A stretch of DNA of 64,000 bases, taken from Desulfovibrio cuneatus DSM 11391. Lineage in GTDB: Bacteria; Desulfobacterota; Desulfovibrionia; Desulfovibrionales; Desulfovibrionaceae. Every line of letters starts with the position of its first letter. The stretch's first letter is position 1. This document shows, in pieces, positions 1 to 64,000 of this stretch. The DNA is taken from contig NZ_AUCY01000013.1 of NCBI RefSeq assembly GCF_000430005.1, forward strand, positions 1 to 64,000, given 5' to 3'. The notes under the pieces were generated by a model that did no database searches, had not been told where the DNA came from, and was given only the letters and a program-made list of their open reading frames with translations. A program made the translations under genes and the position numbers.

Positions 1-113
1 GCAGCCCGAACGGAAAAGGTAGACGGCAGTCGCGAGCGTAGCGAGCCGTGGAGTGAGGGCGGAGGGCACAAGGCAGCTTTGCTGACTGTGCATTTATACG
101 ACGCCCGAACGGT
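1..113. repeat. Family C dispersed repeat, copy 1 (cut by window edge)
   Basis: The sequence carries the core GTCGCGAGCGTAGCGAGC followed by CGTGGAGTGAGGGCGGAGGG, a CAGCTTTGCTGACTGTGCAT segment and a CGCCCGAACGG tail. The same order recurs near 2553, 43030 (reverse strand), 54013 and 60757. The core is partly palindromic (CGCGAGCGTAGCGAG). It lies just after the 3' end of the ZraP-like gene, so it is downstream, non-coding sequence of that transcript. Confidence 0.8.
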
Positions 114-563
114 TTAATAGTTGCCACATGGGGCACCATGCCCACCCCTATACCCCTCGCAAGGGGCAGCATCAGCCTGTGGGCAACCGCCCCGGCGGGA
201 TTGCTTCATGCCACCATGGAAGCCACGGTAAGCGCCAAAGCCTTCTTTTTCCAGCTTGGCAGAAAATGCCTGAGCTGCCTCACGCATTTGGCCTTTCAGG
301 GCAGTGGTTTCTTCCAGCACTTTGGCAATGTCTTCCTTGGTGGTATTAGGAAGCTGCTTGATAGCCTGAAATTCTTGTGTTTTGGCAATAAATTTGTCGT
401 GCAGGGGCATAACGGCACGCTCATATTCGGCATACAGTTCTTCATAGCGCTGCTGGCGCGCTTCTTCAGTGGCAGGGGCTTTGGTTTCTGCTGCCAGGGC
501 AGGCACAGCTAAGGCAAGCACAAGCAGGCCAAGGGCAAAAATAAGCGATTTGTTTTTCATCAT
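114..563 (-). CDS. ZraP/Spy-like periplasmic zinc-resistance/chaperone protein
   Basis: A 149-residue secreted protein. Residues 1-24 form a signal peptide (charged MMKNK, then a leucine/alanine core, cleavage near PALAA). The mature part is a charged helical segment (RQQRYEELYAEYERAV to about residue 100), typical of the Spy/CpxP/ZraP family of zinc-binding periplasmic chaperones, and it ends in a Gly/His/Cys-rich tail (HGG, CPQADAAPC, GHGAPC) that could bind metal. The start is placed at 563 because AGGAG lies 9 bases upstream; the longer open frame has no signal peptide at its front. It is transcribed divergently from the hook gene, from a sigma-54 promoter at 615-636. E. coli zraP is also sigma-54 dependent (known), which supports the assignment. 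The exact ligand is inferred. Confidence 0.7.
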   Translation of the reverse strand: MMKNKSLIFALGLLVLALAVPALAAETKAPATEEARQQRYEELYAEYERAVMPLHDKFIAKTQEFQAIKQLPNTTKEDIAKVLEETTALKGQMREAAQAFSAKLEKEGFGAYRGFHGGMKQSRRGGCPQADAAPCEGYRGGHGAPCGNY

Positions 564-614
564 TTCTGTAGGCTCCTTACATGATTTTTGAATGAGACAT
601 ACACCATACACCGT

Positions 615-636
615 ATAAGCGAAAAGCGTGCCATTT
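615..636 (-). promoter_or_regulatory. sigma-54 promoter of the ZraP-like gene
   Basis: Read on the minus strand the sequence is TGGCACGCTTTTCGCTTA. It matches the RpoN consensus, with GG and GC separated by exactly 10 bases. The predicted transcript begins near 607, about 45 bases before the start codon. It lies about 70 bp from the TTGCACA palindrome centred at 702. Confidence 0.75.
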
Positions 637-694
637 AATAAAGTGAATAAAATAAAGGGCAATTTGAAACATACACGGCGTGTGATGTCTATTT

Positions 695-721
695 TTGCAC
701 AAGTGTGCAAGAAATTGCACA
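695..721. promoter_or_regulatory. Palindromic activator-type site between divergent sigma-54 promoters
   Basis: TTGCACA-AG-TGTGCAA is a perfect 7+7 dyad at 695-710, followed by a third half-site TTGCACA at 715-721. It sits between the minus-strand promoter (615-636) and the plus-strand promoter (747-765), as expected for an enhancer-binding protein. A near copy with the same third half-site precedes the sigma-54 promoter at 22513. The binding protein is not identified. Confidence 0.6.
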
Positions 722-746
722 CGGGCTGTACGCCGGAAGGGTTTGC

Positions 747-765
747 CATGGCACGTTTTCTGCTT
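747..765 (+). promoter_or_regulatory. sigma-54 promoter of the hook gene
   Basis: ATGGCACGTTTTCTGCTTA contains TGGCACG and TGCT with a GG-N10-GC spacing (GG at 750-751, GC at 762-763). The predicted transcript starts near 775, giving a leader of about 110 nt before flgE. Flagellar hook genes are often RpoN-dependent (known). Confidence 0.75.
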
Positions 766-886
766 AACCAGAGGTGCAGGGAATTTTTTTCCTGCTGGCA
801 GCGCTGCGCGGGCACGGCACATGCGTTTTGTGCAACGTACAGTGCGTTCATGGCAAATGGCTATAAACCGAGGGGGTTTATTCGTT

Positions 887-2401
887 ATGATGAGTTCAAT
901 GTTTATCGGCGCCACAGGCATGAAGGCGTTTGGGGAAGGTATGGGTGTTGTGGGAAACAACCTTTCCAACGTCAACACCATTGGGTTTAAGCAATCCATG
1001 GCCTTGTACCAAGACCTGGTGAGTTCGTTTGTTACGGCAGATTCCAACAACATAACCAATATTTCGCAAAAGGGCATGGGCAGTGCCATTAGCATGGACC
1101 GTACCCTGTTTACCCAAGGGGCGTTCCAGCCTGGCAGCGCCAACACAGACGTGGCCATTCAGGGCAAAGGGTTTTTCGGTGTCTCCAAAGATGGCAAAAC
1201 CGAATACACCCGGGCTGGCAACTTTCGCTTCACCATGGAAGGCGAGCTGGTAGACCCCAGCGGCTGGACAGTACTTGGCAGAACCATTGATAAAAATGGC
1301 AATGAAGCAGGCTCCGCTTCTCCCATCACGCTGGATTTCAGCAATAGTACAGGGGGCATTGGTTACACGCCGGGGCAGGCCAGTTCCTGGGTACAAAGCG
1401 TTTCCCAGCTTGGCGGCTTGCAAGACAAAGCCCAGCAAGCAGGCAATCCATTTTTTGCCATGGCCGCTTCATGGAACGGCACCAGCAACCCACCCCTGGG
1501 TGTTGGGCAGTTCAGCTATTCTGAACCCATAGAATTTTATGATGCCGCAGGCAACCGCCAGAAAGCCACCATTTATTACGATAGAGCAGACACCGTAGAT
1601 GGCATGAATATTGTGGAATATATGATTGCCATGGACCCTGCCCTGGATGGCTCTTCCCGCGCTGGCACTGAAAGCGCCGGGCTGCTTATGGCAGGCACCA
1701 TCACGTTTGATTCTGGTGGCACTATGCAGGGCCTTTCAGCCTTCACCCCGCCAGCAGGGGGTAGCCCGGCTGACCTTGCGGCATGGTTGCCCGCTGGCGT
1801 AAAAAACGGCATGCCCGAATTTTCTGCCAACGTTAAAGATGCCGGTGAGCAACGCGTGGGGCTGGATTTTGGCTTACGTTTGCCGGGTAACGCCTCACAA
1901 GGGCTTGCCTCTGCTGCGGATGCCGCCACCAATGCCAGCAAACTTGCTACCCCCATTAACGGGGCCACACGCCAGCAAATGGTAACCACAGCCTGGGGCA
2001 ACAGCCCGGCAAGCCGTAGCCAAAACACCGACGGCTTTGGTGAAGGCTACCTGCGCGATGTGACCATTGGCGAAGACGGCATGGTAAAAGGTGTGTATAG
2101 CAACAACCAGACCCTGGAACTTGCCAGATTGGTGCTGTACCGCTTTACCAGCCAGGATGGCCTGCGCAAGGAGGGGGGCAACCACTTTGCAGCCACCGAA
2201 GACTCCGGTGAGGCGCAGGAAGGCATTCCTGGCAAAGAAAACTACGGCACCCTGGCCCAGCGCAGCATTGAACAGTCCAACGTGGACTATGCGCGGGAGT
2301 TTACCCAAATGATTATTACCCAGCGCGGCTTCCAAATGAACAGCAAGATAGTGACGACCTCTGATCAGATGATTCAGAAGGCGCTTGAGCTCAAACGCTA
2401 A
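887..2401 (+). CDS. flgE: Flagellar hook protein FlgE
   Basis: A 504-residue protein of the axial rod/hook family. The N-terminus MMSSMFIGATGMKAFGEGMG followed by VVGNNLSNVNTIGFKQS is the conserved Flg_bb_rod motif, and the C-terminus (NYGTLAQRSIEQSNVDYARE, then FTQMIITQRGFQMNSKIV) is the conserved hook/rod C-terminal coiled region. The AIQGKGFFGV and YTRAGNF motifs of FlgE follow at about residues 90-115; the middle is the variable hook surface domain. Secreted by the flagellar type III system and polymerised into the hook. The start at 887 follows AGGGGG and gives the usual N-terminus; an in-frame upstream extension to 695 has no family features. No other flagellar gene is adjacent, so this is an isolated hook gene driven by its own sigma-54 promoter. 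Confidence 0.93.
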   Translation: MMSSMFIGATGMKAFGEGMGVVGNNLSNVNTIGFKQSMALYQDLVSSFVTADSNNITNISQKGMGSAISMDRTLFTQGAFQPGSANTDVAIQGKGFFGVSKDGKTEYTRAGNFRFTMEGELVDPSGWTVLGRTIDKNGNEAGSASPITLDFSNSTGGIGYTPGQASSWVQSVSQLGGLQDKAQQAGNPFFAMAASWNGTSNPPLGVGQFSYSEPIEFYDAAGNRQKATIYYDRADTVDGMNIVEYMIAMDPALDGSSRAGTESAGLLMAGTITFDSGGTMQGLSAFTPPAGGSPADLAAWLPAGVKNGMPEFSANVKDAGEQRVGLDFGLRLPGNASQGLASAADAATNASKLATPINGATRQQMVTTAWGNSPASRSQNTDGFGEGYLRDVTIGEDGMVKGVYSNNQTLELARLVLYRFTSQDGLRKEGGNHFAATEDSGEAQEGIPGKENYGTLAQRSIEQSNVDYAREFTQMIITQRGFQMNSKIVTTSDQMIQKALELKR

Positions 2402-2532
2402 AAAAGTGCTGTCTTTTTTTGTTTGGCGGCGTTGCTGCACGTATTTTACGGGAGGGCAGGACTGAAGAGTCCAGCCCTCCCGTAAAATACGTTTGCGCCT
2501 TGCCAAACGAAAAAAATTCAGCACTTTTTATA
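2399..2532. repeat. Family A long hairpin, copy A1, at the flgE 3' end
   Basis: An interrupted palindrome. The outer arms are AAAAAGTGCTG and CAGCACTTTTT, the next arms are TGTTTGGCGGCG and CGCCTTGCCAAACG, and the inner stem ACGTATTTTACGGGAGGGC pairs with GCCCTCCCGTAAAATACGT across a short loop. It starts at the flgE stop codon and could terminate or protect that mRNA (inference). Confidence 0.85.
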
Positions 2533-2552
2533 TGACGTATGTTCACTACCCT

Positions 2553-2705
2553 AACGCCAGTCGCAAGCGTAGCAAGCCGTGGAGCGAGGGCGCAGGCCAC
2601 AGGCAGCTTTGCTGACTGTGCATTTCCACGCAGCCCGAACGGAAAAAGGTAGACGGCAGTCGCAAGCGTAGCGAGCCGTGGAGCGAGGGCGCAGGTAGTT
2701 ACGCC
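2553..2705. repeat. Family C repeat, two tandem copies
   Basis: Two successive copies of the GTCGCAAGCGTAGC core, about 100 bp apart (near 2562 and 2659), are joined by CAGCTTTGCTGACTGTGCAT and GCAGCCCGAACGG. The junction (CGGAAAAAGGTAGACGGCAG) matches the first bases of the window, so that copy was probably also part of a tandem array. The remaining bases to 2816 show no gene. Confidence 0.8.
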
Positions 2706-2816
2706 ACCGAAGCATATCCCCTGCCACAGGAGCGGAGAAAGACCACACGGTGAAGGCACTGCATGGCATACTGGGCGCGAGAACCCAAAGAATCCACAAG
2801 AGAAGAATACTGTGGT

Positions 2817-3371
2817 TTACCGGGCAGCCCGGGCCAACCCCTTCACTTTACGCAGGCCCGTTTTTGCCGGAACGCGCTTGGGGGCGCTTTGCACCGCCGG
2901 AATGGCACGGGCAGCACTGCGCTTGGCTTTGGCGGGGGGGTCGTTGTCATTCAGGCATATGGCGTCCTCATGCAGCAGGCGCTCAATGCTAATGGCATCC
3001 AGTTCTTGCTCCAGGGTGCGGGAAACATGCAGCCAGGCCTTACGAGTAAGGCAGCCAGACTTGCGCGGGCAGGAATTGGCTTTTTCACCGCAGCATACTG
3101 TTAACTGAATGCCATCTTCCATAATGCGCACAACTTCACCTAAAGAAATGTCTGAAGCAGGCTTTGCCAGTTTGTGGCCACCGGCTGCGCCGCGCACACT
3201 CATGGTAAGGCCCTTTTGCTTCAGGGGCTTTAAAATTTGCTCCACAAACTGCACAGAAACACCCGTTTGGTAGGAAAGGGTGGAAGCAGAAAGTGGTTCA
3301 TTCTTTGGTGCATTACGGGCAAGTTCCAGCAATATCCTGGCGGCATAACGTGCCCTGGCAGAAAGTTTCAT
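2817..3371 (-). CDS. Rrf2-family transcriptional regulator
   Basis: A 184-residue protein. Residues 1-135 are an Rrf2 winged-helix domain: MKLSARARYAARILLELARN, the SYQTGVSVQFVEQILKPLK recognition helix, the wing RGAAGGHKLAKP, and DISLGEVVRIMED. Cysteines 93, 94, 101 and 107 (CCGEKANSCPRKSGC) form the ligand set used for an Fe-S cluster in IscR/RsrR/NsrR-type members (known). The C-terminal 45 residues are a basic, lysine/arginine/alanine-rich tail (PPAKAKRSAAR, KRVPAKTGLRKVKG) not usual for the family. The start at 3371 follows GAGGAGGATGCA, a strong ribosome site. Likely a redox or iron-sulfur sensing DNA-binding protein; its targets cannot be read here. Confidence 0.88.
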   Translation of the reverse strand: MKLSARARYAARILLELARNAPKNEPLSASTLSYQTGVSVQFVEQILKPLKQKGLTMSVRGAAGGHKLAKPASDISLGEVVRIMEDGIQLTVCCGEKANSCPRKSGCLTRKAWLHVSRTLEQELDAISIERLLHEDAICLNDNDPPAKAKRSAARAIPAVQSAPKRVPAKTGLRKVKGLARAAR

Positions 3372-3850
3372 TGCATCCTCCTCAACAAAGGCAAGCCCTA
3401 GTGTTATGGCCTTGGGCGTGCCCAAACGTATGGTATGTTACATGTCATAAAAGTAAGCAGGCACATTCGCCAAAATAGGCCAAAACTTCTGTCTTTCATG
3501 AAAACAGCCCATGTGGACTGTCTTAGTGCTTCATATAGCGTCATTTTAGCTAGCTTGCAACAATTATCACAAGCTCTTTATGCAAGAAAAATGGGCCATT
3601 GCTATTGTTTTGGAAGGCGAGTATAAATAAATTAATGTAGCCTAGCTCTTCCCTTGCTCCCCTGCTCTTATATACACTTACTTAAATCATACTCAAAAAG
3701 TAGTAATATTGCTATTTCTTTTTGAGATAGCTAGGCCGGGTGTTAGCTGTTGTGTTTGTTGGCCTGGGCTTGGGAAGCAGGCCAAAAAAGGTACCTTGCC
3801 GAAAGGTATTTTGCTGGATAAAAATTTAATTGAAAATGGTGTGGTGGTGC
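3372..3850. promoter_or_regulatory. AT-rich intergenic region with a 9-bp inverted repeat
   Basis: Promoter region between the leftward Rrf2 gene and the rightward HPt gene. It is clearly richer in A/T than the flanking genes and holds no open frame with family features. CTCAAAAAG (3692-3700) and CTTTTTGAG (3718-3726) form a perfect 9-bp inverted repeat with a 17-base spacer, which could be an operator. No sigma-54 signature was seen. Confidence 0.4.
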
Positions 3851-4195
3851 ATGGTTGACTCTCCTGTTCTTGATGTTGCTTCTGCTGTGGAGCGTATGGG
3901 CGATAAAGAAATTTACCTTGAAATTGCCCGCTATTTTTCTGAAAGGGTAGTGCCGGATGTGGCTGCCCTGGCCGAAGCCCTGGAAAAGGGCAGCATGGAA
4001 GAAGCCACCCGCATGGCCCATTCCTTTAAGGGAAGTGCTGCCACTGTTGGGGCAGAAATTGCCCGTGCTGCCTGTGCAGAACTGGAAGCGGCCTGCAGGC
4101 AGGGCAACACAGAAGCGCTGCCTGGGCTGTTTGCCACGGCACGCCAGGAACTTGCCACCGCACAAAAGGCCATAGACGCGCTTCTTGCTGAATAG
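3851..4195 (+). CDS. Stand-alone HPt (histidine phosphotransfer) domain protein
   Basis: A 114-residue all-helical protein. The phospho-acceptor motif is MAHSFKGSAATVGA with His57, matching the HxxKGS signature of HPt domains; the flanking helices (YLEIARYFSERVVPDVAALA, then CAELEAACRQGN) complete a four-helix bundle. It shuttles phosphate between a hybrid kinase receiver and a response regulator. No kinase or regulator lies beside it; the hybrid kinase at 36784-39483 in this window has a receiver but no HPt domain and is a possible partner (inference). The start is uncertain: the ATG at 3851 gives a normal N-terminus but a poor ribosome site, and an ATG at 3836 is also in frame. Confidence 0.8.
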   Translation: MVDSPVLDVASAVERMGDKEIYLEIARYFSERVVPDVAALAEALEKGSMEEATRMAHSFKGSAATVGAEIARAACAELEAACRQGNTEALPGLFATARQELATAQKAIDALLAE

Positions 4196-4449
4196 CATTT
4201 TGGCTGCGGCCCGGTTCTTCCCTGCGAAAGAACGAAGCTTCGAGTATTCCGATCAATACTGTCTGGCCCGGATAGCATTGTATTTCAATACGTTCCAAGG
4301 CGCATGTGCATAGCCCTGTTATGGGCTCTTTGGCGTTACTGGACTTTTAGGCTGTTTTTGTCTATTTAAGGCCATGGCAAAACTGCGTTTTGCGTGCTTT
4401 TTCGGCATATTCCCCTTTGCCGCGCAGAGAGAAGTATGACCAAAGTCAC

Positions 4450-4554
4450 AAAAAGCACTCATTTTACAGGGAAAATGAAATTCCCTTATTCGTGCTTTTT
4501 GGAGCGTCTTCCCTGCGGGAAGCCGCATAAAGACTTTTTTGCAATAGTCTTTAT
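4450..4554 (+). terminator. Two successive hairpins upstream of lepA
   Basis: AAAAAGCAC (4450-4458) pairs with GTGCTTTTT (4492-4500) around a long loop, and ATAAAGACT (4527-4535) pairs with AGTCTTTAT (4546-4554), followed by TTTG. They may end the HPt transcript. The second lies only about 90 bases before lepA. The rest of 4196-4646 shows nothing else. Confidence 0.45.
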
Positions 4555-4646
4555 TTTGTACGCGTACCAAGCGTGCCCATGAAAAAAAGGCCGCACATGC
4601 ACCCCCCTTTCCCGCGCCAGTCGCGTTGTTATTGCAAGGAATTTTC

Positions 4647-6452
4647 ATGCCCAGGCAGGAACACATACGTAATTTCAGCATCATAGCCCACATTGACCAT
4701 GGCAAGTCTACCCTTGCAGACAGAATACTGGAATGCACCAAGCTTGTGAACGAAAGAGACAAGCGTGCCCAGTACCTGGACCGTATGGACATTGAGCGTG
4801 AGCGGGGCATTACCATTAAAGCCCAAACAGTGCGCATTCCTTACACGGCAGACAATGGCAAGGAGTATGTGCTCAACCTTATCGACACCCCTGGCCACGT
4901 GGACTTCAACTACGAAGTTTCCCGCTCCCTTGCTGCCTGTGAAGGTGCCTTGCTGGTGGTGGATGCCTCCCAGGGGGTGGAAGCCCAGACCCTGGCCAAC
5001 GTATACCTTGCCCTGGACCACAACCACGAAATTATTCCCATTTTGAACAAGGTGGATTTAGCCAGCGCCGACGTGGAAAAGGTTAAGACGGAAATTGAGG
5101 AATGTATTGGCCTGGACTGCACCGACGCACTGCCCATTAGCGCCAAAACCGGCCTTGGGGTGCCTGCCGTGCTGGAAGCCATTGTGGCGCGCCTGCCCGC
5201 CCCGGAAGGTGACCCCGAAGCCCCCTTGAAAGCCCTTATTTTTGACTCCTGGTACGACAGTTACCAAGGGGTTATGGTGTTGTTCCGCATTATGGACGGC
5301 ACCATCAAAAAGGGCGATAAAATTCGCCTGTTTTCCACCGGGGTAGAGCATGACGTGCTGCGCCTTGGTGTTTTTTCCCCGGATGCTTTGGACATTGACC
5401 AGCTAAGCGCAGGCGAGGTGGGCTTTTTTTGCGGCAACATTAAAAGCCTGGGCGACGCCCGCGTGGGCGACACCATTACCCATGCCGCCCGCCCGGCAAG
5501 CTCTGCCGTGGACGGGTTTAAAGACGTGCAGGCCATGGTGTTCTGCGGGTTGTACCCCACAGACAGTTCCGACTATGAAGGCCTGAAGGCGGCCCTGGAA
5601 AAATTGCAGCTCAACGATGCGGCTTTTTCCTACGAGCCGGAAACCTCCCAGGCTCTTGGGTTTGGCTTTCGCTGCGGTTTTCTGGGCTTGTTGCACATGG
5701 AAATTATTCAGGAACGCCTGGAGCGCGAGTTCCAAATGGAACTTATTGCCACGGCCCCTTCTGTTATTTACCGGGTGGTCACCACAGACGGCAAAACACA
5801 CCATGTGGCCAACCCGGCAAAACTGCCAGACCCAGGCCGCATTACAGAATTTTATGAGCCCTATGTGCGCATGGAAGTGCATGTACCCAACGAGTATGTG
5901 GGCAACGTTATGCGCCTGTGCGACGAAAAACGCGGCAGCCAGAAAGACATACGCTATTTAACAGCAACACGGGTAATTTTGACTTATGAACTGCCCTTTG
6001 CCGAAATTGTGTATGACTTTTTCGACAGGCTCAAGTCTTCCACCAAGGGCTATGCCTCAATGGATTACGAATTTATTGACTACCAGCCCGCCAACCTGGT
6101 GAAGCTGGACATGCTCATTAATAGCGACCCGGTAGACGCCCTGGCGGTTATTGTTCACCGCGACAAGGCCTACTCCCTGGGGCGCTCCATTGCCCTGAAG
6201 CTTAAGCGCACCATTCCGCGCCAACTGTTTGAGGTAATTATTCAGGCCGCCATTGGCAACAAAGTTATTGCCAGGGAACGCAACGCGCCCCTTGGCAAAA
6301 ACGTCACCGCAAAATGCTATGGCGGTGACATTACCAGAAAACGTAAACTGCTGGAAAAACAGAAGGAAGGGAAAAAACGCATGAAACGCATGGGCAACGT
6401 GGAATTGCCGCAGGAAGCGTTCTTGGCAGCCCTTACTGTAGGAGATGATTAA
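4647..6452 (+). CDS. lepA: Elongation factor 4 (LepA, back-translocating GTPase)
   Basis: A 601-residue translational GTPase, full family length. G1 motif AHIDHGKST at 14-22, G3 DTPGH at 80-84, G4 NKVD at 134-137, followed by the EF-G-like domains and the LepA-specific C-terminal domain ([16 protein letters not shown], then [20 protein letters not shown] and [20 protein letters not shown]). It binds ribosomes and remodels stalled elongation complexes. The start follows AAGGA at 4637-4641; the ATG is at 4647. The stop codon overlaps the next ATG as TAATG, so lepA and lepB form an operon, the arrangement known from E. coli. Confidence 0.97.
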
Positions 6453-7072
6453 TGGGTGAAGGCAACGGGCTTTATCAAACACCATTCCAGACATTTTTGG
6501 AATTTTTCAAGATTATTGGGGTGGCCCTGCTTATTGCGCTGGTTATACGCACCTTCGTGGTACAGCCATACATCATTCCCTCTGAATCCATGCTGAGCAC
6601 ATTGCAGGTGGGTGACCGCATTTTTGTCACCAAATACAGCTACGGTATTCATGTGCCCTTTGTGGAAAAAGAACTGGTGAGCACCGGGCAGCCGGAACTG
6701 GGCGACATTATTGTTTTCCCGTACCCCAAAGACCCCGACCTTGATTACATCAAGCGCGTGGTGGGTTTGCCAGGCGATGTAATGGAAGTGCGCAACAAGC
6801 AACTTTTACGTAACGGCAAGCCTGTGCTGGAAAGCTACATTCGCCACGGCGACCCCAATATTATTCCGGGCTGGCGCGACAACATGGCCCCGGTCACTGT
6901 GCCGGAAGGCCACGTGTTTGTTATGGGCGACAACCGGGACAACTCGGCAGATTCGCGGGAATGGGGGTTTGTAGAGAAATCCGTCATTCGCGGCAAAGCC
7001 CAAATGATTTTCTGGTCCAGCCAGAACTGGTTTGATATCCGCTGGAATAGAATTGGAAAGAGTTTGTATTAG
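6452..7072 (+). CDS. lepB: Signal peptidase I
   Basis: A 206-residue membrane serine protease that removes signal peptides from exported proteins. One N-terminal membrane segment (FFKIIGVALLIALVIRTFVV) precedes the catalytic Ser46 in PSESMLSTL and the general base Lys101 in YIKRVVGLPGD; box E GDNRDNSADSREWG lies at 159-172. The short form with one membrane span is usual outside the enterobacteria. It begins inside the lepA stop codon (TAATG), so translation is probably coupled. A strong terminator follows at 7102-7134. Confidence 0.96.
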   Translation: MGEGNGLYQTPFQTFLEFFKIIGVALLIALVIRTFVVQPYIIPSESMLSTLQVGDRIFVTKYSYGIHVPFVEKELVSTGQPELGDIIVFPYPKDPDLDYIKRVVGLPGDVMEVRNKQLLRNGKPVLESYIRHGDPNIIPGWRDNMAPVTVPEGHVFVMGDNRDNSADSREWGFVEKSVIRGKAQMIFWSSQNWFDIRWNRIGKSLY

Positions 7073-7101
7073 TTGCTTTTATAAAAGCACGGAAATAAGG
7101 A

Positions 7102-7134
7102 AGGCCACCGCAGGAATGCGGTGGCCTTTTTTTG
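7102..7134 (+). terminator. Intrinsic terminator of lepA-lepB
   Basis: AGGCCACCGCA pairs with TGCGGTGGCCT around a short GGAA-type loop and is followed by seven or more T residues. It stands 30 bases after the lepB stop. Confidence 0.93.
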
Positions 7135-7182
7135 TTTGTAAGAGGGAGGCAGCAGGGGGTAGTGCTTTCTTCTCACTCAAAA

Positions 7183-7215
7183 CGCCCGTGATACTGTTCA
7201 AACAATATCACGGGC
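7183..7215 (-). terminator. Intrinsic terminator of the dicarboxylate carrier gene
   Basis: GCCCGTGATA and TATCACGGGC pair around an 11-base loop. Read on the minus strand the hairpin is followed by GTTTTG. It lies about 45 bases beyond the dctA stop codon. Confidence 0.75.
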
Positions 7216-7257
7216 ATTATCAAGCAGCCACAGAATAGCGAATAAGGGCGAATGCTA

Positions 7258-8544
7258 CTACTGGTTGCCTTCCAGTTGCGCTTCAACATCAATTTCGCCG
7301 TTTAATACACGGTGGGCACGGTCAATGTCGAGCACGCCTTCCCATTTGGCTATGGCCACGGTAGCCACGGTATTGCCAATAAGGTTGGTCACGGCGCGCA
7401 CTTCATTCATTATGCGGTCAATGCCAATTACCAGCGTTACACCAGCCACAGGAATAACCGGGTGGGCCTGCAACGTGGCAGTCAATGCAATTAAGGCCGC
7501 ACCAGCAACGCCCGCTCCGCCCTTGGAGGTGAGCAGCAAGATGCCAAGAAGTAGCAGTTGGTGTTCTAAGTCAATGTGGATATTCATAGCTTGGGCAATG
7601 AACATTGATGACATTGTCAGGTAAATCGCCGCACCGTCCAGGTTAAATGAATACCCCGTGGGCAGGACCAGCCCGACGATGGGTCGGGTGCAGCCTAATG
7701 CTTCAAGCTTTTCCATCATATGGGGCAAAACAGATTCAGTGCTGGCAGTGCCTAAAGTGATGAGGATTTCTTCCTTGATATAACGAAGCAGTTTCCAAAG
7801 GCTAATTCCTGACCACCAACAAACAGAACCCAGGACAACGATGATAAAAAGAATGCTGGTGAGATAAAAACAGGCAACAAGCTGGGCCAGTTGGGACAAC
7901 GTACCAATACCGTATTTCCCTATGGTAAAGCCGATGGCACCGAAAGCGCCAATGGGGGCAAGCTTCATTACCAGGTTGACAATTCCCAGCAGGGCTTGTC
8001 CAAAGCGTTCAAGGGTCGCCAGAATTGGTTTGCCCTTCTCACCCATAGCAGACATGCTAACACCAAAAAGAACAGAAAAAAGCAGCACTTGTAATAGGTT
8101 ACCATCAGCGAAGGCACCAACTGCACTCTTGGGGATAATGCCCATGATGAATTCCATGGTGGTCTGCGACTTCACACTTGTGTAGTTCGCAATACTCCCC
8201 ATATCCATGGACGCTGGATCAGCATTGATGCCAGCACCAGGCTGAACAACATTCACTACCACCAAGCCGATAACAAGAGCCAGCGTTGTGATAACTTCAA
8301 AATACAGCAACGTTTTGCCACCAACCCGGCCAACCGCCTTCAGGTTTTCCATGCCAGCAATGCCAACAGAGACTGTGCAAAATATCACAGGGGTAATGAT
8401 CATCTTAATAAGATTGATGAAGCCGTCGCCCAATGGCTTAAGAGATATCCCCAACGCAGGATTGATATAGCCAACGAGAACACCCAACATCAAACCTACA
8501 ATAACCTGAAAGTACAAAGTGCTATAAAATGCTTTCTTACGCAC
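7258..8544 (-). CDS. dctA: C4-dicarboxylate:cation symporter (DctA/GltP family)
   Basis: A 428-residue inner-membrane carrier of the DAACS family. Diagnostic motifs are the serine-rich hairpin LGTASTESVLPHMMEKLEAL, the GLVLPTGYSFNLDGAAIYLT segment and the second hairpin TSKGGAGVAGAA, all characteristic of DctA (succinate, fumarate, malate uptake) more than of GltP. About eight membrane helices plus two re-entrant loops are evident. The start is GTG at 8544 preceded by AAGG; no better ATG exists. A sigma-54 promoter lies 140 bases upstream, in line with the DctB/DctD-RpoN control known for dctA in other bacteria. C4 acids are common respiratory substrates and electron acceptors in this group. 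No kinase/regulator pair is adjacent. Confidence 0.9.
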   Translation of the reverse strand: MRKKAFYSTLYFQVIVGLMLGVLVGYINPALGISLKPLGDGFINLIKMIITPVIFCTVSVGIAGMENLKAVGRVGGKTLLYFEVITTLALVIGLVVVNVVQPGAGINADPASMDMGSIANYTSVKSQTTMEFIMGIIPKSAVGAFADGNLLQVLLFSVLFGVSMSAMGEKGKPILATLERFGQALLGIVNLVMKLAPIGAFGAIGFTIGKYGIGTLSQLAQLVACFYLTSILFIIVVLGSVCWWSGISLWKLLRYIKEEILITLGTASTESVLPHMMEKLEALGCTRPIVGLVLPTGYSFNLDGAAIYLTMSSMFIAQAMNIHIDLEHQLLLLGILLLTSKGGAGVAGAALIALTATLQAHPVIPVAGVTLVIGIDRIMNEVRAVTNLIGNTVATVAIAKWEGVLDIDRAHRVLNGEIDVEAQLEGNQ

Positions 8545-8679
8545 AATACCCTTGCTGACTAAAGAGTTACAGGTTAACAGAATTTAATCACCTGTTTAGA
8601 ATATAGGACAAGCTTAGTACACCAAAACACCCCCCGTGTAAAAATTAATTCCAAGAAAAATGTTAAGTTAAAAAAATAA

Positions 8680-8700
8680 CTTGCAATTAATATGCCACGA
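8680..8700 (-). promoter_or_regulatory. sigma-54 promoter of dctA
   Basis: On the minus strand TGGCATATTAATTGCAAG has GG and GC separated by exactly 10 bases and ends with the favoured TTGCA. The predicted start of transcription is near 8672, giving a leader of about 130 nt. Confidence 0.75.
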
Positions 8701-8824
8701 CTGTCGGCCTAGATATATATTCAAATTTCATCCACATTCACCATTGATTACGAAGGGCCATATGACCGTATTAGGGCATTACTGACCATATCTGGACACT
8801 TCACTATATTTTGTTGCCTTGCAA

Positions 8825-8895
8825 CGTGCAAAAATTTCAATTGTGCAATACTCTTCCATAACGTGAGGGGAGCCAGACAAAAATGTCTAGCCCCT
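8825..8895. promoter_or_regulatory. TTGCACA half-sites and a hairpin upstream of the dctA promoter
   Basis: TGTGCAA at 8842-8848 and CGTGCAA at 8825-8831 read on the minus strand as TTGCACA and TTGCACG, 130-150 bases behind the sigma-54 promoter, where an enhancer-binding protein would act. They resemble the sites at 695 and 22436 but are not a tight palindrome. AGGGG (8866-8870) and CCCCT (8891-8895) close an imperfect hairpin containing AGACA/TGTCT, followed by GTTGTTTC. The rest of 8545-9110 shows no gene. Confidence 0.4.
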
Positions 8896-9119
8896 GTTGT
8901 TTCTAGTTTATGACCCAATGCAAAAAATGTTACAAAAGTGACAGTATTTTTATGGCACATGGAGGACGCTTGTGAATAATTAAACCTGTTGCCCTGGCAG
9001 CCTGGAAAGAGCATTGTTCAAAGGTAAAAATGCTCTGGTAAATGCGGAAGCATCTACCCGCTACGTAAGCGTAAGCGCACTTTATTTGCGCTGTTAAGCG
9101 CCGAAGTACGCGCGGCTTA

Positions 9120-9148
9120 CACTTTGAGAATGGGTATACTCAAAGTGA
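9120..9148. promoter_or_regulatory. Inverted repeat upstream of the MFS gene
   Basis: CACTTTGAG and CTCAAAGTG form a perfect 9-bp dyad with an 11-base spacer, about 45 bases before the MFS start codon. It fits an operator or a leader hairpin; no regulator gene is adjacent. Confidence 0.45.
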
Positions 9149-9194
9149 CTTTGGTCCAGGGAACGCGCACCATGTTTTGCAGTAAGGAGGCATT

Positions 9195-10664
9195 ATGTCT
9201 ACCATGGAAAATGGCGCTGTGGGTTCTGCCACAGCCGCAGGAAGGAAGCCAAATAATTATTTCGATGGTCTTGCCGTTACAGGCATGCACAAGGCAGTGT
9301 TCTTTATTCTCATGCTGGCGTACTTTTTTGAACAAATGGACAACTGGAACTTCGGCTTTATTGCCCCAGCCGTATTTGCTTCCTGGGGGCTGGACAAGGC
9401 CGCTTCCAACCAGGCCATGGCCTCCATTATCTTCTGGTACTTCATTGGCATGACTTCCGGCGGGTTCCTGGGCGGCATTATTTCCGACATTATCGGGCGG
9501 CGCAAAACGTTCCTTATTGCCATTGTCATGTTCTCCTCCTGTTCCGTTATTAACGGGCTGCCCATTGCCAGCTTCGAGCTGTTTGTGGCAAGCCGTGCCC
9601 TAACAGGGTTTGGGGTATTCTGCCTTATGGTGTGCTCCCAGGCCTACATTGCGGAAATGTCCCCGGCAGAATCGCGCGGCAAATGGCAGGGGCTTGTTGC
9701 GGCTGTGGGCTTTATGGCTGTACCTGTTATTGCCTTTTTGTGCCGCATTATTGTGCCCCTTTCCCCGCAAGCATGGCGGTTAATTTTCTACATTGGCGGC
9801 ACCGGCATGTTCGGCTTTTTCCTGGCCCTTAAATATTTACCGGAATCCCCCCGCTGGCTTGTGGCCCAGGGTCGCCTGGCAGAAGCGGAAGCCGTGGTAC
9901 AGCGCGTAACCCACCAGAACATTGACCTTTCAGCCATGGCTAAAAATGTGCCTGCCCCCACCAACGCGGGGCGCAACATGCTGGACATGCTTTCCCCTGC
10001 CTATATCAAGCGCACCGTTGTCTTATTTATGGTGTTTGTTACCACTGTGCCTGCGGGCTTCATGTTTACCAGTTGGACAGGCAAACTTCTGGCTTCCATT
10101 CCCCAGCTTGACCCCATTACCAAAGCCCCCATGGCAGACGCAGCAGGCAAAGCCCTGATGGTGTACGACCAGGCCACCATGCTCACCATTATGACCATTA
10201 TCAGCTGTGGTGTACCCGCAGGGTGCTACCTTGCTTCTGTTATTGCCGACAAAGGGGGGCGCAAAATACCCATCATGTGTTGCTTGGGTCTTTCTGCCCT
10301 ATGTGCCTACCTGTTTGGCGTGTTTGCAGAGCATGTGTACTTTGTGGCCCTGTGTGGCTTTTTACTCAGCGTGTTCAACATGGCAATCAGCTTCATGGTG
10401 TTCAGCTACACGGCGGAATCGTACCCCACCCGTATGCGCAACACCGCCACAGGCACACACAACGCCGTTGCCCGGCTTTCCGTTTCCGGCTCCAACTTGC
10501 TCATTCCCACCATCCTTGCCACATTTGGCGGTGCGGTTAACGGCATAAACTACGATATTCCGGCCCTGTTCAACTCCGCCGCCGTGCTGTTCGCTGCTCC
10601 CATCCTGATTATTGCCTTTATGGGTGAACGGACTGGGGGGCGCAGCCTTGAAGATATTAAATAG
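9195..10664 (+). CDS. Major facilitator superfamily transporter
   Basis: A 489-residue inner-membrane protein with 12 predicted hydrophobic segments. The A-motif is GGFLGGIISDIIGRRKTFL (loop 2-3) with the matching half in the second domain (SVIADKGGRKIPIM). RALTGFGVFCLMVCSQAYIA followed by EMSPAESRGK, and LPESPRWLVAQGRLAEAE, are typical of the sugar-porter/aromatic-acid:proton symporter branch. The start is ATG at 9195 behind a strong AAGGAGG (9185-9191). It stands alone between the palindrome at 9120 and a Family B repeat. The substrate cannot be told from sequence; an organic acid or sugar is the family norm. Confidence 0.88.
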   Translation: MSTMENGAVGSATAAGRKPNNYFDGLAVTGMHKAVFFILMLAYFFEQMDNWNFGFIAPAVFASWGLDKAASNQAMASIIFWYFIGMTSGGFLGGIISDIIGRRKTFLIAIVMFSSCSVINGLPIASFELFVASRALTGFGVFCLMVCSQAYIAEMSPAESRGKWQGLVAAVGFMAVPVIAFLCRIIVPLSPQAWRLIFYIGGTGMFGFFLALKYLPESPRWLVAQGRLAEAEAVVQRVTHQNIDLSAMAKNVPAPTNAGRNMLDMLSPAYIKRTVVLFMVFVTTVPAGFMFTSWTGKLLASIPQLDPITKAPMADAAGKALMVYDQATMLTIMTIISCGVPAGCYLASVIADKGGRKIPIMCCLGLSALCAYLFGVFAEHVYFVALCGFLLSVFNMAISFMVFSYTAESYPTRMRNTATGTHNAVARLSVSGSNLLIPTILATFGGAVNGINYDIPALFNSAAVLFAAPILIIAFMGERTGGRSLEDIK

Positions 10665-10673
10665 GATTTCTTT

Positions 10674-10835
10674 AAGGGAGGCTCTGCCTCCCCAAACCCC
10701 ACCGCCAAGAGCATGATGCCCTTGGAACCCCTCCTTTGCGCTCAGCTTTCCGCAAAGCGGAAGGCTGAGCGCTAATGGGGGTCAAGGGGCGTCACGTCCC
10801 TTGCAGGGGCTGGGGGACAGCGTCCCCCAATAAAT
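10674..10835. repeat. Family B multi-hairpin repeat, copy B1
   Basis: In order: GGGAGGC/GCCTCCC, a CATGATGCCCTTGG half-arm, the central stem GCGCTCAGCTTTCCGC (10738-10753) with loop AAA and its partner GCGGAAGGCTGAGCGC, then CAAGGGGCGT/ACGTCCCTTG and TGGGGGAC/GTCCCCCA. It directly follows the MFS gene. Confidence 0.88.
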
Positions 10836-10860
10836 CAATAGAATTCATTCCGACTATAAT

Positions 10861-10898
10861 AACCGCCCCCTGTGTGCCTCGGCACGCAGGGGGCGGTT
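10861..10898. terminator. Strong GC hairpin between MFS and nikO genes
   Basis: AACCGCCCCCTG pairs with CAGGGGGCGGTT around a nested GTGCC/GGCAC hairpin. It lies between two convergent genes and probably ends both transcripts, although neither side has a clear T-run. Confidence 0.5.
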
Positions 10899-10930
10899 AT
10901 GTATTCGAAATTGGTAGGCAAGAACTGCGG

Positions 10931-11668
10931 TTATGCCAGTTGGTGCTGGTGGAACGGGGGCATAGTGGTGGTTTGGCCGTTTTCCAGGCTAAGGAAGCCG
11001 CTGCACAGGGCGTGCAGGAAGGGCGTGTCGTGGGAAACAACCAGCATGGCCTGGGGCAGGGTGTGCAGAATGTCTATCAGGCGTTGGCGGGTGCGGGTGT
11101 CCAGCATGTTGGTGGGTTCGTCCAGGAGCAGGGCCTCTGGTTCCTGGGCCAGAATACCTGCCAAGGCCACCAGTTTTTTTTCCCCGCCGGAAAGGGCGTA
11201 CACGCTTTTGTCCTGTAAGTGGGCAATGCCGCAGGCCTCTAAGGCCTGCTGTGCTTTTTCCACAGCCTGGGCCGGGGGCAGGCCATAATTTTGCGGGGCA
11301 AAGGCGACATCTTCCAGCACAGATTCACAAAAAAGCTGTTCGTCGGAATTTTGCAGCAAATAGCCCACGGTACGCCGCACAGCAGCCACATGGGCATTGG
11401 TGGTGCATGGTGTGCCATGCAGGGCCACTGTGCCTGCTGTGGGGGCCAGCAGGCCTGTTATCAGGTGGAACAACGTGCTTTTGCCTGCGGCGTTGTCCCC
11501 CAGCAAACCAAGTTTCTGCCCGGCATCCAGGCTGAAGCATGCATTACACAACAGGGCAGGCTCCCCAGGGTACGCAAAGTGCAAGCCTTCCACCCGCAAA
11601 AGTGGGGGCATTAGGGAGGTGCCATGGCAATTGGGCATGTGCATGGGGGTATTCCTTACGGTATTCAT
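10931..11668 (-). CDS. nikO: Nickel/cobalt ECF transporter ATPase (NikO/CbiO)
   Basis: A 245-residue ABC ATPase. Walker A GDNAAGKST at 57-65, Q-loop LLQNSDEQLF (the Q-NSDEQLF variant is typical of ECF/CbiO ATPases), signature LSGGEKK, Walker B ALLLDEPTNMLD and the switch VVSHD. It energises uptake of Ni2+ or Co2+ by the membrane complex encoded just upstream. It is the last gene of the operon nikK-nikL-nikM-nikQ-nikO; its ATG overlaps the nikQ stop by 4 bases (ATGA), which indicates translational coupling. Confidence 0.93.
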   Translation of the reverse strand: MNTVRNTPMHMPNCHGTSLMPPLLRVEGLHFAYPGEPALLCNACFSLDAGQKLGLLGDNAAGKSTLFHLITGLLAPTAGTVALHGTPCTTNAHVAAVRRTVGYLLQNSDEQLFCESVLEDVAFAPQNYGLPPAQAVEKAQQALEACGIAHLQDKSVYALSGGEKKLVALAGILAQEPEALLLDEPTNMLDTRTRQRLIDILHTLPQAMLVVSHDTPFLHALCSGFLSLENGQTTTMPPFHQHQLA

Positions 11669-12444
11669 GGTGCCAGGTGTTCAATAACCAACAACCCTAC
11701 CAGGGCCAGGCCATAAGCCACCACGCCACGGACCACGTGTTGTTTTGCAGGGGCAAACAGGGGGGCAGGGAAAGCGCCCGTGAACCCGCGCAGGCGCATG
11801 GCAGCATCAACATTGTCTGCCCGTTCCAGGCTTTTGAGCAACACAAACGTAACAAGGGCGGCAAATTTTGGCAATTTGCGCAGCCGCAGGCAAGGGGTAA
11901 ACCCCCGCAGGGCGGCGGCATTACACACGGTGCGGTAACTGGCCCACAGGCTGTGCATGTGGCGTGCGGTAAGCAAAAGCAACAGGGTGAGCTTATGCGG
12001 CACCCCAAGGGTGGCAAGGGCTTTTGCCGTTTCATGCACCGAAGCGGTGTGTAAAAACGCAAGGCCCAAGGCCAGCAGGCAATTAATTTTCAGGGTAAGC
12101 AGCAGGCTTTTGGTCAGGCCTTCGGCGTATACCGCAAGCCCAAAGGGCAAAGTGGCCACAGGGTGCTGCCCAAGGGTAAAGGGCATGGTCAACCATATGA
12201 ACAGCACAAACAGGTTGCCAAGGGCCATGCGGCCCAGCACCGTGCGCCAGGGCAGCCCTTTCAGAAAGGGCAGGGGCAGGCTCACAGCCAGGGCATAGGC
12301 CGCGGCCCACAGGGTGTGGGTAAAGGAAAGGGCCAGACTGCACACAAACAACCCCGCAACGTGCACAGCGGGGTGGATTCTGGCCGGGGACCCTGCCACG
12401 GTGGCAGTTGGTTTCAGGGGGGCTGTGGTGGGGTTTACAGACAT
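11665..12444 (-). CDS. nikQ: Nickel/cobalt ECF transporter transmembrane T component (NikQ/CbiQ)
   Basis: A 259-residue integral membrane protein with about five hydrophobic segments. The two cytoplasmic coupling motifs of EcfT proteins are present: AAALRGF near residue 170 and AMRLRGF near residue 210, which contact the ATPase. The gene overlaps nikM at its start (10 bases) and nikO at its end (4 bases). The N-terminal 25 residues (TTAPLKPTATVAGSPARIH) are variable. It couples ATP hydrolysis by NikO to metal release by NikM. Confidence 0.9.
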   Translation of the reverse strand: MSVNPTTAPLKPTATVAGSPARIHPAVHVAGLFVCSLALSFTHTLWAAAYALAVSLPLPFLKGLPWRTVLGRMALGNLFVLFIWLTMPFTLGQHPVATLPFGLAVYAEGLTKSLLLTLKINCLLALGLAFLHTASVHETAKALATLGVPHKLTLLLLLTARHMHSLWASYRTVCNAAALRGFTPCLRLRKLPKFAALVTFVLLKSLERADNVDAAMRLRGFTGAFPAPLFAPAKQHVVRGVVAYGLALVGLLVIEHLAP

Positions 12445-13124
12445 GGTGTTTGCTTGCCCAGGGTAAAGGCCGCAGGCCGTGCTTTGGCTATGCTACGCAG
12501 CACAAGCAAGGTTATGGGGGCTTCCACCGCCATAAGGGGGAGGGAGGCTACAAAAGCAACACGGGCAATGGGGTAAAATTCTTTACCGCTGGCAGCAAGG
12601 GCCAACACATACAGCAGGTTGGAACACAGCAGCGTTGCCACCACAGCCACCACCACAGGCAGCGCTGGCACAGTAATGCAAGGCCGTGCAGAAGGGGCTG
12701 AGGGTGACGGTGCTTCCTGCGCTGCAAGGGCGACTGTAGCTGGCGTGTTGCGCGCCGCAAGCCAGCGGTGCAGAGCCAGGCCAAACAGCACGGCAGGCAT
12801 GGCCATAACCGCTGTGTTTACCCCCAGCACCGTAAGGCCGCCATAGTTAAACAGCAGGGCTTGCAGCAACAGGCCTGTAAAAATTACAGGAAACGCCCCC
12901 CACCCCAAAAACAGCCCCACAAGTGCGTTAAGGGTAAGGTGAATGTTCACAGCGCCCACAGAAAAATGGATGAAGGAGGCCACAAAAAAACCTGCTGCCA
13001 GCAGGGCGGCATGCATAATGCGCTCAGTGGGCAGGCGCTTCAGGCCAAGGCTGAGCCCCCCGGCGGTTATGGCCCACCCCGCAGCAAGCACGGCGGGGTG
13101 GAGGACTCCTTCATGGATGTGCAT
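12435..13124 (-). CDS. nikM: Nickel/cobalt ECF transporter S component (NikM/CbiM)
   Basis: A 229-residue membrane protein. It begins MHIHEGVLHP: in CbiM/NikM the amino terminus, His2 and His4 form the metal site (known), so the start must be the ATG at 13124 even though the frame opens further upstream and the ribosome site is weak. FVASFIHFSVGAVNIHLTLN and LNALVGLFLGWGAFPVIFTG carry the other conserved histidines and the CbiM signature. A variable linker rich in Ala/Pro/Ser (about residues 135-165) precedes the last helices. Nickel is favoured over cobalt because the operon has nikK and nikL and lacks cbiN or cobalamin genes; this is inference. Confidence 0.93.
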   Translation of the reverse strand: MHIHEGVLHPAVLAAGWAITAGGLSLGLKRLPTERIMHAALLAAGFFVASFIHFSVGAVNIHLTLNALVGLFLGWGAFPVIFTGLLLQALLFNYGGLTVLGVNTAVMAMPAVLFGLALHRWLAARNTPATVALAAQEAPSPSAPSARPCITVPALPVVVAVVATLLCSNLLYVLALAASGKEFYPIARVAFVASLPLMAVEAPITLLVLRSIAKARPAAFTLGKQTPCL

Positions 13125-13177
13125 AAGGATAGCTCGCGGTTCCGTCGGTTTAAGGAGCACTTTTGACGGTCATTGGT

Positions 13178-13651
13178 TTACTGTAGCACTTCGTTCTTGC
13201 GTTTGCGCAGTCCATACAACCCACAGAAAATATTGCCCAGCACGCTCAGGCCCAGGGCCAGGCGCAGCACAAAAGAGGTGCCCGTGCTTGAGGTCTGCGG
13301 GGGTGTTGTCATGTTGGCGGAAGCACCAGAGGCCGCTTGTGGCGCGGCAACATCCAACACCGCTTCCTGGCGGTGCCCCATGCCGTCATCTGCCACAATG
13401 CGCCATGGGCCTGCCGCCCCCGGTACAATGGCAAAACGCCCGGTTTTGTCTGTGTGGGCGTTCTGGTATTCTACTTCTGCCTCGTTAGGGGCAAACACCT
13501 TGATGCTGGCATAGGCCATGGGTTCGCCCCCGGCATAGGTAAACAGCACCACCATGGCAGGGGCAGGGTCGCTTTGCCAGCCAAGGCCGTGGGCCTGCAC
13601 CGGGCTGCCCCAGCCCGCCAGCAGCAGGCAGGTAAGAAGAACTATGCGCAT
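13178..13651 (-). CDS. nikL: Nickel ECF transporter accessory protein (NikL/CbiL-like)
   Basis: A 157-residue protein with an N-terminal signal peptide (MRIVLLTCLLLAGWGSPVQA, cleavage before HGL), a periplasmic beta-rich domain of carboxypeptidase-regulatory type (YASIKVFAPNEAEVEYQNAH, TDKTGRFAIVPG, GPWRIVADDGMGH), and one C-terminal membrane segment (LRLALGLSVLGNIFCGLYGL) followed by RKRK. This is the NikL architecture found next to NikM. The mature protein begins with a histidine. It lies 53 bases upstream of nikM in the same direction. Confidence 0.75.
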   Translation of the reverse strand: MRIVLLTCLLLAGWGSPVQAHGLGWQSDPAPAMVVLFTYAGGEPMAYASIKVFAPNEAEVEYQNAHTDKTGRFAIVPGAAGPWRIVADDGMGHRQEAVLDVAAPQAASGASANMTTPPQTSSTGTSFVLRLALGLSVLGNIFCGLYGLRKRKNEVLQ

Positions 13652-13661
13652 GATTTTCCTT

Positions 13662-13925
13662 TTTATATTGGGGGACGCTGTCCCCCCCCTGCAAGGGGCG
13701 TGACGCCCCTTGACCCCCAGTTGCGTTCACCTTTCCGCAATGCGGAAAGGTGAACGCTGATGCGGGTTCCAAGAGGACAATTGTGCTGAAAGCACAATTG
13801 GGAATTGCCCACAGGGCAAGAACCGAAGGCCGAGGCCCAGGACGGGCCGAGTCAACTCTTCCGTCCTCGACTGTTTCAAAAAAAGAGAAGTAACACAGCC
13901 AAACGGAATAAATCAGCGTTTCCCT
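13662..13925. repeat. Family B repeat (copy B2) fused to a half Family A element (A2), inside the nik operon
   Basis: Copy B2: GGGGGAC/GTCCCCC, CAAGGGGCGTGACGCCCCTTG, and a perfect central stem GCGTTCACCTTTCCGCA / TGCGGAAAGGTGAACGC (13723-13757). It continues through CAATTGTGCT/AGCACAATTG to the right arm of Family A (GTCCTCGACTGTTTCAAAAA, GCCAAACGGAATAAATCAGC, GTTTCC). The composite separates nikK from nikL, so it must be transcribed if they form one operon. Confidence 0.8.
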
Positions 13926-14706
13926 AGGGAACTTGAAGCACCAGGGTAGCCTTCAGGCTATGCGTGTCTGCGCCTTGCACGTTTTCTTTCAGCACGGTCT
14001 GGGTTTGCAGCAGCCATAGGCCGGAGCGGCTGAAGGGAACGTGGCTCACATTCTCTTTGTCCGGGGTCAATGTGAAGGCATACTCTTCCTGTTCCTTGCT
14101 GAAGCCGTCATACGTGGCGTGCAGGGGCAGGTTTGCGCGCTTTCCGTCAAGCAGTACCGTAAAGCCAATGGGCTGGCCGTTGCCTTTCGCTTGGGAAACA
14201 TCGCCCACAGGCACAATTTCCAGCCGTTGCCCCACTGGGGTGGTAAATAGGGGGGCGTTGGGGGCAAGGTTGTACAGCGTCTTGGCAAATTTCTCGTACT
14301 TCCCCACACTCGCCACGCTTTTCCCCTGCTTTTTCAGGGTTTCGCGGTCTCCTTCCATAATGCCCTGTGTGGTCAGGCTCCACACCTGTGGCTTGCGCCA
14401 GCCCACCAGCATAAAGGGGCCACCTGTAGGGGCAGCAAAAGAATAGGCAAGCCAGGGCTTGCCTTGTGGGGCTTCCACCGTAACGGCAACAGGGCTTTCC
14501 CCCACAATGTGCAAGGGCGATTCCGCAATGCGTTCCGCCTCTTCACTTACCATAAAAATATGGGCAGCCTGCACCTGGCCTGTGGCATTCTGCCCCTGCT
14601 TTAAGGCGGTACTGCCCTGTGGCTTTACAATAAATTCATGCCCAAAGGCAGCGCCAGGCACAAGGCACAGGGCGCACAGCAAGCACCATAGCAAGGGTGT
14701 TTTCAT
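13924..14706 (-). CDS. nikK: Periplasmic nickel ECF accessory protein (NikK, DUF4198)
   Basis: A 260-residue exported protein. Signal peptide MKTPLLWCLLCALCLVPGAA with cleavage near AAFG, mature start HEFIVKPQ; a histidine-first mature end followed by a DUF4198/GlcNAc-like beta domain is the NikK pattern. FMLVGWRKPQVW and the conserved YNLAPNAPLFTTPVGQRLEIVP segment match DUF4198 proteins. The start at 14706 follows GGAGG. It is first in the operon, about 70 bases after the probable promoter/operator, and the repeat at 13662-13925 separates it from nikL. Proposed role: delivers or traps Ni2+ in the periplasm (inference from family and context). Confidence 0.78.
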   Translation of the reverse strand: MKTPLLWCLLCALCLVPGAAFGHEFIVKPQGSTALKQGQNATGQVQAAHIFMVSEEAERIAESPLHIVGESPVAVTVEAPQGKPWLAYSFAAPTGGPFMLVGWRKPQVWSLTTQGIMEGDRETLKKQGKSVASVGKYEKFAKTLYNLAPNAPLFTTPVGQRLEIVPVGDVSQAKGNGQPIGFTVLLDGKRANLPLHATYDGFSKEQEEYAFTLTPDKENVSHVPFSRSGLWLLQTQTVLKENVQGADTHSLKATLVLQVP

Positions 14707-14751
14707 ACGTTCCTCCAAGAATGTGGGAAGTTACACTGCAAAATCCCCCCG

Positions 14752-14812
14752 GTAACATGATTCTGCAAAACGTGTTACTAGTGGATGTACCCCTTGCCCG
14801 GCATGAAGTCAA
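14752..14812 (-). promoter_or_regulatory. nik operon promoter with an operator-like dyad
   Basis: On the minus strand TTGACT (14812-14807) and TACATC (14789-14784) are spaced 17 bases, a good sigma-70 pattern. Directly downstream, over the expected transcription start, GTAACA (14752-14757) and TGTTAC (14773-14778) form a dyad with 15-base spacer. A further GTTAC lies at 14730-14734. The half-sites resemble those of nickel-responsive NikR, though the arrangement is not the standard one. Confidence 0.5.
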
Positions 14813-14897
14813 GGCGGGTACCAACGCATAGACGGGGCTGAGGCTTTTCAGTATAGTCGCGCTGAACGAACCGATAATTTTATACGTGAGGGAGCTT

Positions 14898-15638
14898 ATG
14901 GAGCTGTTTCTTGATTTGCACACGCGTGTGCCCCGCCAGGGGCCAGGAAACGATGCCAGCACCGCCCAGGCGCTGCGCATGCTGGGGGAATTGCCCCCTC
15001 AGCTTCACATTCTGGACATTGGCTGCGGGGCAGGGGCGCAAACCCTGGCTTTGGCTAACCAGGTGAACGGAAACATTGTGGCCCTGGACTGCAACCAGTG
15101 TTTTTTGGATGAATTGCGCCAGAAAATTAGCGAGCTTGGGCTACAACGCAAAATTACCCCCATGCTGGGTTCCATGTTTGACCTGGCCTTTCCAGACAAC
15201 ACCTTTGATGTAATATGGTCGGAAGGGGCCATTTATATTGCGGGGTTTGAAAAAGGCATTCAAGACTGGCGGCGCTTAGTAAAGCCCGGCGGTTTTTTGG
15301 TGGCCTCTGAAATTTCCTGGCTGCGCAGGGATATTCCGGCGGAACTGGAAACCTACTGGAAAGAACAGTATGCGGGCATCGATTTTATATCCGCCAAAAT
15401 CGCCCAGATTGAAAGCTGTGGCTATGCCCCCTTCGGCTATTTTGTGCTGCCGGAAAGTGCCTGGCTGGAAGGGTATTACGGCCCGCTCCTGGCCAACCGG
15501 GAAGCGTTTCTGGCCGAACACAACAACAGCCCAGAAGCCCACGCCGTGCTGCAAGAAATGGCACAGGAAATGGCCCTGTACGAAAAATACAGTAAATATT
15601 ATGGGTATGTGTTTTACCTTGCCCGCAAGGTTGCCTAG
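14898..15638 (+). CDS. Class I SAM-dependent methyltransferase
   Basis: A 246-residue cytoplasmic protein. SAM-binding motif I LDIGCGAGAQT at 39-49, motif II acidic residue in IVALDCNQ, motif IV NTFDVIWSEGAIYIAGF and post-motif LVKPGGFLVASEISWL define a class I (UbiE/type 11) fold. The C-terminal half (YWKEQYAGIDFISAKIAQIE, YEKYSKYYGYVFYLARK) resembles small-molecule methyltransferases acting in the family of YcgJ-like proteins. The start is ATG at 14898 behind GAGGGAG; a GTG at 14886 is possible. It is divergent from nikK. Substrate unknown. Confidence 0.85.
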   Translation: MELFLDLHTRVPRQGPGNDASTAQALRMLGELPPQLHILDIGCGAGAQTLALANQVNGNIVALDCNQCFLDELRQKISELGLQRKITPMLGSMFDLAFPDNTFDVIWSEGAIYIAGFEKGIQDWRRLVKPGGFLVASEISWLRRDIPAELETYWKEQYAGIDFISAKIAQIESCGYAPFGYFVLPESAWLEGYYGPLLANREAFLAEHNNSPEAHAVLQEMAQEMALYEKYSKYYGYVFYLARKVA

Positions 15639-15768
15639 GAAAACGCTGATTTATTCCGTTTGGCTGCGTTGTTTCACTTTTTTTGAAACAGTCGAGGACG
15701 AAAGAGTCCACTCCTGCTTCAAAAAAAGCTCATGCCTTGCCAAACGAAATAACTACGCGTTTCCCCAA
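15637..15768. repeat. Family A long hairpin, copy A3
   Basis: GGAAAACGCTGATTTATTCC and the left arm CGTTTGGCTGCGTTG, then CTTTTTTTGAAACAGTCGAG, the loop GAAAGAGTCC, CTTCAAAAAAAG, the right arm CCTTGCCAAACGAAATAACT and GCGTTTCC. It starts at the methyltransferase stop codon. Confidence 0.85.
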
Positions 15769-15793
15769 TGCCGTATTATCACTTTGACATGCT

Positions 15794-15830
15794 AAAAACG
15801 AAGAAAGCCCGCGTAGGCGGGCTTTCTTCG
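15794..15830. terminator. Bidirectional terminator between methyltransferase and HU genes
   Basis: GAAGAAAGCCCGC and GCGGGCTTTCTTC pair around a 4-base loop. On the minus strand GTTTTT follows, so it ends the HU transcript; on the plus strand an A-run precedes the stem. Confidence 0.88.
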
Positions 15831-15870
15831 CAAACTGGACAAGGCCGGGGCCATGCCTTTCCTTGGCAGA

Positions 15871-16146
15871 CTACTTCACAGTGTCTTTCAGGGCTTTACC
15901 AGGGGTAAACTTCACAGCTTTCCCGGCAGGAATGTTGATTTCCATGCCAGTGCGGGGGTTACGACCCTTGCGGGCGGCGCGCTCAATAACTTTAAAGCTG
16001 CCAAAGCCGGTGAAGGTAACGGAGTTGCCGTCTTTCATGGCTGTTGTCAGAATGTTTACCAGCGCGTCCAGGGCAGCTTCAGCTTGTGCTTTGGTTGCCA
16101 GGCCGGATTGTTCGTGAATTTTGCTCACAAGTTCTGCTTTTGTCAT
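15871..16146 (-). CDS. hup: HU-family DNA-binding protein
   Basis: A 91-residue nucleoid protein. MTKAELVSKIHEQSGLATKA, TFTGFGSFKV and the beta-arm RKGRNPRTGMEINIPAGKAV followed by KFTPGKALKD are the HU signature; the RNPRTG turn with proline intercalates into DNA. Full family length. The start at 16146 follows CTGGAG; the open frame begins 10 codons earlier without family features. It bends and compacts DNA and assists initiation at oriC. The upstream region carries a 100-bp duplication (16250-16513). Confidence 0.96.
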   Translation of the reverse strand: MTKAELVSKIHEQSGLATKAQAEAALDALVNILTTAMKDGNSVTFTGFGSFKVIERAARKGRNPRTGMEINIPAGKAVKFTPGKALKDTVK

Positions 16147-16249
16147 TACAGTCTCCAGCAAGTGGTTTGGTTTCACGCGGAACTGCGCAAAGCCGTTCTG
16201 TTGCTTAGTTAGTAGCCTGCTTTTACAGACTGGCTAAAAAAAGTCAATA

Positions 16250-16513
16250 GATTTTTGCAATACAGCCCGGCTATCTTTTTGTTCTCAGCCAAGCGTTTCA
16301 TTAAACCAAGAGACATAAAGAGATGATTTTTTAAACAAACGACACGCTACGCGTGCAATTTTGCTAGCAAAATTGCACCAATGCTGTCCGGGAAAGAGCC
16401 CGGACAGCATTGGGATTTTTGCAATACAGCCCGGCTATCTTTTTGTTCTCAGCCAAGCGTTTCATTAAACCAAGAGGCATAAAGAGATGATTTTTTAAAC
16501 AAACGACACGCTA
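16250..16513. repeat. 100-bp direct repeat with two palindromes between, upstream of hup
   Basis: Positions 16250-16349 and 16414-16513 are identical except for one base (AGACAT versus AGGCAT). Between them lie a perfect 26-bp palindrome (16353-16378, GTGCAATTTTGC with its complement) and a 15-bp stem CCAATGCTGTCCGGG / CCCGGACAGCATTGG with an AAAGAG loop (16378-16413), followed by GATTTTT. The duplicated unit contains GCCCGGCTATC and AGCCAAGCG and lies where the hup promoter should be. The remaining bases to 16755 show no gene. Confidence 0.9.
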
Positions 16514-16755
16514 TATGTTTAATTTTACTATAAAAATTTAACAAATACGGTCAAACAAATAAGCCGGAGAACATTACAATTTTGGTAAAATGTTCCCCTT
16601 GCTTCTCCTGCTACTGTAAGCGTTCTTGTGGTTTTTCAGAAGAAGGGGTATACTGTGCATATGGATTGATAAAGGCAAATGCCGATTATTTGTTGGTACA
16701 CAAGGGTATAATGCGCCATACGCATTGTGGGCGTCGTTGCACTGCAGGAGGGTTC

Positions 16756-17328
16756 ATGTTGAAGCGAGTACAATTTTTTTGGCTGGGGCTGTTAATGGCG
16801 TTTCTTTCGGGGTGCGCAACAAGTGCAGTGCCCCTTACCTATGCTCCCAGCGGGGAAGAAGTAATTCCCATTGCCGGGGCACCTACCATTAGCGTGGTCA
16901 CCTTTACGGATGGCAGAACGGAAACAGCTATTGGCATTCGTAGCGACGGCACAGCCTTTACTGCAGACGCCCCCGTGGCAGACTGGGTAAGCCAGGCACT
17001 GGCCACAGAACTTACCCGACTTGGCTATGTGGTGACCTTTGCCCCCACACAAGCCCAGGCCAAAAAAAGCGGGGCAACCTATGTGGTTACGGGCAAAGTG
17101 GAGGAAGTGTGGCTGACGGAAGTTTCCAGCACCTCCTACGAAGGACGCATGCGTGCTTCTGTACAGTTGCACAAAAACCAGCTCCAGTTGATGAAGAATA
17201 CCTTCAACAGTTCCCTTACCCGGCGCGTGGTGCCCCTCTCCAGCGTTCCCAAGGAAGTACTGGCTGAAACCCTGCGTGACCTTGTAACCCCCATGACCTT
17301 GGCTATTCGCCAAAAAATAAGCCAGTAA
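16756..17328 (+). CDS. YajG-like outer-membrane lipoprotein
   Basis: A 190-residue lipoprotein. The signal is MLKRVQFFWLGLLMAFLSGC with lipobox LSGC and the acylated Cys at residue 20. The mature domain (ISVVTFTDGRTETAIGIRSD, then WVSQALATELTRLGYVV, ATYVVTGKVEEVWL) follows the pattern of YajG and related DUF lipoproteins that assemble like TolB-N/LptE folds. The start at 16756 follows GGAGGG. It is followed after one base by the TPR-protein gene, so the two are co-transcribed. Role unknown; envelope assembly is an inference. Confidence 0.72.
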   Translation: MLKRVQFFWLGLLMAFLSGCATSAVPLTYAPSGEEVIPIAGAPTISVVTFTDGRTETAIGIRSDGTAFTADAPVADWVSQALATELTRLGYVVTFAPTQAQAKKSGATYVVTGKVEEVWLTEVSSTSYEGRMRASVQLHKNQLQLMKNTFNSSLTRRVVPLSSVPKEVLAETLRDLVTPMTLAIRQKISQ

Positions 17329-17329
17329 T

Positions 17330-18346
17330 ATGCGGTTTGCTGCGGTATGCACTGCCTGGGTGCTGGCCCTGTATTTGTGCCTACCCTGGGCACACGCACA
17401 GGGGGAAAGCGCCCGCGCTGTGCGCCCCTTCAAAGGGCTTGTGCGCCGCGACCTGGCGAAAGATGCTGCCCACGTGGCTGCCTTGCTCGCCGTGGTGGAA
17501 GCAGCCAGCCGCAAGCTAGCCGCCACACCAGACATGCAGTTTATTGCCCGCCAGTACCAGGAAACGCCCTTGCGGGTGCCCCCACTGGAAGGGCTTGTGC
17601 TGCAATTGTTTACCATAAAAATTGCTGCGGAAGGGGCCCAAGGGGTTCCCCCGAACCTTGAAGCTGTGGTGGAACTGGCCTTTACCCAGGCACCAGACTT
17701 CAGGGAAAGGCTTACCAGTGCCCTGGAACAGCCGGAAATAAGCGTGCTATACACCCTTGTTGTGCACAAGCTGCGTACCCACCTGAAAACCTATGATGAA
17801 ACGGCCCCTGCTGCCCTTGCCATTATGGCCAGCGAGTTTGCCGGGCAAGAACGGCTGTTGGCCGTGCAACGGGCCGTGCGCGGTATGCGGGGCACACTGC
17901 TGTACCTGGACCTGTTGCCCCGCCTTGGCACCACCTGGGCAGACCCCCAGGGCACCGGGGTAGCGTTACAGAAAGCCGCAACCCTGGACCCGGGCAACCC
18001 CCTTATTCTGGTGGCCCAGGCAGAACTTGCGTTGCAGGCGGGCAAATCTTCTGAAGCCCAACGCCTAGCCGCAGACGCCCTGGCCGCGCTACCCAATTTT
18101 TCCAGGGCGCATGATGTAAAAGGGGCTGCCTTGCTGGCCCAGCGCCTGCCAGCCCTTGCGGTGGCCGCCTTTGGGCAGGCCATTGCCAACGCGCCGTACC
18201 ATGCCCCGTATTTTATGCACAGGGCCTCTGCCAACCTGGTGCAAGAGGAAATTGAGGCCATGTGCGCAGACCTGCACGCCGCCTGCGCCCTGCGCGACTG
18301 CGAAGGGCTTGAGTGGGCGCGCACCATTGGCAAATGTAGTCAATAG
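17330..18346 (+). CDS. Exported TPR-repeat protein of unknown function
   Basis: A 338-residue protein with signal peptide MRFAAVCTAWVLALYLCLPW, cleavage near AHAQ. The C-terminal half contains tetratricopeptide-like helices (DPGNPLILVAQAELALQAGK, SEAQRLAADALAALPNFSRA, HDVKGAALLAQRLPALAVAA, PYHAPYFMHRASANLVQEE). It ends with LHAACALRDCEGLEWARTIG, resembling a Sel1/TPR cap. Likely periplasmic. It begins 1 base after the lipoprotein stop codon, so both proteins probably work together at the envelope. Confidence 0.7.
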   Translation: MRFAAVCTAWVLALYLCLPWAHAQGESARAVRPFKGLVRRDLAKDAAHVAALLAVVEAASRKLAATPDMQFIARQYQETPLRVPPLEGLVLQLFTIKIAAEGAQGVPPNLEAVVELAFTQAPDFRERLTSALEQPEISVLYTLVVHKLRTHLKTYDETAPAALAIMASEFAGQERLLAVQRAVRGMRGTLLYLDLLPRLGTTWADPQGTGVALQKAATLDPGNPLILVAQAELALQAGKSSEAQRLAADALAALPNFSRAHDVKGAALLAQRLPALAVAAFGQAIANAPYHAPYFMHRASANLVQEEIEAMCADLHAACALRDCEGLEWARTIGKCSQ

Positions 18347-18476
18347 AAAACGCTCAGTTTTTTCGTTTGGCAAGGCACGAAGTGTTTTTGCAAGGGCGGG
18401 CTGGGCTCTTCTGCCCTGCCTCCGTTGCAAAAATGCAAGCAACGCCGCCAAACGGAAAAAATGAGCGTTTTAAACA
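18345..18476. repeat. Family A long hairpin, copy A4
   Basis: GAAAACGCTCA / TGAGCGTTTT outer arms, TTCGTTTGGCAAGGC / GCCGCCAAACGGAA second arms, and an inner stem GTTTTTGCAAGGGCGGGCTG paired with CCTCCGTTGCAAAAATGC around TCTTCT. The inner bases differ from the other copies but still pair. Confidence 0.85.
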
Positions 18477-18515
18477 CGCTTTCTGCTTTTGATTTCCACA
18501 GATAATAACAAGAAA

Positions 18516-18550
18516 ACCGCCAGCAGACGTATGCCTGCTGGCGGTTTTTG
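18516..18550. terminator. Bidirectional terminator between convergent genes
   Basis: CCGCCAGCAG and CTGCTGGCGG enclose an 8-base loop, with an A-run before and TTTTTG after. It serves the TPR gene on the plus strand and the heptose adenylyltransferase gene on the minus strand. Confidence 0.9.
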
Positions 18551-18579
18551 TTTGTATTACTGTTCCCGTACTCGTTTCT

Positions 18580-19095
18580 TTAGGGCGCACCGTTGCGAAT
18601 GCGCTCAGCCAAGGCAGTGGTGGAGTAACCGGGAATAAGGGGCAGGGAAAGCACGGTGCCGCCTTCAGCTTCCACCACTTCACGCCCCACAATGCGGGTT
18701 ATGTCCCAGTCTCCACCTTTTATGAGCACATGGGGGCGGATGGCAGTAATAAGGTGCAGGGGGGTGTCTTCATCAAAGCCCGTAACAAAGTCCACCGCTG
18801 CCAGGTGGGCCAGCACAAAGGCCCTGGCCGGGTAAGGGTTGAATGGGCGTTCCGGCCCCTTGTTCTGGCGTTTGACAGAATCGTCGCTGTTCAGCCCCAG
18901 CACCAGCACGTCGCCCTGGGCCCTGGCACGGGCCAAAAGGTCCACATGCCCTGGGTGAACAATATCGAAACAGCCGTTGGTAAACACAATGCGTTTACCT
19001 GCGGCCCGCAAGGGGGCAAGGGCGGCAAGCAGGGCTGGCAGCTCCAGTACGTGGGGGTGGGCCAGTAACTGGTCTGGGGGCTGGGATGAAAGCAT
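18580..19095 (-). CDS. rfaE2: D-glycero-beta-D-manno-heptose 1-phosphate adenylyltransferase
   Basis: A 171-residue nucleotidyltransferase equivalent to the C-terminal domain of HldE. It has VFTNGCFDIVHPGHVDLLAR with the HxGH catalytic motif at 47-50, GLNSDDSVKRQNKG, and the late conserved VLIKGGDW and GYSTTALAERIR. It transfers AMP from ATP to heptose-1-phosphate for the LPS inner core. The start at 19095 follows a GGAACA-type weak site and gives the standard N-terminus. The kinase half is a separate gene at 31905-32945, so HldE is split in this organism. Confidence 0.93.
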   Translation of the reverse strand: MLSSQPPDQLLAHPHVLELPALLAALAPLRAAGKRIVFTNGCFDIVHPGHVDLLARARAQGDVLVLGLNSDDSVKRQNKGPERPFNPYPARAFVLAHLAAVDFVTGFDEDTPLHLITAIRPHVLIKGGDWDITRIVGREVVEAEGGTVLSLPLIPGYSTTALAERIRNGAP

Positions 19096-19630
19096 GGTGT
19101 GTTCCTTTCTGCAAAATCCATTGGTGGTAGCGCTATGCTGGGGGACTCTGCCCCCCACACACCCTGCAAAGGGCGTTACGCCCCTTGCCCCCTACTTGTG
19201 TTTGGCAATGCTTTGTACGCTCTGCCCAGGAAGGGGCATTGTGTGCGGGGTAATAAACCTGGCTTAAACAGAAGCAAAGAAAATCATTCAGGCTCCAGGG
19301 GCACAGGCACAGAAAAACACTCCCCCATGCCAAGAAGCCGGGGCTTACTTTAGCGGTGAAACCTTCCAGGCGCAAGAAGGAAGGTTCGTTGTGGTTGCCC
19401 AAACTCACTGAATGGGCATTGGCTCTCTTGAGTAATGCACAACTGTGCCGGGGGCAGTGCGCAGTACAGTTGTGAAAATGCCCAACGTGGCATACACTGC
19501 TTCTGGCTACAAAGCGTGCCTTTGTGCCAGTTCACCTCTCCAGCGCCATGCATGTATGTTGTGTGATAACAGCATTACACTGCCATGAATGGCTCTCCAA
19601 AAACTCACACCGTTTAGCCCTGTTGGTACT
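19096..19630. other. Gene-free stretch with a shortened Family B repeat
   Basis: 19135-19195 carries a degraded Family B copy (GGGGGAC...GTCC-type arms, AAAGGGCGTTACGCCCCTT). An 8-bp hairpin AACCTTCC / GGAAGGTT stands at 19369-19395. No open frame with family features and no promoter of note was seen. Confidence 0.5.
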
Positions 19631-21631
19631 ATGCGCATAAGCCTGCAAAATCTTTCCAAGTCTTTTGGCGGCAACGCTATTTTGAACGACTTTTCGCTGG
19701 AAATTCCTTCTGGTGCAAGGCTCTGCCTGTGTGGTTACAACGGCAGCGGCAAGTCGACCCTTATTAAAATTTTAGCAGGGAAGGAGCAGCCGGACGGCGG
19801 CAAAATTACCCTGCAAAAGGACTGCCGCCTTGGCTATGTGGAGCAGGAACTAGACTCCCACAGCCTGCAAAAAACCCTGCTTGCCTACGTGCTGGAAGTG
19901 CTGCCAGACTGGAGCAGCTTTTGGGAAGAATGGGAAAAGGCGACGGACGCGGAAGATACTGACACGTTGGCCCGGCTGGGGCAACGCCAGGCAGAGCTGG
20001 AGGGCATATACGGCTACAACCCGGAACACCGGGCCAAGGCGGTGCTTTCCGGCCTGGGGTTTGCCCAGCACAAGTGGCACCGCACCTTGCAGGAACTTTC
20101 CGGCGGGTGGCGTGAACGCGCCAAACTGGCCCGTGTGCTTACCCAAGGGGCCGATGTGCTGCTGCTGGACGAGCCCACCAACCACCTTGATTTGGACGCC
20201 GTGGAATGGCTGGAAGCCTTTTTGCTGGACTACGAAGGCACCCTGGTGTTTGTAGCCCACGACAGGGTGTTTATGGATAAAATAAGCACCCATATTCTGT
20301 GCTTTTCCGGCAACGGCAAGCCAGCGTTCCGGCGCGGCAACTTTACCCATTTTATTGCCTTGCAGGAAGAAATGGGGGAACAGCGCGCACGGGAAGCTGC
20401 CCGGCTGCAAGATGAAATCCAGAAAAAAATGGACTTTGTACGGCGTTTCAAGGCCAAGGCCAGCAAGGCCCGCCAAGCTGGTTCCAAGCAGAAAATGGCC
20501 AAGCGCCTGGAAAAAGAACTGGAAGGCCTACAGCCGGAATCAAAACGCAGAAACCTTTCCTTTAGCTGGCCCACCCCGCCCCAAGCAGACCGCACCGTAC
20601 TTTCCGTGGCAGACCTGGCCTTTTCCTTCCCCGACGGCAAGCGCATGTGGTCGCCCTTGTCCTTTTCCTTGTACCGGGGGCAAAAAATAGGGCTGGTGGG
20701 GCCAAACGGGTGTGGCAAATCGACCCTTTTGCGCCTTTTGGCTGGCAGGCTGGAAAAAGATGCAGGCAACATAGTATTCGGGCAAATGGTGCGCTTTGGC
20801 TACTTCAGCCAGCACCAGCTAGACACCCTTAACGCTAGCGGTTCTGCCCTTTCGGAAATTCGCCGCTTAAGCGACCCGCGTATGACCGAAGAAGAGCTTA
20901 TGAGCGTTATGGGCCTGTTCCAGCTTGGGCAGAACTTTTTTGAGCGGCAGGTCAATTCGCTTTCCGGGGGGGAACGTTCCCGCCTGATGCTGGCAACCCT
21001 GTTCCTTTCCCGCAGCAATTTCCTGGTACTGGACGAGCCCACCAACCACCTGGACCTGGAAAGCCGCGAAGCCCTGGTGGAAGCCCTGACCAATTTTGAA
21101 GGCACCCTGCTTATGGTGGCCCACGACCGCCACCTGCTGGCAGAAGCAGCCGATGAAATTTGGGAACTTGGCCCCACAGGCTTCACCACCTATGTGCACG
21201 GCTTTGCCGATTACGACGTGGTTCGCCGCCGCCAGCGCCAGCTTTCGGCTGAAAAGGAACTGGACGAAAGACGGGGCGCAGTACGCCGCACCACAGGCCT
21301 TACCCGCGAGGAACTGAAGCAACAAAAACGCGACCAGGCCGAAGCACGCAAAAAACTCTCCGCCATTATGAAGCCCTTACAGCAAAAGGCCCAAAAGGCA
21401 GAAGCCGCCCTGGACCAACTCCTTACCCAGCAAGACACCCTGGAAAAAACCCTGGCAGACCCGGCAGTGTATGCCGACGGCCCACGCGCAGGCGCCCTGC
21501 TCAAAGAATTCCACGAGGTGCAAACCAAGGTGGAAGCCGCCATGCTGGCCCTGGAAGCAGCAGAACAAGCCCTGGCTCCTTACGAAGAACAGCGCAAGGC
21601 CTTAGGTTCCGACGAAAGCAACGACTTGTAG
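19631..21631 (+). CDS. ABC-F family ATP-binding protein (Uup/EttA-like)
   Basis: A 666-residue soluble protein with two ABC domains and no membrane part. Domain 1: Walker A GYNGSGKST at 35-43, signature LSGGWRERAKLARVL, Walker B VLLLDEPTNHLDL. Domain 2: Walker A GPNGCGKST, signature LSGGERSRLMLATL, Walker B LVLDEPTNHLDL. Between them lies the basic P-site tRNA interaction linker (about residues 255-310, RFKAKASKARQAGSKQKMAK). The last 110 residues are a charged coiled coil (AEARKKLSAIMKPLQQKAQK), as in Uup. It acts on ribosomes. The start is ATG 19631 (MRISLQNLSKSFGG); an in-frame ATG at 19589 exists and neither has a strong ribosome site. Confidence 0.9.
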   Translation: MRISLQNLSKSFGGNAILNDFSLEIPSGARLCLCGYNGSGKSTLIKILAGKEQPDGGKITLQKDCRLGYVEQELDSHSLQKTLLAYVLEVLPDWSSFWEEWEKATDAEDTDTLARLGQRQAELEGIYGYNPEHRAKAVLSGLGFAQHKWHRTLQELSGGWRERAKLARVLTQGADVLLLDEPTNHLDLDAVEWLEAFLLDYEGTLVFVAHDRVFMDKISTHILCFSGNGKPAFRRGNFTHFIALQEEMGEQRAREAARLQDEIQKKMDFVRRFKAKASKARQAGSKQKMAKRLEKELEGLQPESKRRNLSFSWPTPPQADRTVLSVADLAFSFPDGKRMWSPLSFSLYRGQKIGLVGPNGCGKSTLLRLLAGRLEKDAGNIVFGQMVRFGYFSQHQLDTLNASGSALSEIRRLSDPRMTEEELMSVMGLFQLGQNFFERQVNSLSGGERSRLMLATLFLSRSNFLVLDEPTNHLDLESREALVEALTNFEGTLLMVAHDRHLLAEAADEIWELGPTGFTTYVHGFADYDVVRRRQRQLSAEKELDERRGAVRRTTGLTREELKQQKRDQAEARKKLSAIMKPLQQKAQKAEAALDQLLTQQDTLEKTLADPAVYADGPRAGALLKEFHEVQTKVEAAMLALEAAEQALAPYEEQRKALGSDESNDL

Positions 21632-21639
21632 GAAAGGCT

Positions 21640-21895
21640 GATTTTTCTGGGGGACGCTGTCCCCCAGGCCCCCAGCAAGGGACGTGACGCCCCTTGACCC
21701 CCATATTTGCGCTTGCCTTCCCGCAAAGCGGTTAGGCAAGCGTGGATAGGGGTTCCAAGAGGACAATTGTGCAGGAAGCACAATTAGGAACCGCACGCAG
21801 TGCGGGAGCCATAGGCCGAGGCCCAGGACGGGCCGAGTCAATCATGCCCTTGGCGGAGGGGGTTGGGGAGGCAGAGCCTCCCCAAGTCAACTCAA
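21640..21895. repeat. Family B multi-hairpin repeat, copy B4
   Basis: GGGGGAC/GTCCCCC, AAGGGACGTGACGCCCCTT, the central stem GCGCTTGCCTTCCCGC paired (two mismatches, one wobble) with GCGGTTAGGCAAGCGT, then CAATTGTGC/GCACAATT, ATGCCCTTGGCGGAGGGGGT and GGGGAGGC/GCCTCCCC. It begins a few bases after the ABC-F stop and ends just before the mutT start. Confidence 0.85.
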
Positions 21896-21910
21896 TCATA
21901 TCCAAAAATT

Positions 21911-22387
21911 ATGCAAAATACTCCCCTTCCCATTCTTGATGTAGCCGCAGGCATTGTGTGGCGCGGCGACCGTTTTTTGGCGGCCTGCCGGCCGGCGGGC
22001 AAGCCACGGGCTGGTTTTTGGGAATTTCCCGGCGGCAAGTTTGCCCCTGGTGAAACCCTGCACCAGGCCCTTACCCGTGAATTACAGGAAGAGCTGGGCA
22101 TAACGCCCCTGGCGTGTGCACTGTGGCAATGCGTGGAACACCGCTACCCGGAAATTCATGTACGCCTGCATTTTGTGCATGTGCAAAACTTTGCCGGGGA
22201 ACCCACCCCCCGTGAAGGCCAGGAGCTGCGCTGGGTGACCGTGGCTGAAGCCATGGTACTGCCCTTCTTGCCTGCTGACCTAGCCCTGCTGCCGGGCTTG
22301 CACCCCCCAAAGGAACACAATGCACAGTGCCCTGGAGAACAACCACGGGCTAACCCGTGTGCCTGCACCAAGAAAACCACTCCGTAA
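21911..22387 (+). CDS. mutT: NUDIX hydrolase (MutT-like 8-oxo-dGTP diphosphatase)
   Basis: A 158-residue protein. The Nudix box GX5EX7REUXEEXGU is complete at residues 42-64 (G42, E48, R56, E57, E60, E61, G63). The preceding VAAGIVWRGDRFLAACRPAG and the FWEFPGGK segment are typical of MutT-type sanitising enzymes that hydrolyse 8-oxo-dGTP. The C-terminal 30 residues are Pro/Cys-rich and look like a read-through tail. The start is ATG 21911; the frame opens upstream inside the Family B repeat, which is not coding. Ribosome site weak. Confidence 0.85.
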   Translation: MQNTPLPILDVAAGIVWRGDRFLAACRPAGKPRAGFWEFPGGKFAPGETLHQALTRELQEELGITPLACALWQCVEHRYPEIHVRLHFVHVQNFAGEPTPREGQELRWVTVAEAMVLPFLPADLALLPGLHPPKEHNAQCPGEQPRANPCACTKKTTP

Positions 22388-22392
22388 CACCC

Positions 22393-22461
22393 TGTGCAAA
22401 ACTGCGTTAATTTGCACAGTATCCCTTGTATGAGTTTGCACAAATGTGCATTTTTTGCACA
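22393..22461. promoter_or_regulatory. TTGCACA activator-type sites upstream of a sigma-54 promoter
   Basis: TTGCACA-AA-TGTGCAT at 22436-22451 is a dyad with one mismatch, followed by a third half-site TTGCACA at 22455-22461. The distance between dyad and third half-site (19 bases) nearly equals that at 695-721 (20 bases). Additional half-sites are TGTGCAA at 22393-22399 and TTGCACA at 22412-22418. Confidence 0.6.
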
Positions 22462-22512
22462 TACCCTGCATTGCACTTTGAATAATTTCCTTGTGGTTCC
22501 TGCATTTACACG

Positions 22513-22531
22513 TTTGGCACGAAGTATGCTT
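22513..22531 (+). promoter_or_regulatory. sigma-54 promoter without a downstream protein gene
   Basis: TTTGGCACGAAGTATGCTT has GG (22516-22517) and GC (22528-22529) spaced exactly 10 bases and the TGGCACG core. Transcription is predicted to start near 22541. Confidence 0.75.
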
Positions 22532-22540
22532 TATAGTCAC

Positions 22541-22962
22541 CATAGCGCATACCGCCGCTCTGCCGGGCAACGTTTCCTCAGTGCCCCCAAAGGCAAGGCA
22601 CCGCCCCTCCCCGCGGAATCGTCTTGATAGGTTGCCCACCCAATTTCGGGTGTAGCAGAGCGGCTCCTTCACATGCCAAGTTTTATACAGAGCCTGATGC
22701 CCTAATGGTGAAAGCTGGGAAAGAAAGTGTGGCAGCGTCTTTTCCAGAAGCAACCCGGCACGCAAGCCTTTATGGCTGCACAAATCAGGCAGAAGGAACA
22801 ACGCCTCCCCCTTACTTGCCGTTGCTCCTTCATTCCCCAGCCGGAGGCTTTCTCCGGCCCAGCGCACAAGCGCATCTGCACTGGACACAACGCGCGTTCC
22901 TCAACACGTGGCCAGTGCTCTCCTCAAAAAAAGCAGCGGACCCCCTTCCGCTGCTTTTTTTT
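22541..22962 (+). ncRNA. Candidate sigma-54-dependent structured non-coding RNA, about 420 nt
   Basis: The segment between a sigma-54 promoter and a terminator lacks a credible open frame on this strand but pairs extensively. GCCGCTCTGC (from about 22551) pairs with GCAGAGCGGC (near 22662), enclosing GGGCAAC / GTTGCCC (near 22565 and 22634), so that the two form one long interrupted stem; ACCC/GGGT forms a small hairpin on its 3' side. Later CTGGGAAAG pairs with CTTTTCCAG (near 22713-22750), CAACG with CGTTG, and GCCGGAG with CTCCGGC (near 22855). RNase P, tmRNA, SRP and 6S RNA signatures were looked for and not found. A leftward open frame over the same bases is possible but resembles no known family. 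The function is unknown. Confidence 0.5.
22932..22962 (+). terminator. Intrinsic terminator of the candidate ncRNA
   Basis: AGCAGCGGA and TCCGCTGCT form a 9-bp stem around CCCCCT and are followed by eight T residues. No protein gene lies close upstream on this strand, so it most likely ends the RNA begun near 22541. Confidence 0.9.
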
Positions 22963-23085
22963 ATTCTGCGCCCTGCCGCCCCACTGTTCACATTTCCCCC
23001 ACATACACAGCCAAAACACAGCCCGCGGCAAGGTTCGTATGGGCTATTTTTAGGCAAGTCTCCTTACCTTACGTCATAAAACAGC

Positions 23086-23120
23086 AAAACAGCCGGAAAT
23101 GCCCATTCCCGGCTGTTTTT
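23086..23120. terminator. Terminator downstream of the adhesin-like gene
   Basis: AAAACAGCCGG and CCGGCTGTTTTT form a stem closed by a GCCC-type loop. It is symmetrical enough to work on both strands; on the minus strand it would end the 23267-23773 transcript. Confidence 0.75.
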
Positions 23121-23266
23121 GAGTGTGGCCTTCACTTTGTTCTTTGTACAACGTAAAAAATGCCATTACCCTCATGCAAACCTGTGTTGCCTGGGCAATT
23201 CTGTACGTATGAACGTCATCAGGTGCAGCAAAACTGCCCATAGGCATGGGGCCATTACGGGCGGCG

Positions 23267-23773
23267 TTATAGCAAACAGGTCACCTGTAGTAATACCGCC
23301 TTTACCCCATGCAGCAGGCTGTCAGCTTCATGCATTTTGCCGGAAGGCCTGACACGGAGTTCGTGGGGCGCAGCAGTGGTGGCAATGTTCATGGTTGGGC
23401 TTTGCTCCAGCAAAAATTCTTCGCCTGCCACCACGGTTCCGTCTGCAAGAACAAAGTGCGGCAATTCTCCAATTTCGTTGCCTGCAAAATACGCCCCCAT
23501 GGTCACCCTGCCCCCGTCTTCTGATTCAATAAACAGGTTGTCCCCCTGCCGGGAAAACCGGGCCGCCTGTGCCTCAAAGTCAAGATGCAGGCCCCCTTCA
23601 GCCGGGCTTTGAAAGCCAACGTGTACCCCGGCCACTGGCAGGCTCAGGGTGAGGGGCGTATACTCTAATAATTCTGTCAGAGCATTCCATGCTGCTATGG
23701 AAGGGAGCGAATTTTCGACTAATTCAGTCTGGATATTATTTTCAGCCGGGGGCTGATCATTGCGTGGACCCAT
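23267..23773 (-). CDS. Hypothetical protein resembling the N-terminus of a large RTX-type adhesin
   Basis: A 168-residue acidic protein. The centre, FSRQGDNLFIESEDGGRVTM followed by GAYF, GELPHFVLADGTVVAGEEFL and later ATTAAPHELRVRPSGKMHEA, follows the pattern of the N-terminal segment of giant type-I-secreted surface proteins (an element of the form 'GD-L-EDGG-I---F----LP-F-LADG'). Those proteins run to thousands of residues, whereas this one stops soon afterwards, so it may be a truncated relic or an independent small protein. The start at 23773 follows AGGAG. No type I secretion gene is adjacent. Assignment is tentative. Confidence 0.5.
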   Translation of the reverse strand: MGPRNDQPPAENNIQTELVENSLPSIAAWNALTELLEYTPLTLSLPVAGVHVGFQSPAEGGLHLDFEAQAARFSRQGDNLFIESEDGGRVTMGAYFAGNEIGELPHFVLADGTVVAGEEFLLEQSPTMNIATTAAPHELRVRPSGKMHEADSLLHGVKAVLLQVTCLL

Positions 23774-24385
23774 ACAAAACTCCTGGAATGTAGACCAAAC
23801 AGTGTGCACCATTTCGCGCATTCACCACTTACTACAAACAAAAATTACGTTGTGTCACAGCGTGAATACTGTTGTTTATCCCGCTATATTTCCTTGAACT
23901 GGCATACAATACCCGCAGTGGCAGGTATGTTTTTTCTGAACCATTGCTGACCCATACCCTGTATGCTTTACAGCACCAAGAAATGCATGAGTTATAGTAT
24001 ATACTTACCATGATAATTTACTTTGGCAAGGATAAACAATAAAAATACTGTGTTAGAAATACAAATTGACTATACTGCTATCAAAAAAGATACTGTTCTC
24101 TCAATTGGTTATGGCACTGTTTCCACGGCAGTAAATTTGACACTACTGGTTCGATTTGAAGCACCCCAGGAATAAACCCTTTGTGTAATAAAAAAATCCT
24201 GCCGTTCAGAACACTGAACAGCAGGATGCATAGCCTGGAACCGCCTCAGGGCGGGATTGGTACTTATGGAAACGAATAACTGCTTGCTCCCAAAAAGTCC
24301 TTTAATCAGTAGTTCCTTATAATACACAAGAACGTTGCACTATCACACGTTGGAACATGTTTCCATTCAAACGGCAATTGCTCTG
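23774..24385. other. AT-rich gene-free stretch
   Basis: Upstream region of the adhesin-like gene and downstream region of the epimerase gene. It is A/T-rich between 23880 and 24130. Apart from the terminator at 24190-24228 no feature was found; an open frame at 24109-24327 runs through that terminator and is not believed. Confidence 0.5.
24190..24228 (-). terminator. Terminator of the UDP-GlcNAc epimerase gene
   Basis: Read on the minus strand, ATCCTGCTGTTCAG pairs with CTGAACGGCAGGAT around TGTT and is followed by six or more T residues. It lies about 160 bases after the epimerase stop. Confidence 0.88.
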
Positions 24386-25411
24386 CTACAAATTCTTGGC
24401 GTACCACGCCCCGGCCTGCAACATACCTTGTTCCACCGTAAATTCCGGTTCAAAGCCCAGCAGGGTGCGGGCCAGGGTTATGTCTGCCAGGGAGTGGCGT
24501 ACGTCGCCCTGGCGGAATTCGCGGTATTCCGGCTTGGCACCTGCCACCGCCGGGTTGTGGCGGGCAGCTTCCGTGCGCAGCAGGGCAAACAGTTCATTCA
24601 GGGTGGTGCGCTCGCCCACAGCCACGTTGTACACCTTGTTCAACGCTTCAGGATTTTCCGCACAGGCAGCCAGAATGTTGGCCTGCACGCAGTTATCAAT
24701 AAAGCAGAAATCGCGGGAAGTTTCGCCGTCGCCATTAATGTACACCTGCACACCTTTCAAAATGGCGTCAAACCACAGGGGAATGACCGCGGCATAGGCC
24801 CCTGCCGGGTCTTGGCGCTGCCCGAAAATGTTGAAATAGCGCAGGCCAATGCTGTTCATGCCATAGGTGGTAGCGAACACGTCGGCATACAGTTCATTCA
24901 CATACTTGGTAACGGCATAGGGCGAAAGGGGCTTGCCAATGCGGTGTTCCTGTTTGGGCAGGGTGGGTTCGTCGCCGTAGGTGGAACTGGAGGCAGCATA
25001 CACAAAGTTCTTCACCTTGGCGTCGCGGGCAGCTACCAGCATGTTCAGGAAGCCGTCAATGTTATTGGCATTGGTGAAAATGGGTTCATCAATGGAACGC
25101 GGCACAGAACCAATGGCCGCTTCATGCAGCACATAGTCCACCCCTTTGCAGGCAGCGTGGCATGTTTCCAGGTCGCGAATGTCGCCTTCAATAAAGGTAA
25201 AACGGCTGAACGCTTCGGCCCCCACGGCAGCTTCCACCATGACCAAGTTTTTGCGGTAGCCTGTGCACAAGTTGTCCAGCCCGCGCACCGTTTGCCCGGC
25301 CCGCAGCAATGTTTCCACAAGGTTTGAACCAATAAAGCCTGCGGCACCAGTAACAAGCCATGTTTTGGGGGACGTTGCAAGACGCTTTAGTGTTGAGGCA
25401 TACACAGACAT
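24386..25411 (-). CDS. wbpP: UDP-N-acetylglucosamine 4-epimerase (WbpP/TviC type)
   Basis: A 341-residue extended SDR. The Rossmann motif [10 protein letters not shown] lies at 21-30, preceded by the SPKTWLV lead-in that is characteristic of WbpP/TviC. Catalytic serines in [10 protein letters not shown] and the YxxxK pair in [33 protein letters not shown] and [19 protein letters not shown] are strongly WbpP-like. It interconverts UDP-GlcNAc(A) and UDP-GalNAc(A) for O-antigen or capsule. No other polysaccharide gene lies beside it, but a second epimerase is at 27880. The start is ATG 25411 after GGGTGTT, a weak site. Confidence 0.9.
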
Positions 25412-25590
25412 AACACCCTCTTTCGGTTGGGTTGGAGTTCGTTTACGACGGGTAGTTGAAAAAGCACAGCACGCAATAAGTGCGCTTGCAAAAGCGCCTC
25501 GCCTAGCGTGTTACTTGCCGCTACAAAGGCAACGTTCCTGGCTTTTCATGTTTGGCTACCCTGGTATCCAGGCAATTCAGGAGTTCTATT

Positions 25591-25617
25591 TTGACAAGCA
25601 CAGCACAGTGCTATAAA
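25591..25617 (+). promoter_or_regulatory. Possible sigma-70 promoter of coaBC
   Basis: TTGACA at 25591-25596 and TATAAA at 25612-25617 with a 15-base gap, slightly short. It lies 160 bases before the coaBC start. The rest of 25412-25776 shows only a small GCGCTT/AAGCGC hairpin near 25490. Confidence 0.4.
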
Positions 25618-25776
25618 ATTGTGCTACAATCCATTTCAACCAGCACACAGCTTGGCCTTATGTACCGCATTACGGCATGGGGCATGCCCCGCAGGGCGCT
25701 GTGTGTTCTGCATACTCGCAGTGGGCTACAAGAGCAAGTGTTTTATGCACACGTTGCCGGGTACAGGAGTTTTTTC

Positions 25777-26988
25777 ATGCAAGCCACTTTCTCCCATTTT
25801 GCAGGGCGCCGGGTTCACCTTGGGGTGTGCGGCTCTGTGGCCGCCTATAAAGCCGTTGAACTGGCCCGGCTGTTCCAAAAGGCTGATATGTTCGTTTCCT
25901 GCACCCTTACGGATGCCGCGTGCCAGTTCATAAGCCCCCTGACCTTTGAAGGCATTGGGGCTTCCCCGGTGTATACCAAAATGTTTGACGATACACAAAA
26001 CTCTTGTTTTTCCCATTTGGACCCCGGGTTTATGGCAGACGTGTTCGTTCTTGCCCCGGCCAGCGCCACCACCTTGGCCCGCCTTGCCACTGGCATGGCA
26101 GAAACCATGCTGGCAGCCCAGTGCCTTGCCTTCCATGGCCCGCTGGTGCTGGCCCCCGCCATGAACCCGCGCATGTGGGCCCACCCCGCCACCCAGGCCA
26201 ATGTGGCCTTGCTGCACCAGCGTGGTGCCACGCTGGTTGGCCCTGCCGGGGGCAACGTGGCCTGCGGGGAAGAAGGGGTGGGCAAGCTGGAAGACATTCA
26301 CACCATTTTTTTACACACCCTAAAGGCCCTTGCCCCCCAAAACCTTGCAGGCAAAACAGTGCTGGTTACCCTTGGCCCCACCAGGGAACAATGGGACGGC
26401 GTGCGCTTTTGGAGCAACCCTTCCACCGGGCACATGGGTGGCGTGCTGGCCCTTGCGGCCTGGCTGCGCGGGGCAAGCGTTGTGGCTGTGGCTGGCCCCG
26501 GCACCCCTGCCCTGCCCAAGGGCATTCACACCGTGCCCGTAACCTCGGCCAAGGAAATGCTTGAAGCGGCTGAAGCCCACTGGCACAAGGCAGACATAGG
26601 CATATTCACTGCCGCAGTGGCAGACTTTTCCCCCGTTCCCTTTGGGCCTTCCAAGTTTAAAAAGGCCACGGCAGGGCAAGACCTTACCGTGCAGTTTACC
26701 CCCAACAAAGACATTCTGGCCACGCTTAGCCTTGCCAAAAATTCGTCCCAGAAAGTGCTGGGCTTTGCGGCAGAAACGGAAAACCTGGAAGAGCGCACAC
26801 GCGGTAAACTGCACGCCAAAAAGGCCCACCTTATGGCAGGCAACACCGTTGGGGAACCCGGCTCCGGCTTTGGCAGCGCCACAAACACCATGTTTGTGGT
26901 AGACGCCAACGGCAAGGAAGAGCACTGGGAAAACACGAGCAAGGCAGACATTGCCTGGAGGCTGTTAGATTGGCTCTTAACTCTGTAA
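25777..26988 (+). CDS. coaBC: Bifunctional phosphopantothenoylcysteine decarboxylase/phosphopantothenate-cysteine ligase
   Basis: A 403-residue coenzyme A biosynthesis enzyme. The CoaC flavoprotein half (1-185) shows GVCGSVAAYKAVELARLFQK, FVLAPASATTLARLATGMAE and the substrate-clamp motif APAMNPRMW with GPAGGNVACGEEGVGKLEDI. The CoaB half shows TLGPTREQWDGVRFWSNPST followed by GHMGG, and AAVADFSPV with FKK. The start at 25777 follows AGGAG (25765-25769). In CoaC the catalytic His normally lies in a short SHL motif; here SHLDPGFMADVFVLAPA is present. Its 3' end overlaps the next gene by 19 bases. Confidence 0.95.
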   Translation: MQATFSHFAGRRVHLGVCGSVAAYKAVELARLFQKADMFVSCTLTDAACQFISPLTFEGIGASPVYTKMFDDTQNSCFSHLDPGFMADVFVLAPASATTLARLATGMAETMLAAQCLAFHGPLVLAPAMNPRMWAHPATQANVALLHQRGATLVGPAGGNVACGEEGVGKLEDIHTIFLHTLKALAPQNLAGKTVLVTLGPTREQWDGVRFWSNPSTGHMGGVLALAAWLRGASVVAVAGPGTPALPKGIHTVPVTSAKEMLEAAEAHWHKADIGIFTAAVADFSPVPFGPSKFKKATAGQDLTVQFTPNKDILATLSLAKNSSQKVLGFAAETENLEERTRGKLHAKKAHLMAGNTVGEPGSGFGSATNTMFVVDANGKEEHWENTSKADIAWRLLDWLLTL

Positions 26989-27875
26989 CACTTATGGAGC
27001 TGCTTCGGCCCTGGCGCGGCGCAGGTATAACACACCTGCTGGCCCTGCCCGAACCCGGCGACCCCACCCCCGAAGAACTTGAGGCCCAAGAGCAGCCCCA
27101 GGCCCTTGAGGCTGGCCCTGCGGGGCACTTGGTTCCTGCCGCTGGCCCGGTTAGCCCTGTGGGTATTGAACATACCCCACCTGGGCTTGCTCCCACTTCC
27201 CCCACCCCTTCCCCCCCGGCCAATGCCAAGGAAGGACGCCCTATTCCCAGCCACCTGTTGCCCCCCCAGCCAGCCAGCCGTGGGCAGCAGCCCCAAGGGC
27301 ACGGTGCAAGCAGCAGGCTGAACGCCCCAGGGCAGGTGGAAGCCACCCCCGACACCGCGCACCCCGCAGCACAAGCCTTGCCTGCCCCCAATACAGAGCT
27401 GCACACCTGGCCAGAGTCCTGGCAAGCGTTATGGCAGCGCACCCGGCCTGCTTCCATTGTGTGGTCTTACCCGGCACTTTCCCAAGACCTTGCCGGGCAA
27501 GGCAGCCCGGAACGCTCTCAGCTTATGCGCGGGCTTATTGGCAGCCTGGCCCTACCCAAAGGTTCCAGTGCCTTTTGGCCTCTTACAGCCCACCAGGACA
27601 GCGGCACCTGCCACATGCCCGCAGCCTTTGCTGGGGCTATAACCCGCCTTGCGCCGCAGGTTGTGGTGTTTATGGGGGCCTCAGCTTTGCCACTTTCCGG
27701 CTTTGCCCTTACCCTTTCCTTCCCGTTCACCCAGCAAGTTCTTGGGGGCAAGATGTTTTTGCTGCTGCCTGAAACGGAAACCCTTATTGCTGATGCCGCT
27801 GCCAAAGCCCGCGCCGCCGCCTTCCTGCGGGCCCAGTTTGCATCCATTCCTTCACTCTTTTTTACCAAAGGTTAA
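26970..27875 (+). CDS. Conserved-looking hypothetical protein with a proline-rich centre
   Basis: A 301-residue protein not recognised. The N-terminal 30 residues (MELLRPWRGAGITHLLALPE) and the C-terminal 130 residues (TRPASIVWSYPALSQDLAGQ ... QVVVFMGASALPLSGFALTL, FPFTQQVLGGKMFLLLPETE) look folded; the latter suggests an alpha/beta domain. Between about residues 30 and 150 lies a low-complexity Pro/Ala/Gln-rich linker. It starts inside coaBC: a TTG at 26970 stands 8 bases behind GGAGG, and an ATG at 26994 is the alternative. It is followed 4 bases later by the epimerase, so coaBC, this gene and the epimerase look co-transcribed. Confidence 0.65.
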   Translation: MALNSVTLMELLRPWRGAGITHLLALPEPGDPTPEELEAQEQPQALEAGPAGHLVPAAGPVSPVGIEHTPPGLAPTSPTPSPPANAKEGRPIPSHLLPPQPASRGQQPQGHGASSRLNAPGQVEATPDTAHPAAQALPAPNTELHTWPESWQALWQRTRPASIVWSYPALSQDLAGQGSPERSQLMRGLIGSLALPKGSSAFWPLTAHQDSGTCHMPAAFAGAITRLAPQVVVFMGASALPLSGFALTLSFPFTQQVLGGKMFLLLPETETLIADAAAKARAAAFLRAQFASIPSLFFTKG

Positions 27876-27879
27876 TCGT

Positions 27880-28881
27880 ATGCATGTGCTTGTTACTGGT
27901 GCTGCTGGTTTTATTGGATTCCATCTTTCCCGCTGCCTGCTGCAGGAAGGGCACACCGTTGTTGGCATTGACAACCTCAACGACTACTACTCCCCTGCCC
28001 TGAAGGAAAGCCGCCTTGCCCTGCTGCGCCCCTTCCCCAATTTTTCCTTTGAGCACATGGACATGGCCAATACCCCGGCCATGCAAGCACTGTTTAGCAA
28101 CAATGCGTTTACCCACGTGGTCAACCTGGCGGCCCAGGCCGGGGTGCGCTACAGCCTTGAAAACCCCCTTTCTTATATTCAGGCAAACCTTGTGGGTTTT
28201 GGCAACATTCTGGAAGGGTGCCGCCACTCAGGCGTGCAACACCTTGTGTATGCCTCTTCCAGTTCCGTTTACGGCATGAACAAAAAAGTGCCCTTTGCTG
28301 TGGAAGACAGCGTAGACCACCCTGTTTCTTTGTATGCAGCCACCAAAAAGAGTAACGAACTTATGGCCCACTCCTACAGCCATTTGTACCGGCTGCCCAC
28401 CACAGGGCTTCGCTTTTTCACGGTATATGGCCCCTGGGGCAGGCCAGACATGGCCCTGTATATTTTCACCAAGGCCATACTGGAAGGCAAGCCCATTCCC
28501 GTATTCAACCACGGCAACATGCAGCGCGACTTCACCTACATTGACGACATTATTGAAGGCGTTGTGCGTGTTATGGGGGTTATTCCCACCCCTGCCCCCC
28601 AAGGCACCCCCCTTACCCCGGCGTGCAGCACGGCTCCGTTTACCGTGTTCAACATTGGCAATAACAATGCAGAGCCCCTTGGACGCTTCATTGAAGTTCT
28701 TGAAGATGCCCTGGGCAAAAAAGCAGAAATCACCTACCTGCCTATGCAGAATGGCGACGTGGAAGCCACCTATGCAGACATAACCCACTTGCAAAAAGTA
28801 ACGGGGTTCACCCCTAGCACGACACTGGAAAAAGGTATTCCTGAATTTGTACGCTGGTACAGGGAGTACCATACGATTTAA
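27880..28881 (+). CDS. NAD-dependent epimerase, UDP-glucuronate 4-epimerase type
   Basis: A 333-residue extended SDR. Rossmann motif [12 protein letters not shown] at the N-terminus, DNLNDYYSPALKESRLALL (the LNDYYD element typical of UDP-GlcA 4-epimerases such as CapI/LspL), VNLAAQAGVRYSLENPLSYI, SSSSVYG and the YxxxK pair in SLYAATKKSNELMAHSYSHL. GLRFFTVYGPWGRPDMALYI and RDFTYIDDI complete the pattern. The start is ATG 27880, 4 bases after the previous stop and behind AAAGG. It supplies UDP-galacturonate for surface polysaccharides (family knowledge). Confidence 0.9.
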   Translation: MHVLVTGAAGFIGFHLSRCLLQEGHTVVGIDNLNDYYSPALKESRLALLRPFPNFSFEHMDMANTPAMQALFSNNAFTHVVNLAAQAGVRYSLENPLSYIQANLVGFGNILEGCRHSGVQHLVYASSSSVYGMNKKVPFAVEDSVDHPVSLYAATKKSNELMAHSYSHLYRLPTTGLRFFTVYGPWGRPDMALYIFTKAILEGKPIPVFNHGNMQRDFTYIDDIIEGVVRVMGVIPTPAPQGTPLTPACSTAPFTVFNIGNNNAEPLGRFIEVLEDALGKKAEITYLPMQNGDVEATYADITHLQKVTGFTPSTTLEKGIPEFVRWYREYHTI

Positions 28882-28917
28882 GCATTCCGGCAGAACAACT
28901 TCATGCTTTCAACTGCT

Positions 28918-28954
28918 AAAAAGCTCATGTTTCACGTGAAACATGAGCTTTTTT
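28918..28954 (+). terminator. Terminator built around a parS site
   Basis: A perfect 36-bp palindrome (AAAAAGCTCATGTTTC with its complement GAAACATGAGCTTTTT around ACGT), followed by further T residues. It stands 36 bases after the epimerase stop and contains parS at its centre. Confidence 0.85.
28928..28943. promoter_or_regulatory. parS centromere site 1
   Basis: TGTTTCACGTGAAACA, an exact match to the chromosomal parS consensus bound by ParB/Spo0J. It is embedded in the terminator at 28918-28954. Confidence 0.97.
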
Positions 28955-28972
28955 TGTTCCAGTAATACATCA

Positions 28973-28988
28973 TGTTTCACGTGAAACA
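28973..28988. promoter_or_regulatory. parS centromere site 2
   Basis: A second exact TGTTTCACGTGAAACA, 45 bp after the first and about 96 bp before the parA start. ParB bound here could also modulate parA transcription (inference). Confidence 0.97.
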
Positions 28989-29083
28989 AAGGAAAACACA
29001 TTGACGCTACGCGCATTCTCACGTACAAGCAAATCGTAGCAAATGGTCAGTGACCCGACAAAACCAACATATTGGGGGCAACT

Positions 29084-29854
29084 GTGGCTCGATTAATTGC
29101 AATAGCAAACCAAAAAGGCGGCGTTGGCAAAACAACTACGTCTATTAACCTGGCAGCCTCACTCGCTGTTATGGAAAAAAGGGTGCTGCTTGTTGACTGT
29201 GACCCGCAAGCAAACAGCACCAGTGGGTTGGACGTGCAGGTGGGGGAATACTCCCTTTACCCGTGTTTTTTTCAGCCAGAACTTACCGAAAAAGCCATAC
29301 GCAAAACGCACAGCCCATTCCTTTCAGTACTGCCTGCAACCACAGACCTTGTGGCTGTGGAAATGGAACTGGTAGATAAAATTGGCCGTGAATATTACCT
29401 GGCAGAAGTGGTGAAAAGCGTAGAACACGCCTATGACTACATTATATTTGACTGCCCGCCTTCACTCGGCTTGCTTACCTTAAATGCCCTGTGTGCAGCA
29501 AAAGAACTGCTTGTGCCCTTACAGTGCGAATTTTTTGCTCTTGAAGGTATTGTTAAATTGCTACACACCTTTGAGCTGGTAAAAAAACGCCTGAACCCGG
29601 ACATTTCCCTGCTGGGTGTTGTGCTTACCATGTACGACATTCGCAACAAATTGACGAAGCAAGTAAAGAATGAAGTGCGCCGCTGCTTCCCTGACCACTT
29701 GTTTGAAACCGTCGTGCCGCGCAACGTGCGCCTTTCTGAAGCGCCAAGCCACGGCAAGTCCATTATCCATTACGACATCAAGTCCAAAGGGGCGGAAGCG
29801 TACCTTGCCCTGGCAAAAGAAGTGGTGTTACGCAAACCCAAGAAAGAAGGCTAG
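29084..29854 (+). CDS. parA: Chromosome partitioning ATPase ParA (Soj)
   Basis: A 256-residue deviant-Walker ATPase. KGGVGKTT at 11-18 with the signature lysine, VDCDPQANST near residue 38, DCPPSLGLLTLNAL, and the C-terminal VVPRNVRLSEAPSHGKSI followed by YDIKSKGAEAYLALAKE are diagnostic. The start is taken as GTG 29084, six bases after GGGGG; an upstream TTG at 29072 is less likely. It drives origin segregation with ParB and parS. Unusually, parB is not next: a leftward zinc-ribbon gene and about 880 bases separate them. Confidence 0.96.
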   Translation: MARLIAIANQKGGVGKTTTSINLAASLAVMEKRVLLVDCDPQANSTSGLDVQVGEYSLYPCFFQPELTEKAIRKTHSPFLSVLPATTDLVAVEMELVDKIGREYYLAEVVKSVEHAYDYIIFDCPPSLGLLTLNALCAAKELLVPLQCEFFALEGIVKLLHTFELVKKRLNPDISLLGVVLTMYDIRNKLTKQVKNEVRRCFPDHLFETVVPRNVRLSEAPSHGKSIIHYDIKSKGAEAYLALAKEVVLRKPKKEG

Positions 29855-29974
29855 CGCGTACCGCATAGCCTTCATTATATGTTGGCACAAGCCCTATTGG
29901 GCTACGTAAACACAGCAATACGGAAAAAGAAAATGAGCGTTTGCGCGTGGCTGTGGCGAGTTTGAACAGCGCCA

Positions 29975-30014
29975 GAAAAAAAGGCACATGGCCAAATAAC
30001 GCCACATGCCTTAA
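29975..30014 (-). terminator. Terminator of the zinc-ribbon gene
   Basis: On the minus strand AAGGCATGTGGC pairs with GCCATGTGCCTT (two G-U pairs) around a short loop and is followed by seven T residues. Confidence 0.85.
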
Positions 30015-30103
30015 GTAAACACCTGAACCACCATTTCACCCCCAGTATGCGCAGCATGCACACACTAAGGGCAGGTAAACCAGCTCATTCCCCGGCAAAG
30101 CAA

Positions 30104-30514
30104 CTAACTGGCAGTGCGGGGAGTAGCTTCAAAACACACATGGTCCTTAAAATGCTTTTTCCGCACAATAGCCCCGCACGATTTACACAAAAATACCACA
30201 AGGCCCCCAAGCTGGGCACTTTTCAACACAAAGGGGTGCTGCGGGTCTTCCTGCCAGTTTTCGGTACTGGCGCCACAATTTTTACAACTAACTGAAGCTT
30301 CCACCGGGTACTTGAAATCCCAGTATTGCAAAAAACTCTCCCAAGCTTCCAGGGGTTCCTGCAATTCAGGCTGTGGTTCAAGCTGGGCAAGGGCGGCCTT
30401 CAGTACTGGTTCCAGGCGCGGCCCTGCCACCCGCCACAGCTCAGGGCTCAGCAAAATGCCGTGCAAGGCACCTTCGGCATCATACAGCGGCAGTACATGA
30501 CGTGATTTTCCCAT
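30104..30514 (-). CDS. Hypothetical zinc-ribbon protein between parA and parB
   Basis: A 136-residue protein. The C-terminal half holds two CxxC pairs, CKNC at 77-80 and CKSC at 110-113, separated by 29 residues, which indicates a structural zinc ribbon. The N-terminal 70 residues are helical and acidic (RLEPVLKAALAQLEPQPELQ). The start at 30514 follows AAGGAAG. It is transcribed against parA and parB, with its own terminator. No family is recognised; DNA or RNA binding would be the common role of such ribbons. Confidence 0.65.
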   Translation of the reverse strand: MGKSRHVLPLYDAEGALHGILLSPELWRVAGPRLEPVLKAALAQLEPQPELQEPLEAWESFLQYWDFKYPVEASVSCKNCGASTENWQEDPQHPFVLKSAQLGGLVVFLCKSCGAIVRKKHFKDHVCFEATPRTAS

Positions 30515-30671
30515 GGCACTTCCTTTTTTCTAGAGACGTAACACTTGCAACGGTGCCCCGTTGTTCCCCCGTCCACTTTCGCTCTCAGCGAAAGTGTGGT
30601 GGCAAGGATATTTCAAACCCTTGCAGAGCAATCAGCGCATTTCATTCGTTAATTACTCTAGGGTGGAGGTT

Positions 30672-30725
30672 ATGGGAAAATATGTCAAGGGGAAAGCCGC
30701 GCTGGCTTTCTATGAAGATTTTTAA
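30672..30725 (+). CDS. Possible 17-residue leader peptide of parB
   Basis: ATG at 30672 is preceded by GGTGGAGG (a strong ribosome site, two bases away) and opens MGKYVKGKAALAFYEDF, ending in TAA at 30723-30725. The stop overlaps the TAAGGAG ribosome site of parB. A hairpin CACTTTCGCT/AGCGAAAGTG lies 80 bases upstream. It may be chance; conservation of the frame would decide. Confidence 0.35.
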   Translation: MGKYVKGKAALAFYEDF

Positions 30726-30734
30726 GGAGTTATT

Positions 30735-31691
30735 ATGAAAACAGGAACACACGGCCTTGGTAAAGGCCTGGGCGCACTTATTCGCGAAACAAGCATCACG
30801 GCCCAGCCAGAAGATGTACGCACCCTGCTGCTCAAAGATATTACCCCAAACCCCAACCAACCGCGCCGCACCTTTTCCGAGCAGGCATTGCAAGAGCTGG
30901 CTGTTTCCATACGGGAACAAGGCTTGCTCCAGCCCATTCTGGTGCGCCCGTTGGCTACGGAAGCTGGCCTACCAAAATATGAAATTGTGGCGGGTGAACG
31001 CCGCTGGCGTGCTTCCAAGCAGGCCGGGCTGGTAGAAGTACCCGTTATTGTGCGCTCATTTACCGACAAAGAATGCCTAGCAGCCGCCCTGGTAGAAAAT
31101 ATTCAGCGGGAAAACCTGAACCCCATGGAAGAAGCGGAGGCCCTGAACAGCCTGAAAACCGACTTTTCCCTGAGCCAGGAAGAACTGGCAGCAAACCTTG
31201 GCAAAAGCCGTTCTGCCATTGCCAACAGCCTGCGAATGCTCTCCTTGCCGCAGTGTATTCGGGCCGATGTTGCCGCAGGCAAACTCACCTCCGGCCATGC
31301 CCGTGCCCTGCTCAGCATAACGGAACCTGCTGCCCAGGCTGCACTGCATACCCTTATTCTGAACAACGAGCTTACCGTGCGGGAAGCTGAAGGCCTTGCT
31401 GCCCTGTGGAAAGAAACTGGCACCCTGGCAGTGCCCACCACCGCTAGGCCTGCTGCCCCTGGGGCAACACAAACCACTGCAACACAGGCCCCAGCCCCCA
31501 AGGCCACTGTACGCCCGCAAAGCGCTGTGCTGCTTGCCGCCCAAACCCGCCTTGGGCAAGCCCTTACCTTTGCCGTGAAAATTTCGGGCAAAGAAGAAAA
31601 AGGCAAAATCACCATTGCCTACAATTCCAAGGAAGAACTGGAAGCTGTGCTGGCAACGTTTGAACAGCAAAAAGCACGCAGCGCGGAATAA
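30735..31691 (+). CDS. parB: Chromosome partitioning protein ParB (Spo0J)
   Basis: A 318-residue CTP-dependent DNA clamp. MKTGTHGLGKGLGALI is the N-terminal ParA-stimulating box; the CTP-binding motifs are GERRWRA at 87-93 and ENIQRENLNP at 121-130; the helix-turn-helix SQEELAANLGKSRSAIANSL recognises parS. A Pro/Ala/Thr-rich linker (about 235-262) precedes the C-terminal dimer domain (KGKITIAYNSKEELEAVLAT). The start follows AAGGAG. Its sites at 28928 and 28973 are 1.8 kb upstream. Confidence 0.97.
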   Translation: MKTGTHGLGKGLGALIRETSITAQPEDVRTLLLKDITPNPNQPRRTFSEQALQELAVSIREQGLLQPILVRPLATEAGLPKYEIVAGERRWRASKQAGLVEVPVIVRSFTDKECLAAALVENIQRENLNPMEEAEALNSLKTDFSLSQEELAANLGKSRSAIANSLRMLSLPQCIRADVAAGKLTSGHARALLSITEPAAQAALHTLILNNELTVREAEGLAALWKETGTLAVPTTARPAAPGATQTTATQAPAPKATVRPQSAVLLAAQTRLGQALTFAVKISGKEEKGKITIAYNSKEELEAVLATFEQQKARSAE

Positions 31692-31904
31692 GGTTCCACG
31701 CCATAGCCAGCACACCCTCTAGCGCATTTTACCTTTGAAACGTCGTATTCCTTTATGCCGAGCAGACATGAAGTACTTCATACAACGTTTTATAAGGACT
31801 CAATACAATGACACCCTTGGCGAGTGTCCGCTGCGCGTCCACAGAGCTTTTCAAAGTTGAAATGCTCTAGCCCTGAACCACTCTCCATTGATTTTTGAGG
31901 CACC

Positions 31905-32945
31905 ATGAAAGCACACCAGAAACACACACCCGTACTCTCTCCTGCCAGCCTTGCCAAGCACTGTGAAACGCTGCACACAGGCCGCGTTCTTATTGTGGGC
32001 GACAGTATGCTGGATGAGTACCTTTACGGCACGGCAGAGCGTATTTCACCGGAAGCCCCTGTGCCCATTGTGCTTATTTCTGAAGAAAATGCGGTGCTTG
32101 GCGGGGCGGGCAATGTAGCTAAGAACATTTGCTCCCTGGGGGGCAAGGCCGTGCTGGTAAGCTGCCGTGGCAACGACACCGCAGGCACGGCCGTGCAAAC
32201 CATGCTTGAAGAAACCGGCAGCACTGCCGACTTTATTATTACCGCAGAGCGCCCCACTACAGTAAAAACACGGGTACTGGCAGCAGGCCAGCAAATGCTG
32301 CGCATTGATAAAGAAGTGCCCCAGCCAATACATGAGGAACACACCCGCCAACTGCTGCAAAAAGTGGCTCTGCACCTGCCGGAAATACAGGCCATAGTGC
32401 TTTCCGATTACGGCAAAGGCGTTATTACCGCAGGCTTTATGCAGGGGCTGCATGCCCTTGTGGCCCAGCAAAAGCGGGTCATTCCTATTTTAGTAGACCC
32501 AAAACCGCAGCACATGCCCCTGTATGCCGGGGTAACGCTGCTTACCCCCAATAAAAAAGAAGCCGCAGCCCTGGCCGGAATGCGCACGGAAACCAGGGAA
32601 GAAATTTTTGCCACGGGCAAAGCCCTCATGCAGCAGCTAGGGTGCCCACAGCTTGTTATAACCCTTGGGCCGGAAGGCATGGCGGTGTTCAGCGATACAA
32701 ACACCGTGCACCACATTCCCACCACCGCCCAAAGCGTTTTTGATGTGACAGGTGCAGGGGATACCGTTATAGCAACACTCAGCCTTGGGCTGGCTGCTGG
32801 CTATTCCCTGATTGAATCATGCATCATAGCCAATTATGCGGCAGGCATTGTTGTAGGGCACGTAGGGGCAGCAACAGCCACTGTGCAGGGCATTGCCCAT
32901 GCCCTTACTGCATTGCCCTTTACGCCGCCACAAGCATGGGAGTAG
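31905..32945 (+). CDS. rfaE1: D-glycero-beta-D-manno-heptose-7-phosphate kinase
   Basis: A 346-residue PfkB/ribokinase-fold enzyme equivalent to the N-terminal domain of HldE. It shows VLIVGDSMLDEYLYGTAERI, SPEAPVPIVL, LGGAGNVAKNICSLGGKAVL and the anion-hole motif VFDVTGAGDTVIATLSLGLA with the catalytic Asp. It phosphorylates heptose-7-phosphate at C1 for ADP-heptose synthesis; the adenylyltransferase is at 18580-19095. The start follows TGAGG. It is joined by 3 bases to the DUF2459 gene. 31692-31904 upstream shows nothing notable. Confidence 0.93.
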   Translation: MKAHQKHTPVLSPASLAKHCETLHTGRVLIVGDSMLDEYLYGTAERISPEAPVPIVLISEENAVLGGAGNVAKNICSLGGKAVLVSCRGNDTAGTAVQTMLEETGSTADFIITAERPTTVKTRVLAAGQQMLRIDKEVPQPIHEEHTRQLLQKVALHLPEIQAIVLSDYGKGVITAGFMQGLHALVAQQKRVIPILVDPKPQHMPLYAGVTLLTPNKKEAAALAGMRTETREEIFATGKALMQQLGCPQLVITLGPEGMAVFSDTNTVHHIPTTAQSVFDVTGAGDTVIATLSLGLAAGYSLIESCIIANYAAGIVVGHVGAATATVQGIAHALTALPFTPPQAWE

Positions 32946-32948
32946 CCT

Positions 32949-33890
32949 ATGGGTGATTATTCCAGGTTTTCCCTTTCTTCCCGCCCACCACAAAACCGTG
33001 GTCTATACAAGGCGCTCGCCAAATGGCTGGCCTATGCCGTGGTTATTGGGGGTGTGGCTGTAGTGCTGCTGGGCCTTTTGCCAAGCCCACTGCACCACCT
33101 TATGGCAGGGGAATCAACCAAGGCCCTGTGGGCCCTGCGTGAAGCAGACCCCCGGCTGAAAGATACCGCAGCCCACATTCCCGTGTATGTGGTGCAAACT
33201 GGCTCCCGCCTTGATTTTGCCCTGCCCGCCTATGCCGTGGTCACAGCGCCGGAAGGCCGCTTTGCCATAGACTGGGGCAAATACTTCGGCTATGAGTTTA
33301 TTTTACCCAAACCCTCCCGCCTGCCTGTGGCCTGGTCGTTTCCTGATTTTCCCTTTGATGCTGGGAACACAGCCACCACCGCTTCCCCCCTGGCCCCCGT
33401 GCCAAGCTCCCCTGCCAGCCCCCCTACCCCGCCACTGGAAGCAAACCGCCAGGCCCTGGTAAGTAATTCCCTGTGGTGCCTTGTGGGTTGGGGGCAGCCA
33501 GAACTGTATGGAACACAAGGTATATGGCATACCATGCCAGCACTTGCCATGCTCACCTCCCTGGTGGGTAGCACGGCTGCCCTGCATGTGGATATTTGGG
33601 AAGGCCCCATGGCCCCCAGCCAGAACATTCGGCGCTTGTACCTTACAGAAGCCGAATACATTACCCTGTGCCGCTATATTCAACAAAGTGTTGCCAAAGA
33701 CGGCGCAGGTGCCCCGGTGCCCATGCTCATCAAAGGCTACGCCGATGTAGACAGCTTCTTTAAAGGCAAGGAACGCTTTGCCCCATGGCATAACGGCGTA
33801 AACTGGGTGGTGGAAGGCCTGCACACCATTAACGCCCCTACTTCCGTGTGGACTCCCGTGGCTGGCCTTGCCATGCACCACCTGCCGTAG
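32949..33890 (+). CDS. DUF2459-family membrane-anchored protein
   Basis: A 313-residue protein with one N-terminal membrane segment (WLAYAVVIGGVAVVLLGLLP). The rest, IPVYVVQTGSRLDFALPAYA, the WGKYFGYEF variant of the family 'WGD--FY' motif, SLWCLVGWGQPELYGTQGIW, LVGSTAALHVDIWEG and the final GLHTINAPTSVWTPVAGLA with the N-W pair, follows DUF2459 (TIGR02117). A Pro/Ser-rich insert (about 135-165) is unusual. The function of the family is not established. The gene starts 3 bases after rfaE1 and is co-transcribed. Confidence 0.75.
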   Translation: MGDYSRFSLSSRPPQNRGLYKALAKWLAYAVVIGGVAVVLLGLLPSPLHHLMAGESTKALWALREADPRLKDTAAHIPVYVVQTGSRLDFALPAYAVVTAPEGRFAIDWGKYFGYEFILPKPSRLPVAWSFPDFPFDAGNTATTASPLAPVPSSPASPPTPPLEANRQALVSNSLWCLVGWGQPELYGTQGIWHTMPALAMLTSLVGSTAALHVDIWEGPMAPSQNIRRLYLTEAEYITLCRYIQQSVAKDGAGAPVPMLIKGYADVDSFFKGKERFAPWHNGVNWVVEGLHTINAPTSVWTPVAGLAMHHLP

Positions 33891-33902
33891 GGGTAGTTTT
33901 TA

Positions 33903-33928
33903 CTGGGGGGCGCTGCCTCCCCAATAAA
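33903..33928. repeat. Family B remnant, copy B5
   Basis: Only the terminal hairpin remains: GGGGGGCGCTGCCTCCCCAA, with GGGGGGC pairing GCCTCCCC. It lies between the DUF2459 and GGDEF/TPR genes. Confidence 0.6.
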
Positions 33929-33981
33929 AATCGCTACCATTCACCAAGCAATTGCGCTGTGCGGTTGCTCCAGCTAAGGCT

Positions 33982-36600
33982 ATGAGCCAGTTCACCACCA
34001 TGCTGACACAAACACAAAGCCCCACCCACCGCGCCAAGCTTACCCGCCGTGACCTTTTGGCCTTTGAGCAACGCCTGCTTGGTATGCTGCGCCAATTCAT
34101 CACCTTCAGGTCACACAGTGTGCTGTTCCCCAGGGAACATAGCCACCAGCAACCAGTTTGGCTTGAAGAAGAGCAAAAAATACTGCTCCCCCTGCCAGCA
34201 GTGGAAGGAGGCACCCTTGGGGTGTTTCTGGCACGTAGGGTGGAACCACACGGTGCTGCCAGCCTGGTGGAACAATGGCCCAACCTTGCCCCCCTGATGT
34301 TGGAAAACTTGCTGCTGTATAAGCAAAGCCTGTGCGACCAAGCCACAGGCCTTTACAGCCGCCATTATTTAATGCAACGGCTGTGCGCTGGCATTGAATC
34401 GTTCCGCGAAGGGGCCAGCGGCCCTGCCCGAACCGAAGCGTTGACAGAAACAAAGCAGGAAGCCCGGGCAGGGGCAAAAGCCCAAAAACGGGAGAGTGTT
34501 ACCGCCAGTAAAGGGAACGCCACCCCGCCGGAAACAGCACACCTGCAAAATGGTCTGGAAAATACCAAAGAAATGGGTACGGAACAGCCAACTGCCCCCC
34601 TGCCCGCTGAAACTGGCCTGCTGCGCACGGAAAACCTGGGTACTGCGTTCACAGCCCAGGGGTGCCTTGGTATTATCACAGTGCGTTTTTCCGGCCTGCG
34701 CGATGTGGTGCGGGAATTTGGCTACCAGTTTGCCGACACCCTGGTGGTTGAACTGGCAGACACCCTGCAAGCCAATGTGCCGGAACAGGCCCTGGCCACC
34801 CGCACAGGCGATATGGAGTTTGCGGTGTTGCTGCCTGCCACCACCCAAAAGGGCTGCCGGAAACTTTCCGTTAACCTTGCGCAAAATTTACGAAAAGTTA
34901 CTATTGAACACCCCTTGCGCCGCAACCGCGTGGGGCTTGCTACAAGCATTGGCTATGCCCTGTTCCCACAAGATTCCGATGCATCCCTCGCCTTGCGCAC
35001 CCCACACGACCAGGCCGCCATACTGCTGCGCCAAGCCCGGCTGGCGGCAGCCCTGGCTGATGAGCAACACAGCCTTGCCTCTACCCCGGAAGAAGGGGAA
35101 CGGGTTATGGGCTTTAGCCGCATTCTGGCGGAAGGAGGGCGGGTACGCGAAATTCTGCCACTTTCCAGAGCAGTGGTCAGCCTTGGCAGCAACATGCACG
35201 CCCGTGAAGGCATGCGCTTTTCCGTGTGGTCAACCAACTACCCCGTACAAGGGGAACGCAGCACCAGCCCACTCCCCCCGCTGTATAAGGGGGAACTGGT
35301 ACTTATGCAGGTGCAGGAAAACGCCTCCCTTGCCGAAATTATTCACGTGGGGGACCCTTCATGGCAGGTGGCCCCAGGCGACTGCCTGCGCCTGAGCCAG
35401 GACCAGCAATATTCACGCGCAGACAATGCCATGCATGGGCCAGACCCCATTACCGGGCTGCTGCGCCATGCCGATTTCCTGGCAGCCTATGCCAAACAGC
35501 GTGAAACATGCCGGGAATTTGGGCTGGTGCTCTTGCGCGTAACCCCGCGCCCCCAGGTTGAAGACGCAGGGGAAGCGGCCCTGTGGCATAACCCGGAAGA
35601 ACTGATGGCAGAAGTGGCAAGACTGTGCCAGGAAGAGCTTGGCCCCGCACTTGGGGGGCGTTACGGCCTTACAAGCCTGCTCTACTTTCACCCCCACACA
35701 ACACCGGAAGCGCTGGAGCCACTGTACAAAACCCTGGCAGAAACATTGCAAAAGCGCCTTCCCGTGACCACAGTCACAGGCATTGCTCATTTTCCCTTTT
35801 TGGAATACCGCAAGGCAGACACCCTGGAAAACTGCCAAAAAGCCCTGGAATACGCCATTCTGTTGCAAGAACCCCATGTTGGCATACTCGACTCCCTGGC
35901 CCTCAACGTGAGTGCCGACAGAATGTACAGCCAAGGCAACATTTTTGGAGCCATTCAGGAATACCAGAATGCCCTTATGGCAGATGAAAGCAACAGCATG
36001 GCCTGGAATTCCCTGGGCATTTGCCTTGCCAGCATTGGCCGCCACTGCGAAGCGGAACACCACTTTTCCAAGGCCTTGCACCACGCACCGGAAGAACCCA
36101 TGACCCTGTACAACCTGGCCTTTGTAAGGCAACTACAGGGCAATGTGGAAGATGCCGTGAACCTGTATGTGCGTTGCCTGAACAAAGACCCTGGCCACCT
36201 GTATGCCTTGATACGCCTTGGGCAAATAGCGGAAAACGCTGGCGACTTTTACCAGGCACGGGCCCTGTATGAAGCCGCAGCCGCCCAGCCCGACGGCACA
36301 GGCATAACCCGCCGCCACTTTGCCCGCCTGTGCAGGAATGAAGGCAACCCCGACGAAGCCCGCGAACACCTGCATGAAGCACTGCTGGCCAACCCGCAAG
36401 ACGCCTTTGCCATGCAACTGCTGGCCGGGCTTTACCTGGATGCAGGGGAAGACCCGGACCTTGCGGCCTCCTTCGCACGGCAAAGCGTTTCCTTAAGGCC
36501 GGAGTTGAAAACTGGCTGGCTGGAACTGGCCCGCGCCCTAGAAGCCCTGGGAAGCCTGCCAGAAGCGCGCGAAGCCCAACTTCAGGCCGAACGGTTGTAG
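33982..36600 (+). CDS. Degenerate GGDEF-domain protein with C-terminal TPR repeats
   Basis: An 872-residue cytoplasmic protein. Residues 1-115 resemble a GAF-like sensor segment. A GGDEF-like domain starts at DQATGLYSR (119-127) and is interrupted by a low-complexity insert (about 145-215); the GGDEF position reads TGDMEF (275-280), so cyclase activity is probably lost. A second GGDEF-like domain starts at DPITGLLRHADF and has GGRYGLTSLL, also degenerate. From about residue 645 several TPRs follow (AIQEYQNALMADESNSMAWN, SLGICLASIGRHCEAEHHFS, LYALIRLGQIAENAGDFYQA). Likely a c-di-GMP-responsive or scaffold protein (inference). The start choice (ATG 33982) rests on length; ribosome site weak. 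Confidence 0.7.
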   Translation: MSQFTTMLTQTQSPTHRAKLTRRDLLAFEQRLLGMLRQFITFRSHSVLFPREHSHQQPVWLEEEQKILLPLPAVEGGTLGVFLARRVEPHGAASLVEQWPNLAPLMLENLLLYKQSLCDQATGLYSRHYLMQRLCAGIESFREGASGPARTEALTETKQEARAGAKAQKRESVTASKGNATPPETAHLQNGLENTKEMGTEQPTAPLPAETGLLRTENLGTAFTAQGCLGIITVRFSGLRDVVREFGYQFADTLVVELADTLQANVPEQALATRTGDMEFAVLLPATTQKGCRKLSVNLAQNLRKVTIEHPLRRNRVGLATSIGYALFPQDSDASLALRTPHDQAAILLRQARLAAALADEQHSLASTPEEGERVMGFSRILAEGGRVREILPLSRAVVSLGSNMHAREGMRFSVWSTNYPVQGERSTSPLPPLYKGELVLMQVQENASLAEIIHVGDPSWQVAPGDCLRLSQDQQYSRADNAMHGPDPITGLLRHADFLAAYAKQRETCREFGLVLLRVTPRPQVEDAGEAALWHNPEELMAEVARLCQEELGPALGGRYGLTSLLYFHPHTTPEALEPLYKTLAETLQKRLPVTTVTGIAHFPFLEYRKADTLENCQKALEYAILLQEPHVGILDSLALNVSADRMYSQGNIFGAIQEYQNALMADESNSMAWNSLGICLASIGRHCEAEHHFSKALHHAPEEPMTLYNLAFVRQLQGNVEDAVNLYVRCLNKDPGHLYALIRLGQIAENAGDFYQARALYEAAAAQPDGTGITRRHFARLCRNEGNPDEAREHLHEALLANPQDAFAMQLLAGLYLDAGEDPDLAASFARQSVSLRPELKTGWLELARALEALGSLPEAREAQLQAERL

Positions 36601-36621
36601 GAGAGAAAAAAAATACTGAGA

Positions 36622-36725
36622 AACTATTGGGGAGGCAGAGCCTCCCCAACCCCCTGCACCAAGGGCATTATGCCCTTGGAACCCACAGCAGCATTTGCTT
36701 TCAGGCACAGCGGGAAAGCAAAAAA
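36622..36725. repeat. Family B repeat, partial copy B6
   Basis: TTGGGGAGGC/GCCTCCCCAA, CAAGGGCATTATGCCCTTGG, and a shortened central stem TTTGCTTTC/GAAAGCAAA. The second half of the element is missing; an intrinsic terminator follows at once. Confidence 0.8.
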
Positions 36726-36731
36726 ATACCA

Positions 36732-36766
36732 AAAAAGCCCCTGCACCAACGTGCAGGGGCTTTTTG
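36732..36766. terminator. Bidirectional terminator between convergent genes
   Basis: AAAAAGCCCCTGCAC and GTGCAGGGGCTTTTT form a 15-bp stem around CAAC, with A-run and T-run on the two sides. It separates the GGDEF/TPR gene from the hybrid kinase gene. Confidence 0.95.
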
Positions 36767-36783
36767 TAAGTACCATGGAAAAA

Positions 36784-39483
36784 TTACAATGTTACGGGGT
36801 TGCCAAGTAAAAAATGCCCCAAACATGCCTGCAATTTCACATAATCAATGGGTTTTGTCAGGTGCAGGTTCATGCCAGCGGCAAAACTTTTTTCCTGGTC
36901 TTCTACCTGGGCGTGGGCTGTCATGGCAATAATGGGCAAGGTGCAGCCGCGCTGGCGCAGTTCTTTGGCGGCACTCAGGCCATCCATTACAGGCATTTGA
37001 ATGTCCATCAAAATTAGGTCAAACTGTCCATGTTCCCATGTGGCTACCCCCTCTGCTCCATTCACAGCCAAAGTGGGTACAATGCCTTCATCTTCCAGAA
37101 AAGCCATAATGATTTCCTGGTTCACTTCATTATCTTCCACCACAAGCACCCGCTTACCTGCATAAGTAGGCGCAGCCGGAGCTGAAATCGAAGCATTGGG
37201 CGCAGCACTGGCAACACCATTGGCAGCGGCAGGCACGGCTGCGGTTAACGCCTTGGCTGGGCCAGCGGGCGCCTGTTGCACCAATGGAAAAGTCACCTGC
37301 ACATGAAACGTACTGCCCTTGCCAGGAGCACTGGAAAGCTGAATGGTGCCCCCCATATGCTCTGTAAGCATTTTGGCCAGCATAAGCCCAAGGCCAATGC
37401 CCCCATGGCGGCGGGTAAGGCTGCTATCTGCCTGGGCAAAGGACTGGAAAAGAACGCTTTGCTGCTCTTGGCTTATGCCAACGCCGGAATCTTGCACCAT
37501 AATGGCAAGGGTCACTTCCTGCGTAGTGCTATGCAGCACATTCATGCTCAGGCGCACAAACCCCTGGTCGGTAAATTTCACGGCATTGCTGCAAAGGTTC
37601 AACAAAATCTGGCTGAAGCGTCTAATGTCCCCCAGCAACAAGGGCAAGTGCTGCACCTGTTCGTCAACTTTGGCAGTAAATACCAAACCTTTTTCGTTGG
37701 CGCTTGCTTCCACCACTCCAGCCACTACAGTAAAGGCCTGCATGGCAGTAAATGGCCGGGGGGTAAGGGTTACCCTGCCTTGCTCCATTTCAGAAAAATC
37801 GAACAGGTCGTTAATAATTTGCAGCAAAATATCGGCGGAAACCTGAATTTTGTGCAGCACTGGCTGAATATTCTCTGTGGGGGAAGATTCTAGGGCTCGC
37901 TTCACAAAGCCGAGAATGCCATTCATAGGGGTACGAATTTCATGGCTCATGCGGGCAAAAAACTCGCTTTTTGCCTGGGAAGCGGCTTCTGCCTGCTCCT
38001 TGGCTGCAAGCAGGGCCCGTTCATGGCGGCGCTGTTCACGCATGTCGCGCACGTAGCTGAGCAGGCATTCCTGCCCGCTATACTGAATAGCCACGTGGGT
38101 CAATTCACAGGGAATATGCGTACCCTGCGGGGTTATGAACATAACTTCTTCCCGCCATACCCCATTGCGGTGAATGCGTTCCTGAACAGCCCCGGCCTGC
38201 AATAACAGCAGGGTATGTAAATGGCTGTTGCGCAGGGCCTCTTCTTCCGAACCAAGGCCAAGCAGGGCAACGGCACCTTCGCTCACCGAAATAATGGAAT
38301 TTTCCTTCCACACCACATACCCGTCCAGGGAAAGGCGGAAAACCGCATGCATAACCGCTTCAAGGTTACGCTTTTGCTCCAGCCCTTCTTCCATTTGGTT
38401 GGTGCGGTTATACAGTTCCGCCAAATGGGTGCTGAAGGTATCAAGCAATTGCACCACAAGGGCAATTTCCTGAATATACACATGGGGTGCAGGGGCACAT
38501 TCCTTGCCTTCCCGCAGGGCCGCAAGTTTTTGCGAAGTCCAGCGCACCGGCACCGTTACAAGCCCGGTAACCAGAAAATAATACAGCAGAAAAACAACCG
38601 CAGTGGCCCCAAGGAACCACATGGAGAAAAACCGCAGTTCTTCCCCGGCGTCTATAATAGAGCGCAACAGCGTAATAATGGAACTTTCAGTACCACCAGC
38701 AATATTTTCCCGCAAAAGTACGAGTTTTTCGTCAACAGTTTCCCAAAAATCCTGGGCAAGTTGCGCTTGTTCACCAATTTTTGCCAGTAGTTCTATCCTG
38801 GCCTGGATGGCATATACAGCTTCACTCAGTTGGGGTTTTAATGCAACTTCCAGCCCAGGGCTTGTGGACACAATATTGTTGAAAACACGGCGCAACCCCT
38901 GTACCAGAGTTTGGGTTTGGCTGTTTTCTTCCTCCAGGTTAAACTGGCGGTGGGCAATGGTAAACATTACCCCGCGGGAGCTTATTTGGAACAGGAAATT
39001 GATGTCGTCCCTGTTCATGGCTTCATTGCCAAGCACAAGCACAGCCTTGTGGTACGTTTTTTCCAGTTCCGCCACCTGGTTCCATTGCTTGTCCAGGTCG
39101 TCAAGGGAATCAGCAAGGCTATTAATATCTGCCATGGTTTGTACAAGCATGGCAGAAAAAGTGCTGTCGCTGGCGCGGGAGTTACGCTTCACCAAATCTT
39201 GGGCAGTAAGGCGCAATTCTTTGCGCTGGGAAATACTGGGAGAATGGTTCAGCACTTCAGCAATGCGGCGCAACGCACTTAAGGTAATAAGGTCGCGCTG
39301 GCTTTCCATAAGCACGGGCATACGTTCTTCTTCAATGGAAGAAGCGTTCTTTTCAATGGCAGTTATATGACGCATGCCCGCAAAATAAGCCCCAAGCACT
39401 ACGGCAAGGAGCAAAAGCAGGCAAAACGCATTGAAAAATCCAATGCGTATGCGAAAGGGGCGTAAGGAGGAAAAAAGGGCCAT
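36784..39483 (-). CDS. Hybrid sensor histidine kinase with receiver domain
   Basis: An 899-residue membrane kinase. Membrane segments at about 17-36 and 286-308 flank a 250-residue periplasmic helical sensor (TorS-like four-helix type). PAS-like region about 375-485, HisKA with phospho-acceptor His514 in [19 protein letters not shown], HATPase with N box [12 protein letters not shown]1 DSGVGIS and G2 [14 protein letters not shown] Pro/Ala linker precedes the receiver ([27 protein letters not shown] with the acceptor Asp). No HPt domain follows, so a separate HPt protein is needed; the one at 3851 is a candidate. The start ATG 39483 follows GGAGG. Confidence 0.93.
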
Positions 39484-39814
39484 GGCACTCTCTGGCTAAA
39501 AAACACGGGGAAAAGCAGAGCAAATTCCCCTTGAAACGCTGGGGACAAAGCAATATACCCCAAAAAAAACAGTCCAACAAGAAATAAACGAAGACGAGGC
39601 GTTTGGCAACAACTTGAAATAAATAAATCAGTAATATCAATATTGTGCTATAAAATTCATTCCCCTATGCCTCAAAAATGAATTCATAGTTATTGGTATT
39701 GCCTCAGGAAAGCTGCCTATTATGCAAAATGAGGGTTGAAAAAACAGGAGGCACTTGTGCACGGTAATGCGTGAAAAGCTTTCCATAGGAGTAACCTCAT
39801 AATAGTATTGGAAA
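39484..39814. other. Gene-free, partly AT-rich stretch
   Basis: Upstream region of the hybrid kinase gene and downstream region of comF. 39600-39740 is A/T-rich and probably holds the kinase promoter, but no convincing promoter pair, operator or hairpin was identified. Confidence 0.4.
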
Positions 39815-40585
39815 TCAGCGGTCCTCAGGTTTACGCTGGTGCACGGAAGTACGGCACACCACCATGCAGGCTACTTCAACCGCACCGGCCCGCAGCAGGG
39901 CCTTGGTGGCAGCCCGCAGGGTCTCCCCTGTGGTGCTTATATCATCCACCAGTACCACCTTGTGCCCGGCAACATGCTTTGTTTCCGGCACATGAAACAC
40001 GCCCTGTATGTTTTCCTTACGGGCAGCACGGGGCAGTTGGGCCTGCGGGGTGGTGGCCCTGGTGCGTTCCAGCGCTTCAGGAAGGAGCAAAGGCCGAGCT
40101 CGTTCCGGCCACTGGCTATATAATGCCTTGCACAGCTCATACGCCTGATTATAGCCACGTTGCTGCAAACGGTGGGCATGCAGGGGCACCGGCACCAGCC
40201 GGGTGTACCCCACAGGGGCAGGCCCCTGCCTGGCCAGCACTAGTCCTGCCAACGGGTTGGCAAGCACCAGTTTTTCCTGAAACTTGAAGGAAAGCACAAG
40301 ACGGCGCAACAGTCCTTCATAAGGGGCAAAAAACGTAAAGCTGCTCCATGGCGGGGGCGATTGCACACACCTGCCGCACGGCGCAGGAGGCAATAGGGGC
40401 CAAGCGGCTATTTCACCGCACAAGGGGCAATACCCGGTACACAACACAATAAGCTTTTCCAGGCAGGCAGGGCAAAAATACTGGCTTGTGGCATGACCAC
40501 TGCTCCCATAAGGAACAAACGGCGCAGAACAGGCTGCGCAGCGCTTTTCCGCCCATACCCCGTGCCACACGCCGTGCCCCGGCAT
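39815..40585 (-). CDS. comF: ComF-family phosphoribosyltransferase-like protein
   Basis: A 256-residue protein. The N-terminal double zinc finger is formed by CAACSAPF, CPACLEKL, CPLCGE and CGRC; the C-terminal phosphoribosyltransferase fold shows LVPVPLHAHRLQQRGYNQAY and the PRPP loop VLVDDISTTGETL. In naturally competent bacteria ComFC is needed for DNA uptake; in others the role is unclear. The gene lies 4 bases after the flavoprotein gene and shares its operon. Confidence 0.92.
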   Translation of the reverse strand: MPGHGVWHGVWAEKRCAACSAPFVPYGSSGHATSQYFCPACLEKLIVLCTGYCPLCGEIAAWPLLPPAPCGRCVQSPPPWSSFTFFAPYEGLLRRLVLSFKFQEKLVLANPLAGLVLARQGPAPVGYTRLVPVPLHAHRLQQRGYNQAYELCKALYSQWPERARPLLLPEALERTRATTPQAQLPRAARKENIQGVFHVPETKHVAGHKVVLVDDISTTGETLRAATKALLRAGAVEVACMVVCRTSVHQRKPEDR

Positions 40586-40589
40586 ATGC

Positions 40590-41339
40590 TTACCCTTTTA
40601 TTTCTTGCATGGCAGGCAAGGCGTTTTCCCCATGCACCCCGGCAAGAAGGGCTTGGGCAGCCCTTGCAAAGTCCTGCACCTGCCCATTAATTTCAGCCTT
40701 GCTTGCAAGGTCATTTTTCCCATCTACCCCGCGCAGTTCAAGCCCACTGGCAAAAGTGAAGCCCATGGGCTTCAAGGCCCAGCGAAGGGTGCGTAGTGAC
40801 CCGGAAAAGAGCTCTGCCCCGCGTTCCCGCCCTGCCACCAGAATGGTGAAAAAAGGACGAGGGGGGCAAACTACGGGGAGCACTTGGCCTGCCTCAGCAG
40901 CAAGGTACTGGCTCCAAAAGGGCTGTAACCTGTCCAGAAACCCTTTGGCCAGGGCGGGCAAGTGGTACATGTAAATAGGGGCAGTTATGCACACCCATGG
41001 CGCTTCCATAAGGGCATGCAGCAAGGGGGCGCTGGCATCGTTTTTGGCAAGGGGGCAGCCCAGCAGGGGGTGCCAGCCCTGGCCCGGTGTAAACAACGTG
41101 CCTTTTGCCGCGGCCACAGCACAAGCCCCGCACCCGTTGCAGGGAGTTATGGTGTGCTGGCGCAATATTTCTACCCGGCACGGCACCCCACCTTCCTGCA
41201 TGGTGGCAGCAAACAGGGTGGCGGCAACTTCAGAATTGCCACCAGCCCGCGGGCTGCCGCACAGCACTAAGGGCAGTTGGTTAGATGTTGCTACTGCGTT
41301 GGTAATTTCTGCATTCGGCAAGGAAGATACTTTATGCAT
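40590..41339 (-). CDS. Flavodoxin-fold NADPH-dependent FMN reductase / iron-sulfur flavoprotein
   Basis: A 249-residue protein. The FMN phosphate loop is LCGSPRAGGNS (residues 28-36 region), and CNGCGAC shortly after is the compact cysteine motif seen in iron-sulfur flavoproteins; WVCITAPIYMYHLPALAKGF followed by LDRL is the isoalloxazine-binding loop. The C-terminal third (GRERGAELFSGSLRTLRWAL) packs as a lid. Probable electron-transfer or quinone/metal-reducing enzyme in anaerobic metabolism. The start is ATG 41339; a TTG two codons earlier is possible. It is followed closely by comF. Confidence 0.82.
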   Translation of the reverse strand: MHKVSSLPNAEITNAVATSNQLPLVLCGSPRAGGNSEVAATLFAATMQEGGVPCRVEILRQHTITPCNGCGACAVAAAKGTLFTPGQGWHPLLGCPLAKNDASAPLLHALMEAPWVCITAPIYMYHLPALAKGFLDRLQPFWSQYLAAEAGQVLPVVCPPRPFFTILVAGRERGAELFSGSLRTLRWALKPMGFTFASGLELRGVDGKNDLASKAEINGQVQDFARAAQALLAGVHGENALPAMQEIKG

Positions 41340-41366
41340 GAGCAAAGCTACCCGGCTGAGATGTTA

Positions 41367-41495
41367 CTGAAAACGCTCAGTTTTTCGTTTGGCAAGGCAC
41401 GAGCTATTTTTTAAACAGGAGTGGACTCTTCCGTCCTCGACTGTTTCAAAAATAGTGAGTAACACCGCCAAACGGAAAAATGAGCGTTTTCTTAG
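41367..41495. repeat. Family A long hairpin, copy A5
   Basis: GAAAACGCTCAGTTTTTCG / AAAAATGAGCGTTTTC outer arms, GTTTGGCAAGGC / CGCCAAACGG, and an inner stem AGCTATTTTTTAAACAG.. / CTGTTTCAAAAATAGT with the loop GGACTCTTCCGTCC. It lies between the metallo-hydrolase stop and the flavoprotein start. Confidence 0.85.
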
Positions 41496-42118
41496 GCAAA
41501 ATCACTCACATAGGGGTTGTTGCGCACCTCATCCCCAATGGTGGTAGAATCGCCATGGCCGGGGTAGGCAGTGGTGTTTTCCGGCAGGGTAAACAGCTTG
41601 GTGCGGATGGATTCCAGCAAGGTTTCTGTATTGCCGCCTTCCAGGTCTGTGCGCCCAACAGAGCGTTCAAACAGGGTGTCGCCCACAAACACCACGCTGC
41701 TTTTGGGGAAATAGAAGCACAAGCCACCCGGAGTGTGCCCCGGTGTGGCAATAATTTGGCATGTCTCCCCGCACAGCTCCAGGCTCCCTTCTGCCAGGGC
41801 CTTAGGCTGATACGCTGGCACTTTAGGAAAGCCCCATGCCCCGCCAGCGCCAATTTCCAGGCCCAGCAAATAGTTATCGTCTGCGTTGGCATAGCAGGCA
41901 GCGCCTGTGGCTTCCACCAGCTTTGCCACGCCATAAGTGTGGTCAAAATGCAGGTGGGTAAGCAGCACGTGGGTCAACTTCACGCCTTGTTGTTCCAGCA
42001 GGGCCAGCACCGGGGCCGGGTCGCCCCCTGGGTCTACCACCACAGCGCTGCTGGCGTTGTGCGCTACATAACAGTTTGTTTGCAAAGGCCCAAGGGGCAA
42101 GGTGTGAATGCAAAGCAT
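41492..42118 (-). CDS. Metallo-beta-lactamase-fold hydrolase (glyoxalase II-like)
   Basis: A 208-residue protein. Metal ligands are seen in THLHFDH (54-60), in ATPGHTPGG, in FVGDTLFERSVGRTDL and in AYPGHGD, the standard HxHxDH...H...D...H set of glyoxalase II/YcbL enzymes. It probably hydrolyses a thioester such as S-lactoylglutathione or a related thiol adduct. The gene ends 4 bases inside the neighbouring Family A repeat. It is 12 bases after the TPR lipoprotein gene and co-directional. Confidence 0.9.
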   Translation of the reverse strand: MLCIHTLPLGPLQTNCYVAHNASSAVVVDPGGDPAPVLALLEQQGVKLTHVLLTHLHFDHTYGVAKLVEATGAACYANADDNYLLGLEIGAGGAWGFPKVPAYQPKALAEGSLELCGETCQIIATPGHTPGGLCFYFPKSSVVFVGDTLFERSVGRTDLEGGNTETLLESIRTKLFTLPENTTAYPGHGDSTTIGDEVRNNPYVSDFA

Positions 42119-42129
42119 GGTATGTTTTC

Positions 42130-42963
42130 CTATTTTTTACCTTTTTTTTCTAAGTCCTGAATGCGCATAGCAATAACCTGCTGGTTTGGGTAGGTATCGC
42201 GTATGCTTTCGTACAGGGCTTTGGCCTTGGCGAATTTTTCCTGTTGTTCATACACATCGGCCAAGGCAAAAAGCCCCAGCACCAGGTGTTCCTCGTTTAT
42301 TTCCGGCATGGAAATAAGCGCTTCCAGGGTTTTTTCCGCTTTGGGCAAATTATCTGTCAGGGCTTCGGCAGTTGCCAGTTCATATTGGCACTCCACCTTG
42401 GTGGCCAGCTTTACCGGCAATTCAAGGCACAGTTCCAGGGCTTCCGTAGCCAGGGTAAAGTCCAGCCGCCGCAAATACGCACCAGAAAGGCTGATGTAGG
42501 CAGCGGCCTTTTCTTCTGCCGGGGTTTGGGGTTCTGCCACCAGCAACTCCCACAGCGTTATGGCCCTGGTATACTCTTTCAGGCTGGCGGCCACGTCGGC
42601 CAACTGAATTTGAATAATGCGCTTGCGTAAAGGGTCGCTGGCAAATTCTTCCAGCATAATTTCAAGGTAGGAATGCGCTACCCGCTTTTCCTGCCGAAAG
42701 TTCAGGGCAATGTCCAACAGGCGCTGCCACACGTACCAGCGCTTTTCATTTTCCTGATTCTTACGCAAAAAACGCTCATAATGCATTTCAGCATCAGCAA
42801 TTTCTTTATGCTCGTAAGCCACCTCGGCAAGCTGGAAGTCGTTTTCCACCTCGGGCGTGCGGTTACACCCCCCGGCAAAAAACAACAGGCACAGCAAAGC
42901 ACACCCAAGCAATACCCGGCCTGTACCCTGTGCTAATGAAAAATATGTAGATTGTGCAGCCAT
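42130..42963 (-). CDS. TPR-repeat lipoprotein
   Basis: A 277-residue exported protein. The N-terminal segment ends LLCLLFFAGGCNRTPEVEND, with an acceptable though not ideal lipobox (AGGC). The remainder is a TPR solenoid (DFQLAEVAYEHKEIADAEMH, YISLSGAYLRRLDFTLATEA, HLVLGLFALADVYEQQEKFA, KAKALYESIRDTYPNQQ). The start at 42963 gives the signal; the open frame upstream lies in repeat DNA. Possibly an envelope assembly factor; no clear family. Confidence 0.75.
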   Translation of the reverse strand: MAAQSTYFSLAQGTGRVLLGCALLCLLFFAGGCNRTPEVENDFQLAEVAYEHKEIADAEMHYERFLRKNQENEKRWYVWQRLLDIALNFRQEKRVAHSYLEIMLEEFASDPLRKRIIQIQLADVAASLKEYTRAITLWELLVAEPQTPAEEKAAAYISLSGAYLRRLDFTLATEALELCLELPVKLATKVECQYELATAEALTDNLPKAEKTLEALISMPEINEEHLVLGLFALADVYEQQEKFAKAKALYESIRDTYPNQQVIAMRIQDLEKKGKK

Positions 42964-42994
42964 ACGCGTTGCCTGGAAAAAAGATGGGGTATGA

Positions 42995-43265
42995 GAACTA
43001 CATTGGGAGGCTCTGCCTCCCAAACCGACCTTCTCCGTTCGGGCTTCGGGGAAATGTGCGGGTCAGCAAAGCTCCCCGCACCCTTCGCCCTTACTCTACG
43101 GCTCGCTACGCTCGCGACTGCCGTCGGCTTAAAGGACGTGACGCCCCTTGACCCCCATTTTCGTTTCCTTTTTCCGCAAAGTGGAAAAAGGAAACGTAGA
43201 TGCGGGATCCAAGGGCATCATGCCCTTGGCGGAGGGGTTTGGGGAGGCAGAGCCTCCCCAATAGT
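42995..43265. repeat. Family B repeat (B7) containing a reversed Family C copy
   Basis: GGGAGGC/GCCTCCC, then from 43028 to 43135 the reverse complement of Family C (CTACGCTCGCGACTGCC), then ACGTGACGCCCCTTG, a central stem CGTTTCCTTTTTCCGC / GTGGAAAAAGGAAACG (one wobble), CCAAGGGCAT/ATGCCCTTGG and GGGGAGGC/GCCTCCCC. It fills the gap between gyrA and the lipoprotein gene. Confidence 0.85.
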
Positions 43266-43273
43266 ATTTCTTA

Positions 43274-45772
43274 CTATTCAGCGGGAGTATCTTCTTCTAT
43301 TTTGCCTTCTTCGGCATTGGCGCCTTCGTCTATGCGGTCAAAGGCAGCTACAAAGGCGTTGCCGTCCATGCTAACCAGACGCACGCCCTGGGTAGCGCGG
43401 CCTATTTCATTCACTTCACCCACGCTGATGCGGATTATTTTATTGTCTGAGGTCAGCAAGATGAGCGCGTCGGAGTCGCTCACTTCCAAAGCTCCGATAA
43501 CCTGACCAGTTTTGGGAGTTGTCTTAAAGTTGATAACCCCTTTGCCGCCGCGGCTTTGCAGGCGGTACAGCTCTATTTTTGTACGCTTGCCATAGCCTTT
43601 GTGCGAAATGCTCATGATAGAGGCGTCTGCCCCTTCAGCCACCACTACGCAGGCCACTACGTTATCGTTCCCGCGCAGGGCAATGCCCTTTACACCGGAG
43701 GTGCCACGGCCCATGGGGCGTACATCCTTCAAGGGGAAGCGAATAGCAAGGCCGTCTGCCGTTGTGAGCACAATGTGGGCATCGTCCGATATTTCGCGCA
43801 CGGTGATGAGTTCATCTTCCTCACGCAGGCCCACGGCAATAAGACCGCTTTTGCGGCTGCGGGCGTACAAGGATGCGCTGGAACGCTTGACCATGCCTTT
43901 TTTGGTGACGAACAGGAAGTACTTGTCTTCGGCAAATTCCCGCACGGTAAGCACGGTGGCCACAAACTCGTCTTTTTCCAGGGGCAAGAGGTTGGCAATG
44001 TGTGCGCCCTTGGCGGTGCGGCTGCCTTCCGGAATTTGGTGCGCCTTCAACTGGTGCATACGCCCACGGTTGGTAAACAGCAGCAAATACTGGTGGTTGG
44101 AAGTGGTCAGGAAGTCTTGAATCACATCGTCCTCACCTGTTTGCAGGCCGGCAATGCCTTTGCCGCCACGGCGCTGCTGCTGGTACACATCCAGGCTGGT
44201 ACGCTTAATGTACCCGCGCCGGGAAAGGGTTATCACCACATCATCGTCGGGGATAAGGTCTTCAATATCAATGCCTGTAAGCGCATCCATTTCAATGGTG
44301 GTGCGGCGTGGTGTGGCAAAGGTATCTTTCAGTTCCTGAATTTCTTTGCGAATTTCATTACGCAGCACGTCTTCATTTTCCAGAATGCTTTTAAAGAACT
44401 CAATTTTCTTCAGGAGTTCTGCATATTCTTCAAGAATTTTTTCGTGTTCCAGGTTGGTCAGGCGCTGCAAGCGCATGTCCAGAATGGCCTGGGCTTGCAC
44501 GTCGGAAAACGAGAAGCGGGTCATTAACCGTTCTTTAGCTTCTGGCGGCGTTTTGGAAGCACGAATAAGTGCCACCACTTCGTCAATATTATCCAGAGCA
44601 ATGCGCAGCCCTTCCAGAATATGCGCCCGTGCTTCCGACTTTTTCAGGTCGTAGCGGGTACGGCGAATAACCACTTCCCGCCGGTGTTCCATAAAATGGA
44701 ACAAGGCAGACTTCAAGTTGAGCAGTTGCGGCCTGTTGCCCACCACAGCAATCATGTTGTAGGCAAAGGACGTTTCCAGCGGGGTGTATTTATACAGCGA
44801 ATTAATGACAATATCGGGTATGGAGCCGCGTTTTAAGTCCAGCACAATGCGAATACCGCGTCTGTCGGATTCGTCGCGCAAATCGGTCACACCGTCAATT
44901 TTACGCTCATTGACCAAAAAGGCAATTTTTTCCACCAAGCTGGATTTATTCAGGGCATAAGGAATTTCCCGAATAACAATGCTTTCCCCGCCCTTTTTAC
45001 GCTGCTCTATTTCCAGCTTGCCGCGCACCTTTACGGAGCCACGGCCAGTGGTATAGGCATCTTCCAGGCCTTTGCCGGAAAACACAAACCCGCCCGTAGG
45101 GAAGTCTGGCCCTTTCACAAAATCCATGAGGTCATGCACAGTACATTCAGGCTCTTCCACCATGTGCAGTAATGCGTCGCACAATTCCCCAAGGTTATGC
45201 GGGGGAATATTGGTAGCCATGCCCACGGCAATGCCGGAAGTACCGTTAAGCAGCAGGTTAGGCACCTTGGTGGGCAATACGCTGGGTTCTTCCAGGGTGT
45301 TGTCGTAGTTGGGGCGGAACGCTACTGTTTCCTTATCAATATCTTCCAGAAACTCCCCGGCCAGCCGGGACATACGTACTTCCGTGTATCGCATGGCAGC
45401 GGCAGAGTCGCCATCGATACTACCGAAGTTACCTTGCCCGTCTATGAGCATGTCGCGCATGGAAAATTCCTGCGCCATACGTACCAGGGCGTCATACACC
45501 GCCGTGTCGCCATGGGGGTGGTACTTACCAATTACGTCACCCACCACCCTGGCAGATTTCTTGGGGGTTCGGTTGTAGCCGTTGCCAAGCTCATGCTGGG
45601 CAAACATAATACGGCGGTGCACAGGCTTTAAGCCGTCGCGCACGTCGGGAATGGCCCGGCCAATAATAACCGAAAGCGAATATTCCAGGTACGCCTTGCG
45701 CAGCTCTTTTTCTATATCCACCCCAGGGGTGGTTTCCAAACCCGTTTCCGGGGCGTCATTCACAGTATCCAA
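43274..45772 (-). CDS. gyrA: DNA gyrase subunit A
   Basis: An 832-residue type II topoisomerase subunit. The catalytic Tyr lies in [11 protein letters not shown]; the quinolone-resistance region reads [20 protein letters not shown], with Thr where E. coli has Ser83 and the Asp87 equivalent kept. The C-terminal six-bladed domain carries the GyrA box QRRGGKG, needed for DNA wrapping. No ATG fits: a TTG at 45772 stands 4-5 bases behind GGGAGG, and a GTG at 45763 is the alternative; the frame further upstream is unlike GyrA. It is the last gene of the dnaA-dnaN-gyrB-gyrA run but is separated from gyrB by about 380 bases of repeat DNA. Confidence 0.96.
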
Positions 45773-45814
45773 AGGGCCTCCCTTTGTAATAGCAACAAGG
45801 GTTTGTGTGCTTTG

Positions 45815-46145
45815 GCAGGGAGGGAACCCCAAGGACCCTTGGCCCTTGAGTTTCCTCCCCGCACCCCACCCTCCTGAACCCATTTTTAAAGGGTTCCAGA
45901 AGCCATGGGGAGCAAAATTATCATATTCATGCTGTTATAGCAGCAATTATGTCGATCATTGCAGGGTGGAAACGCTGAGTTTTTTCGTTTGGCAAGGCGC
46001 GAGCTTTTTTTGAAACGGGTGGCTGGACTCTTCGGTCCTGCCCCCTTTCAAAAAAAGTGAGCAACGCCACCAAACGGAATAAAATCAGTGTTTCCTGGGG
46101 GAGGGAAACTCAAGGAGTTTGGATCCTTGGGGTTCCCTCCCCCAG
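45815..46145. repeat. Composite inverted repeat containing Family A copy A6, between gyrB and gyrA
   Basis: Left arm 45817-45860 (GGGAGGGAACCCCAAGGA...) and right arm 46098-46142 (...TCCTTGGGGTTCCCTCCC) are inverted copies. Between them 45968-46098 is a Family A hairpin: AACGCTGAGTTTTTTCG, GTTTGGCAAGGCGCGAGC, TTTTTTTGAAACGGG / CCCCTTTCAAAAAAAG, CCACCAAACGGAATAAAATC, AGTGTTTCC. 45861-45967 between them has no further feature. Confidence 0.8.
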
Positions 46146-46150
46146 TTCAC

Positions 46151-49725
<3,575 letters not shown>

Positions 49726-49761
49726 ATACTCTCCTTGTAGTAATAAGAGGGTCTGACACTT

Positions 49762-49916
49762 TGTGCGTAAGTCAGTTTATTGCTTGATTTTATTGATTTT
49801 TTAGTGAACATTACAGGAACACTCCCATTGTTCCTATGTGCGTTACCCGTCTTCTTGCATTTCCCCTGCTCGAGTAAGGCACATTTGCTTCAATGTTGAC
49901 AACTCATTGTGCGTAA
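49762..49916. promoter_or_regulatory. Two DnaA boxes near the dnaA-dnaN junction
   Basis: TGTGCGTAA at 49762-49770 (intergenic) and at 49908-49916 (in the 3' end of dnaA) are reverse complements of TTACGCACA, the same variant found twice in the oriC array. They may feed back on dnaN-gyrB transcription or form a minor part of a two-part origin. Confidence 0.5.
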
Positions 49917-51261
49917 CATTGTTACTTGCTAGTAATGATTTGATTTTTTTAATGCTGTACACCACTGAAGAGTGGTCGCGGCCACCAAAAAAACGGCCTA
50001 CCTGCACCAGAGAAAACCCCAGCAGTTCCCGGCACAAATACATGGCATAATGCCGTGCTGTGCAAGCGCTTTGGGTGCGGGCCGTGCCTGTTACCTGCTG
50101 TTCCGTTGTTCCGCAATATTCCGCTACACAGCGCACAATACCCTGCGGCGTAAGGCAGTTTTGTGAGCCAAGGGTGCTTATGATGTGTTCAATATCGGGG
50201 GTTTCATCCCCCACCAGCAGCTTGTAAGCCTTAATGCGGGTAAGGGTGCCGATAATGGTGCGAAAATCAGTAACGTTCTGGGCCAGGGAAAGGGCTTGCC
50301 CTTTGGTAAGACCCAGGTGAAATTCAGTGTTCATTTGCTGCACATACAGGCGGCGTACGTGCACATCCGGCTTTTTCAGTTTTACCACAAGGCCGCTGGT
50401 AAGGCGCTGGCGCAACTGGGGTAAAATACTTTCCCGCCCGGCAGGGGAAGCGTCCATGCACAGGGTAACCGCCTTGTTGTGGCGGTACAGCGTGTCCAGG
50501 TAGCTGGCAGCCTGTTTTTGCAGGCTGGCTCCGGCATCAAAAAGGCGCTGTGCATCGTCAATAAAATACCCTTGAATGCCCCCAGGGGTGTTTAACCCTG
50601 CATTGGCTTTGGCAAAGGCCATGAATTCTTCTGCGTCGCCATAAAACATCTGTAAGGAAGAATAGGCGTTGGTAATGGCATTTATCATGGCTTCCAGCAG
50701 GTGTGTTTTGCCGGAACCGCTATGCCCGAACACCACAAAAGGGGTGTATTGGGGCTTGCGGATGTTGGTAACCGCTTCTTTGGCGGCTGCCAGGGGAAAG
50801 TCGTTTTTCTTGTTGACCAAAAAAGAAGCAAAGGTGTGGTCTTGCAGGGGTATGCGCCCTGCCACAAAAAGGGCGGGTTGTTGGCCTTCTTCCCCGGTAA
50901 CCGGGGCGGAATGAACTGCGCCTTGCCCACGGGGGGTGGTTATTTCCGGTTCCCCTGCTTTTTGGTTGGTTTTTTCTGTGTGCTGTATCTGGGTACTTTC
51001 CCTTACTTCTGTGCTGCCATTTTGTCCTTCATAGGCAAGGTGCAAGGGGGCAATAACCGCTACGGCGTGCTGTTCAAACTGGGGGCGAATACATTCCTGA
51101 AACCAGCGCCCGAAAAAAGAATGTGGGAAGGAAACCCGCAGTTCCTTGTTTTCCGTGTCCAGGGAAAGCAGCAATGGGTCAAACCATTGGGCAAGTGCCT
51201 GTTCTTGAAAGAACAGGGCAAGGTGGTCACGCATTTTTTTTTTCAGAATGGTAGCAGTCAT
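49843..51261 (-). CDS. dnaA: Chromosomal replication initiator protein DnaA
   Basis: A 472-residue AAA+ initiator. Domain I about 1-75 (MTATILKKKMRDHLALFFQE), linker 76-135, AAA+ with Walker A GHSGSGKT at 179-186 and Walker B YFIDDAQR at 232-239, and domain IV with the DnaA signature LCRELLGFSLVQVGRFFGGR followed by DHSSVVYSIKKI. It is divergent from E. coli DnaA in the region before Walker A (HTFASFLVNKKNDFPLAAAK in place of YTFDNFVVG-type). The start at 51261 gives a normal domain I; ribosome site weak, and a Family A repeat begins about 20 bases upstream. The origin lies 2 kb further on, beyond a U32-family gene. Confidence 0.93.
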   Translation of the reverse strand: MTATILKKKMRDHLALFFQEQALAQWFDPLLLSLDTENKELRVSFPHSFFGRWFQECIRPQFEQHAVAVIAPLHLAYEGQNGSTEVRESTQIQHTEKTNQKAGEPEITTPRGQGAVHSAPVTGEEGQQPALFVAGRIPLQDHTFASFLVNKKNDFPLAAAKEAVTNIRKPQYTPFVVFGHSGSGKTHLLEAMINAITNAYSSLQMFYGDAEEFMAFAKANAGLNTPGGIQGYFIDDAQRLFDAGASLQKQAASYLDTLYRHNKAVTLCMDASPAGRESILPQLRQRLTSGLVVKLKKPDVHVRRLYVQQMNTEFHLGLTKGQALSLAQNVTDFRTIIGTLTRIKAYKLLVGDETPDIEHIISTLGSQNCLTPQGIVRCVAEYCGTTEQQVTGTARTQSACTARHYAMYLCRELLGFSLVQVGRFFGGRDHSSVVYSIKKIKSLLASNNVTHNELSTLKQMCLTRAGEMQEDG

Positions 51262-51282
51262 ACGTAGTGGGAAAATCCAGGA

Positions 51283-51485
51283 TAGGGAAACGCAGATTTT
51301 TCCGTTTGGCAGCGTTACTTCACTTTTTTTGAAGCAGTCGAGGAAGAAAGAGTTGACTCGGCCTGTCCTAGACCTTCGGCTTCCGCCCTGCGGGCGGTTC
51401 CCAATTCCGCAGGAAAGTGGAATTGTCACTTCAACTTCAAAAAAAGCTCGTGCCTTGCCAAACAAAAAACTGAGCGGTTCCCCAA
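51283..51485. repeat. Family A long hairpin with expanded loop, copy A7, just upstream of dnaA
   Basis: GGGAAACGCAGATTTTTCCG, GTTTGGCAGCGTT, CTTTTTTTGAAGCAGTCGAG on one side and CTTCAAAAAAAGCTCGTGCC, TTGCCAAACAAAAAACTGAG, CGGTTCCCC on the other. The loop is enlarged to about 90 bp and includes CCGCCCTGCGGGCGG and TTCCGCAGGAAAGTGGAA palindromes. Confidence 0.82.
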
Positions 51486-51922
51486 AAGTTATTCAATCAG
51501 TGCTTTCCGGGAAAGCAAGGCAGCAGTCCTTTGCGGGAAAAATGAGCATTCACCAGAGTGTATTTCAATGCACACGGGGCAAATGGTATGGCCTTTGGCA
51601 ATACCCGTTCATGCCTTGCGAATTAAAGAAAAATCATACCACAAATGGGGGCAAGATACAACAACGCAGGCTGTGAAGATTTAGGAAGAAGATTATGTAT
51701 TGTATTATTTAAAATTATCGTTAAATAGCATGGGGATAGCCAACATAACTTAAATTTGTCTGTTGGCTGTTAGTTATTGTGTACAGGGTGAGAGTGAAAA
51801 TGAGCATGGTGAAAAAAAGTGCCCTTCCCTTGGGCCAAAAGCACTGTTGTGAGTATTATGAATAATTTCAAATTGGTAGAAGCAAGGGTGCATTCTCCGG
51901 GCCATTGTTCAGGATAACTATA
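51486..51922. other. Gene-free AT-rich stretch between dnaA and the U32 gene
   Basis: Upstream of dnaA and its repeat. 51660-51800 is A/T-rich. It should hold the dnaA promoter, but no DnaA box of the TTATNCACA form and no clear promoter pair were recognised. No coding signal. Confidence 0.4.
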
Positions 51923-53290
51923 TTATTTGAATGCTCCGGTACGCACAAAAACACCCTGAGGAACATTAGCACACGGGCAGTGCAACACTCCCTTGGTGCC
52001 GGAATGCAGGGCTGCCACCCGTTCTCCTTTGCTGTTTTCCAGGGCAAACGTACCGGGCTGGAACTCTGGGCGCTGCATGCCGGGCAGCATAAATTCAAGG
52101 GGCGTAGTGGTGCTGAGGGTGCCTTTCAGTTCTAGAGCAAATGTGCCGGGGCTGGTTTCTTCCAGCACGCGGGCAGCAATGGGTTTTTCCAGGGCACCTT
52201 CCCCGGTGGCGGGAAACTGTTTGCGTTCACCTGGCACAAAAAAGCCTGTGCTTAAAGGGCGGCTGGCGGTGTAGGCCAGTTCTGCCATAAAGGGCTGAGC
52301 CACAAAAGGGGCACCCGTGGTAACGGCTGCATGGGCTGCCAGCAGGGCTGTTTTATAGGCGTCCACCACGTGGGCTACATAGGTTGCCCCTTTTACTCTG
52401 CCTTCAATTTTCAGGGTATGTACCCTTTGGCGCACAAACCATGGCAGGTAAGGCAACAGGCACAGGTCGTGTGGTGACCAGATGCTGGCATAGCCTTCAT
52501 TTTCATCCACCGTCCACAAGGCTTCATTTGGGCGTGTTTTTTCCGCAACTGTCACAAAGGGTTGTGGTTCTTCCGCCATGGGGTGGCTTTGTTCGTATGT
52601 GTGCTGTGGGCTGCAATGGCCTGCGCAGCCACCTGTGTGCAGCGCCTTGTATTCAAAGCGGCAGGGGTGTGTGCATTGGCCAAGGTTTGCCGGGCGGTTG
52701 TTCAGCCAGGCGGAAAGCAGGCACTTGCCGGAAACCGCAAGGCACATGGCCCCGTGCACAAACACTTCCAGTTCCATTCTGCCTGTTACTGCTTTGGCTA
52801 GGGTATGAATATTGCGGCAGGTCAGCTCCCGCGCAAGGTTCACCCGTGTAACGCCGCAATCGGCCCAGAACAGGGCGCTTTCACTATTCACCGTGTTGGC
52901 CTGGGTGGAAAGGTGAATGGGCACACCAGGGGCATAGGTGCGGGCAAGGCGCAGCACGCCGGGGTCTGCAATAATAAAGGCATGTACCCCGGCGTGGGCG
53001 GCCTGTTCAATAACGCCGGGCAAGGCGGCCAGTTGTTCCTGCATGGGCATGGCGTTAAGGGTGTAATACACCTTGGCATTGCTGGCATTGGCAAGGGTCA
53101 CAGCTTCTTGCAATTCTGCCATGGTAAAGCCATTGGCAGCGGCCCGCAGGTTCAAGGCGGTGCCCCCAAGGTATACAGCGCTTGCGCCGTATAAAAGGGC
53201 TGTGCGGAATTTTTCCATGTTGCCGGCAGGGGCCAGCAGTTCCGGCAGGGGCAGTACAGTGTGCGTATGTATGTTGCTAATAGTGTGCAT
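51923..53290 (-). CDS. Peptidase U32 family protein
   Basis: A 455-residue protein. It opens with ELLAPAGNMEKFRTALLYGA and SAVYLGG, and contains the U32 signature ELEVFVHGAMCLAVSGKCLL and the cysteine set CTHPC, CAGHC, plus LKIEGRVKGATYVAHVVDAY. U32 members such as RlhA/TrhP hydroxylate RNA, others are called collagenase-like proteases; the four-cysteine cluster suggests the RNA-hydroxylase branch (inference). The ATG at 53290 lies inside a DnaA box and has no good ribosome site; no alternative start exists near. The gene sits between oriC and dnaA. Confidence 0.88.
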   Translation of the reverse strand: MHTISNIHTHTVLPLPELLAPAGNMEKFRTALLYGASAVYLGGTALNLRAAANGFTMAELQEAVTLANASNAKVYYTLNAMPMQEQLAALPGVIEQAAHAGVHAFIIADPGVLRLARTYAPGVPIHLSTQANTVNSESALFWADCGVTRVNLARELTCRNIHTLAKAVTGRMELEVFVHGAMCLAVSGKCLLSAWLNNRPANLGQCTHPCRFEYKALHTGGCAGHCSPQHTYEQSHPMAEEPQPFVTVAEKTRPNEALWTVDENEGYASIWSPHDLCLLPYLPWFVRQRVHTLKIEGRVKGATYVAHVVDAYKTALLAAHAAVTTGAPFVAQPFMAELAYTASRPLSTGFFVPGERKQFPATGEGALEKPIAARVLEETSPGTFALELKGTLSTTTPLEFMLPGMQRPEFQPGTFALENSKGERVAALHSGTKGVLHCPCANVPQGVFVRTGAFK

Positions 53291-53725
53291 AACTTGCTAT
53301 TTTGCTGATATAGTATGTTTTTTTGTATGGTTTTGAAATGTGCATAACGCAAGGGCGTGTGCTGTTCTCCCACGTTTCACAGGTCAGGGCAAGGTGCTTT
53401 TAGTGCGGCTGCGGGCACAACCATTTGTCCCTGAAAAAAAATTGTGCGTAAGTGTGTGCATAACATGTTTGTAGTGAGTTACTTTATTGTTTCTTCATTG
53501 TGCAAAAAAATGTGCATAACTTTATATTATACTAATATTATTTACTTAAATAGAAAATGTGAGTTGGTGTTCTTTCCCATTTCCATGTGAGAAGAGCCAT
53601 TTCCACAGCCACTGGAAAGTATTGGCAAGGGGCTGTGTATTGTGCATAACACGGTAGAAAACGTGTGCGTAACTTTATACTGAACTGTTATTATTTATTT
53701 TTATGAATGAGAGGGAATTCAAATA
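53284..53725. other. Probable replication origin (oriC) with seven DnaA boxes
   Basis: Five boxes TGTGCATAA (reverse TTATGCACA) at 53284-53292, 53339-53347, 53455-53463, 53511-53519 and 53641-53649, and two TGTGCGTAA at 53443-53451 and 53664-53672, all in the same orientation. Two very A/T-rich tracts follow boxes directly (53520-53556 and 53673-53715) and are candidate unwinding elements. Transcription leaves the region on both sides (U32, dnaA, dnaN, gyrB, gyrA left; CNNM and liv right). No protein gene overlaps it apart from the U32 start. Confidence 0.85.
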
Positions 53726-53824
53726 TGCACGTACTCACCATTGAGGTTAGGTTGCATTTTCCCTTGGGGTCATGCATTATTTGCGGGAAAGTCTATTTTT
53801 GAAGTGCTCTCATTAACTCGCATC

Positions 53825-54147
53825 ATGGAAACGCGCAGTTATTTCGTTTGGCAAGGTCGGGGACACAGGCTCTGTGCGCAAGCTTTTTTTGAAGCAGGAG
53901 TGACAATTCCGCAGGAAAGCGGAATTGGGAACCGCCCGCAGGGCGGGAGCCGAAGGCCGAGGACGGGCCGAGTCAACTCTTCTGTCCTCGACTGTTTCAA
54001 AAAACACGTAAAGCCAACGGCAGTCGCGAGCGTAGCGAGCCGTGGAGCGAGGGCGGAGGGAACAGACAGCTTTGCTGGCTGTTCATTTTAACGAAGCCCA
54101 AGCAGAAGAAAGTCGCCAAACGGAATAAATCAGCGTTTCCTTAACCC
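53825..54147. repeat. Composite repeat: Family A arms around a Family C copy (A8 + C5)
   Basis: GGAAACGCGCAGTTATTTCG and GTTTGGCAAGG at the left, TTTTTTTGAAGCAGG, TTCCGCAGGAAAGCGGAA, CGGGCCGAGTCAACTCTTCT, GTCCTCGACTGTTTCAAAAA, then the Family C core GTCGCGAGCGTAGCGAGCC with CAGCTTTGCTGGCTGTTCAT, and the closing arm CGCCAAACGGAATAAATCAG, CGTTTCC. It begins about 100 bp past oriC. Confidence 0.85.
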
Positions 54148-54167
54148 GCCCGTGTGGCAGCAGGCCC

Positions 54168-55226
54168 ATGTATACAGAGCTTGTTATGTACGTATTAGGC
54201 ACCCTTGTTGCCTCGTTTCTGTGTTCCATGTGGGAGGCAGTGTTGCTCAGCATTAGCCCGGCCTATATGCAAATTGCTCAAAGAGAAGGTACACGCACCG
54301 GGCAAATTTTACAGCAGTTCAACCAGAATATTGAAAAACCCCTGGCAGCCCTGCTCACCATGAACACCATTGCTAACACGGTGGGTGCTATTGCGGTGGG
54401 GCGCACAGCAATGGGCCTTTGGGGCGATTCTTACCCCACCATTTCCGGCCTTGTGGTGCCTGCCAGCATGACCATTCTTATATTGTTGCTGGGGGAAGTT
54501 ATTCCCAAAACCCTGGCAGCCAAAAACTGGCGGGCTTTGGTGCCGTTCACGGTGAATGCCCTGTTCATTCTTATGCGGGTGCTGGCCCCCCTTGTGTGGC
54601 TGTGCCAACTGGTTACCAACCTGTTCAAGGCCAAAAACAGCGGGAGTGTCTTTTCACGGGCAGACCTTTTGGCCATGACAGAAATTGGTGAGGCTGAAGG
54701 CAAGCTGGATGAAATGGAAGCAGACTACATTCACAACCTGCTCAAATTTAAAGAATTGACAGCCAAGGATGTGATGACCCCCCGGCCCGTGCTGCTGTGC
54801 GTGCCACAAACGCTTACCTGCCGTGAATTTTATGATACCCAGGAACGCCTGACATATTCCCGCGTGCCTTTGCTGGAATCAGCCAGCAGCGATTCCATTG
54901 TGGGCTATGCCCTGAAAGACGAAATTCTGGAACTGATAGTGGATGGTAAAGAAGATACACAGCTTAGCAGCATAAAGAGGAATTTGATTTTTGTGCTGGA
55001 AGACTGCACTATTTTCAGCCTGTTCCATACCTTTATTGAAGGCCGGGAACACCTTGCCCTGGTGGGGGATGAATATGGCAGCACCCTTGGGCTGGTAACC
55101 ATGGAAGATGTGTTTGAGACGTTGCTTGGGGAAGAAATTGTGGATGAAACCGATACGGTGGTGGATTTGCAGGCGCATGCCAAGGAAAAGTGGAAGGGGA
55201 AAGGGGATGGTTTAGGGAGAGGATAA
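54168..55226 (+). CDS. CNNM/CBS-domain (CorC/HlyC-like) membrane protein
   Basis: A 352-residue protein. The N-terminal CNNM (DUF21) membrane domain, residues 1-170, contains SMWEAVLLSISPAYMQIAQR (the small/acidic motif of helix 1), NTIANTVGAIAVG and LGEVIPKTLAAKNW. A CBS pair follows (VMTPRPVLLCVP; TYSRVPLLESASSDSIVGYA; LALVGDEYGSTLGLVTMEDV). The usual C-terminal CorC_HlyC domain is missing, and the protein ends in a basic tail. Related proteins regulate or transport Mg2+/Co2+. The start is ATG 54168; another ATG at 54186 is possible. It stands alone. Confidence 0.86.
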   Translation: MYTELVMYVLGTLVASFLCSMWEAVLLSISPAYMQIAQREGTRTGQILQQFNQNIEKPLAALLTMNTIANTVGAIAVGRTAMGLWGDSYPTISGLVVPASMTILILLLGEVIPKTLAAKNWRALVPFTVNALFILMRVLAPLVWLCQLVTNLFKAKNSGSVFSRADLLAMTEIGEAEGKLDEMEADYIHNLLKFKELTAKDVMTPRPVLLCVPQTLTCREFYDTQERLTYSRVPLLESASSDSIVGYALKDEILELIVDGKEDTQLSSIKRNLIFVLEDCTIFSLFHTFIEGREHLALVGDEYGSTLGLVTMEDVFETLLGEEIVDETDTVVDLQAHAKEKWKGKGDGLGRG

Positions 55227-55446
55227 GAGCGGAGCGGATGAAATGAAATAAAAGAAACTACAAGCTGGCGCAGCGGCACACCGCAAAATACTTCGTGTTT
55301 CCACCTCTTACCAAAACGGAAGGGGCGGCACGCCGCACAAAACTAGTAAGCCCCCCTCTTACAAATATACTCCCCCCCACCCCCCGTTTGCTATTTTCCC
55401 CATAAATCAGTAAAGTCTTGCCAACCAAAGCTATCCGGAGGTCCAC
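55227..55446. other. Intergenic region with short GC palindromes
   Basis: Contains CAAGCTGGCGCAGCGGCACA, which recurs in altered form near 63000, plus GGCGGCACGCCGC. No promoter or gene was recognised; the ribosome site CCGGAGG of livJ closes it. Confidence 0.4.
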
Positions 55447-56571
55447 ATGAAGCGCTTTCTTTCCAGCATTACGGTGTTACTCAGCCTGGCCCTTGCCGTG
55501 CCCACGGCCCACAGTGCAAGCACCATCAAAATAGGCCTTATGGCCCCCATTACCGGTGCTTTTGCCAGTGAAGGCAAAGACATGCGCGCCATGGTGGAAC
55601 TGCTTGCCGAAGAGCTGAACAAGAAAGGGGGCATTAACGGCACCCCTGTGGAAATTGTGGTGGAAGATGACGGCAGCGAACCACGCACCGCCGCCAACGC
55701 CGCAAACCGCCTTGTTTCCAAGGGTGTGAACCTGGTTATTGGCACCTATGGCTCAGCCGTGACCGAAGCTTCACAAGATATTTATGATGAAGCAGGTGCT
55801 GTGCAAATTGCCACAGGGTCCACTTCCGTGCGCCTTACCACTAAAAAGCTGCCCAACTTTTTCCGCACCTGCCCGCGCGACGACGAACAGGGCCGCGTGG
55901 CTGTTGCCACCCTGAACAGCCTTGGGTTTAAAAAAATTGCCGTGCTGCACGACAACTCTGCTTACGCCAAGGGCCTTGCCCAGGAAGCCAAGGCAGAAAT
56001 TGAAAAAGACAAGGGCCTTTCCCTGGTGTTTTTTGATGCCCTGCAACCCGGCGAGCGCGATTACACTGCCATTCTCACCAAGCTGAAAGGCGTAAACCCC
56101 GACGTGATCTTTTTCACCGGGTATTACCCGGAAGCGGGCATGCTGCTGCGCCAAATGCATGAAAGCAAGTGGAAAGTGCCCCTGGTGGGCGGCGACGGTG
56201 CCAACAACATTGACCTTGTGAAAATTGCAGGTGTTGAAGCTGCCGCAGGCTACCGCTTCATTTCCCCGCCCATGCCCGGCGACCTGAACACCCCCATCGC
56301 CAAAAACTTTCTGGAAGCCTACATTGCCAAGCACGGCGCACCCCCAAGTTCCATCTGGTCTGTGGTGGCGGGCGATGCCTTCAACGTGCTGGCAGAAGCC
56401 ATTAAAAATGTGGGCACCAAGCCCGCAGATGTTTCCGCTTTCCTGCACACAAAGCTGAAAGACTATGACGGCCTCACAGGTAAAATTTCCTTTGACGCCA
56501 AAGGCGACCGCGTAGGCGACCTTTACCGCCTGTATGAAGTGGATAACCAGGGCAGGTTTGTCTTGAAATAG
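55447..56571 (+). CDS. livJ: Branched-chain amino-acid ABC transporter substrate-binding protein
   Basis: A 374-residue periplasmic protein. Signal peptide MKRFLSSITVLLSLALAVPT with cleavage after AHS. The mature part shows IKIGLMAPITGAFASEGKDM, RAMVELLAEELNKKGGINGT and the Peripla_BP_6 fold with VNLVIGTYGSAVTEASQDIY and YYPEAGMLLRQM. It captures leucine, isoleucine, valine or related acids and delivers them to LivHM. The start follows CCGGAGG. First gene of the liv operon; a Family B repeat of about 170 bp separates it from livH. Confidence 0.93.
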   Translation: MKRFLSSITVLLSLALAVPTAHSASTIKIGLMAPITGAFASEGKDMRAMVELLAEELNKKGGINGTPVEIVVEDDGSEPRTAANAANRLVSKGVNLVIGTYGSAVTEASQDIYDEAGAVQIATGSTSVRLTTKKLPNFFRTCPRDDEQGRVAVATLNSLGFKKIAVLHDNSAYAKGLAQEAKAEIEKDKGLSLVFFDALQPGERDYTAILTKLKGVNPDVIFFTGYYPEAGMLLRQMHESKWKVPLVGGDGANNIDLVKIAGVEAAAGYRFISPPMPGDLNTPIAKNFLEAYIAKHGAPPSSIWSVVAGDAFNVLAEAIKNVGTKPADVSAFLHTKLKDYDGLTGKISFDAKGDRVGDLYRLYEVDNQGRFVLK

Positions 56572-56644
56572 TTCATACCGCTCTGCTTGCATTTATTGCT
56601 CCAGCATGCCAAAACCTCTTTGGCCTGCTGGAGCAACCCCTTTT

Positions 56645-56812
56645 GAATGGGGAGGCTCTGCCTCCCCACCCCCCTCCGCCAAGGGCATGATGCCCTTGGA
56701 ACCCGCATCACCGTTTACTTCCCCGCGTAGCGGGAAAGTAAACGTAAATGGGGGGTCAAGGGGAATCATTCCCCTTGCAGGGGTTGGGGGACAGCGTCCC
56801 CCAATAAAATTT
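56645..56812. repeat. Family B repeat, copy B8, between livJ and livH
   Basis: GGGGAGGC/GCCTCCCC, CCAAGGGCATGATGCCCTTGG is present with its arms, the central stem CGTTTACTTCCCCGC / GCGGGAAAGTAAACG (56712-56744), CAAGGGGAATCATTCCCCTTG and TTGGGGGAC/GTCCCCCAA. Complete element. Confidence 0.9.
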
Positions 56813-56831
56813 ACTTTTGTTAGGAATGGTT

Positions 56832-57737
56832 ATGGAAGAATTTTTACAGCAGCTCACCAACGGCCTTGCGGTGGGGGGTATTTATGCCCTTATCGCCCTG
56901 GGCTACACCATGGTGTACGGTGTGCTCCGGCTTATTAACTTTGCCCATGGCGACCTGTTCACCCTGGGGGCCTACCTTGGCTTTACCCTGCTTGCCTCCT
57001 TCGGCCTTTCCGGCGTTATTGGTGGGCTTGCCGGGGCAGGGCTTTTGGTGCTTATGGCCCTTATTTTTGTGGGCCTTGTGGGCGTTATGCTGGAACGCGC
57101 CGCCTACCGCCCCCTGCGCAATTCCGACAGGCTCTCTGCTGTGGTTTCCGCCCTTGGGGCTTCCATATTTTTGCAAAACGCCATGATGCTGCTGTATGGC
57201 GCACGCCCGCAGGTGTACCCGGTGCGCCTGCTGCCCACGGCTTCCTTCATGCTCATGGGGGTGGAAATTCCCTTTACCCGCGTGCTGCTGTTCAGCTCTT
57301 CTTTGGCGCTCATGTTCCTGCTGTTCTGGTTTATTAACCGCACCCGGGTGGGGGCAGCCATTCGGGCTGTTGCCATTGACCAGGGCGCGGCAAAACTGGT
57401 GGGCATTGATGTGAACCGCATCATCTCCCTGGTATTCCTTATTGGCCCTGCCCTTGGCGGTGCTGCCGGGGTAATGGTGGGCCTGTATTACGGGCAAATT
57501 ACCCACGACATGGGCCTGAACTATGGACTGAAAGCCTTTATTGCCGCCATTCTTGGGGGCATTGGCAACATTCCCGGTGCCATGCTGGGGGGCCTGCTGC
57601 TGGGGGTTATTGAAGCCCTGGGCACAGCCTACTTTGCCGTGGGCTGGAAAGACGCCTTCGCCTTTTTGGTGCTTATCCTCATTCTTATTGTACGCCCCAC
57701 TGGCCTTTTAGGCGAAAGAGTAGCGGATAAAATATGA
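56832..57737 (+). CDS. livH: Branched-chain amino-acid ABC transporter permease LivH
   Basis: A 301-residue inner-membrane permease with about eight hydrophobic segments. LTNGLAVGGIYALIALGYTM, VYGVLRLINFAHGDLFTLGA and YGLKAFIAAILGGIGNIPGA are the LivH-specific motifs (the last faces the ATPases). The start is ATG 56832, six bases after AGGA; TTG 56817 and ATG 56826 are alternatives. Its stop overlaps livM by 4 bases (ATGA). Confidence 0.94.
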   Translation: MEEFLQQLTNGLAVGGIYALIALGYTMVYGVLRLINFAHGDLFTLGAYLGFTLLASFGLSGVIGGLAGAGLLVLMALIFVGLVGVMLERAAYRPLRNSDRLSAVVSALGASIFLQNAMMLLYGARPQVYPVRLLPTASFMLMGVEIPFTRVLLFSSSLALMFLLFWFINRTRVGAAIRAVAIDQGAAKLVGIDVNRIISLVFLIGPALGGAAGVMVGLYYGQITHDMGLNYGLKAFIAAILGGIGNIPGAMLGGLLLGVIEALGTAYFAVGWKDAFAFLVLILILIVRPTGLLGERVADKI

Positions 57738-58828
57738 GCAGCATCACCAGTAATCGGTTGTTTTTGCCTGTTTCCGGTGCCATCTTTTTCCTGTGCATGG
57801 CCCTGCTGCCCCCGGTGCTGGGCAGTGCCGGGCTTGAAGGCGGCGGGCGCTACCACATTGGCGTGCTTAACGACATTGGCCTGTATGCCCTGCTGGGCCT
57901 TTCCCTGAACATTATTCTGGGGCAGGCCGGGCTGTTCAACATGGGGCACGGGGCCTTTTACGCCATGGGGGCTTACACCACCGCCATTTTAAACACCGTG
58001 TACGGGGTGCCCATTTTATACACCCTGCCCCTTGCCGGGGCCATTGCCGCTTTTTTTGCCTACCTCGTCACGCGCCCCATTTTGAAATTGCGGGGCGACT
58101 ACCTGCTGGTGGTGACCATTGGCATTGTGGAAATTGTGCGTATTTCCCTGATGAATGATGTGTTTGGCATGACAGGCGGGGCCAACGGCATTGCAGGCAT
58201 TGCCCGGCCAGAACTGTTCGGCTTTCGCCTTGTCAGCCCGGAGCACTTTTTCTATCTCATCTGGGGGTTTGTGGCCTTTACGGTGCTGCTGTTCCGTATG
58301 CTGGAAAATTCTCGCTTTGGCCGCGCCCTGTATTACATTAAGCACGACGAGCTCGCCGCTTCCGGCAGTGGCATAAACACCACCCATTACAAGCTTGTGG
58401 CCTTTGTGGTGGGGGCGTTTTGGGCGGGCATGGCAGGCACCCTGTATGCCACTAAAATGAAGTTTATTTCCCCGGTGGCCTTTTCCTTTTCCGAATCGGT
58501 GCTGCTGTTCGCCATTGTTATTTTGGGCGGGGCTGGCAGCATTCCCGGCGTTATTCTGGGGGCCTTTTTGCTTATTGGCCTGCCGGAACTGTTCCGTGAA
58601 CTGGCAGACGCCCGCATGCTGGTGTTCGGCCTTGCCATGATGGTAATGATGATTGTACGCCCGCAAGGTATTTTACCCCTGCGCCGCAGGGTGTATAACG
58701 CGGCAAAGCAGGTGGGTAAATACGCTTGCGCCATTGGTACCCAAAAGCTTGCGCCGCCTGCCCCAGAACCTGCCACAGACACCACCACACCGCCTGCCCC
58801 ACAAAAAGGCACAGGGGGCGCAGCATGA
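57734..58828 (+). CDS. livM: Branched-chain amino-acid ABC transporter permease LivM
   Basis: A 364-residue permease. GLSLNIILGQAGLFNMGHGA followed by FYAMGAY, and VLLFAIVILGGAGSIPGVIL are LivM motifs. The last 40 residues are a cytoplasmic tail rich in Pro/Thr (PAPEPATDTTTPPAPQKGTG) that is not usual for the family. It overlaps livH by 4 bases and livG by 4 bases. Confidence 0.94.
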   Translation: MSSITSNRLFLPVSGAIFFLCMALLPPVLGSAGLEGGGRYHIGVLNDIGLYALLGLSLNIILGQAGLFNMGHGAFYAMGAYTTAILNTVYGVPILYTLPLAGAIAAFFAYLVTRPILKLRGDYLLVVTIGIVEIVRISLMNDVFGMTGGANGIAGIARPELFGFRLVSPEHFFYLIWGFVAFTVLLFRMLENSRFGRALYYIKHDELAASGSGINTTHYKLVAFVVGAFWAGMAGTLYATKMKFISPVAFSFSESVLLFAIVILGGAGSIPGVILGAFLLIGLPELFRELADARMLVFGLAMMVMMIVRPQGILPLRRRVYNAAKQVGKYACAIGTQKLAPPAPEPATDTTTPPAPQKGTGGAA

Positions 58829-59595
58829 ACAACCTGCTTTCCCTGAACAACCTCATTAAAAGCTTTGGCGGGCTCACTGCCGTGGCGGGTGTTTCCTTCA
58901 ACGTGGCGGAAAAGTCCATTGTGGGGCTTATTGGCCCCAACGGGGCGGGCAAAACCACGGTATTTAACCTGATAACAGGCAACTACCGGCCCGATTCAGG
59001 CAACGTTATTTTTGCCCGGCACGACATTACCAAAACCCCCACCCATGAAATTGTCAGCAAGGGCATTGCCCGTACCTTCCAGACCATTCGCCTGTTCCCG
59101 GAAATGACAGTGCTGGAAAACGTGCTGGCAGGGTGCCATTGCCGCATGCGGGCCGGGGTGCTTGCCTCCATGTTCCACACCCCGGCCCAGCGCCGGGAAG
59201 AGCGTTCCGCCATTGAAAAAGCCATGCGGGAACTGGCTTTTGTGGGCCTGGACGACCAGTATGCAAACCTGGCCAAAAACCTTTCCTACGGCAACCAGCG
59301 CCTGCTGGAAGTGGCCCGCGCCCTTGCCACAGAGCCGCGCTTTCTTATTCTGGATGAGCCAGCAGGGGGCATGAACGACCAGGAAACCGCCGACCTTATT
59401 GGCCTTATTCAGGCCATTCGCAGCCGGGGCATTGCCGTGCTCCTTATTGAACACGACATGCACTTGGTCATGCAGGTGTGCGAAAAGCTGGTGGTGCTGG
59501 AATACGGCGCTGTGATTGCTGAAGGCACCCCGGCAGAAATAAAGGCCAACCCACTGGTAATTAAGGCGTATCTTGGTTCAGAAGAATTAGACTAA
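58825..59595 (+). CDS. livG: Branched-chain amino-acid ABC transporter ATPase LivG
   Basis: A 256-residue ATPase. Walker A GPNGAGKTT at 37-45, signature LSYGNQR (the LSYGxQR form typical of LivG), Walker B FLILDEPAGGMN and switch IEHDM. The sequence around GIARTFQTIRLFPEMTVLEN is LivG-specific. The start at 58825 overlaps the livM stop (ATGA). Confidence 0.95.
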   Translation: MNNLLSLNNLIKSFGGLTAVAGVSFNVAEKSIVGLIGPNGAGKTTVFNLITGNYRPDSGNVIFARHDITKTPTHEIVSKGIARTFQTIRLFPEMTVLENVLAGCHCRMRAGVLASMFHTPAQRREERSAIEKAMRELAFVGLDDQYANLAKNLSYGNQRLLEVARALATEPRFLILDEPAGGMNDQETADLIGLIQAIRSRGIAVLLIEHDMHLVMQVCEKLVVLEYGAVIAEGTPAEIKANPLVIKAYLGSEELD

Positions 59596-59772
59596 GGAAA
59601 CGCTGATTTTTGGGGCGGCTCTGCCTCCCCAAACCCCTCCGCCAAGGGCATGATGCCCTTGGAACCCCACATCAGCGTTTACGTTTCCGCTGCGCGGGAA
59701 CGTAAACGCAAATGGGGGTCAAGGGGCGTCACGTCCCTTGCAGGGGGGGTGGGGGACAGCGTCCCCCAATAA
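59596..59772. repeat. Family B repeat, copy B9, between livG and livF
   Basis: Starts with GGAAACGCTGATTTTT, the Family A end sequence, then GGGCGGC/GCCTCCCC, CCAAGGGCATGATGCCCTTGG with its arms, the central stem GCGTTTACGTTTCCGC / GCGGGAACGTAAACGC (59675-59709), CAAGGGGCGTCACGTCCCTTG with its arms, and TGGGGGAC/GTCCCCCA. It splits the two ATPase genes of one operon. Confidence 0.9.
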
Positions 59773-59789
59773 CATTCAAGGAATATCGC

Positions 59790-60539
59790 ATGTCCAACAG
59801 CATCACAGAAGCCACCGCCACCCCGTACCTGACCTTGCGCGACCTGCGCGTGAGCTATGGCAGTGTGGAAGCGTTGCATTCCATCAATATTACTGTGAAT
59901 CAGGGTGAAATTGTCACCATTCTGGGTGCCAACGGCGCAGGCAAAACCACCACCCTCATGTCCATTAGCGGCCTGTTGCGCCCAACCCATGGGGAAATTC
60001 TGTTCCAGGGGGAAGCCCTGCACACCCTGCCCCCCCACGTTATTGTGCAGCGCGGCATTACCCAGTCGCCGGAAGGGCGGCGGGTGTTTGGCACCATGAG
60101 CGTGCTGGAAAACCTGCAACTGGGGGCATACACCCGCAAAAATGCCGATGAAGCCGCCAAAAATCTGCAATGGATTTTTGAGCTATTCCCCCGGCTGGAA
60201 GAGCGGGCCAGCCAGCTTGCTGGCACCCTTTCCGGCGGGGAACAGCAAATGCTGGCCATTGGGCGTGCCCTTATGGGGTGCCCCCGCGTGCTGCTGCTGG
60301 ACGAACCCTCCCTTGGCCTGGCCCCCATTCTGGTGCAGTTTATTTTTGACACCATCAAGGCCATTAACAAAACGGGCATGACCGTTATTCTGGTAGAACA
60401 AAACGCCCGTGCTGCCCTGAAGCTGGCAGACAGGGGCTATGTGCTGGAAGTAGGCAAGGTTGTGCTGGAAGACACCGCCCCCAACCTGCTGGCCAACCCG
60501 GAAGTGCAGAATGCGTACCTTGGCGGCCAACGCGACTAG
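59790..60539 (+). CDS. livF: Branched-chain amino-acid ABC transporter ATPase LivF
   Basis: A 249-residue ATPase. Walker A GANGAGKTT at 46-54, the LivF motif GITQSPEGRRVFGTMSVLEN, signature LSGGEQQM, Walker B VLLLDEPSLGLAP and VEQNAR in place of the switch His. The start at 59790 follows AAGGA. Last gene of the liv operon; two Family A/C repeats follow its stop codon. Confidence 0.95.
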   Translation: MSNSITEATATPYLTLRDLRVSYGSVEALHSINITVNQGEIVTILGANGAGKTTTLMSISGLLRPTHGEILFQGEALHTLPPHVIVQRGITQSPEGRRVFGTMSVLENLQLGAYTRKNADEAAKNLQWIFELFPRLEERASQLAGTLSGGEQQMLAIGRALMGCPRVLLLDEPSLGLAPILVQFIFDTIKAINKTGMTVILVEQNARAALKLADRGYVLEVGKVVLEDTAPNLLANPEVQNAYLGGQRD

Positions 60540-60888
60540 GGAAACGCTCATTTATTCCGTTTGGCGGCGTTGCTTGCTTTTTTTGAAGAGGGGCAGGGCA
60601 GAAGAGCCCAGCCCGCTCTTCAAAAAAAACATCGCGCCTTGCCAAACGAAATAACTGAGCGTTTCCTATATCCGCTTGGAGGGAGTGTCAATTCTGCAGA
60701 AATAAGCCCACGGAGAGCCGAGTCAGCTCTTCTGTCGGTGCAGTTTCATTATAGCCGACGGCAGTCGCGAGCGTAGCGAGCCGTGGAGCGAGGGCGGAGG
60801 GAATAGACAGCTTTGCTGGCTGTTCATCTCAACGCAGCCCGAGCGGAAGAAAGTTGCCAAACGGAATAAATCAGCGTTTCCTTAGCCC
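60538..60888. repeat. Family A copy A9 followed by a Family A/C composite (A10 + C6)
   Basis: 60538-60665 is a full Family A hairpin with inner stem TTTTTTTGAAGAG / CTCTTCAAAAAAA and GGGCAGAAGAGCCC loop. 60700-60888 has GCCGAGTCAGCTCTTCTG, the Family C core GTCGCGAGCGTAGCGAGCC, CAGCTTTGCTGGCTGTTCAT and the closing arm TTGCCAAACGGAATAAATCA, GCGTTTCC, much as at 53940-54147. From 60889 to 61012 only a TTTTGCCTG/CAGGCAAAA hairpin is seen. Confidence 0.85.
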
Positions 60889-61012
60889 CTGTTGCTTTTT
60901 GCCTGCCTATGCTATGCTGCGCATACAGGCAAAAGGCCCATTGCCCTTGCCGTGCCCATAGTGTGGGCGAGAGGGTGGCTATTTATTGTGGGCCACACAG
61001 GAGATTGTGCCA

Positions 61013-61756
61013 ATGACCTCCGTGAAACAATACCGCGCACTGCGCAAGCAATATCTGCAATGGGCATTTTCCCCGCAAGGGGAAGTGGCCTTGAAGGCCA
61101 GGCTTATGCTGCTGCGCCATTTACTTTCCGGCTGGCCCCGGCGGTCACGTTCTGTCTTGGTAATGCACGCTGGCAGAAGCGCATTCCCTGAGCTGTTGTA
61201 CGACTGCGGCTTTACTGTAACGTGCCAGGAAGACGACCCCACACAGTACAACCGCCTGTGCGAGCAAAACAAAAAGCATTTGCCTTGCGTGCTGGCTGCT
61301 CCAGACCATTTACCCTTTGAAGACCGCTCCTTCGATTTTACCGTGGCTATTTCCGGCATTGAATACTGGCCCGACCCGCTTGCTGTTCTGGGTGAAATTG
61401 GCCGGGTCAGTTGCGGCGGCTGCATTTTGCTTTTTGCCAACAAACTTTCCCTGTTCTGGCTTGAAACCCTGTTTGGGCAGAAGCGCCGCACGCCTCTGCC
61501 TAGCCCACCACAATGGGCATTGCCAAGGCACGTTCGTTCCTTGGCCACCCAGGCGTTTGGGGCACGGACAATGACATTTGCCTCCGTACTGTATGGCCCT
61601 GGCAACGTGTGGCCTTACAGCCTGAAAAAAGACATTGCCCTTGTTTCCCCCTTGCCCCTGGGGGCGTTTGCCGGGCTGCGGGTAGACTTTGCCCCCATGG
61701 CCACAGGCACAATGATGCCTGTGTGCATTGACACAGCTATTTCTTCCGCAGAATAA
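61013..61756 (+). CDS. Methyltransferase-fold protein (type 11), possibly degenerate
   Basis: A 247-residue protein. SVLVMHAGRSAFPELLYDCG occupies the place of the SAM motif I but lacks the GxGxG spacing (VMHAGRSAFP). The later DHLPFEDRSFDFTVAISGIE and YWPDPLAVLGEIGRVSCGGC followed by ILLFANK are typical of methyltransferase type 11 domains. The start is ATG 61013, nine bases after AGGAG. SAM binding is therefore uncertain; it may be a methyltransferase of an unusual subfamily or a non-catalytic relative. Confidence 0.65.
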   Translation: MTSVKQYRALRKQYLQWAFSPQGEVALKARLMLLRHLLSGWPRRSRSVLVMHAGRSAFPELLYDCGFTVTCQEDDPTQYNRLCEQNKKHLPCVLAAPDHLPFEDRSFDFTVAISGIEYWPDPLAVLGEIGRVSCGGCILLFANKLSLFWLETLFGQKRRTPLPSPPQWALPRHVRSLATQAFGARTMTFASVLYGPGNVWPYSLKKDIALVSPLPLGAFAGLRVDFAPMATGTMMPVCIDTAISSAE

Positions 61757-61858
61757 CTGCGGCACAAGCTGTGTTGACGGTTGTTTTTCAGAGTATGCTG
61801 TGCGGCAAGGCGGCACAGTACCGTTTGTTCACTGGCGCATTCAGGAAAGGAGAAGAGC

Positions 61859-62032
61859 ATGGGCGCAAGCCGCATTACCCGTGGTATACTTATTGGTGGC
61901 TCACTTGGCGCGTTTAGCGCCCTTATGGGCGTAAGTGAAAGCATGTTCATGGCAGTGGGCGTGGGGATGATTGCTGGCCTGCTGGCCGGGCTGACCATGC
62001 AACGGCTGGAGAATAAGCGGCGAGGGAAGTAA
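61859..62032 (+). CDS. Small membrane protein of unknown function
   Basis: A 57-residue protein with two hydrophobic segments (ITRGILIGGSLGAFSALMGV and MFMAVGVGMIAGLLAGLTMQ) joined by a short SES turn, and a basic tail RLENKRRGK. The ribosome site AAAGGAGAAG lies directly in front. The gene is about 100 bases after the methyltransferase-like gene and may belong to its transcript. The glycine-zipper-like helices suggest self-association. No family recognised. Confidence 0.65.
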   Translation: MGASRITRGILIGGSLGAFSALMGVSESMFMAVGVGMIAGLLAGLTMQRLENKRRGK

Positions 62033-62111
62033 GGTGGAGTACTGGATTATTTGCAGGGGGTAGGCGGGAGGCTGTGCGGCGCAAGCGCCACACCATTGCT
62101 CTTTTCACTTT

Positions 62112-62986
62112 ATTCATCCGCTCCGCTAGGGTCAGGGGGCCTTCGCCCGGCCCCCTAACAACCCCAGGCGCTTGGGGCTCTGCCCCAAGACCCCGTTTAG
62201 GTTACGGCTCGCGCTCAGTAGATTTGTTTCGCTCACTCGAAGACTCGTACGCTGCACAAATATATTCGCGCGGGAGGGCACCGTGCCAAGTGAGAGTGAG
62301 ACAGTGTATGACAGACAACTTTCCCCACAGGCTTTGCCACATAAGGCAATTGCTACACTGGCAGCAAGCGGCACAAAAACGTAACGCACTTCGCATGAGC
62401 AGAGGGGCGCAACAAAGCGCACATAAGACGGGGGAGAATCGAAAAATTATCTGTACGGTGCGGCGAAACGCCGCCTTGATTTTTGAATGACACAGCCTTG
62501 TATGGCACTATTTTTTACTGCACTTTCATCATCTGAGAAAAGCCCACTCACTCATACAAAGAGTGGTGGTAATCTCACCGCTTCCCTTCGCTATAGTGAT
62601 TACCCTTTGTAGCAACGCTAATGAACTCCCCCATCCTTCAATAGACGAGCGTACCCATAGCTCCACCAATGTAAGCGCGCTTTGTTGCGCCCGCTTACCC
62701 ATACGATGTGCGGTTTTTTGATAGCCACTTTCCTTTGATTCGCCAGTTACCCTGTGCGGCGCAGCATATTATTACGGCAAGCTAGCCGAAACTCATATCG
62801 CTCTAGCTTGGCACAGCGGTTTCCCCGCGCGAATATGTTTGCGGGCGTCACGAGCGCAGCGAGTTAGCGTAGCAAACATTTTGAGCGCGGGCCGTAACCT
62901 AGCGGGTCACGGGGTGCAACCCCGTGGGTGTGGGGTTGTCAGGGGGCCGCACAAGGGCCCCCTGACCCTAGCGGAGCGGCAAACTA
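62112..62986. repeat. Segment bounded by 170-bp imperfect terminal inverted repeats
   Basis: The left arm (62116-62285) starts TCCGCTCCGCTAGGGTCAGG and the right arm (62816-62986) ends CCTGACCCTAGCGGAGCGG; both continue through CCCCCT.ACAACCCC, TAGGTTACGGC.CGCGCTCA and ATATTCGCGCGGG. The inner 530 bp has no credible open frame but several hairpins: GCGGCG/CGCCGC with TTTTTG (62459-62490), GGTAATC/GATTACC (62577-62611), GTAAGCG/CGCTTAC (62668-62697) and CCACTC/GAGTGG (62549-62571). No transposase is encoded. Confidence 0.7.
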
Positions 62987-63053
62987 AACAAAAAACACAA
63001 GCTGGGGCGGCGGCACGCCGCATGAAACACCGCAGTCCCCTTCTTCCAACAAC

Positions 63054-63872
63054 TTACCCCGCCGCAGCCACAACCCGCACCAGCCTTGCTACATCAGCAG
63101 CCTTCAACCCATACAGCGCGTCCAGAAAATGCGGTACAAACGTCCCTGGCCCATCGGCCTTACGGGCCGCTATGCTCCCCGCTGCTGCCATAACCGCCAT
63201 GGCACTCATGGCGGCAAGGCTGCCGTCTGCGGCTGTGGCGGCAAACGCCCCTGCCAGGGCAGAAGCTGTACACCCCATGCCGGTTACCCGGCACATCAGG
63301 GGGTGGCCCCCTTCCACCTGGAATACCCCGCCGCCGGGTTGCACAATAATATCTACCACGCCACTAATGCACACGGTGCAGTCATGCCGGGCTGCCAGCA
63401 CCCGCGCGGCCCCAAGGGCACTGTGGGAAAGGGCGGTGCTGTCTACCCCGCGGGTAGTCCCCCCTTCTCCGGCAAGGGCCAGCACTTCTGAAGCATTCCC
63501 CCGTAGCAGGCACCCTTTGGCAGCCCGCAGCAGTTCCAAAGCGGTGTGGGTACGGTAACGGCTGGCCCCGGCCCCCACAGGGTCAATAACAACAGGAATG
63601 CCCCGGCTTTGGGCTGTTTTGAGGGCCAGGTGCATGGCCGCCACCCAGGCAGGGGAAAGGGTGCCAATGTTCAGCACCAGGGCAGAAGCAATGCCGGCAA
63701 TTTCTTCAACCTCTTCCTGGGCATGGGCCATAACCGGGGAAGCCCCCAGGGCCAGCAGGGCATTGGCTGTGTGCTGCATGACCACAAAATTCGTTATGTT
63801 ATGTACTAAGGGCGCGGCAGCCCGCACTTTGGCAAGCTGTTCACCCACAAGCCCTACAAGACCGCAACTCAT
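63054..63872 (-). CDS. thiM: Hydroxyethylthiazole kinase
   Basis: A 272-residue ribokinase-fold enzyme that phosphorylates the thiazole alcohol in thiamine salvage. Motifs: APLVHNITNFVVMQHTANAL, LGASPVMAHAQEEVEEIAGI, DPVGAGASRYRT, RGNASEVLALAGE and the GTGC-type catalytic loop VTGMGCTASALAGAF. The start at 63872 follows AAGGAG; the longer frame has no homologous N-terminus. No other thi gene is in the window. The upstream 128 bases to the window end contain no complete TPP riboswitch. Confidence 0.94.
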   Translation of the reverse strand: MSCGLVGLVGEQLAKVRAAAPLVHNITNFVVMQHTANALLALGASPVMAHAQEEVEEIAGIASALVLNIGTLSPAWVAAMHLALKTAQSRGIPVVIDPVGAGASRYRTHTALELLRAAKGCLLRGNASEVLALAGEGGTTRGVDSTALSHSALGAARVLAARHDCTVCISGVVDIIVQPGGGVFQVEGGHPLMCRVTGMGCTASALAGAFAATAADGSLAAMSAMAVMAAAGSIAARKADGPGTFVPHFLDALYGLKAADVARLVRVVAAAG

Positions 63873-64000
63873 AGTGTGCTCCTTTTTGGTGTATGGGGAG
63901 TTCATGAACGGAAATCAGCGTTTCCCCCAAGTAAAGGAGAAAGAGAAGCCCTTGTCAAGCGAAACGCTAGGGCTTATATTCCCTGTTTGCCTCAATGCGT
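63873..64000. other. Upstream region of thiM, cut by the window edge
   Basis: Contains GGAAATCAGCGTTTCCCC at 63911-63928, a terminal Family A arm, and AAGCCCT/AGGGCTT arms (63946-63975). The TPP riboswitch hallmark CTGAGA was not found. Confidence 0.45.

Follow-up and report, generated by a model that had tools for sequence, protein, structure and literature searches.

Sigma-54 control region and structure of the predicted window RNA

The locus at positions 22393 to 22962 of the window (the whole 64,000-nt stretch of DNA that was analyzed) raises the question of whether a sigma-54-dependent regulatory RNA is encoded there and, if so, how it would act. A sequence-only reading had proposed a GG-N10-GC promoter with an activator-type palindrome upstream, and both elements were present (Table 1). 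The promoter by itself was not beyond chance, since the pattern TGGCAC-N6-TGC with up to one mismatch gave 50 matches compared to 42 expected. The activator site in the window is beyond chance: the palindrome TTGCACANNTGTGCA had just two occurrences in the whole 3.36-Mb genome, one here and one beside flgE, while the reversed control pattern had no match in this genome. The distance from the core of the array to the GG of the promoter was 72.5 bp, compared to 69.5 to 71.5 bp in relatives, and half-sites at about -47, -27, 0, and +15 from the core were common to the window and genomes G005, G006, and G008 of the same genus.

Folding of the predicted RNA (22541-22965) gave -163.3 kcal/mol, compared to a shuffle mean of -132.2 (z score of -5.62; 0 of 100 shuffles as good). 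This stability is notable for the base composition but not unique, since the fold energy ranked 188th among the 708 segments of 422 bases in the window. The long two-part stem (10 bp plus 7 bp) was found where it had been described, and the strong terminator turned out to be a perfect 15-bp stem (22926-22940/22947-22961) with a 6-nt loop. No Rfam family reached its gathering threshold in the window, and no tRNA or tmRNA was found there. A search for homologs by DNA similarity in 59 relatives returned only a 28-base chance match in an unrelated coding region, and no close relative carrying the window RNA sequence was found among them. The locus very probably encodes a regulatory RNA of ~420 bases that is turned on by sigma-54 and an activator protein and that displays C runs on its hairpins.

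Table 1. Features of the RNA locus and of the flgE region (window positions)
Feature	Position	Strand	Remarks
Putative activator-binding array	22393-22461	.	TGTGCAA/TTGCACA half-sites
Array core near-palindrome TTGCACAAATGTGCA	22436-22450
Further array half-site	22455-22461
Sigma-54 (-24/-12) promoter TTGGCACGAAGTATGCT	22514-22530	+	GG-N10-GC site; inferred start ~22541
Predicted ~420-nt structured ncRNA	22541-22962	+	Fold z score, no coding signal, C-rich loops
5' domain	22554-22664	+	10-bp closing stem and inner 7-bp stem
Outer stem	22554-22563/22655-22664	+	10 bp, 100% complementary
Inner stem	22565-22576/22626-22637	+	Includes 7-bp GGGCAAC/GTTGCCC
Small hairpin in 5' domain	22583-22594	+	Loop CCCAAA
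Hairpin in 5' domain	22601-22616	+	Loop CCCUCCCC
Hairpin GGAACAACG...CGUUGCUCC	22792-22831	+	Loop CCUCCCCCUUACUUGC
Hairpin GCCGGAG/CUCCGGC	22840-22858	+
Hairpin GCACUGG...CCAGUGC	22878-22918	+
Intrinsic terminator	22926-22961	+	Loop CCCCCU, U tail
Divergent sigma-54-like promoter	618-634	-
Second activator-site copy, TTGCACAAGTGTGCAA and half-site	695-721	.	Between flgE and divergent gene; shared by both promoters
flgE promoter	748-764	+

The same control region precedes covarying RNAs in the genus

Fourteen further genomes of the genus were searched for the palindrome TTGCACA-NN-TGTGCAA with one mismatch allowed; 10 contained it, in almost every case at a single place. In eight genomes (G001, G002, G003, G005, G006, G008, G012, and G013), the site centre lay 69.5 to 71.5 bp upstream of the -24 GG of a sigma-54 promoter, and these promoters precede an RNA of ~195 nt that comprises three hairpins and a terminator and is located close to an NtrC-type response-regulator gene. 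Loop cores of CCUCCUC and CACUUGCA recurred in all eight. Both sides of the pair were altered at 28 of 51 pairs, compared to 9.4 in shuffles, and 94% of the alignment cells paired, compared to 37 to 50% when the alignment was slid; the alignment of the eight sequences was fitted to the covariance model, and hence these values lean towards that model. Relatives with the same site, spacing, and promoter carry conserved, covarying RNAs, which supports the proposal of a sigma-54-controlled, structured, and intrinsically terminated ncRNA at the window locus.

A small-protein reading of the genus RNA was discarded, since indels of one base put the reading frames out of register from one species to the next. 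Named records with the same kind of RNA were Desulfovibrio sp. metagenome assemblies. In G007, an activator site and a sigma-54 promoter (L053) were located ~380 nt upstream of a response-regulator gene with no clear terminator between them. When synteny was followed via a NUDIX gene, G010 and G011 showed no activator site. In G014, the site lies downstream of the NUDIX gene, with deviating promoter spacing and an RNA with one C-rich loop, which constitutes weak support. A hairpin cluster with C-rich loops (CCUCCCCCUA, GCAUCCCCUUA, and CCCUCCUUAAUAA) adjoins the regulator of this genome, showing that an RNA of this type need not lie at the activator site.

C-rich loops in other genera and in the window RNA

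Of 288 genomes of the family, 56, representing 16 genera, had an ortholog of the NtrC-type regulator that passed a strict cut. Near an ortholog in genera g9, g11, g15, g16, g21, and g39, we found hairpin clusters with loops of 5 to 10 C residues (C-loop RNAs); none was found near those orthologs of g3, g18, and g55 that were inspected. The clusters directly follow strong sigma-54 promoters in g9, g21, and g39, occur as two or three tandem copies in g9, and lie behind a small open reading frame (ORF) in g16. TGTGC(A/G)A-type half-sites or their reverse were present upstream of most of the C-loop promoters. In a set of four g21 sequences, the stems covaried at 15 of 64 pairs; the g39 sequences were too alike to judge covariation. 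Neither the C-loop RNAs nor the genus RNAs had a match in Rfam. Those weak matches of the genus covariance model (R1) in other genera that were examined (G277 and G155) represented terminator or coding matches and not such RNAs. Feedback on the ribosome-binding site of the regulator itself was also dismissed, as the start regions had no shared match to the loops.

Additional ORFs were observed at some of these loci. In Pseudodesulfovibrio pelocollis (L089), two sigma-54 promoters lie in tandem, both with an activator site of the kind described above, and downstream of either promoter come a small ORF that begins with MHD(V/A)ATF and then C-loop hairpins. At L205 (G029; MHVLVIHRCATTL...) and L211 (G240), an ORF of ~110 codons separates the C-loop hairpins from the sigma-54 promoter. 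At L188, a flavin mononucleotide (FMN) riboswitch (2986-3144) was located downstream of the C-loop RNA.

The hairpin loops of the window RNA include CCCAAA, CCCUCCCC, UCCCCCUUACUU, and CCCCCU. Of its 10 loops, 4 were C rich, compared to an average of 0.9 over 120 shuffles, and none of the 708 segments of equal size within the window reached four; the rule for C-rich loops was defined after the relatives had been seen, and these counts are supporting rather than blind evidence. Like the C-loop RNAs, the window RNA has a sigma-54 promoter behind an array of TGTGC(A/G)A half-sites and combines several C-rich-loop hairpins with a terminator and the absence of a coding frame. Its gene does not lie beside a regulator gene, and no regulator ortholog was found in its genome (G000; 96% complete). 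R1 did not recognize the window RNA, which scored 10.8 bits and came seventh in an unfiltered search of the 64 kb. A match at 22780-22966, with an E value of 0.0003 in a 611-base search, was dropped as proof of membership after it ranked seventh over the whole window. Since R1 does not recognize it, the window RNA appears to be related, at a distance, by its control and its design but is not a formal member; we read it as a longer, divergent relative of the C-loop class that is positioned away from the regulator gene. The description of this RNA as new holds only in part, as ncRNAs driven by sigma-54 and response regulators had already been described in Desulfovibrio vulgaris (PMC3333781, PMC4641369).

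Proposed action and alternative explanations

In the proposed mechanism, an NtrC-type enhancer-binding response regulator would bind the TGTGCAA/TTGCACA array and activate the promoter at 22514-22530, and polymerase would synthesize an RNA of ~420 nt ending near 22962. This RNA would present several C-rich hairpin loops, whose most likely action would be pairing with the G-rich ribosome-binding sites of mRNAs, so that translation of these mRNAs would be lowered while the regulator is active. We assign a probability of about 0.5 to the joint reading of an activator-driven sigma-54 sRNA gene that is a divergent C-loop relative and whose loops pair with ribosome-binding sites.

The main rival is a protein decoy, in which the RNA is made as proposed and the C-rich loops repeated along it sequester a C-binding protein (a cold-shock protein or Rho, for example), in the way that CrcZ titrates Hfq-Crc. 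We consider pairing likelier, because the window's genus has CCUCC-type loops and not pure C, and because the alpha-r14 RNAs set a precedent for repeated loops that pair (PMC10746234). Other genera leave the decoy some room: their loops have runs of pure C, with 5 to 10 residues and variable length in g9, g16, g21, and g39, which fit AGGAGG imperfectly and thereby count against pairing. The recurrence of a single short motif, in many copies, in the loops of unrelated stems and the tandem gene copies in g9 would also suit a decoy, as would the example of CrcZ/CrcY, which are likewise driven by RpoN and a response regulator and titrate a protein (PMC6292655). Overall, titration at this locus seems unlikely. 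We know of no decoy protein of that kind in these bacteria. Less probable still is the broader proposal that the C-loop RNAs, including the window RNA, form a new protein-titrating class whose poly-C loops sequester a global C-binding factor, e.g., Rho. If this were true, a response regulator would tune transcription termination genome-wide.

The locus could alternatively be a relic, i.e., a decaying and rarely transcribed remnant in a genome that has lost the regulator. The missing ortholog, the position away from a regulator gene, and the failure of R1 to match would fit such a history; however, six half-sites, the promoter spacing, the long perfect stems, and the terminator are all intact, and a gap in the incomplete assembly may hold the regulator. 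We therefore regard decay as improbable.

The match between the activator site of the RNA and that of the flagellar hook promoter was confirmed, as the second TTGCACANNTGTGCA place lies beside flgE. The further suggestion that the RNA may be made together with the hook was not supported: the centre of the site at 695-721 lies 47.5 bp from the -24 element of flgE and 70.5 bp from that of the divergent promoter, compared to a spacing of 69.5 to 72.5 bp at the RNA promoters. Joint activation with the hook is doubtful because this RNA-like spacing points to the divergent promoter and not to flgE. Coactivation with flgE, with the RNA serving flagellar assembly, would account for the shared site, whose half-site order resembles the flgE side. 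Yet the remaining genomes of the genus showed the site at the RNA without a further copy, and the known flagellar regulator DVU1063 uses GGCA-N4-TGCC (PMC3333781), leaving little likelihood for a link to the hook. The divergent gene (117-563, minus strand), which has its own sigma-54-like promoter (618-634), is the likely true user of the site beside flgE. It encodes a small exported protein with a signal peptide, a Gly/His/Cys-rich C terminus, and no Pfam family; a ZraP/Spy-type resemblance was noted by eye only.

A protein-coding reading, with the RNA signals as mere coincidence and a gene in the leftward (22280-22888; 202 codons) or rightward (22624-23079; 151 codons) open frame, is highly improbable: neither frame had a Pfam match, the leftward frame had no NCBIfam match, the rightward frame crosses the terminator, and codon scores were below zero for both (-0.03 to -0.13 per codon, compared to 0.19 to 0.44 for all but one of the 19 window genes, the remaining gene, at -0.21, having probably been given wrong coordinates), in agreement with the earlier statement that no credible rightward frame exists. 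A separate 184-amino-acid ORF (23267-23821, minus strand) resembles parts of giant adhesin-like ORFs (1,500 to 4,900 codons) of the same genome and may be a gene fragment.

Comparison with known regulatory RNAs

The Qrr RNAs are sigma-54 RNAs that are controlled by a response regulator, LuxO, with TTGCA/TGCAA-type sites; they belong to a different lineage, and the window RNA has no Rfam match. RNAIII and the Rsa RNAs of Staphylococcus use C-rich hairpin loops to pair with ribosome-binding sites; they differ in phylum and promoter type and show no homology. CrcZ and CrcY of Pseudomonadaceae share with the RNAs described here an RpoN promoter, an NtrC-type response regulator (CbrB), repeated short motifs, and duplicated genes, and their motifs titrate Hfq-Crc (PMC6292655). 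These Hfq motifs are A rich, whereas the window RNA, which lacks an Rfam match, has C-rich loops. The alpha-r14 RNAs (NfeR1, CcsR; Rfam ar14) also combine several hairpins with unrelated stems and anti-Shine-Dalgarno loops of the CCUCCUCCC type, and the three identical CCUCCUCCC loops of NfeR1 redundantly block ribosome-binding sites (PMC10746234). However, they occur in alphaproteobacteria under the control of LsrB and NtrC repression, and the window RNA scored 16.6 bits compared to the ar14 threshold of 58.8.

The closest setting is found in the same bacterial family. The sigma-54 regulome of D. vulgaris includes four ncRNAs (PMC4641369), and some of the ncRNAs driven by sigma-54 and response regulators in this species lie directly downstream of the regulator gene (PMC3333781, PMC4641369). 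The response regulator DVU0679 targets the gene of the ncRNA Dv_sRNA2, which was seen on tiling arrays and is encoded downstream of the regulator gene (PMC3333781). Dv_sRNA2 is not in Rfam. The motif GAYTGS occurs in DVU0679 alone among 37 D. vulgaris enhancer-binding proteins (EBPs). Orthologs in g11, g16, and g21, with the RNAs downstream of them, carry GAYTGS, and those in g1 and g9 have GAFTGS or close variants. Because of this shared motif, the C-loop class probably includes Dv_sRNA2. The window RNA resembles Dv_sRNA2 in its predicted control by sigma-54 and a response regulator but differs in its distance from a regulator gene and in the lack of a detectable regulator ortholog. Regulator-driven ncRNAs of D. 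vulgaris have been on record since 2011 with no function given; the C-rich or poly-C loops common to such RNAs across several genera provide a concrete handle on function, and pairing with ribosome-binding sites and titration of a C-binding protein both become testable by loop mutation.
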